Virus record (IMG/VR): IMGVR_UViG_3300029913_000097 | Coordinates: 1-27,143 of that record | From: a virus | DNA: 27,143 bases | Strand: one strand, 5' to 3' | The notes under the pieces: generated by a model | Seen by the model: only the letters and a program-made list of their open reading frames with translations | The model's database searches: none | What the model was told of the DNA's origin: nothing | Made by a program: the position numbers and the translations under genes | Part shown: positions 1 through 27,143 of the stretch, piece by piece | Numbering within the stretch: position 1 is the stretch's first letter | Layout of the letters: every line of letters begins with the position of its first letter

Positions 1-2184
1 CCTATTCAAAATGGTCTTTATTTCGAAAGATTTCTTAATCCAGAGCGAGTCTCTCCACCAGATATTGACACAGATATTAGTACTAATGATAGACAGTTCG
101 TTATTGATTATATTAAAACAAAATATGGTACGGAATATGTTTCACAAATTGTTACATTTTCTGAATTAAAATCTAAATCTGCTCTAAAAGATGCTGCACG
201 TTTATATAATATAAATCCTGAAGAAATTAATAGAATTACTTCTTATTTTCCACCATCTAAATTTGGAACTCCTCCTACATTAAATGAGGCTTATGAAATT
301 GAATTAGTTAAAGATTGGGCAGAGAATAATAAATCTGTTTGGAAAGAAGCATTAGAGTTAGAAGGATTTATTAGACAAACTGGTATTCATGCTGCTGGTT
401 TAATTATATCACCGAAACCAATTAATGAACTAACTGGCGTATCTTATGAAAAAGGTGAACGAATATGTCAGTTAGATAAAAAAGATTCTGAAAAGTTTGG
501 TCTATTAAAAATGGACTTTTTAGGATTAGCTACTTTAGGATTAATTAAAGATACTATGAATTTATTAGGTAAATCTTATTATGATATGGAAAATATTCCT
601 CTAAATGATCCAAAAATATTTGAAGCATTTGCTAGAGCAGAAACGCATGGGATATTTCAATTTGAATCTGACGGAATGCAGAAAATCTTAACTAGAATTA
701 AACCAACAAATTTTGCCGATATTGCCGCGGCGACAGCACTCTATCGCCCTGGACCTCTCATGAGCGGTCTGACAGATGATTTTATTCACAATAAGCATTC
801 TGTTAATCCTGAATATACATTGCCAGAATTTAAGGATTTGATGGCTGAAACTTATGGGGTATTTGTCTATCAGGAAGAGGTAATGCTTGTTTCTCAGAAA
901 ATCGCAGGCTTTACTTTAGCAAAAGCGGATAATCTCAGAAAAGCAATTGGTAAAAAAGATAAAATATTAATGAAAACTATGGAAAATGCTTTTATTAATG
1001 GAGCTATAAATAATGGATATGATAAAGAGTTAATACAGAAGCTTTGGCTACAGATCCTCAAATTTGCAGATTATTGCTTTAACAAAAGCCATAGTTATGC
1101 CTATGCTCTATTGAGTTATTGGACTATGTATTTAAAAATCTATTATCCAAAAGAATTCGCAGCATCATTACTATCTTTAGATTTAAAAGATAGTGCAAAA
1201 CTTAGATCTCATTTTTTTAATTTAAAAGATAAAGTAGAATTTTTACCTCCATTATTAAATGAAGCTGAGGAATCTTTTAAATTAACTAAAGATGGCGTAA
1301 TGATGGGATATGGTTCTATTAAAGGTATGGGAAATGCCTCAATAGGTTTAGCTAATAATAAACCATATTCGTCTATTATTCAGGTATTCGAAAAAAATAA
1401 ATTAGATAAAACTCAATTAGCAACATTAATTTATAGTGGAGCATTTGATCATTTCGAAAAAAACAAAGCAGTTCTTTTGGGTAATATTGATAGAATTTTA
1501 AAATTTAATAAGTCGAATGAAAATTCAGATATTTTTAATTTATTTGAACCAAGTGAGATATTCGCATTAGATTATGGTAAAAAAGCCAATGTTCCTTCAG
1601 ATGCATATATGGAGAAAACTTGCTATGGATTCAACGTACATAGTGGATTTCTCAACGAAAATAAATGGTTGATTGAATCTCTAAAAGAAGATATACATAT
1701 TGGAATTATTAGTGAAATAAAAAGAACTAAAACTAAGAAGGATGGTAAGGATATGGCTATTCTTACTATCGAGACGGTTAGAGGTAAAATGAAAGCAGTA
1801 CTTTTTACAAAACAATATGCAGAATATGGAACTATACTTGAAAAAGAACAAACATATGCATTTAGAGGAATCTTAAAAACCAATACTAATAGTGAGGATG
1901 AAAACGAAACTTCATTAATTATTTATGAAATGGTTAATGAATTAGGAATTGTAGTAACACAAGCTAATTTGTATAGTGATAATAAAATTAAGGTAAAAGA
2001 TATAGATAAATCAGCTTTGTTAGGTTTTATCAAACCAGGTTGTTGTGATATTAATATTTATGAAAGTGATCTTGATGGAGAAAGTAATTTATTATTTAAA
2101 TTATACGAAAATATGAATTATGATAAAAGTATTCATGAAAAAGTAAAAGAAATGGGATTTAGAATTGAGTTAAATGTATTTTAA
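1..2184 (+). CDS. dnaE: DNA polymerase III alpha subunit (C-family), 5' end outside window
   Basis: Replicative DNA polymerase catalytic subunit. The frame is open from base 1, giving 727 visible residues; the PHP domain and start of the palm lie outside the window. Family motifs seen: FERFLNPERV then PDIDTDI (window residues 20-26) with two of the catalytic aspartates, TGIHAAGLIIS, KMDFLGL with the third catalytic aspartate (residue 172), GIFQFESDGMQ, ALYRPGPL, YGVFVYQEEVM, KAIGKKDK and FNKSHSYAYALLSYW. Next come an HhH-like stretch (KGMGNASIG, then GAFDHFEKNKA), a DIFNLF peptide (1528-1545) where bacterial DnaE carries its sliding-clamp-binding motif, and an OB-fold (about 1700-1840). The C-terminal tail after the OB-fold is short, so a full tau-binding domain is not evident. 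All visible catalytic residues are intact, so it looks functional. Base composition resembles the neighbouring phage genes, and a terminator separates it from the structural genes downstream. Confidence 0.96.
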   Translation, partial: PIQNGLYFERFLNPERVSPPDIDTDISTNDRQFVIDYIKTKYGTEYVSQIVTFSELKSKSALKDAARLYNINPEEINRITSYFPPSKFGTPPTLNEAYEIELVKDWAENNKSVWKEALELEGFIRQTGIHAAGLIISPKPINELTGVSYEKGERICQLDKKDSEKFGLLKMDFLGLATLGLIKDTMNLLGKSYYDMENIPLNDPKIFEAFARAETHGIFQFESDGMQKILTRIKPTNFADIAAATALYRPGPLMSGLTDDFIHNKHSVNPEYTLPEFKDLMAETYGVFVYQEEVMLVSQKIAGFTLAKADNLRKAIGKKDKILMKTMENAFINGAINNGYDKELIQKLWLQILKFADYCFNKSHSYAYALLSYWTMYLKIYYPKEFAASLLSLDLKDSAKLRSHFFNLKDKVEFLPPLLNEAEESFKLTKDGVMMGYGSIKGMGNASIGLANNKPYSSIIQVFEKNKLDKTQLATLIYSGAFDHFEKNKAVLLGNIDRILKFNKSNENSDIFNLFEPSEIFALDYGKKANVPSDAYMEKTCYGFNVHSGFLNENKWLIESLKEDIHIGIISEIKRTKTKKDGKDMAILTIETVRGKMKAVLFTKQYAEYGTILEKEQTYAFRGILKTNTNSEDENETSLIIYEMVNELGIVVTQANLYSDNKIKVKDIDKSALLGFIKPGCCDINIYESDLDGESNLLFKLYENMNYDKSIHEKVKEMGFRIELNVF

Positions 2185-2186
2185 AG

Positions 2187-2221
2187 ATAGTGCCCAAATC
2201 TAATTGGGCGCTATTTTTTTT
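2187..2221 (+). terminator. Rho-independent terminator after dnaE
   Basis: An 11-bp stem (ATAGTGCCCAA at 2187-2197 with TTGGGCGCTAT at 2204-2214, one G-U pair) encloses a 6-base loop and is followed directly by a run of seven T. It begins two bases after the dnaE stop codon and separates replication from late structural transcription. Confidence 0.9.
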
Positions 2222-2247
2222 AGCTATTATATTCTCAAGCTTTCATA

Positions 2248-2253
2248 TATAAT
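2248..2253 (+). promoter_or_regulatory. Candidate -10 promoter element (TATAAT) of the tail-fibre operon
   Basis: A perfect TATAAT lies in the 52-base gap between the dnaE terminator and the next gene, 20 bases before its GTG start. No good -35 hexamer is visible at 16-18 bases spacing and there is no TG extension. Position after a terminator and before a long gene run supports it; the motif alone is weak evidence in AT-rich DNA. Confidence 0.4.
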
Positions 2254-2273
2254 GGAAGTCGAGGACTAATTCT

Positions 2274-3281
2274 GTGACCGTTAGCGTAAAACAATTAGCA
2301 GAAAATACTTCTACTACAACAACAGTGGATACTATGATACCTATATTTATAGGTATATCCAAAACTCAAACATCTAGTATTCCAGTTTTTACTGATAGTA
2401 CATATAATACAATTCAATTGAGTCCCAATAGTAATCAAATATTAGATCCAACTTCTATAGTACCAACTATTTCATATTGGCAAGAATTAACAACAGAAAT
2501 ATCTTTAACTAATAGTAGTTCTACTAATATTATCACATGTTCTATTCCTATTACTGCTAAATTTAATCCTAATTGTTTATTTGTAATTTACGATAGTAGT
2601 AATAATTTATTATTTGCATCTAATATAAGTTCTTTTACTTATAATTTAACTTCTTTAATTTCATTTACATTATCTACAACTTTAACTTTAACAGGAACTT
2701 TAACTTATAAATTAATAGAAAAAGTAAGTGAAGTAATTCCGTATGCATATAATATAAGTAGTCAGCAGGTAAGTTTAACTTTTAGTAATAGATCAAATAT
2801 AGTGTCATTTCCAACTGTAATTAATGCAGATTCTATCATTACTTATAATACGACTATAAATACTTCAACTCTTACAATTTACAATCCTGTAACCGCTACT
2901 GATATTTCAAATGAGAAAAATTTAGAACTTTCTAAAGGATTAAATTACTCATCACAAGCAATAGTGGTTTCGATACCAGATGAAACTTACATTAACAATG
3001 CTATTGACTTAATTAAATATCAAACAGTTGGATACTATATAGTACCAATTAATTTATCAACTACTTCAATAAATATATTATCTGCATATGTAAAATCTAT
3101 TGTAGATAATAGATTTTTAAGTTTGTTAATTCCAGCAGTAATGCCGGCAGATTTAACTTTAGGTGCTGGATATTATATAGAACCAGATCGTTATGTTTTA
3201 AGTGGATATGTAATCGATGGTTATTCTGTGACGGTTCCAGTTCCACCAAATTTTCCAATACCGGGTTATGAGGATATTTGA
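2274..3281 (+). CDS. Tail-sheath-like structural protein (N-terminal half only)
   Basis: Virion protein of 335 residues, rich in Ser, Thr, Asn and Ile as expected for beta-rich tail parts. Its N-terminus (IPIFIGISK, about residues 22-30) and its C-terminal third (YYIVPINLST ... AYVKS ... FLSLLIP) line up by eye with the sheath N-terminal half encoded at 17664-18632 (LPCFVGSIN; YLLVPLSNST ... AYAAH ... FRATLLNATLP), and both have a DET followed by YI upstream of the VP motif. It is therefore probably a sheath paralogue lacking the C-terminal sheath domain, possibly a baseplate or tail-end piece; this is inferred from by-eye similarity. Start is GTG at 2274, with GAGGA eight bases upstream. The stop overlaps the next start (TGATG). 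First gene after the dnaE terminator and the candidate promoter at 2248. Confidence 0.6.
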   Translation: MTVSVKQLAENTSTTTTVDTMIPIFIGISKTQTSSIPVFTDSTYNTIQLSPNSNQILDPTSIVPTISYWQELTTEISLTNSSSTNIITCSIPITAKFNPNCLFVIYDSSNNLLFASNISSFTYNLTSLISFTLSTTLTLTGTLTYKLIEKVSEVIPYAYNISSQQVSLTFSNRSNIVSFPTVINADSIITYNTTINTSTLTIYNPVTATDISNEKNLELSKGLNYSSQAIVVSIPDETYINNAIDLIKYQTVGYYIVPINLSTTSINILSAYVKSIVDNRFLSLLIPAVMPADLTLGAGYYIEPDRYVLSGYVIDGYSVTVPVPPNFPIPGYEDI

Positions 3282-4846
3282 TGACATTATCATTATATAG
3301 ACGTACAGATTATACAGTTGAATTAACTTGGGCTCAGTTAGATTCTAACTGGACCATAATCGAAAATGCTATTAATGCATTAAATGGGTTAAATATATTT
3401 GGCGGTGTTTGGAATGCTAGTGCTAATAGTCCAACTTTAGCATCGGGAACTGGAATACAGGGAACTTATTATAGGGTTGGAACTTCAGGAAGTACACTAA
3501 TAGATGGAATATCTCAATGGAATGTTGGTGATTTACTTTTCTTTAATGGAACTATTTGGGAAAAAGTAGATGGTATAGCTAATGAAAGTGTAACTATTGG
3601 AACTACTAATATATTACTTGGAACAACAGCCACCACGTTAGTAGGTTTAACTTCGGTAACATCAGCTTTATTCGTAGGACCATTAACCGGAAACGCTAGT
3701 ACAGCAACTTCCCTAGTTGGTGGTGGTGCAAATCAAATAGTTTACCAGTCAGCCGCCGGAACTTCAGCCTACATATCTCCGGCTAATTACGGCATATTAA
3801 CGACCGGTGCGACCGGTGTTCCGTCAATACTTGCAGGGGCTACGGGCGTATTGGTTGGATCGGCTTCGGCGATTCCTGCATGGTCTATAACACCAACTTT
3901 AACCGGAACTAATTTTAGTGGTATTCCGGGAACTGCAATAAATAGTGCGGTAACTAAATCTACTAATTTAGTAGGCGGTAACTCTACTACATTATTAGGA
4001 TCGGTTCCCTATCAATCAAATACTGATACAACAACATTATTAGCTCCAAATACAACCACCACTAAGAAATTCTATACTCAAACAGGTACAGGAACAAATG
4101 GTGCTATTCCTGCATGGAATACTATCGTAACGTCAGATATAGCAACCGCCCTAACAACACCTGGACCTATTGGAGCTACTACTCCTAGTACTGGACAATT
4201 TACAACTACTACTTTTACACAAAAGGTTAACTTTACAGCTTATTCTAATACTGCGGCATTAGGAGATATGTGGTTTAACTCAACTCAGCAAACCTTCTGT
4301 ACATCTGAAGGTGCTAGTGGTAATCCGATTACTACTTATAAATCAGGAGTAATTGCAATAGTAAAATCTACTTCTGCAATTACTTTCGCAGCAGCTACAA
4401 TTTATTATCCTATTTTAACAAGCACGTTACTTGGCACTTTAACGCTTCCAATTAATTCATTAGTTGTCGGCAAAACAGTTATAATTCCAATTAATGGAGT
4501 TATTACTATAGTAACTACAGCCTCTACCGTCACAGCACAAGTTCAGATTGGATCTACGAATATTACATTTCCCGCATCAGCTTCATTAGCCGCTGGTACT
4601 TATAATTTTGATTTAGAAATTAGAGCAAGCTTAACAGCGGCTGGATATCTGCAAGGAATGGGTAAATTAATAATTCAGTTACAAGGTGGATCTTCAATTA
4701 CTAGTTATGGAACTATTAATATTCCATCAACTACAGCTATCACTACCACAGTAGCAAATACTATTGGTTGTAGTTTCCAGACCGCAACAGCTACTACTTC
4801 TTCGACTATTCTTGCCAATCCTTCAGTTATTGAAATTAAGGGTTGA
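3281..4846 (+). CDS. Tail fibre protein
   Basis: Tail fibre of 521 residues, likely a trimeric receptor-binding or fibre-shaft protein. The N-terminus (YRRTDYTVELTWAQLDSNW) is of the type seen at virion-attachment ends of many phage fibres. About residues 40-100 hold a common fibre module: GGVWNAS, then GTYYRVGTSGS, WNVGDLLFFNGT and W-E-K. A long Gly/Thr/Ser/Ala-rich region follows with ISPANYG, TGATG and GTNFSGIP fragments typical of fibre repeats; the C-terminal part is hydrophobic beta-rich. Start chosen at ATG 3281, which overlaps the upstream TGA and follows a GAGGA sequence; the TTG three bases earlier is less likely. The stretch at about 3725-3890 is visibly richer in G+C than the rest, suggesting an exchanged segment. 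Confidence 0.8.
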   Translation: MTLSLYRRTDYTVELTWAQLDSNWTIIENAINALNGLNIFGGVWNASANSPTLASGTGIQGTYYRVGTSGSTLIDGISQWNVGDLLFFNGTIWEKVDGIANESVTIGTTNILLGTTATTLVGLTSVTSALFVGPLTGNASTATSLVGGGANQIVYQSAAGTSAYISPANYGILTTGATGVPSILAGATGVLVGSASAIPAWSITPTLTGTNFSGIPGTAINSAVTKSTNLVGGNSTTLLGSVPYQSNTDTTTLLAPNTTTTKKFYTQTGTGTNGAIPAWNTIVTSDIATALTTPGPIGATTPSTGQFTTTTFTQKVNFTAYSNTAALGDMWFNSTQQTFCTSEGASGNPITTYKSGVIAIVKSTSAITFAAATIYYPILTSTLLGTLTLPINSLVVGKTVIIPINGVITIVTTASTVTAQVQIGSTNITFPASASLAAGTYNFDLEIRASLTAAGYLQGMGKLIIQLQGGSSITSYGTINIPSTTAITTTVANTIGCSFQTATATTSSTILANPSVIEIKG

Positions 4847-4847
4847 T

Positions 4848-6263
4848 ATGCCTGATTATAAATTACAAGAGCATCAAAATGATGCTGTAAAGCAATTTAA
4901 TAAAACTAAGTCACAGATTTTATTCCATGGTTTAGGAAGTGGAAAAAGTTTATCATCAATTGCTATTGGAGAGCAAGATCCTTCTGAATCTAAATTAGTT
5001 TTAACTCCAGCATCTCTTAGTCATAATTATATTAAAGAATTAAAAAAGTTTAACGTACCTTTAGATAACTACCATTTAGTATCTTACGAAAAATATCGTC
5101 TTAATCCAGATTTTTATTTAAGCAAATATAAGCCAAAGATGATTATTGCCGATGAATTACATCGTGCTCAAAATGAAAGTTCTCTTACTGGAGATACACT
5201 TAGATATTCTAGATCTAAAGTTAATAAAATGTTGGGTTTAAGTGGTTCGATTGCCCAAAATAGTCCAACTGAAATAGCTTCATTACTACATACAGTAGCG
5301 GGTAAACCAGTTCTTGGTACAGAGAAAGAATTTAGAGCTAACTTTATTAAAGAACGTAAAATTGGACCAGGACTTATTGGAAGATTAATGGGGCGAAAAG
5401 GCGGCACGATTCAGGAGGCTAAAAACTTAGATAAGTTTAAAGAATTAGCCTCTCCTTATATTAATACTTTTTCTGGTAATGAAGATTATAATAAGCATTT
5501 ACCAAAAGTAGAAGAAGAAATTCAAAGAATTGGAATGAGCAAAGAACAGCAAGGATATTATGACTACGCATTTAAACAAGCCCCTGGCTGGGTTAAATAC
5601 AAGATTAATCACAATTTGCCTTTAAATAAACGCGAATCAGTTAATTTAAATGCTTTCTCTATTGCAGGTAGACAAATTTCAAATAGTGTTGAGGGTTATG
5701 GTGGTTCTACACATACACCTAAAATAGATGCTATAATGAGCGATATTCAACAAGGAATGAAAAAGGATAAGAATTTCAAGGCTGCTATTTATTCTGGCTT
5801 TTTGGAATCAGGATTAGATCCGATAGCTCGAAAATTAAAAAAAAGAAATATACCATATGGTATGTTTACAGGAGAACAGAGTAAAGAAGAAAGAAATCAA
5901 ATGGTAACTGATTATAATAAAGGAAAATTAAAAACTTTATTAATTTCACCGGCAGGTGGTGAAGGTTTAGATCTTCATAATACAAAGATGATGGGAATTG
6001 TTGACCAAAGCTGGAATCCTCAAAAAACTTTACAGGCCATTGGAAGAGCGGCTAGATACGATTCTCATAAATCATTACCCGAAGAAGAAAGAAAATTAAA
6101 AGTTATACAATATCTTTCAGAACCTAGACTTGGGATGTTCGGAAAAATTAAGAGATACTTTAATCCAAATATACATAAAATTGGAATTGATGAATATATG
6201 CGCAATAGAAGCATGGAAAAACAGCAATTAAATGACCAATTTACAAATGTTTTAAAAGGTTAA
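4848..6263 (+). CDS. SF2 (Snf2/DExH-type) helicase
   Basis: ATP-dependent DNA helicase or translocase of 471 residues. Helicase motifs in order: a Q-like start (LQEHQNDAV, residues 6-14), Walker A HGLGSGKS (27-34), motif Ia VLTPASL (51-57), Walker B ADELHRA (101-107, DELH), motif III GLSGSI (130-135), motif V SPAGGEGLDL and motif VI QAIGRAARYDSH (396-407). The C-terminal tail (IDEYMRNRSMEKQQLNDQF) resembles that of phage Snf2-like helicases. All key ATPase residues are present. Start chosen at ATG 4848, one base after the fibre stop, with AAGGG just upstream; an earlier in-frame ATG at 4764 would lie inside the fibre gene and add an unnatural leucine-rich leader. It sits between tail genes with almost no spacing, so it is expressed with the virion proteins. 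It could act in replication or repair, or be packaged. Confidence 0.9.
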   Translation: MPDYKLQEHQNDAVKQFNKTKSQILFHGLGSGKSLSSIAIGEQDPSESKLVLTPASLSHNYIKELKKFNVPLDNYHLVSYEKYRLNPDFYLSKYKPKMIIADELHRAQNESSLTGDTLRYSRSKVNKMLGLSGSIAQNSPTEIASLLHTVAGKPVLGTEKEFRANFIKERKIGPGLIGRLMGRKGGTIQEAKNLDKFKELASPYINTFSGNEDYNKHLPKVEEEIQRIGMSKEQQGYYDYAFKQAPGWVKYKINHNLPLNKRESVNLNAFSIAGRQISNSVEGYGGSTHTPKIDAIMSDIQQGMKKDKNFKAAIYSGFLESGLDPIARKLKKRNIPYGMFTGEQSKEERNQMVTDYNKGKLKTLLISPAGGEGLDLHNTKMMGIVDQSWNPQKTLQAIGRAARYDSHKSLPEEERKLKVIQYLSEPRLGMFGKIKRYFNPNIHKIGIDEYMRNRSMEKQQLNDQFTNVLKG

Positions 6264-6265
6264 TT

Positions 6266-7483
6266 ATGAATGTCGATTTTCTATTTGATTATCTTCCCTC
6301 AACATATAAAGATAATTTAATAAACTCTAACGGAGATAACACTTTAATCCCTCTTTTTAACCAATACACGAATTGTATTGGAAGTATGATCTATGAAACT
6401 CAGCAATTATCCCAAGCACCTTATTTAGAAACATGTCCATTATTTATTAAAGAATATTACAAAACAGTTGATGTTTCAGTTGGTAATAATATTGGTGGAA
6501 ATAATTATGCAATCGAATCTAGTATTATTGGATTTTCAGATTTATATTATGATGGAAATTTAACATCATTAGCATGTTCAGCTTCTAATTTTACTATCAA
6601 TAATAATTCAGTTACAGGTGTAAGATATATTACTTTTCCAGCAGCTTTTGATCCTAGAGTAATAACTTTATTTACCAAAACCTGTTATCATCAGAAGAAT
6701 TTATTATATAATATTTTTGGTAAATTATTAAACTATCAACCAGTATTTTCCTTTTTACAATATGGTACAGAATTTCTAACTCAACAACAGAATTATAAAA
6801 ATCAGTTATTGGGATTACTATACACTTCCGTTAAAGGACAAACGTTAGAATCAATCAATATAGGATTGTCCATCTTTTTAAATTTGCAATATTCAACCAT
6901 AAATGATACAGTAAGAAATCTTACTACAACCAGCATAACCCTGGAAAGTAGTTCTGATGGAACTTTAACTACAATTACTGGAAATATAGATTCTACCTTA
7001 ACTGTTGGTACCATCATTCCTAAATATACAATTTTAGAAACAAAGAACTTTAATTTATATGATCAGTTTGCAGATCCGGCAAGATTTACTCAATTCATAT
7101 TAGCTAATGGATCACAATATCTTTTAAGTCTTTTAAATATAGACGTAACAGATCAAGAAAAATATGCACATTTAGATTTTGATAGTAATCTTTATTATGA
7201 TGATGCAAATCTTTATTGGGATATGGGAGATAATACTGGAGTAAGTCATACATTACCAGGAGATGCTACCATTTATTCATTACCTAGCGCTGGATTGATT
7301 ACTAATTTTAGTTCTTATGATGATTCTAGATTTCAAAGTAATAAAATATATGAAATGTTTAGAAATTTATTTATATTAGAATTTACAACAAATCAATCCA
7401 CCCAAACTATAACTAATGTAGCAAATTTTTTAAATAGATTTAAACCTTTAACTTCTAAATACATAATATATAATCCATCGTAG
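6266..7483 (+). CDS. Probable baseplate/tail structural protein
   Basis: Unrecognised protein of 405 residues, Asn-, Tyr- and Thr-rich. It begins VDFLFDYLPSTYKDNL, a start reminiscent of phage tail-end/baseplate proteins that open with a 'LP-x-x-Y-K-D' segment, followed by alternating helical and beta-rich stretches; the last 40 residues contain VANFLNRFKPLTSKY. No signal peptide, membrane span or catalytic motif is visible. It starts two bases after the helicase stop with AAAGG upstream and ends with TAG. The place in a tail-fibre/baseplate operon is the main argument for its role. Confidence 0.5.
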   Translation: MNVDFLFDYLPSTYKDNLINSNGDNTLIPLFNQYTNCIGSMIYETQQLSQAPYLETCPLFIKEYYKTVDVSVGNNIGGNNYAIESSIIGFSDLYYDGNLTSLACSASNFTINNNSVTGVRYITFPAAFDPRVITLFTKTCYHQKNLLYNIFGKLLNYQPVFSFLQYGTEFLTQQQNYKNQLLGLLYTSVKGQTLESINIGLSIFLNLQYSTINDTVRNLTTTSITLESSSDGTLTTITGNIDSTLTVGTIIPKYTILETKNFNLYDQFADPARFTQFILANGSQYLLSLLNIDVTDQEKYAHLDFDSNLYYDDANLYWDMGDNTGVSHTLPGDATIYSLPSAGLITNFSSYDDSRFQSNKIYEMFRNLFILEFTTNQSTQTITNVANFLNRFKPLTSKYIIYNPS

Positions 7484-7491
7484 GTGATATC

Positions 7492-7707
7492 ATGATTGTA
7501 TCAAATTTAGGATATGCCGCATATCTAATGCTAAAAGATTATAAACTATTAGATACGCCCACTAGAACCAATGATGGAAAGTTTAATTTCAACTTTGAGA
7601 TAGAAGAAGAATTAAACAAGAAATTATTGCATAAATACTCTACTAGTGATTTTTCTAAATTTGATAATTTCTTAGTAACTTTAAAAAGATTACTTCCGAG
7701 ATATTAA
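7492..7707 (+). CDS. Small hypothetical phage protein (71 aa)
   Basis: A 71-residue basic protein with no membrane segment. The pattern 'AAYLMLKDYKLLD ... F-N-F-E-I ... F-D-N-F-L-V-T-L-K-R-L' resembles small phage proteins encoded near baseplate genes (DUF5659-like), but the resemblance is by eye only. It has a GGTGA ribosome-binding sequence and starts nine bases after the previous stop; the next gene begins two bases after its stop, so it is translated within the tail operon. Confidence 0.6.
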   Translation: MIVSNLGYAAYLMLKDYKLLDTPTRTNDGKFNFNFEIEEELNKKLLHKYSTSDFSKFDNFLVTLKRLLPRY

Positions 7708-7708
7708 T

Positions 7709-8095
7709 ATGATATTAATTAAAGGAACTGATAAGTCAGTTAGATTTAAAGTATATGATAATATTTTACAAAAAAATCCTATTGACTTAACCGTATATAA
7801 CGAATTTATTTGTGCTGTAACTGAAGGTTACGGAACTGTTTTAATAGAGAAAAAATTTAGCACAAATGATATTAAAGTATTTTCAGATAATCCAGATAAA
7901 TATTCTAATTATATTATCGAAGTTAAATTTAAAAAAGAAGATACAGCTAACATGACACTCAATCCTTCATATGAGGAAAGAATTAGAAATCTTGAATTAT
8001 TTGGAATTATGAAAAATGAAGAAGTAACTAGATTTCTTATTACTGAATTTTACTTAGAAGGATCTGGATACTATGTACACAGAAATAGACGATAA
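7709..8095 (+). CDS. Small structural protein, possibly baseplate-associated
   Basis: A 128-residue protein opening with ILIKGTDKSVRFKVYDN, followed by beta-strand-rich sequence with an EVKFKKEDT segment. This 'G-T-D/N ... F-x-V' start is reminiscent of the N-terminal beta domains of baseplate upper proteins that anchor fibres, but no specific family can be asserted. It follows the 71-residue protein after one base and is followed by a 27-base gap containing the ribosome-binding site of the next gene. Confidence 0.5.
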   Translation: MILIKGTDKSVRFKVYDNILQKNPIDLTVYNEFICAVTEGYGTVLIEKKFSTNDIKVFSDNPDKYSNYIIEVKFKKEDTANMTLNPSYEERIRNLELFGIMKNEEVTRFLITEFYLEGSGYYVHRNRR

Positions 8096-8122
8096 ATCTG
8101 ATTATTATGTGGAGATTGAAGT

Positions 8123-9112
8123 ATGTCCTTAGCTTTCTTAGAAACTGGTTTATTATTAGATGCTTCTGGTTTAACTATTGGTGGAAGTAGTAATAATACT
8201 CTTACTAGTAATTTAACTATAGATCAAAGAAGTAATTCTACCGCTTTAACTTCTTTTACAGTAACGGTATCTGCTAATACTGATACCACTTTACCATTTA
8301 CGCCAATATTAGCAACTAGTATAGATGGTAAAGTTTGTGTATTAACTTTAACATTTAATCAACCAATTACTAGTGTTCATTTTGGTAACACCTATACGTT
8401 AACCATTACTGGTGCTGATGCTAGCACTTATACATTGTCAGTAATAGTAAATTATGCAAATAATTATAGTGATACTAATTGGACTAATACTACAAACTCT
8501 TCTTTATTAGTAGCAGACTTAGATAATAAGTCAAGCCTTAGTTCACTTCCTTTAAATAATAAATTAAGATCATTACTTCAATCTGCATTAACAGGTTTAA
8601 ATCAAGCTTATAATTATATTAAATATTATTCATATAAAGAAAAATATCTGAATGATATTATTGATTTTGCTATAGCAGCAGGTTCTAGTTATGAATCATC
8701 TACTTCTACAGTAACTTATAATACTAGCGGTCAAGTAGCAACAATCACTACAACATACGGAAATACTTCTAGACCAAGAACTCAGAATATTATTATTTCC
8801 TATACTTATGCAAATTATACACTAAATAGATTGCAATTAAGAAGTGGAATTTATACAACTTTAACCACAGAAACGGTTAGTTTAATTAGTGGTTTTACAG
8901 TAAATGCTATAGATGGTTCTGGTAATCTTGTTTATAATTTAGGAACAATCACATTAAATAGATCTTTAACTCCTACTATTTATAGTATACCTTATCTTTT
9001 AGATTATAATAGCACTTTATCTTCAGATGTTATAGCTACTGATCCTGATAATATTTTATCTGATTATAAATATTATCAGACAAATACTATAACTGGATGG
9101 ACAATAGCATGA
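8123..9112 (+). CDS. Fibre-like tail structural protein
   Basis: A 329-residue Ser/Thr/Asn/Tyr-rich protein. The first 120 residues look like an immunoglobulin-like or jelly-roll beta region (TLTFNQPITSVHFGNTYTLTI). A short predicted helical part follows (about residues 145-185, LRSLLQSALTGLNQAYNYIK), then more beta sequence. No signal peptide or enzyme motif is visible. GTGGAGA lies about ten bases before the ATG. Its TGA overlaps the ATG of the next fibre gene (ATGA at 9109), implying coupled translation. Its composition and neighbours suggest a tail tip or fibre component; no exact family was recognised. Confidence 0.55.
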   Translation: MSLAFLETGLLLDASGLTIGGSSNNTLTSNLTIDQRSNSTALTSFTVTVSANTDTTLPFTPILATSIDGKVCVLTLTFNQPITSVHFGNTYTLTITGADASTYTLSVIVNYANNYSDTNWTNTTNSSLLVADLDNKSSLSSLPLNNKLRSLLQSALTGLNQAYNYIKYYSYKEKYLNDIIDFAIAAGSSYESSTSTVTYNTSGQVATITTTYGNTSRPRTQNIIISYTYANYTLNRLQLRSGIYTTLTTETVSLISGFTVNAIDGSGNLVYNLGTITLNRSLTPTIYSIPYLLDYNSTLSSDVIATDPDNILSDYKYYQTNTITGWTIA

Positions 9113-10098
9113 CAGATATAAAAAGTTTTGATAATAATACATTATATTATAAAGCTATTTACGATGCAGTTAGATTCGTTAATACTTCTGCTGAATCTAC
9201 ATATCTTTTATATGCAGATTTATTATCAAAATTTAATACTTATTCAGTCATTAATCAAGAGACCGATAGTCGTTTATCTCAAATTATAAGTATATCTACA
9301 ACTTTTGGAAATTCAGATACTACAGACACGGAAGTAAGACAATTTGTTTTTAATTCTGGTTGTACATTACAATATTTAAAAACATTACCATTTGATCAAT
9401 CGGATGGTACTGAAGTTGTTAATTTCCAGACAATGGTTAATTATTTAAGTAATAGTAATACAGTGTATGCAGGAGATCCTGGTGCAGCGGCAACTATTGG
9501 AATTGGTACCGTAACAACTTTAAGTGCTGGGTCTTCGGTAACAGTTACTAATTCAGGTACTTCGAATGCGGCTGTGTTCAATTTTGCTATTCCTCAAGGT
9601 ACAAATGGTGCAGCAGCAACGGTAGCTTTAGGAACTGTAACTACTGGTGCAGCAGGATCTAGTGTTATTATTACTAATTCAGGATCTTCTAGTGCAGCAG
9701 TATTAAATTTTACTATTCCTCAAGGTGCTGCTGGAACTTCTCCATATGCTGGATATATATCAGTTTCAGTAGACGGAACTACAGTAACTACATTATCAAC
9801 TTCCGGATCTACAAGTTGGGTTACTATATTAGGTAATGGAAATATAACTTTCAATAATACGGGAACTTATGAAATAGTAGGTTATTCTTATTATAGTGGT
9901 ATATATCCAATTGCTTATACTGGATATTCTACAATAGTATTTACTTTAAATAGTTTACCTATTTATTCTAATACGATTTTTGATATTACTAGTACTAACG
10001 TATCATTAACTGCAACTAGTAATATTATGGAAGTTGTTGGAAACGACACTCGTACAATAGGATATCCTAGATACATCACAATCAAAAAGCTTGTGTAA
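9109..10098 (+). CDS. Tail fibre with tandem collagen-like/beta repeats
   Basis: Fibre protein of 329 residues. After an N-terminal helical region there are two tandem 42-residue units of the type GAAATI-x-x-GTVTT ... NSGTSNAAVFNF-x-IPQG, a repeat widespread in phage tail fibres, then a beta-rich C-terminal domain (YISVSVDGTT ... GTYEIVGYSYY) resembling a trimeric C1q/TNF-like jelly-roll head that could contact the host. Start taken at ATG 9109, overlapping the previous stop as ATGA with GGATGG upstream; an in-frame ATG at 9097 would add four residues. Last gene before the candidate promoter at 10111. Confidence 0.8.
   Translation: MTDIKSFDNNTLYYKAIYDAVRFVNTSAESTYLLYADLLSKFNTYSVINQETDSRLSQIISISTTFGNSDTTDTEVRQFVFNSGCTLQYLKTLPFDQSDGTEVVNFQTMVNYLSNSNTVYAGDPGAAATIGIGTVTTLSAGSSVTVTNSGTSNAAVFNFAIPQGTNGAAATVALGTVTTGAAGSSVIITNSGSSSAAVLNFTIPQGAAGTSPYAGYISVSVDGTTVTTLSTSGSTSWVTILGNGNITFNNTGTYEIVGYSYYSGIYPIAYTGYSTIVFTLNSLPIYSNTIFDITSTNVSLTATSNIMEVVGNDTRTIGYPRYITIKKLV
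9472..9723 (+). repeat. Two tandem 126-bp (42-residue) fibre repeats
   Basis: Unit 1 is 9472-9597 and unit 2 is 9598-9723. Each begins with Gly, carries GAAAT and GTVTT near the start and ends in F-x-IPQ. A truncated third start (GAAGTS) follows. The repeat is clear in protein and diverged in DNA. Confidence 0.85.
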
Positions 10099-10110
10099 GT
10101 AAAAATTTAG

Positions 10111-10119
10111 TGCTACAAT
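10111..10119 (+). promoter_or_regulatory. Candidate extended -10 promoter (TGCTACAAT)
   Basis: TG-n-TACAAT lies in the 38-base gap before the gene at 10137. A weak TTGTGT is placed 17 bases upstream of TACAAT (10091-10096). It would begin transcription about ten bases before the start codon and serve the portal-neck-tail run. The extended -10 form recurs at 20479 and, on the other strand, at 21604. Confidence 0.45.
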
Positions 10120-10136
10120 ATGCTTAGAGCGAAAAC

Positions 10137-11312
10137 ATGGATTTAAAGTCAATATCAGCTATAGAAAAAATTAAGATTGGCGATATAAAATCTGCAATGG
10201 ATCAATTGCATTTTTTATGTAGTCAAGTTTCTAATATTAAAGAAAATATAACAGCTATATATGAAGCCTTAAGTGAGAAAGTAGATCTTACGTCAGCCAT
10301 GCAAGATGGTTCTACCGTGGTGACTAAAGTAGGATCTGGTATTATTAGTTCTGTTTCAACTGATGGAGTTACGGTTACTGGAACTGGTACTTTATTTACA
10401 GCCGAAACTCAAACTGGAAACGGAATTAGAATAGGTTCTGAAACTACTTATATTACAGCAGTCACTAGTGATACGGTTATTACAGTAAGTCCAGCATTAA
10501 CTGGATCTTACTCTAATGTTATTTATGCTATAGTAAAAAATGCCACTAAAGAAGTACTAACTGGTGATTTTAATTTTGGTATTTTAAATGGTAATATTTT
10601 TAATGGTTCAGTAATTCAAGGTAGTACATTTCAACATTATGGTAGAATGTCTCAACCAAATGATATTGTAAATATATCATTTGTTCAAAAATCAGTTAAT
10701 CCAGTAATGGTACGAGCCCAGAATGCTATTCAACGTAATGGAGATTCAGTAGCTGGTACCCTTGGATCTGAATATTCATATACTTTTAATTATTTAACAT
10801 GGGCATTTGGCGCTAATACAGATGTTAGATATGATGGTATAGTTTCTAATGGCGATAATATTGTAAATGTAAATTATGTAACAAATGCTATTGCCACTGC
10901 TACTGATAAATTTTATGCAAGATTGACAAATAGTACAATATATTTAGATGGATCTATATCAAAAAGTGCTAATTCTGGAGAATATATAACAGTTACTTCA
11001 AATGGTTTTGTGGCCGTTAAAAGTTTCTTAGGTATAGCATTTGGAAGTGTTGGAATTAACTTATCCAAACATTACTCTGGTCTTTTAACTATTAAGGTTA
11101 GTATACAGATTAATTCTATATACATTCAATCTACTCAAATTTCAATAGATACAGATAATACGAATATGACCTTAGAACCTAGAATTCAAGTAAGTTCACC
11201 TATTTATGTAAATGCTGGTGATATTATAAGTGTTAAATTAGATACAACTAATACTAATCAATATAACGCTCCAGTTTATGATGGTTTTGATTTAGCGGTA
11301 GTTTCTCTGTAA
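10137..11312 (+). CDS. Tail fibre / baseplate-type structural protein
   Basis: A 391-residue protein. Residues 1-55 are helical and coiled-coil-like (IEKIKIGDIKSAMDQLHFL). Residues about 66-132 form a small beta module found in many phage structural proteins: VTGTGTLFT, then GNGIRIG, YITAVTSDTVITV. The middle contains FNFGILNGNIFNGSVIQGS and repeated 'N-x-x-N-V-x-x-V' segments of the kind found in fibre shafts. The C-terminal part resembles a soluble jelly-roll trimer head (SGLLTIKVSIQINSIYI ... ISVKLDT). It is the first gene after the candidate promoter at 10111; its ribosome-binding site is poor (AGAG). Confidence 0.7.
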   Translation: MDLKSISAIEKIKIGDIKSAMDQLHFLCSQVSNIKENITAIYEALSEKVDLTSAMQDGSTVVTKVGSGIISSVSTDGVTVTGTGTLFTAETQTGNGIRIGSETTYITAVTSDTVITVSPALTGSYSNVIYAIVKNATKEVLTGDFNFGILNGNIFNGSVIQGSTFQHYGRMSQPNDIVNISFVQKSVNPVMVRAQNAIQRNGDSVAGTLGSEYSYTFNYLTWAFGANTDVRYDGIVSNGDNIVNVNYVTNAIATATDKFYARLTNSTIYLDGSISKSANSGEYITVTSNGFVAVKSFLGIAFGSVGINLSKHYSGLLTIKVSIQINSIYIQSTQISIDTDNTNMTLEPRIQVSSPIYVNAGDIISVKLDTTNTNQYNAPVYDGFDLAVVSL

Positions 11313-11322
11313 AGGACATAAA

Positions 11323-12249
11323 ATGTTTACTGACCATATTCATGATCAATTAGGTAGATATAGAATTGGTGCTATTAATGAAGCAATGCCAGAGTTTATT
11401 AAGGTAGCAGAAGATAATATTGTATCTGAAAATTTAGAAAAATTAGCAGATGGTTGTTTTGCTTACTCTGATGGTATTAATAGATATTTTCCAATTCATA
11501 CTCCTGAACATACATGGTTTAGTAATGCTTATTTTGAAAAATTTGCACATGAATTTGACGAACGTGAAGTTTCTGAAATTAGAGATCGAATTAGTGATGC
11601 TTATAAAACTTTTGAATTACCAGAAGTTGAATTTTCCAAAACTGCTTCTGAGGAAGATGATTTAGATGCTTTACATTCTTTATCTATTGAATTAAACAAA
11701 TTTATTGATAATCATAAACGATATCCTATAGAGGAACGTAGGGAGAAGGCTAAAGAAATTTTACATCATGCTCATTCGTTAGGTAAACAGTCTTCTTTGC
11801 ATGATTCAGTATATAGATATGCTGGCGATCACTTTAAGAAAAATTATGGACATGCATTTGCCGATCGTATGAAATATTTTAAAAGCGATGCTCCAGAACG
11901 GACTCACTTACTTAAAATGCAGGAAGAATCAGAATCACATATTCCAGAATTAGTAGCTAAAGCTTTAGGTATATTCGATCATAGAACTGGTTTACATAAA
12001 TTTTATGATAACGAATTGGAAGATCCTTACGCTGGTTTATTGACTCCATTTGAAACTAACGCTAATGAAAATGTTAATATTGGAGAAGAATCACTTCCTT
12101 TACATAAAATAAATAAATTTGACTTTAATTCTTTAAAAGATATTCTTGAAGATAAAGTCTTGGACAAATTAAAGAGTAATCCAGTGGATGCTTTACGTGA
12201 AATTAATCCTAACATTCGTGTAATTGTGATTCGTAAGATAAATGAATAA
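11323..12249 (+). CDS. Virion-associated structural protein, function unknown
   Basis: A 308-residue acidic, mainly helical protein. The segment ADGCFAYSDGINRYFPIHTP followed by EHTWFSNAYFEK (about residues 46-77) is the most distinctive part and resembles a segment I have seen in structural proteins of other large phages, though no named function attaches to it. It carries two copies of the short hydrophobic-x-K-x-A motif near the N-terminus (FIKVAE, LEKLAD) and one more at FSKTAS, as the head proteins on the other strand do. AGGA lies before the ATG. Its stop overlaps the next start by eight bases (ATGAATAA). Confidence 0.5.
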   Translation: MFTDHIHDQLGRYRIGAINEAMPEFIKVAEDNIVSENLEKLADGCFAYSDGINRYFPIHTPEHTWFSNAYFEKFAHEFDEREVSEIRDRISDAYKTFELPEVEFSKTASEEDDLDALHSLSIELNKFIDNHKRYPIEERREKAKEILHHAHSLGKQSSLHDSVYRYAGDHFKKNYGHAFADRMKYFKSDAPERTHLLKMQEESESHIPELVAKALGIFDHRTGLHKFYDNELEDPYAGLLTPFETNANENVNIGEESLPLHKINKFDFNSLKDILEDKVLDKLKSNPVDALREINPNIRVIVIRKINE

Positions 12250-12670
12250 CTTAGAGAATGACACAATCGTCTTACTTAATGATGGCCGGTTATATGAAAA
12301 TCAGCTTGAAAAGATTTTTGCACTTCAAGCACTTAAATCCAACCCTGGAATATTAGGTAATGTATTTACTTTTGAAAAATTAGTTTATGTACTAAATGGA
12401 TTTAAACCCAACATAGATATTCTCGAACCTTCTACTATACTTCACATAGCTAAAGCTGTTAAACTATTAGGTGAACAGAACTGGCATCGTGAAGTAAAGA
12501 AGTATATAGCAGAAATTGCTTTTGAAGAAGGTTGGTGCCAACTTCCTGATATTTTAAAATTCGCACAAGATGAATTAGATGAAATATCAAACGAAGTTAA
12601 ATTAGATATAGATCAACAAAAAATGCAAGATTTAAAACATAAGGCTGTTGAAAGATATTTAAATGACTAA
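12242..12670 (+). CDS. Hypothetical protein directly upstream of the portal gene
   Basis: A 142-residue, largely helical protein with no membrane span or catalytic motif visible. It overlaps both neighbours by eight bases in the same way (ATGAATAA at its start, ATGACTAA at its end), so it is translationally coupled to the portal. A small terminase subunit sometimes lies near a portal, but no DNA-binding helix-turn-helix can be pointed to here, so that assignment is not made. Confidence 0.65.
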   Translation: MNNLENDTIVLLNDGRLYENQLEKIFALQALKSNPGILGNVFTFEKLVYVLNGFKPNIDILEPSTILHIAKAVKLLGEQNWHREVKKYIAEIAFEEGWCQLPDILKFAQDELDEISNEVKLDIDQQKMQDLKHKAVERYLND

Positions 12671-14486
12671 TGTATCTACAACATCAGTAGTAGCACCGGA
12701 GACTGGTCGTCGTTATCCAATGAACGGCTTGCAGTATCCTCAAAGATTTTATAATTTATTACATCTTCAAAGACCAAAGACTTTAAATGAAATTTTTAAA
12801 TGGGCTATTGTTTTAAACGAATCTTCTGGTCTTTTAGATCGTATTACCGATACTATGTCACGATATCCTATTACTCCCGTGGTAGTAGATAATGATATTG
12901 GAGAAGATAAAAATTATTGGTCTAAATTACTTAATGATGAATTATGTATTCAAGATGAATTAGTTAAAAATGGAAAAGATTATTATACTTTTGGAAATGC
13001 TATAGTATCTATAGTTCCTCCATTTAAACGTTATTTAGCTTGTCCTGATTGTAATACTTATAAAGCACATTGTATTACTGATGAAGATCGTAAATTTGAA
13101 TGGCAATTTAGGGATTATAAATTTCTAGCTAAATGTTCTAATAAAAATTGTAAATTTCAAGGTGTAATGAAGGTTAAAGATGAATTGTTAGAAGGCGATG
13201 AATTCATTAAAAATATTAGAATTCAGAGATGGCCTGTTCAGTTTATTAAAGTAAGAGATTTAGGTATTGCTGGTAAAAAGAAAATTTATTATCGTATCGA
13301 AGATAAATATTCTAAACCAATTATGAAGGGTGATAAATTTGTAGTAGCTAATGTTCCAGAAACTTTCATATTAGCTTGCAAACAAAATCCAATTAATCCA
13401 GTAATAGAATTACCTGCTGAATTAACTTTTCATTATCAGCATGAAGGCATTACAGAACCAGAATGGGAAGGATTATCAAAACCATTTTTCTTCTCAGCAT
13501 GGAACGATTTATTTATGAGTTTTATTTTACGTAAGGCTCAGGAATGTATTGCTTCAGATCATTTTCTTCCTAATAGATTTATATTTCCAACGTCGTCTAG
13601 TGGCACTGATCCGTTAAGTAAAATTGATGGTGCTGCATGGATGGGTATTGTAGCTACTCAATTAAAGAGACAGCAAAATGATCCCAATGAAATTGGAGTT
13701 GTTCCTTTTCCTGTTGGCTATCAGGCTTTGGGTGGCCAAGGAAAAGCTATGTCTTTACGGGAAGAAATTGAATTACAGGATCGTAGAATTCTTACTCAAT
13801 TAGGAATTCCACCAGAATTAATTTATGGTGGTATGACTTGGAGCGGATCTAATATTTCTTTACGTATGTTAGAGAATTTATTTTTATATTATATTAATAA
13901 ACAAAATACATTTATTAGATTTTTAGTACGTTATTTAGCACGTATGACCAATAAGCAAGCTCCAAGTAGTGTTAAACTTAAACCATTTAAAATGGCTGAT
14001 GATATTCAGCAAATTCAAATGCTTTCAAATCTTGGTGCGCAGGGTCGTATTAGTGAAAGTACAGCTTTGGCTCAAGTTGGTATTAATATTGCCGATGAAG
14101 CTAAGCAAATGGAAGATGATAAACCCTTCCTTGAGAGAATTCAAGCAGCTAGACAATTGGCTGCTGCTGAAGTTAATAAAGAAGTTTCTCAAGTTACTAA
14201 TGAAGGTCAAGTTGATGTTAATTTAAGAACACAATTATTACAAGGTCAAGAAACTCAATCTGCTCAATCTAATATAGGTGATGGATTTATGGCTACAACT
14301 ACTCGTGGATTTGTGAATAAATTTAAAGATTTATCTTATGCTGATAGACAAAAAGAATTAAGAAATTTGCAAGCTAAAGATCCAGAAGTTTATATGAAAG
14401 TTATGGCAGAATTAAATGGGGTTTCAGCAGATCCATTACCTGAAGTTAAAGGTCCAAAATCTACTCCCGAAAAGGCGAAGGTATGA
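12663..14486 (+). CDS. Portal protein with embedded zinc ribbon
   Basis: Dodecameric portal ring at the unique head vertex, the channel for DNA packaging and ejection. The 607 residues fit the usual size. Portal-like elements: an N-terminal helical region with LNESSGLLDRITDTM and the wing KNGKDYYTFGNAIV; the stem/crown region with LTQLGIPPELIYGG, then SGSNISLRMLENLF (about residues 375-410), which is characteristic of large-phage portals. A probable zinc ribbon is inserted at C127-x2-C130 and C158-x4-C163. The C-terminal 100 residues are Gln/Glu-rich and probably flexible. The start overlaps the upstream stop (ATGACTAA), and the stop overlaps the next start (ATGA). The following genes are neck and tail genes, as expected for a portal. 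Confidence 0.85.
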   Translation: MTNVSTTSVVAPETGRRYPMNGLQYPQRFYNLLHLQRPKTLNEIFKWAIVLNESSGLLDRITDTMSRYPITPVVVDNDIGEDKNYWSKLLNDELCIQDELVKNGKDYYTFGNAIVSIVPPFKRYLACPDCNTYKAHCITDEDRKFEWQFRDYKFLAKCSNKNCKFQGVMKVKDELLEGDEFIKNIRIQRWPVQFIKVRDLGIAGKKKIYYRIEDKYSKPIMKGDKFVVANVPETFILACKQNPINPVIELPAELTFHYQHEGITEPEWEGLSKPFFFSAWNDLFMSFILRKAQECIASDHFLPNRFIFPTSSSGTDPLSKIDGAAWMGIVATQLKRQQNDPNEIGVVPFPVGYQALGGQGKAMSLREEIELQDRRILTQLGIPPELIYGGMTWSGSNISLRMLENLFLYYINKQNTFIRFLVRYLARMTNKQAPSSVKLKPFKMADDIQQIQMLSNLGAQGRISESTALAQVGINIADEAKQMEDDKPFLERIQAARQLAAAEVNKEVSQVTNEGQVDVNLRTQLLQGQETQSAQSNIGDGFMATTTRGFVNKFKDLSYADRQKELRNLQAKDPEVYMKVMAELNGVSADPLPEVKGPKSTPEKAKV

Positions 14487-15310
14487 GTTTAATAAAATTA
14501 GCATTTAATCCGGGTAGTTTATTCCCTAGTTTTTATAGTATGAGAGCAGCTAGATCTGGGAATCCATTAAAATTTATGATGTCTAGAACTAATGGTCCTA
14601 TTAGAAAAAATATTATACAAAGATCAGCTTTAGCTGGAGTAGCACAAGCTGAAGCTAATATAAGAAAAGGATTAGTTCAAGACTCAACTACTTTAAGAGG
14701 CGCTTTTATAGATGGTGCATTACTTGGACAGTTTGGACGTATGGGAATTAATGCATTAGAAGATATTCATAATGTTCCCACGGGAACTAATAGAATTGCT
14801 AAAAGTATATTAAAACATTCCATTTCAGATGATGGTCAATTTAAAATTAAAAATATTGAGGGAATGATTAATTTAGGTAATGATGCTCATAAATTTTTAA
14901 GTGTAGCTAAGAAAGTTCCAACCGCTCATTTAGGAACTATTAGTGGTGCCGCTATTGGATATACTCAGGGAGATAATGAGCATGAAAAATTAAAAGGTAT
15001 GGCTAAAGGTGGATTAATTGGTGGCGCATTAGGTGGATCTGTTAAGAAAATGATGAATTTTACACATGGTAAATTATCTATGATGCCTAAAATTCATAAA
15101 GAATATTTTAAAGATAATTATTGGAGATCTCAATTAGAGGCTGCTAATAAACCTTTTTATAATAAATTAATTGGAAAACATATATTAGCAGATCGCTTAA
15201 TGTCAACTCCTGAAGCCAGAGCGCGTCGTATAGCCAGATTCGATAATTGGCAGAAGTTAATGAATACTAACGTAAGGGATTTGGGTCCATGGAAAAAACG
15301 CCAGTCGTAA
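14483..15310 (+). CDS. Glycine-zipper virion protein, possibly internal
   Basis: A 275-residue basic protein. It begins MSLIKLAF, identical to the first eight residues of the protein encoded at 26547-26762 on the other strand. About residues 155-195 hold a glycine-rich amphipathic stretch (GTISGAAIGY, then GGLIGGALGGSV) of the glycine-zipper kind found in membrane-inserting proteins; the C-terminus is Arg/Lys-rich (ARARRIARFDNW). This could be an internal head protein or an ejected protein that meets the host membrane; the role is inferred. ATGA overlap with the portal stop; the last 22 bases overlap the next gene. Confidence 0.55.
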   Translation: MSLIKLAFNPGSLFPSFYSMRAARSGNPLKFMMSRTNGPIRKNIIQRSALAGVAQAEANIRKGLVQDSTTLRGAFIDGALLGQFGRMGINALEDIHNVPTGTNRIAKSILKHSISDDGQFKIKNIEGMINLGNDAHKFLSVAKKVPTAHLGTISGAAIGYTQGDNEHEKLKGMAKGGLIGGALGGSVKKMMNFTHGKLSMMPKIHKEYFKDNYWRSQLEAANKPFYNKLIGKHILADRLMSTPEARARRIARFDNWQKLMNTNVRDLGPWKKRQS

Positions 15311-15747
15311 AATCTCATTCCGAATATTTTGAATTAACTAATACTGATGAATTAGGTGAATATGTATTACTTTTAGATAAGATTGCTAATAATAATCATA
15401 AATATCATATAGTTGATAATGATATTAGATTAGATATGTTTGGCAATCCTTTTATTATTTTTCAGTATAGCGATATTACTGATTTAGAAGAAAAGAAATT
15501 AAAAAAGAAATTTAGTTTTTTTGGTGAGATTATTTCTAGAATTCACTTAGACGAATATGATGATTTAATAAATAAGGATTGGGCTAAAGAAATTAAGTTA
15601 TGTTATATTGGAGAATTTACAACTAAAGATAAAGAAAATCCAATGTTTTATCGTATAGTCATTTATTATAAAATAAATGATAAGAATGTATTAGATGGTT
15701 CTTTATTAAATCAATATATGCCTAACGATAAGAATGTAAAGAAATAG
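15289..15747 (+). CDS. Hypothetical protein
   Basis: A 152-residue acidic, mixed alpha/beta protein (residues about 85-105 Lys/Glu-rich: DLEEKKLKKKF). No known motif was recognised. It begins inside the previous gene (22-base overlap) with a GGG-containing upstream region and ends with TAG nine bases before the next start. Location between portal and neck genes suggests an assembly or connector role, but nothing in the sequence proves it. Confidence 0.6.
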   Translation: MEKTPVVKSHSEYFELTNTDELGEYVLLLDKIANNNHKYHIVDNDIRLDMFGNPFIIFQYSDITDLEEKKLKKKFSFFGEIISRIHLDEYDDLINKDWAKEIKLCYIGEFTTKDKENPMFYRIVIYYKINDKNVLDGSLLNQYMPNDKNVKK

Positions 15748-15756
15748 GAGAATGAA

Positions 15757-16221
15757 ATGTCGTCATTGTCAGATCTAAGATTAAAAGCTGGTCAGAATAA
15801 AATTACAGAACGTGACCAAGAATTAATGAAGAAGTTTACAGAAAATCCAATTGATTCAAATAGTATGCCAGAATTATTTTCAGATCAAATGACTTGTTTT
15901 TTATTTGAATCAGTAATCAGACCATTGGATAATGCTTTGGTTATTCATTTAAAACATCTTCCTCCCGCGTTTCGTAATCCTAGATTTTTTGATTTTGCTA
16001 CAGAATTTATCAGAGATCGTATTGGTAAATTCGAATCACTTAATGCAAGTTTTATTGGTGAACTAGATTCAGCTAATAAACTTAATAGTTTAGATTTAAT
16101 GTTTACTAAGTATTATCCAGCTTTAATGGGTGATATGGATTTTATTAAGCAACATACTGCTAAAGTTGGAAAGCAGTTGAATGATCTTTTAGTAAGAGAA
16201 TTAGATGCTCATATATCTTGA
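15757..16221 (+). CDS. Hypothetical protein in the portal-neck cluster
   Basis: A 154-residue helical protein with a central segment FESVIRPLDNALVIHLKHLP followed by aromatic FFDFATEFIRDR. No membrane span or catalytic site is visible. A strong AGGAG lies about six bases before ATG. The last 17 bases overlap the next gene, indicating coupling with the zinc-ribbon neck-type protein. Function not recognised. Confidence 0.6.
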   Translation: MSSLSDLRLKAGQNKITERDQELMKKFTENPIDSNSMPELFSDQMTCFLFESVIRPLDNALVIHLKHLPPAFRNPRFFDFATEFIRDRIGKFESLNASFIGELDSANKLNSLDLMFTKYYPALMGDMDFIKQHTAKVGKQLNDLLVRELDAHIS

Positions 16222-17035
16222 ATGCAAAAATTTAACATATGCAGCAACAACTCTTTATTGGAATATAGAACCAGAGAGTAAGGAAACCGTATCTCATTTT
16301 GGATATATAGTTCAGATTTCGGAAGGCGAATTAGGTCCATGGACTGATTTATATACAGATCCAATTTATGCTTTTGGATTTGTAGACACAGTAACGCAAA
16401 GAGGTATGATAGATCAAAGAATTTTTTATAGAGTAAAAGCGGTAGATATAGATTCAGATGCTGTATTTTATTCTGATAATCTTTGTTTATTTAATGAAGC
16501 TGATAATTTTATTAGCGATTACATTTCTGAACAAGAAATATTATATTTAAAAAGATTTGGTCAAGAATGTTTACATTTTGCTAGAAGAAAATTTGGTGAT
16601 CGTTGTACTTTATGCTATGATAAAGTTCAGAAAAAATCAATTCTTCCAAAATGTCCTGTTTGTTTCGGTACAACGTTTGTTGGAGGTTATTTTGCTCCAG
16701 TAAAAATATATATAAATACCGATCAGCAACCAATTCAAATAGATAAAACCGATTATGGAGTATCTGAAGCTGTAGCTTTATCGGCATGGACATCTAACGA
16801 AGTATTAATTGCTGCTGATGATATTTTGGCATTTTTAAAGAAACCTTCTCAGCGATATAAAATTGATAGAATAGTTCCTACATCTATCAGTAGTAATACG
16901 GTACGTCAAATATTAAACATGACACAATTAAGAGCAGATAATCCAGCTCAATTACTTCCTATAGATATTACAGCTTATACATTAGATGAATTTAATATCT
17001 TTAGAAGAGACTGGAGAATCTCCTGTGGATTATAA
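16205..17035 (+). CDS. Neck/connector-type protein with zinc ribbon
   Basis: A 276-residue protein. Residues 10-90 look like a fibronectin-III-type beta domain (TTLYWNIEP ... YIVQISEG ... FYRVKAVD). Residues 120-165 contain a four-cysteine zinc ribbon: C134-x2-C137 and C150-x2-C153, followed by FGTTFVGGYFAP, a combination I associate with conserved structural proteins of large myoviruses. The C-terminal part has RYKIDRIVPTSISSNTVRQ and LLPIDI, like other connector proteins with this ribbon. It lies between portal and sheath genes, which fits head-tail joining. Exact role inferred. The start overlaps the upstream gene by 17 bases. Confidence 0.6.
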   Translation: MLIYLECKNLTYAATTLYWNIEPESKETVSHFGYIVQISEGELGPWTDLYTDPIYAFGFVDTVTQRGMIDQRIFYRVKAVDIDSDAVFYSDNLCLFNEADNFISDYISEQEILYLKRFGQECLHFARRKFGDRCTLCYDKVQKKSILPKCPVCFGTTFVGGYFAPVKIYINTDQQPIQIDKTDYGVSEAVALSAWTSNEVLIAADDILAFLKKPSQRYKIDRIVPTSISSNTVRQILNMTQLRADNPAQLLPIDITAYTLDEFNIFRRDWRISCGL

Positions 17036-17654
17036 ACAATTTTTATATAGTAAGAATTTTAATCCGGGTTATTATGGTGTAACTGCTACTATTCTTTATT
17101 TACAAGAGATGTTTTCTATAAATAAAGATTTAGGTTATATATTATATAGTGACGATACCAATAAAGAAGAGTCATATCAATCTTTATGGATTGGAACTAA
17201 ATTTCAATGGGAAGAAAAATATAGAAATAAAAGACCAGCAGCATTAATATATAGAGGAAATTTAATAAATGGAGCAAATGGTACTTTGGGTCAAGGTAGA
17301 GTTTTTTCGGTAAGTAGAACTAATGAAAAAACTGCATATAAGGATTATGTTTCTTTCCCAATTGTGGTAGAATGTATATCAGAGAGTGATTTGGAAGCAG
17401 AAGCTTTAAGTGCAATGGTAACTTCTTTTATTTCTTTAGATCTTAGATCTTATAGAGATTTGGGACTTCAAGTGCAGGGAACTGTAACAAATACTGCACC
17501 GCAAATATTTGAGAAGGGTAACACATCTTTTACAGCTTCTACTATATTACAGATTCAAATGGAAAGATCTTACATTGCTAGATTGCTGAGTAAAGATAAA
17601 TTAACTAACATTCAACTTAAACTTAATGGCTCAACTGCTTTAAATATTGAATAG
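17025..17654 (+). CDS. Probable tail-completion / head-tail joining protein
   Basis: About 209 residues. The reading frame extends back to an ATG at 16986, but that start lacks a ribosome-binding site and would overlap the upstream gene by 50 bases; GTG 17025 has GGAG eight bases upstream and is preferred. The segment DYVSFPIVVECISESDLEAEALSA (residue runs FPIVVEC and DLEAEAL) and the later MERSYIARLL look like those of neck proteins that cap the tail tube or sheath, but the link is by position and general pattern. It ends nine bases before the sheath gene. Confidence 0.5.
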   Translation: MDYKQFLYSKNFNPGYYGVTATILYLQEMFSINKDLGYILYSDDTNKEESYQSLWIGTKFQWEEKYRNKRPAALIYRGNLINGANGTLGQGRVFSVSRTNEKTAYKDYVSFPIVVECISESDLEAEALSAMVTSFISLDLRSYRDLGLQVQGTVTNTAPQIFEKGNTSFTASTILQIQMERSYIARLLSKDKLTNIQLKLNGSTALNIE

Positions 17655-17663
17655 GATTTTAAT

Positions 17664-18632
17664 ATGACTTATACATTACCCGGCGTTTCTGTTACTCAGA
17701 TTTTACTTCGTTCTAGTCAGAATCTGGCTAATAGTTCTATGTTACCTTGTTTCGTTGGATCAATTAATCAGGTAGTAACTAACTCACCTATTAATTTAAC
17801 TTTTCCAATAACTAGTGCAACTATAGTTTATCCAGGGTTAGCTTTATCTGCTATTATTAAAACTTCCAGTATTGCAATTACTATTAATAATGCATATGTG
17901 CAGATCGGAACAAGTGCCGTTACTGGATCGGCCTTAGTTGCTAGTGGAAATATTATTCAGGGAACGACAGGTTCGTTCTTAAATGCCGTAGCTGGTGATT
18001 CCATCATATTTAATACTCTTACTCATGGTAGTTATACAATTAAATCAATCAATGGCGATGTGGCTACTATTAATGAAATTATTTCATATCCCGCTGCAAT
18101 AGCTGACGCCTTTACAATTCAAAGAAGTGTTGGAAATGTAACTGCTATAATTGGAGGAGCTTCTTATGCCTCATCTTCATTTACTTTTACTTCTCTTGAA
18201 TATGGTACTTATAATATTATAGCTGGAACACCTTATATTTCTTATATAGCCCTTAGAAAAGATCTTACTGGTTTTTACGATGTAACTAATCTTGATGATT
18301 TAAAAGTAGATATGGATGTAACGATTAGTAATCCATTGGGTTTCTATTTAGGAACCGTTGCTCCTACCGCTAATGGTGGATCAGAAACTTTAGCTTATAT
18401 CTTAACTGACGAAACTGACACTTCTTACATAACGGCATTAAGTGACTTATCTACTAGACAGGATATCTATTTACTAGTTCCTTTAAGTAATAGTACAAAT
18501 GTAGCAGAAGCCTATGCCGCTCATGTTACTACAATGTCAGAACCAGCTTCTAGTTATTTTAGAGCGACCTTACTTAATGCAACTTTACCAGTATCTTCTA
18601 TATTGGTTTCAGAAACTTATACTCATAGCTAA
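17664..18632 (+). CDS. Tail sheath protein, N-terminal half (split gene)
   Basis: First part of the contractile tail sheath, 322 residues. It starts with the sheath-type PGVSVTQILLRS and LPCFVGSIN. Residues about 94-155 form a small beta module (GSFLNAVAGDSIIF). The sequence ends after DIYLLVPLSNST ... AYAAHVTTMSEPASSYFRA, a block that in ordinary sheaths sits in mid-protein, well before the C-terminal contraction domain. That C-terminal domain is absent here and is encoded by the next gene. Stop TAA at 18630-18632, then a 16-base gap with AGGAG. The next frame has an in-frame TAA immediately before its ATG, so readthrough cannot join them. AGGA lies upstream of ATG 17664. Confidence 0.9.
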   Translation: MTYTLPGVSVTQILLRSSQNLANSSMLPCFVGSINQVVTNSPINLTFPITSATIVYPGLALSAIIKTSSIAITINNAYVQIGTSAVTGSALVASGNIIQGTTGSFLNAVAGDSIIFNTLTHGSYTIKSINGDVATINEIISYPAAIADAFTIQRSVGNVTAIIGGASYASSSFTFTSLEYGTYNIIAGTPYISYIALRKDLTGFYDVTNLDDLKVDMDVTISNPLGFYLGTVAPTANGGSETLAYILTDETDTSYITALSDLSTRQDIYLLVPLSNSTNVAEAYAAHVTTMSEPASSYFRATLLNATLPVSSILVSETYTHS

Positions 18633-18648
18633 ATTAGGAGATACATAA

Positions 18649-19671
18649 ATGACTGCATTACAACCATTAGTTATAACTGGAACAGGATTTCTCACTGCTG
18701 GTGTTAAGATTGGCGATACCGTAGCTACGATAAGTGTAACTAATACTGCCTACACTACTACTAATTCAGGAAATCCATTAGTTAGTGGTAAATTATTATC
18801 AGTAGGAGCTACACCAAATGTAGCAGTTTTTGCTTACGATTCTATTTTAGTAAGCGAAGTTACAAGTGAGACTTCTTTAAAGGCCATTCCATATGTAAAT
18901 GGAGTTGGAATTACAGATTCTTCACAGTCTGCCCAGTATAATTTAGCATTAGGAACTGGTGATACTTTCACTTATCAAGTTATACATTATCTTACCAAAG
19001 ATGAACAAGTAACTTCTATTGCAGCTACAGCTTCTTCTTATGCTTCAAAACGCGTTCTTTATATTTGGCCTCCAGAAGCATATTGGGATTCAGCTTTAAC
19101 TGAAACCGTGAACGGATCTGCTCTTGCTGCTTGTACCGCTGCTGCTATGGCAACTTACCCCGCACAGCAATCATTTACCAATTTAGGTTTTGGTGGACCT
19201 TATAAATTACTTTATTCAAATACTTATTTTACACCTACTCAGTTAAATAAACTTAGCGAAAATGGAGTTTTCGTTTTAGTACAAGATACTCCAGGTGGCA
19301 ATATCTATAGTCGTCATCAGAAAACAACTAGTACGGTTTCTATTCAGGAACAAGAATTCAGTATTACTAAAGCAGTAGATAAACTTTCGTTAGACTTATA
19401 CTCATCTACCAAACCTTATATCGGTAAGTATAATATTAATCAGGACTTACTTACCCAGATAGCTTCAGTACTTGATTTATATATGTATAGTGCTCAGTCT
19501 AATAAATCTGCTTATTGTGGTGCTTTGATTATTAGTTATGCTACGCCAACTCTTCGCGCTAATTTAGATGGTGCTAATACCGATCTTACTGTAGGTACTA
19601 TTGAAATTTCCGTAACTGTCGAAATTGGATATCCTGCAAACTTTGTAAATATTCTGCTTTACGTTAATTAA
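18649..19671 (+). CDS. Tail sheath protein, C-terminal half (split gene)
   Basis: Second part of the sheath, 340 residues. Residues 9-82 form a beta module (GTGFLTAGVKIGD ... VTSETSLKAI) similar to ones in the first half and in the protein at 10137. The remainder is the conserved sheath core: SKRVLYIWPPEAYW, GSALAACTAAAMATYPAQQS, FVLVQDTPGGNIYSRHQKTT, SITKAVDKLS, Y-I-G-K-Y-N, and the C-terminal TVGTIEISVTVEIGYPANFVNILLYV. Own start codon with a good AGGAG, so it is translated independently. The two halves must associate in the sheath if this is a functional arrangement. Followed after 12 bases by the tail-tube gene. Confidence 0.92.
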   Translation: MTALQPLVITGTGFLTAGVKIGDTVATISVTNTAYTTTNSGNPLVSGKLLSVGATPNVAVFAYDSILVSEVTSETSLKAIPYVNGVGITDSSQSAQYNLALGTGDTFTYQVIHYLTKDEQVTSIAATASSYASKRVLYIWPPEAYWDSALTETVNGSALAACTAAAMATYPAQQSFTNLGFGGPYKLLYSNTYFTPTQLNKLSENGVFVLVQDTPGGNIYSRHQKTTSTVSIQEQEFSITKAVDKLSLDLYSSTKPYIGKYNINQDLLTQIASVLDLYMYSAQSNKSAYCGALIISYATPTLRANLDGANTDLTVGTIEISVTVEIGYPANFVNILLYVN

Positions 19672-19683
19672 AAAGGATTAGAT

Positions 19684-20403
19684 ATGACTCTTTCTATTGC
19701 TGATGTTTTAGGATCTGGGGATGGCACTTCAACTTGGAGTTGGAAAGAGAACTTCGTCCAGTTAGATGAAAATATGGCCACCCCTGGATTGTTTATTGCT
19801 GCTGAATCTACACTTATTGCTTTTGGACCAGCTAAGGCTACTGCCGCTTTTGATGTAGTTAGAATTGGTTTAACTCCAAATATTGCAATTAGTCAACAGA
19901 TTCCACAGCAACGATTACCTGAGATTGGATCAATGAGAGTGCATATTTTAAATGGCACTCCAGTTGGTGGTGGCTCAATGTCACGTCTTGTATATAACGG
20001 ACCATCATTAGCTCGTTCTTGTTATGGTAATATCTATGATGATAATGGAAACTTAACATCAATTGGTATTACTGGTATGATGACTGACTCAGGAACTGCA
20101 CAGACGTACGTTGCTAATGCATGGAGTAATATTACTAGCAATCCTGATAAGGTAATGCAGGCAGATTCAAATACGAATTTGTGGATGTCAATGTGGGACA
20201 TTAGGCTTCGCACACCCTTCGGAATCTGTATTTATATGCAAGACATAGCTAATCATGCAGTAGGTGGAATTTATGCAGAAGGAGTTAAAATCAATTCTCA
20301 TAACTTTAATCAATCTGCTGGACAGTTGATTATGGTTGAAGGTATTAGTTTTGCATTCGATCGTTTAGTTCCGGTAAAGGGTACGGGAACTTCTTCATCT
20401 TAA
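19684..20403 (+). CDS. Tail tube protein
   Basis: Probable inner tube subunit of the contractile tail, 239 residues. It follows the sheath, the usual gene order. Tube-like features: a beta-rich core with LPEIGSMRVHILNGTPVGGG and SMSRLVYNGPSL (about residues 78-110), and a C-terminal strand QLIMVEGISFAFDRLVPV. G/A-rich N-terminus; no signal peptide. AAGGA ribosome-binding sequence seven bases before ATG. The operon ends in the terminator at 20426. Confidence 0.72.
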   Translation: MTLSIADVLGSGDGTSTWSWKENFVQLDENMATPGLFIAAESTLIAFGPAKATAAFDVVRIGLTPNIAISQQIPQQRLPEIGSMRVHILNGTPVGGGSMSRLVYNGPSLARSCYGNIYDDNGNLTSIGITGMMTDSGTAQTYVANAWSNITSNPDKVMQADSNTNLWMSMWDIRLRTPFGICIYMQDIANHAVGGIYAEGVKINSHNFNQSAGQLIMVEGISFAFDRLVPVKGTGTSSS

Positions 20404-20425
20404 TTATAGATTATATCTTAAATAT

Positions 20426-20455
20426 AAAAGACCTCTTATTGAGGTCTTTTTTATT
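20426..20455 (+). terminator. Rho-independent terminator after the tail-tube gene
   Basis: A perfect 10-bp stem (AAAAGACCTC 20426-20435, GAGGTCTTTT 20441-20450) with a TTATT loop, followed by further T-rich sequence. It closes the portal-to-tube transcription unit. Confidence 0.92.
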
Positions 20456-20478
20456 ATCTGCAATTATTAGAATAATTT

Positions 20479-20487
20479 TGTTATAAT
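20479..20487 (+). promoter_or_regulatory. Extended -10 promoter (TGTTATAAT)
   Basis: TG-n-TATAAT, a perfect extended -10 element, lies between the terminator at 20426 and the small gene at 20508. No -35 hexamer is visible. Because a terminator precedes it, the small gene needs its own promoter, which supports the call. Confidence 0.6.
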
Positions 20488-20507
20488 ATAAATGGAAGTA
20501 ATATAAT

Positions 20508-20699
20508 ATGTGGTATATAATTATAATAATCTGGTTTTCTTCTTTAGTATTAATTTTTGGTAGAATTTATTGGATTAATAGAAAAGAATTAGTTATTTTT
20601 AAAAGACCTAAAATATCCCATGATATATTAATTGAATTGAGTAAACGCCCAGATAAGATATGGCCAGATTTAGATTCAGTTCTTTTAGAAACTAAATAA
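20508..20699 (+). CDS. Small single-span membrane protein (moron-like)
   Basis: A 63-residue protein. Residues 2-20 (WYIIIIIWFSSLVLIFGRI) form one hydrophobic transmembrane segment, followed by a positively charged cytoplasmic-type tail (NRKELVIFKRPK), so the N-terminus probably faces out and the tail stays inside. GGAAG lies nine bases before ATG. It is an isolated unit with its own promoter (20479) and its own terminator (20703), between a terminator on the left and opposing genes on the right. Such a layout is typical of accessory 'moron' genes. Function is unknown; a small holin-like, superinfection-exclusion or lysis-accessory role is possible but unproven. Confidence 0.7.
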   Translation: MWYIIIIIWFSSLVLIFGRIYWINRKELVIFKRPKISHDILIELSKRPDKIWPDLDSVLLETK

Positions 20700-20702
20700 T
20701 AA

Positions 20703-20731
20703 AAAGCCCCTTAACCGGGGCTTTATTTTTT
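20703..20731. terminator. Bidirectional terminator between convergent operons
   Basis: Perfect 8-bp stem AAAGCCCC (20703-20710) and GGGGCTTT (20717-20724), loop TTAACC, with T-rich sequence after it on the plus strand and T-rich sequence (CTTTTTATTATTT) after it on the minus strand. It lies between plus-strand gene 20508-20699 and minus-strand gene 20741-21577. Confidence 0.9.
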
Positions 20732-20740
20732 AACTATTAA

Positions 20741-21577
20741 TTAAAGTTTAAATGCAATCATCTGGCCTTCCATTCGAGTATCAGGTACTATCGGAACCCA
20801 AATAAATAATACATTCTTATTCTGAAAAACAATATTAACTTTATTTCGTAAATCAGTTCCGGTAACTGGATCTGTAATTCTAACATCTACATCTGAATTT
20901 AAATTGTGATAGAAATTTATCACGTAACGATTATTCACCGGATCGAGGGTCCAATTGCTCATTACAAATACAAATGGGTCGGTTTTCTGGGGGGTCTGGG
21001 GTCTACCGCTGGGACCATTCGGGCCTAGAATACCACCAGGGACGGCAGACATAGAGGAGGTTCCTGTAGCGGTTAAATAGTCTGGACCAGTATAAAGTCC
21101 TGAGTAATCCCAAAGCATATATTCAGCACTTTTAACAATACCAAATGTACGACCATAATTAATTGCAAGTTTAAATTCATATTTTTTCTTTTCTACTAAT
21201 TGAGCCCACATACCAGCTACGCCCATATAAGCTGGACCCTTCGTCCATGGACTAGTAGTAATACCACTATCATTAAATTGCAATTCATTTCTATATTGTA
21301 ATACACCAGCAGACTGCAAAATAAACATAGCACTTGCCACAATTAACCAATCCATAACTGGAAAATTAGTTAATCCAACGTGAGTTAAAAGTGGTGGAGT
21401 GCTATTCCAATCACTAATAGCCATATTAATAGCTAATTTAATTTCATCATCATCTGTTTCTTCTTTTTTAATTAAAGCATTTAATTTAGGTTTATCTCGA
21501 AGAAACATGCGAATAAGATTAATTAAAATTTGTGGAGTCATTTGACCATTTGGAAAGGTCTGGGGTGGATTAATCAT
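20741..21577 (-). CDS. Head completion / connector-type structural protein
   Basis: A 278-residue virion protein. The N-terminal part has LIRMFLRDKPKLNALIKKEE followed by DEIKLAINMAISDWNSTPP, a pattern I recognise from conserved structural proteins of other large myoviruses, probably at the head-tail junction. A hydrophobic helix (MDWLIVASAMFILQSAGVL) follows; a Pro/Gly-rich linker (about residues 180-195) leads to a C-terminal beta domain (DPVTGTDLRNKVNIVFQNK). It has its own promoter (21596-21604) and GAGGT before ATG, so it may be expressed separately from the capsid genes. Function is inferred from position and pattern. Confidence 0.55.
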   Translation of the reverse strand: MINPPQTFPNGQMTPQILINLIRMFLRDKPKLNALIKKEETDDDEIKLAINMAISDWNSTPPLLTHVGLTNFPVMDWLIVASAMFILQSAGVLQYRNELQFNDSGITTSPWTKGPAYMGVAGMWAQLVEKKKYEFKLAINYGRTFGIVKSAEYMLWDYSGLYTGPDYLTATGTSSMSAVPGGILGPNGPSGRPQTPQKTDPFVFVMSNWTLDPVNNRYVINFYHNLNSDVDVRITDPVTGTDLRNKVNIVFQNKNVLFIWVPIVPDTRMEGQMIAFKL

Positions 21578-21595
21578 GTGAGTTACCTCTATCTG

Positions 21596-21604
21596 ATTAT
21601 ATCA
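21596..21604 (-). promoter_or_regulatory. Extended -10 promoter (TGATATAAT) for the connector gene
   Basis: On the minus strand TGATATAAT lies between the hairpin at 21614 and the start codon at 21577. The transcript would start about 13 bases before the start codon, with GAGGT inside the short leader. No -35 match is visible. It matches the plus-strand element at 20479. Confidence 0.6.
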
Positions 21605-21613
21605 TAAAACAAC

Positions 21614-21636
21614 AAAAACCGCTAGAAGCGGTTTTT
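21614..21636. terminator. Rho-independent terminator after the capsid operon
   Basis: A perfect 10-bp stem AAAAACCGCT / AGCGGTTTTT with a 3-base loop lies 23 bases beyond the minus-strand stop at 21659. It has T-rich flanks on both sides, so it may act in both directions; its natural target is the minus-strand capsid transcript. Confidence 0.88.
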
Positions 21637-21658
21637 AGTTGTTTCATATTATAACAAT

Positions 21659-22030
21659 TTACTTTTTATCATCTGAAGAAGGAGGAGTTACTACTTTTTT
21701 AACTTCTTTCTTAGGCTCTTCAACAATATAATTAGATGGGATTCCATTAATAATAGTAGGTTGAGTATTTTCCCAATCAATTAAACTAACAGGAGCATTT
21801 TCGCCTTCAGGAGGATTTAAAGATTTGTAACTTTTATTAAATAATTCCTGACGAGAAATAAACTTAAAAGCTTCAGCCTCTTCATGAGAATCTTTAACAA
21901 TAACGAGACCGCGTTTAACTAGATCATTTAAGATATGCTTTTTACTATCTTCAATAAATCCAATCTGCCCCTCTTTTAACGAAAGACCTTCTCCAGTAAT
22001 ATGACCAAACAAAGCTTTGACATACGACAT
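21659..22030 (-). CDS. Hypothetical protein downstream of the major capsid gene
   Basis: A 123-residue protein. The N-terminal part is alpha/beta (KALFGHITGEGLSLKEGQIGF, then HILNDLVKRGLVIV); the C-terminal 30 residues are low-complexity, Lys/Glu/Pro/Ser-rich (EEPKKEVKKVVTPPSSDDKK). AGGAG precedes ATG. It is the last gene of the capsid operon, before the terminator at 21614. Head-associated role possible by position only. Confidence 0.6.
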   Translation of the reverse strand: MSYVKALFGHITGEGLSLKEGQIGFIEDSKKHILNDLVKRGLVIVKDSHEEAEAFKFISRQELFNKSYKSLNPPEGENAPVSLIDWENTQPTIINGIPSNYIVEEPKKEVKKVVTPPSSDDKK

Positions 22031-22043
22031 ATGTAACTCCTAT

Positions 22044-22964
22044 TTAAGTGAGAGAGGCAATACCAGTAACCTTAGCAACTGAGGCAACGTTACCAATTTC
22101 AGCACCCTGATCAGCCCATGAATACCATTCGAGAATATTAGCTTCACGCTTCATTTCCTGTTGAACATCACCCAGGATAAAGTTAGAACCTAAAAATTCA
22201 GGCATTGCAATGGCATAGATACTATCATCAGGCCATACGCTATTAGCGGTAGTGGAGTTAATCGAAGTGATAACTTCATAACCTAAGAATGTCTTTTCCG
22301 CAGCAACGCCATTCAGCGCAATACGTCCAACATTCTCATAACCAATCTTATCAGGTTCGAGCTTAGCCAGGTCCAGCCAAGTTGATTCTGTCATAATAAG
22401 GCGAGCAACTCTACGCCGTTTACCAAGCACCTGACGAACCGCTGTAATAACTGCATTCTTAAAGTTATCTTTTACGGCACCAGCAGTAGCAGCAGAGGTA
22501 TTACCGGAAGCGGCTACGGAAGCATCAAGTCTAATCTTAAAGAGAGCATCAAGCTGTTCCTGCATATCCAGTACGAAGTTGTTATTCACAACATCCATAA
22601 GAGGATAACGCATTGTCATTAATTCTTCACGGGTCTTCTTAAAGTGCTGAGTTTCAATCTTGGTAAAGTAAACTTCATACTTTCTGCCTTCCATAAAGTT
22701 AGCAGAACCCTTACCACGGAAGCCAAGAGTGAAAGCCTTAGAATCGGGCTCAATCTCAACGCGCTTCAGAGGCCAGTCATTAGTAGTATTACGTTCAATC
22801 TGTGCTTCGGTAAGTACTACAGGAGGAATAGCGCGATTTAATACGCTAGTCTCACGAAGGCGATCACGAATAAAATCCTCAGTAAGAGCGGCTACCTTCT
22901 CCATACCGGAAGCTGATTTTCCGGTAAATACATCCCAAAGCTGGGAAGCCATCATATTACTCAT
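22044..22964 (-). CDS. Major capsid protein (HK97-fold type)
   Basis: Shell protein of the icosahedral head, 306 residues. Capsid-like features: an N-terminal arm, a charged segment followed by PDSKAFTLGFRG, an E-loop-like region (MEGRKYEVYFTKIETQHFKK), a long helix with LDMQEQLDALFKIRLDAS, and the C-terminal P/A-domain pattern FLGYEVITSINSTT ... DSIYAIAMPEFLGSNFILGDVQ. A short N-terminal extension ends near MEKVAALTED, a possible maturation-cleavage area. Codons here are noticeably richer in G/C-ending and preferred triplets than the neighbours, as expected for the most abundant protein. AGGAG precedes ATG. Upstream lie the decoration and scaffold-like genes and the protease, the expected order for a head module. 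Confidence 0.82.
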   Translation of the reverse strand: MSNMMASQLWDVFTGKSASGMEKVAALTEDFIRDRLRETSVLNRAIPPVVLTEAQIERNTTNDWPLKRVEIEPDSKAFTLGFRGKGSANFMEGRKYEVYFTKIETQHFKKTREELMTMRYPLMDVVNNNFVLDMQEQLDALFKIRLDASVAASGNTSAATAGAVKDNFKNAVITAVRQVLGKRRRVARLIMTESTWLDLAKLEPDKIGYENVGRIALNGVAAEKTFLGYEVITSINSTTANSVWPDDSIYAIAMPEFLGSNFILGDVQQEMKREANILEWYSWADQGAEIGNVASVAKVTGIASLT

Positions 22965-22997
22965 AATTAAAATCTCCTATTTAATTTTTAATTTATC

Positions 22998-23432
22998 TTA
23001 AAAGGTTACGATACGATAAACCGAAGTGCTAATACCCTGAGCATCATTAGCAATGCTGTAACTATCAGCTACCTGACCTTTAACCAAATTAGCATCGCCA
23101 GGAAGACTAGCTGCAATAAGTAAACCGGCAGTAGCACCAGTGCCAGGCTTAAGATAAGAACCAATGGCAGGTGATCCAGAAACCTGATCAGTTTCAGCTT
23201 CCATGACACCATAAACTACGGTATAAGAACCGGAAGTCTGACTTAACAGATCTTCAAAGATGAAACCAATTGAAGATCCAAGACCTACGGTGCTATTATC
23301 AGATTTAGCAATAGTATTAGAAGTACCAGTTAACTGAACAACCGTACCTTTAACCAGTCCGGCGGGGCCAGAACGGCTAGTGATCATTACTGAGTGAGAA
23401 CCTTCCTGAAGGCCACTGAGAATGTTAAACAT
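22998..23432 (-). CDS. Head decoration protein
   Basis: A 144-residue beta-rich, Gly/Ser/Thr/Val-rich protein without cysteine. It begins FNILSGLQEGSHSVMITSRS and continues GPAGLVKGTVVQLTG, a pattern typical of small capsid-decorating proteins that bind the outside of the shell. It lies just upstream of the major capsid gene, in the same operon, with a strong AAGGAG. Codon use is G/C-enriched as in the capsid gene, consistent with high expression. An alternative minor-capsid role cannot be excluded. Confidence 0.65.
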   Translation of the reverse strand: MFNILSGLQEGSHSVMITSRSGPAGLVKGTVVQLTGTSNTIAKSDNSTVGLGSSIGFIFEDLLSQTSGSYTVVYGVMEAETDQVSGSPAIGSYLKPGTGATAGLLIAASLPGDANLVKGQVADSYSIANDAQGISTSVYRIVTF

Positions 23433-23457
23433 ATTTTATATCTCCTTGATATAATGG

Positions 23458-23841
23458 TTAATTTTCGTCAAGTCCTAATTCACCCATTAACGCAGCTTGC
23501 TTTTCCATGAATGAATCAATTGCTTTAGAGCCTGAAATTGGAATTACTTTTTCTTCTGTATATACGGAACCAAAAGATCTATTCTGTCTCATAATAGAGG
23601 CCATTTTTACCATGGCATCGATACTTTCACCTGATTCGCTCGCAGTCTTAATCATATCAGAAGCCTGATTAAAAGACACGCCTAATTTAACGGCCACTTC
23701 CTCCGCTTTCTTGGACATATCTTCGTCTTTTCCCTTAGACTGAATCTGAGCAGTTAATTCTTGAATAATAGCAGCAGATTCATCTAAAAGCTGTAAAGCA
23801 TCCTGAAGCGGATCTGATTGACCTTGCTGAACTGGGTCCAT
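23458..23841 (-). CDS. Small head-assembly protein, possibly scaffold-related
   Basis: A 127-residue acidic helical protein. Residues about 10-65 are coiled-coil-like (DPLQDALQLLDESAAIIQELTAQI). It carries three copies of the short motif that recurs in the head proteins (MIKTAS, MVKMAS, MEKQAA). No enzyme motif. It lies between the acidic protein at 23843 (one base away) and the decoration gene. Position and composition suggest scaffold or core protein; this is inference. Confidence 0.55.
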   Translation of the reverse strand: MDPVQQGQSDPLQDALQLLDESAAIIQELTAQIQSKGKDEDMSKKAEEVAVKLGVSFNQASDMIKTASESGESIDAMVKMASIMRQNRSFGSVYTEEKVIPISGSKAIDSFMEKQAALMGELGLDEN

Positions 23842-23842
23842 T

Positions 23843-24247
23843 TTAATTTACCTCTTTAAAAAGTTTAGATCCTCTAGCCGAAACTAACGAAGCTAAAGAG
23901 GCTAATTTAATTTGCGTTCCATCAGGTCTTTGAATCATTACTGTGCTATTACCAGAAGTAGTAGCTCCTACAGCTTGAGCAGCGGCAGCTTCGGCAGGTT
24001 GATCTTCCTGATTAGGCTGCGCATTAGGATCACCTTCTGCTGGAGTCCCACCCTGAGATAAAGCAGCTTTAAACTGTTCTACTTTCTGTAAAAAGGCTTG
24101 AGCAGTAGTTAAAATATCACCACCACCCTGTTCCTGATTAGATGGAGCATCGGGCGCACCATTTTCATCATTAGCTGACTTTTCTAAATCCGAACCAATC
24201 TCAGATTCGGCTTCTGCTAAAAGTTTATCAATAAAACTATCACTCAT
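23843..24247 (-). CDS. Acidic Gln/Ala-rich protein, scaffold-like
   Basis: A 134-residue strongly acidic protein with low-complexity Gly/Gln/Pro/Ala stretches (about residues 30-95: APSNQEQGGGD, then GTPAEGDPNAQPNQEDQPAEAAAA). The C-terminal end (MIQRPDGTQIKLASLASLV) may be an ordered, capsid-binding end. Scaffold proteins are typically acidic, poorly ordered and encoded between the protease and the major capsid gene, as here. The start follows the upstream stop directly (TAAATG), with GGGAG upstream. Confidence 0.55.
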   Translation of the reverse strand: MSDSFIDKLLAEAESEIGSDLEKSANDENGAPDAPSNQEQGGGDILTTAQAFLQKVEQFKAALSQGGTPAEGDPNAQPNQEDQPAEAAAAQAVGATTSGNSTVMIQRPDGTQIKLASLASLVSARGSKLFKEVN

Positions 24248-24820
24248 TTAAGCTCCCACCATCGCATTTAATTCATCGGAAAGAGCAGTAGCAGTTTCCT
24301 CATCAATAGATTTATTTAAAAAAGCAGCTTGTAATTCTACTTTAACCATTTTAATTAATTCCTGAATAGCATCAGGATATTGTTCACCTACAGCTTTAAC
24401 AAATGGAATAATTTTATTAGATTGACCAGCCTCGCAAGCTTCACTTACCGCATTTTTAATATCCTGAGCCCGCATACCACCTGGAGTATTAGTTGGGTCC
24501 ATAGTTTCATTAGTTTTATTACCAGTAGCAGGAGTACTATCTATTTTAACATTTTCATCTTCTACAGCAGCTTGTTCTGCACTTTCCTCATTAGGATTAT
24601 CGGTATTTTCAACCTCTTCCTTTTCTTCTTTAGGTTCTTTCTTTTCAGATAATTCTTCGGCAATCTTTTCTAAGACAAGCTGTGCTGTATAATTTGCGGT
24701 CTTTTCTAACAAAGGAAAGATAGCATCTATTACTTTATTAACCATTTCATCTTGAGCTTCAGACGCGAGTTTTTGCAAGACCTCTGGCTCTGTTTTTTCT
24801 ATAAATTCTTTGAGATCCAT
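24248..24820 (-). CDS. Acidic helical protein, probable scaffold/core component
   Basis: A 190-residue protein. Residues 1-60 are helical (MDLKEFIEKTEPEVLQKLAS ... LVLEKIAEELSEKK), residues 60-95 are extremely acidic, and the C-terminal half is helical again (QDIKNAVSEACEAG ... LSDELNAMVGA). Head-protein motifs LQKLAS, LEKTAN and LEKIAE occur. Its start overlaps the protease stop (TAATG). Scaffold or prohead-core function is inferred from acidity, helicity and gene order. Confidence 0.55.
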   Translation of the reverse strand: MDLKEFIEKTEPEVLQKLASEAQDEMVNKVIDAIFPLLEKTANYTAQLVLEKIAEELSEKKEPKEEKEEVENTDNPNEESAEQAAVEDENVKIDSTPATGNKTNETMDPTNTPGGMRAQDIKNAVSEACEAGQSNKIIPFVKAVGEQYPDAIQELIKMVKVELQAAFLNKSIDEETATALSDELNAMVGA

Positions 24821-26544
24821 TATTTTTTATCCTTAAAAATTTTGCTTACGCCAGTTGTTAAATCATTAGATACATTCTTAATAGCTTTATAACTATTCTT
24901 TGCACCAGCCATTCCCATTGCGGCACCAACAATTCCCATTTTACCAGGGTTGTTAGCAATAGTTCTACCTAAAACTCCAACAGGATATCCTTGTTGCATT
25001 TTATTTTGGTAGTGGGCACTAGCAATATATGGAGCTGCAAAACCAATAGCTCCTTTAGTTAATAATCCTTTGCCTGAATTCCAGAAACCAGGAACTGCGG
25101 CAGCTTGTTTATTTAACTCTTCATTAGTAAATGGATTATTACTAATATATTTATCAGACTCTTTATTGTCTCTAATCATTTGAGAAATACCAGAACCTAA
25201 TAAACCATAAGCGCTAAATTTACTTTCAGCGTTATTACGATATAATAAATATAATGCAGAAAGAATAGATCCAAGACCTATAGTTCTAGTTATTTCGGCT
25301 TCTTTACGTAAACCTTTTTCAGTATTGTAAATTCTATCTCCAACACATCCAATAGATCTTTCATCTAATATATGAGTAGGAATTTCATTAGATAATTTAA
25401 CGGCTTTATGTGTAATATCAATATCAGCTAAAGAATGCAATTCTTCATCTAATCCTTTTACGTCAGGATTTTTAATTACTGCTTTAGTATGATAAAATTC
25501 TTGAGCTAAATCATCACGATTAGAATTCTTTAATAAAATATAAGCAAACTCATTTGGCTTAGCAATAATACCGGCATGAGTTAAAGCACCCCAAGCTTCA
25601 GAAGGTTTAAGTTTAGCTAATTCTTCCATTAATTTATGTGGAAGATCTCTTTCAGTATTACATACTTTAGCTATTGCACCTTCAATATGAGTTGGCATTT
25701 CTTTGTAAATGGTAGAATGTTTTTCTATTTCTTCTGCCTCTTTATCAAATTGTCCAATATCATAATAATCAGCAAGATCTAAACTAAATTCAAAATCTGT
25801 ACTAGCAACTTTTTCTAATTGCATACCGGCTAAAAATGCAGGTCGATTTACTTTACTAATATCAAAAAATCTAGGAAATAAATTTTCAGCATAAATTTTA
25901 CGACCATCATCTAAAATTTTACCCATTTGAAATTTAAGATGAGGACAATATTTCATAATAGAAGTATTATGTTGATGACAAATAGAACAACGATCCCATG
26001 GAAGTTTAGCTCCCATAGAAACTGCAACTAATTGATTTCTTTTAATCATTTCAGCAGTTTCAGGATCTTTTTTATTATCTACTCCAATAATAAGAAGTAC
26101 TGTATGCATTTTTGGATTCCAAATAGCATTTGGAACCTCACCATAAATTTGATCTCCACGCTCTGGTTTGTTATGATGATGATGAAACCAGCCAGCGTCA
26201 CTAAATGTTTGATAACGTAACTTAGCTTTTATTCTATTATTTAATCTTTCATCTTTAGGTGAGACTTCATTCCAAACAGGAGTATTTTGTAATCCTAACA
26301 ATGAATCATATGGAAAATAATCATGATTTTTATTATCAGACCATGTTTCACCATCACCCATAGCAGTTACTAACATATAGCTATGATCTTTTTTACGTTT
26401 TAAATTTTTAATAGCCTCATCAACTTCTTTTGGTAAATCTCTTTTAGAAGCAGTTTTAATAAAATCATTTTCATATCTATCTTCTAATGAGATAGATATT
26501 TGTTGATCTTCTGGAATATTTGATGATTCTATTAATTTATACAT
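24820..26544 (-). CDS. Prohead maturation protease with zinc ribbon and long C-terminal extension
   Basis: Probable serine protease that trims scaffold and capsid arms during head maturation; 574 residues. Residues about 55-245 look like the HK97 gp4/assemblin class: HHHHN (121-125) supplies a candidate catalytic histidine, GEV (135-137) the conserved strand, and VAVSMGAK a candidate nucleophile S176. A zinc-ribbon-like insert follows: C186-x2-C189 ... C200-P-H202, then FFDISKVNRPA. The remaining ~300 residues are not part of the usual protease and contain several hydrophobic Gly/Ala-rich segments (GLGSILSALYLLY, GAIGFAAPYIAS, GIVGAAMGMAG), so this may be a protease fused to an internal or self-processed domain. 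Head motifs FIKTAS and LEKVAS flank the protease domain. A weak ribosome-binding site precedes ATG; the next gene overlaps (TAATG). Confidence 0.72.
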   Translation of the reverse strand: MYKLIESSNIPEDQQISISLEDRYENDFIKTASKRDLPKEVDEAIKNLKRKKDHSYMLVTAMGDGETWSDNKNHDYFPYDSLLGLQNTPVWNEVSPKDERLNNRIKAKLRYQTFSDAGWFHHHHNKPERGDQIYGEVPNAIWNPKMHTVLLIIGVDNKKDPETAEMIKRNQLVAVSMGAKLPWDRCSICHQHNTSIMKYCPHLKFQMGKILDDGRKIYAENLFPRFFDISKVNRPAFLAGMQLEKVASTDFEFSLDLADYYDIGQFDKEAEEIEKHSTIYKEMPTHIEGAIAKVCNTERDLPHKLMEELAKLKPSEAWGALTHAGIIAKPNEFAYILLKNSNRDDLAQEFYHTKAVIKNPDVKGLDEELHSLADIDITHKAVKLSNEIPTHILDERSIGCVGDRIYNTEKGLRKEAEITRTIGLGSILSALYLLYRNNAESKFSAYGLLGSGISQMIRDNKESDKYISNNPFTNEELNKQAAAVPGFWNSGKGLLTKGAIGFAAPYIASAHYQNKMQQGYPVGVLGRTIANNPGKMGIVGAAMGMAGAKNSYKAIKNVSNDLTTGVSKIFKDKK

Positions 26545-26546
26545 TA

Positions 26547-26762
26547 TTATTTCTTTTTAAATTTTTCAGGATGATTCATAAAATCTTTCTCTTTACGTCT
26601 ATGATCTAAGTAATGTCCAAGTAATGGAGCAGGTAACATTCCAAATGCAGCTAATGGATAAGTTAATAACTTACCTCTTGCCCGTCTTCCAAGCCATCTA
26701 TTATCTATATATTCACTATCTAATTCTTTTGAGTCTTTAAATGCTAATTTAATTAAACTCAT
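26547..26762 (-). CDS. Small virion-associated protein sharing N-terminus MSLIKLAF
   Basis: A 71-residue basic protein. Its first eight residues match the virion protein at 14483. The middle (LLTYPLAAFGMLPAPLLGHYL, residues about 32-52) is hydrophobic and could span a membrane or pack in a core; the C-terminus is Lys/Arg-rich (DHRRKEKDF ... EKFKKK). Located two bases upstream of the protease gene, with weak ribosome-binding sites on both, suggesting coupled translation. Function unknown. Confidence 0.55.
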   Translation of the reverse strand: MSLIKLAFKDSKELDSEYIDNRWLGRRARGKLLTYPLAAFGMLPAPLLGHYLDHRRKEKDFMNHPEKFKKK

Positions 26763-26763
26763 A

Positions 26764-27117
26764 TTATTTCACTTTTAAAGCCATAGATTTAAGTTTATTA
26801 GCAAATGGAATAACTTCTGCTATAGGAGTAGGTTTCTTTAAGGAATTAACAATGCCAGATTTAACAGCATCATCTAATCTTAACGGTCCAGTCTTTTTTA
26901 ATCCCTGTAAACGCTGTCTCATTAATCCTAATTTAGAAGGATCTTTTTTAGCAGCAGCGGCAGCATCGGTAGCAAGATTATAATGTAATCCCTGTTCAGG
27001 ATTCATAGTCTTACTAATGGCCATCTGCATAGGATTAACCGCACCATCTTTTTCAAGAATAGATGCAAGTTTAAATAATCCTAAATCATCATATTTTAAT
27101 GCAATTTCTTTAATCAT
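26764..27117 (-). CDS. Hypothetical head-associated protein
   Basis: A 117-residue basic, helical protein with an Ala-rich centre (TDAAAAAKK) and the head motif LFKLAS near the N-terminus. No catalytic motif. Starts with ATG overlapping the end of an upstream frame (see the next entry) and ends one base before the next start. Head association is inferred from operon position and motif. Confidence 0.6.
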   Translation of the reverse strand: MIKEIALKYDDLGLFKLASILEKDGAVNPMQMAISKTMNPEQGLHYNLATDAAAAAKKDPSKLGLMRQRLQGLKKTGPLRLDDAVKSGIVNSLKKPTPIAEVIPFANKLKSMALKVK

Positions 27118-27143
27118 TCTTTTTGCCAGTTAAAGCTTTTGCC
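27110..27143 (-). CDS. 3' end of an upstream minus-strand gene (partial)
   Basis: Only the last codons are in the window (likely reading AKALTGKKND then TAA at 27112-27110). It overlaps the next start as ATGATTAA, the same eight-base overlap type seen at 12242 and 12663. Another frame ends with TGA as ATGA, so the exact frame is uncertain. Confidence 0.35.
   Translation of the reverse strand, partial: AKALTGKKND

What the first reader, a model, noticed from the sequence alone, without database searches (positions are those of the whole stretch)
17664..19671. Tail sheath encoded by two separate genes
The two adjacent genes are the N-terminal and C-terminal parts of one contractile tail sheath: the first ends after the 'VPL ... 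AYAAHV ... MSEP' block, and the second carries the 'RVLYIWPP' to C-terminal core. They lie in different frames, each with its own ribosome-binding site, and the second has an in-frame TAA directly before its ATG, so a simple frameshift error or readthrough does not explain it. The break falls next to an accessory beta module, where a split could be tolerated. A two-polypeptide sheath would be an unusual assembly.
Basis: partly seen in the sequence, partly recalled or inferred. Interest (0 to 1): 0.72.

Follow-up and report, generated by a model that had tools for sequence, protein, structure and literature searches.

The report
Phage tail sheath split in two
In one lineage of uncultured bacterial viruses, the protein that forms the contracting cover of the tail is encoded as two separate pieces by two neighbouring genes instead of one, and the split has been kept while the genes diverged, which suggests that two-piece sheaths are not limited to the bacterial secretion machine known for them.

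Summary
Confirmed. Genes 17664-18632 (322 aa) and 18649-19671 (340 aa) match complementary parts of single-gene phage sheaths (Vibrio phage D181, 701 aa, residues 1-376 and 471-701). Seven IMG/VR contigs (four with the whole pair, three with part) show no mismatch in it. The split recurs at the same place in three more lineages, 38-64% identical. Frame offsets are +1, 0, +2 and 0, so no single readthrough or frameshift explains it. Both halves are under purifying selection (dN/dS 0.08 each, L120/L121). Of 60 other loci scored, 59 have one open frame and one is frame-broken. Split rows form one group, 100/100. Read as one chain, the pair is predicted to fold as a sheath. Best explanation: an old gene fission giving a two-chain sheath subunit. 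Two-chain sheaths are known in T6SS (TssB/TssC); PaBG has duplicated sheaths. In passing, Campylobacter Firehammervirus sheaths also appear split, elsewhere in the protein, with both pieces reported among virion proteins. New variant of a known kind. There is no protein evidence for the window phage.

The parts
17664..18632 (+). Sheath gene 1 (322 aa): N-terminal arm, inserted domains and first part of the subtilisin-like core
   Evidence: Aligns with D181 sheath residues 1-376, 25% identity, E 9e-11 in a single comparison; tblastn E 1e-6 over residues 191-309; core strands 242-246, 268-273, 301-305 in the model
18594..18623 (+). Last strand of gene 1 (residues 311-320), after the core strand, at the root of the inserted module
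   Evidence: Secondary structure of the model; the single-chain control has a strand, 376-379, in the same order
18630..18648 (+). Junction: TAA stop of gene 1, AGGAG (18636-18640), in-frame TAA (18646-18648) before the gene 2 ATG
   Evidence: Sequence; an SD-type match of five bases or more precedes 52 of 942 ATGs of the window; no special RNA fold (z +1.31)
18649..19671 (+). Sheath gene 2 (340 aa): inserted beta-rich module, then the rest of the subtilisin-like core and the C-terminal part
   Evidence: tblastn to D181 E 7e-18, BLASTP 31% over D181 471-701; weak Pfam Phage_sheath_1 E 0.001, 19.3 bits, below the cut-off of 31.4
18649..18990 (+). Inserted beta-rich module at the N-terminus of gene 2 (about residues 1-114)
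   Evidence: Alignment with 20 single-gene sheaths; strands between 352 and 442 of the model
19684..20403 (+). Next gene (239 aa), probable tail tube by position
   Evidence: 71-76% identical in L021-L023; weakly similar to the gene right after the sheath in D181, Arash and L043, and to genes within 2 kb of it in L024-L027 and L033. The name is inferred: no tail tube family matched
16986..17654 (+). Gene directly upstream, kept next to the split pair in L021-L023
   Evidence: 53-61% identical, same place; no match in the single-gene loci of that call

Best explanation
The two genes arose by fission of one tail sheath gene at the linker that enters an accessory beta module. They are translated separately from neighbouring start sites, perhaps coupled, because the gene 2 start lies 12-16 bases after the gene 1 stop. 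The two chains then fold together into one sheath subunit: gene 1 gives the N-terminal arm and the first part of the subtilisin-like core, gene 2 the accessory module, the rest of the core and the C-terminal part. The heterodimer polymerises round the tail tube and contracts as a normal sheath. Shown: complementary homology, retention of the split in one clade, selection on both halves, a predicted sheath fold for the pair read as one chain. Inferred: separate translation, association of the chains, 1:1 amounts, contraction.
For: Gene 1 aligns with D181 1-376, gene 2 with D181 471-701; MAFFT of 20 single-gene sheaths and three joined pairs puts the three breaks (window, L021, L023) at the same column, before the module motif that single-gene sheaths share. 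No mismatch in the pair in seven contigs, four whole and three partial. Split also in L021/L022, L023 and L120/L121, each with GGAG before the gene 2 ATG. Frame offsets +1, 0, +2, 0 (from the coordinates). dN/dS 0.08 and 0.08 for the two halves of L120/L121; the 49 junction bases printed differ at one position. Split rows form one group, 100/100, in a tree of 59. Neighbouring genes that match are collinear and undivided in L021-L023. The 157-kb contig has no other match to the sheath profile than the two halves. AF2 of the pair read as one chain: pLDDT 74, pTM 0.66; phage 812 chain 8q1i_B Z 23.8, rmsd 2.7 A over 231 aa, model 21-656. Single-chain control L025: pLDDT 85.9, Z 33.4, 3.0 A over 325 aa.
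Against: No protein data for any of these phages. The model is of a single read-through chain with a made-up 6-residue linker, and its alignment contains single-chain relatives, so it is not independent of the homology and does not test whether two free chains associate. Foldseek TM-scores are low (0.14-0.29 by query length in the 50 rows), and most VIA rows have rmsd above 13 A, because the inserted domains sit differently. The 157-kb contig is not known to be complete (the longest contigs of relatives are 172-211 kb), so a second sheath elsewhere is not excluded. Pfam does not pass its cut-off. In L021 and L120 gene 2 is in frame with the gene 1 stop, so occasional readthrough there is not excluded. 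The seven identical contigs come from six metagenomes with close numbers and may be one site.
Confidence: 0.87

Rival explanations
1. Sequencing or assembly error: the true gene is continuous.
For: Metagenome assembly; a likely error of this sort is seen in the same family (L095 is broken by a frame change in a conserved helix, with no start codon).
Against: Seven contigs without a mismatch in the part of the pair that they cover; three other lineages with the same break, each with stop, GGAG and ATG; two records each in two of those lineages (L021/L022; L120/L121). The L095 pattern is quite different.
Confidence: 0.01
2. Recoding (readthrough or programmed frameshift) makes one fused sheath from the two frames, at least in part.
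For: In L021 and L120 the two genes share a frame, separated by one TAA; in the window a frame change and two stops would have to be passed.
Against: Frame offset differs between lineages (+1, 0, +2, 0), so each would need its own event; a ribosome-binding motif and ATG are present in each; no stable RNA fold at the window's junction; no Rfam match.
Confidence: 0.04
3. The pair is a decaying relic and another gene supplies the sheath.
For: The 157-kb contig may be incomplete; CP220, a different phage with a split sheath, also has a third, complete-looking sheath gene.
Against: dN/dS 0.08 for both halves in L120/L121; open frames kept at 38-64% identity between lineages; no other sheath match in 157 kb.
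Confidence: 0.04
4. Only the gene 2 product is the sheath; gene 1 has taken up another role (for example a collar or decoration protein).
For: Gene 1 diverges faster than gene 2 (46-49% against 57-60% identity, window to L021/L023).
Against: Gene 2 lacks the N-terminal arm and the first strands and helices of the core domain, which gene 1 still has with blocks conserved in the family; faster change is expected of the inserted domains that gene 1 carries.
Confidence: 0.04

Closest known systems
Single-gene sheaths of Vibrio phages D181/D148/D69 and Salmonella phage Arash (and IMG/VR relatives)
   Same: Homologous over both halves, with an inserted module at the same site; counterparts of genes 16205-17035 and 19684-20403 lie near the sheath in D181 and Arash
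   Different: One gene of 701 (D181, D69) or 706 aa (Arash), annotated as hypothetical or structural protein; 25% (gene 1) and 31% (gene 2) identical to D181
T6SS sheath TssB/TssC (VipA/VipB)
   Same: A contractile sheath built from two chains that share one core domain (PMC5807055, passages)
   Different: No Pfam T6SS family matched either gene (weak test). TssB gives two of seven strands of the core sheet; here gene 1 carries several core strands and helices, so the cut is probably further along the chain (inference from strand counts, not a structural alignment)
Campylobacter Firehammervirus (CP220, CPt10, IBB_35) sheath gene pair
   [quoted passage not shown]); both products are listed among virion proteins of CP220 (PMC2853527, passages) and structural proteins of IBB_35 (PMC3322345, passages)
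   Different: T4-like sheath, cut after about residue 94 of CP30A; CP220 and IBB_35 also have a third sheath gene; the passages seen describe several genes or types of gp18, not halves
Two-component sheath of Pseudomonas phage PaBG
   Same: Two sheath proteins in one phage (PMC7412058, passages)
   Different: Two proteins of about 58 kDa each, 38% identical, explained there by gene duplication
Staphylococcus phage 812 sheath (8q1i, 9eui)
   Same: Top structural match of the single-chain control and, tied with phiCD508, of the pair
   Different: Single chain

Membership tests
Contractile tail sheath proteins | Sequence homology to recognised sheaths | tested here: inconclusive
   Both genes align with complementary parts of D181/Arash-type proteins, but those are not named sheaths; the family profile meets the phage 812 sheath only at E 0.012 and gave no alignment with T4-like sheaths
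Contractile tail sheath proteins | Conserved core fold made of N- and C-terminal parts | tested here: met
   Pair read as one chain: 8q1i_B Z 23.8, 2.7 A, 231 aa; single-chain relative: 8q1i_I Z 33.4, 3.0 A, 325 aa. Model confidence of the pair is moderate (pLDDT 74)
Contractile tail sheath proteins | Pfam PF04984 above its curated cut-off | tested here: inconclusive
   Gene 2 19.3 bits against 31.4; only 2 of 19 members of alignment A3 match at E 0.01, so the model is weak for this whole group
Contractile tail sheath proteins | Polymer round the tail tube that contracts | not testable with these tools
   No virion or protein data
T6SS TssB/TssC | Recognisable homology to the T6SS sheath families | tested here: inconclusive
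   No T6SS family among Pfam matches of either gene at E 1, but even the phage sheath model barely matches, so this is a weak test
T6SS TssB/TssC | ClpV-dependent recycling | not tested
   No search for ClpV was made
PaBG-type duplicated sheath | Two full-length paralogous sheath genes | tested here: not met
   The two genes match non-overlapping parts of single-gene sheaths
Firehammervirus-type split sheath | N-terminal piece holding only the first ~94 sheath residues (CP30A numbering) | tested here: not met
   Here gene 1 aligns as far as D181 residue 376 of 701; exact positions could not be put on one scale, as the profile comparison gave nothing

The most novel reading that the evidence does not exclude
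Contractile sheath genes undergo viable fission repeatedly, at the roots of inserted accessory domains: in the T6SS lineage, in this phage clade and in Firehammervirus. The two-chain sheath of T6SS would then be one outcome of a general route rather than a special invention, and these phages use obligate heterodimeric sheath subunits whose accessory module sits on a free N-terminus.
Probability: 0.5. Interest if true: 0.68.

Novelty: new variant of a known kind. Interest (0 to 1): 0.55.

Why it matters
Phage sheaths are usually described as one polypeptide: a study of 112 modelled phage sheaths names two proteins only for T6SS in the passages that I saw (PMC9230969, abstract and passages). A phage clade that has kept a two-gene sheath while its halves diverged to 38-64% identity gives a natural test of which covalent links a contractile sheath needs, a phage parallel to TssB/TssC, and a caution for annotation: half-sheath genes can be filed as 'hypothetical' or as extra copies.

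Tried and rejected
Genetic code or recoding: genes of the window end in all three stops; frame offsets differ between lineages; no special RNA fold at the window's junction, no Rfam family in the window.

Internal start as an evolutionary precursor: in 24 single-gene sheaths a simple pattern found the module motif in 13. Five of these have an in-frame ATG eight residues before the motif, none with an SD-type match of four bases or more; one TTG near the place (L034) has a match of four. Farther upstream (13-45 residues) a few starts with four or five matching bases occur. The 11 without a pattern match were not assessed.

More split members: a scan with the split gene 2 alignment added none and its genome-contig scan found no relative; the gene 1 alignment scan found L120/L121 and a fragment L122 that is too short to score.

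Counts: one search scored 27 loci (2 window copies, 3 split, 22 single). One search scored 38 loci (37 single, 1 frame-broken, L095). Near-copies are among them. The N-terminal half was checked by alignment or by eye for 25 of the 59 single loci; the rest were judged by the length of the open frame, and L041 begins in an unusual way. For the tree, L032, L037, L042 and L045 were dropped by hand as near-copies and five identical rows merged; L120/L121 were added later. L095 is labelled single in the tree.

One scale for this break, the Firehammervirus break and the T6SS break: profile comparison of this family with T4-like sheaths gave nothing; no T6SS entry is named among the VIA rows shown, which says nothing against it.

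Papers: searches of the held library; in their listings (several cut short) and in the passages opened I saw no report of a phage sheath split into two genes. Subscription papers and preprints are not held; the PaBG sheath paper (Virology 2018) was seen only as a citation. Nine papers were seen as passages; PMC9230969 as abstract and passages.

One search was a script that stopped on a missing file; repeated. dN/dS between window, L021 and L023 is near or past saturation, so only L120/L121 is used.

Full report
What is there. Two genes on the + strand, 17664-18632 (322 aa) and 18649-19671 (340 aa), lie between a gene kept in the split relatives (16986-17654) and a probable tail tube gene (19684-20403). 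They are in different frames. The second has AGGAG at 18636-18640 and a TAA in its own frame right before its ATG.

They are two parts of one sheath. Gene 1 aligns with residues 1-376 and gene 2 with residues 471-701 of one 701-aa protein of Vibrio phage D181. Salmonella phage Arash has a homologue of 706 aa, also one gene. These proteins are annotated as hypothetical or structural. The label 'sheath' rests on a weak Pfam match (PF04984 positions 58-160 of 168 in gene 2, E 0.001, below the cut-off), on a marginal profile match to the phage 812 sheath (E 0.012), and mainly on structure. The pair read as one chain matches the phage 812 chain 8q1i_B at Z 23.8, 2.7 A over 231 residues spanning model 21-656; one search lists 8q1i among the entries of the 812 sheath sequence. 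A single-chain relative, L025 (687 aa), folded with no split member in its alignment, gives Z 33.4, 3.0 A over 325 residues. The rows shown in both VIA answers are entries of contractile phage tails, pyocins, diffocins and injection systems, judged by title.

Where the break lies. In an alignment of 20 single-gene sheaths with three split pairs (joined for this purpose), the three breaks fall in one column, in the linker before the motif 'FLxDGVxxGD' that many single-gene sheaths share. In the model the core alternates strand and helix: 242-246, 252-262, 268-273, 278-291, 301-305 (gene 1), then the module, then helix 445-459 and strand 464-468 (gene 2). So the break splits the subtilisin-like domain at the site of an inserted module. 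Gene 1 ends with one strand (311-320) after the core; residues 324-331 have pLDDT under 50. By profile comparison the last residue of gene 1 falls at about residue 387 of L025 and the first of gene 2 at about 399. That stretch holds part of a loop and one short strand (394-397); the block 381-390 has mean pLDDT 63 against 86-96 in blocks 341-380 and 401-440.

It is not an error. Seven IMG/VR contigs show no mismatch in the pair: four carry all of it, three a part. They come from six metagenomes with close numbers, so they may be one site. Three further lineages have the same split: L021/L022, L023 and L120/L121. Identities between the four lineages are 38-51% for gene 1 and 48-64% for gene 2. 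Each has stop, GGAG and ATG, with 12-16 bases between stop and ATG. A frame break in this family, L095, looks quite different: no start codon, in the middle of a conserved helix.

It is not recoding. The start-to-start distance modulo three is 1 in the window, 0 in L021, 2 in L023, 0 in L120/L121 (coordinates). One mechanism of frameshift or readthrough cannot serve all. The window's junction shows no special RNA fold and the window no Rfam family. An SD-type match of five bases or more, as before gene 2, is found before 52 of 942 ATGs of the window.

It is kept and selected. In L120/L121, dN/dS is 0.08 for gene 1 and 0.08 for gene 2. In a tree of 59 C-terminal sequences the five split rows form one group with 100/100 support on a long branch (1.22 changes per column); the earlier tree of 57, with three split rows, agrees. 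A single fission is the simplest history; the root is not known. Of 60 other loci with the C-terminal part (22, 38), 59 have one open frame of 453-1537 aa and one, L095, is frame-broken; near-copies are included, and the N-terminal half was checked for 25 of the 59. In L021-L023 the genes around the pair that match are collinear and undivided (one, 14483-15310, has no match in L023), so this is not general gene decay. In the 157-kb contig the family profile matches only the two halves; that contig may be incomplete.

How it most likely works. The two chains are made from neighbouring start sites, perhaps by translational coupling, and fold together into one subunit that polymerises and contracts as usual. 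Homology, retention and selection are shown. Translation as two chains is strongly implied. Association, amounts and contraction are inferred.

What is known. T6SS sheaths consist of TssB and TssC; in PMC5807055 (passages) TssB gives two and TssC five strands of the seven-stranded core sheet. Here the first chain holds more of the core, so the cut is probably at another place; this is an inference from strand counts. PaBG has two sheath paralogues of about 58 kDa (PMC7412058, passages). A study of 112 phage sheaths names two proteins only for T6SS in the passages seen (PMC9230969). In the listings of searches, and in the passages opened, I saw no report of a split phage sheath.

A parallel found on the way. 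Campylobacter phage IBB_35 has two adjacent 'gp18' genes. The first (521 aa) matches residues 3-94 of the single 636-aa sheath of Campylobacter phage CP30A with its residues 4-95, and the rest, annotated in CP220 as Ig-like, does not match; the second (578 aa) matches residues 164-625 with its residues 112-570. Against T4 gp18 the matches are 2-89 and 223-645. So the sheath appears split in Firehammervirus too, at another place. Timms et al. (PMC2853527, passages) list both products, CPT_0052 and CPT_0053, with a third sheath homologue CPT_0034, among virion proteins of CP220 and speak of types of Gp18; the IBB_35 paper lists three gp18 genes among proteins identified (PMC3322345, passages). 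This supports two-chain phage sheaths being workable, and lowers the uniqueness of the window.

Verdict. It is a new variant of a known kind: a phage sheath with a long-kept two-gene fission. Protein evidence is missing.

Noticed in passing
L105:4504-7809 (IBB_35, HM246720); L107:294-3650 (CP220): Firehammervirus 'gp18' gene pair looks like a sheath split after about residue 94 of the CP30A sheath; the N-terminal piece carries other sequence annotated as Ig-like. The passages seen treat them as several gp18 genes or types.
   Followed up: partly
L111:3001-5363 (CC_R7); also hits H23-H26 in F379, CJLB-13 and CP21: In these Campylobacter phages the C-terminal sheath piece seems interrupted again near its residue 439 (best places cover only 1-439 in three phages; about 600 bases lie between two annotated parts in CC_R7); perhaps an intron.
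   Followed up: no
L095:5900-6000: Sheath open frame broken by a frame change in a conserved helix, with no start codon for the second part: likely an assembly or sequencing error.
   Followed up: partly
L024-L045, L067-L104: Single open frames of this sheath family run from 453 to 1537 aa.
   Followed up: no
20741-21577 and 22044-22964 (-): Two minus-strand genes are related to genes that lie on the sheath strand, upstream of the sheath, in D181, L024 and L025: the block seems inverted or moved in the split lineage (L022 shows the window's orientation for both, the second only in part).
   Followed up: partly
1-2184, 4764-6263: A DNA polymerase III alpha part and a SNF2-type helicase lie upstream of the tail genes.
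   Followed up: no
14483-15310: 275-aa protein with a glycine-zipper match (PF13488, E 6.4e-6) among the genes before the sheath.
   Followed up: no
L104 (JAOAHC010000014.1): A contig of a Clostridia MAG carries a 453-aa single-gene member of the family, the only relative found in two scans of genome contigs.
   Followed up: no
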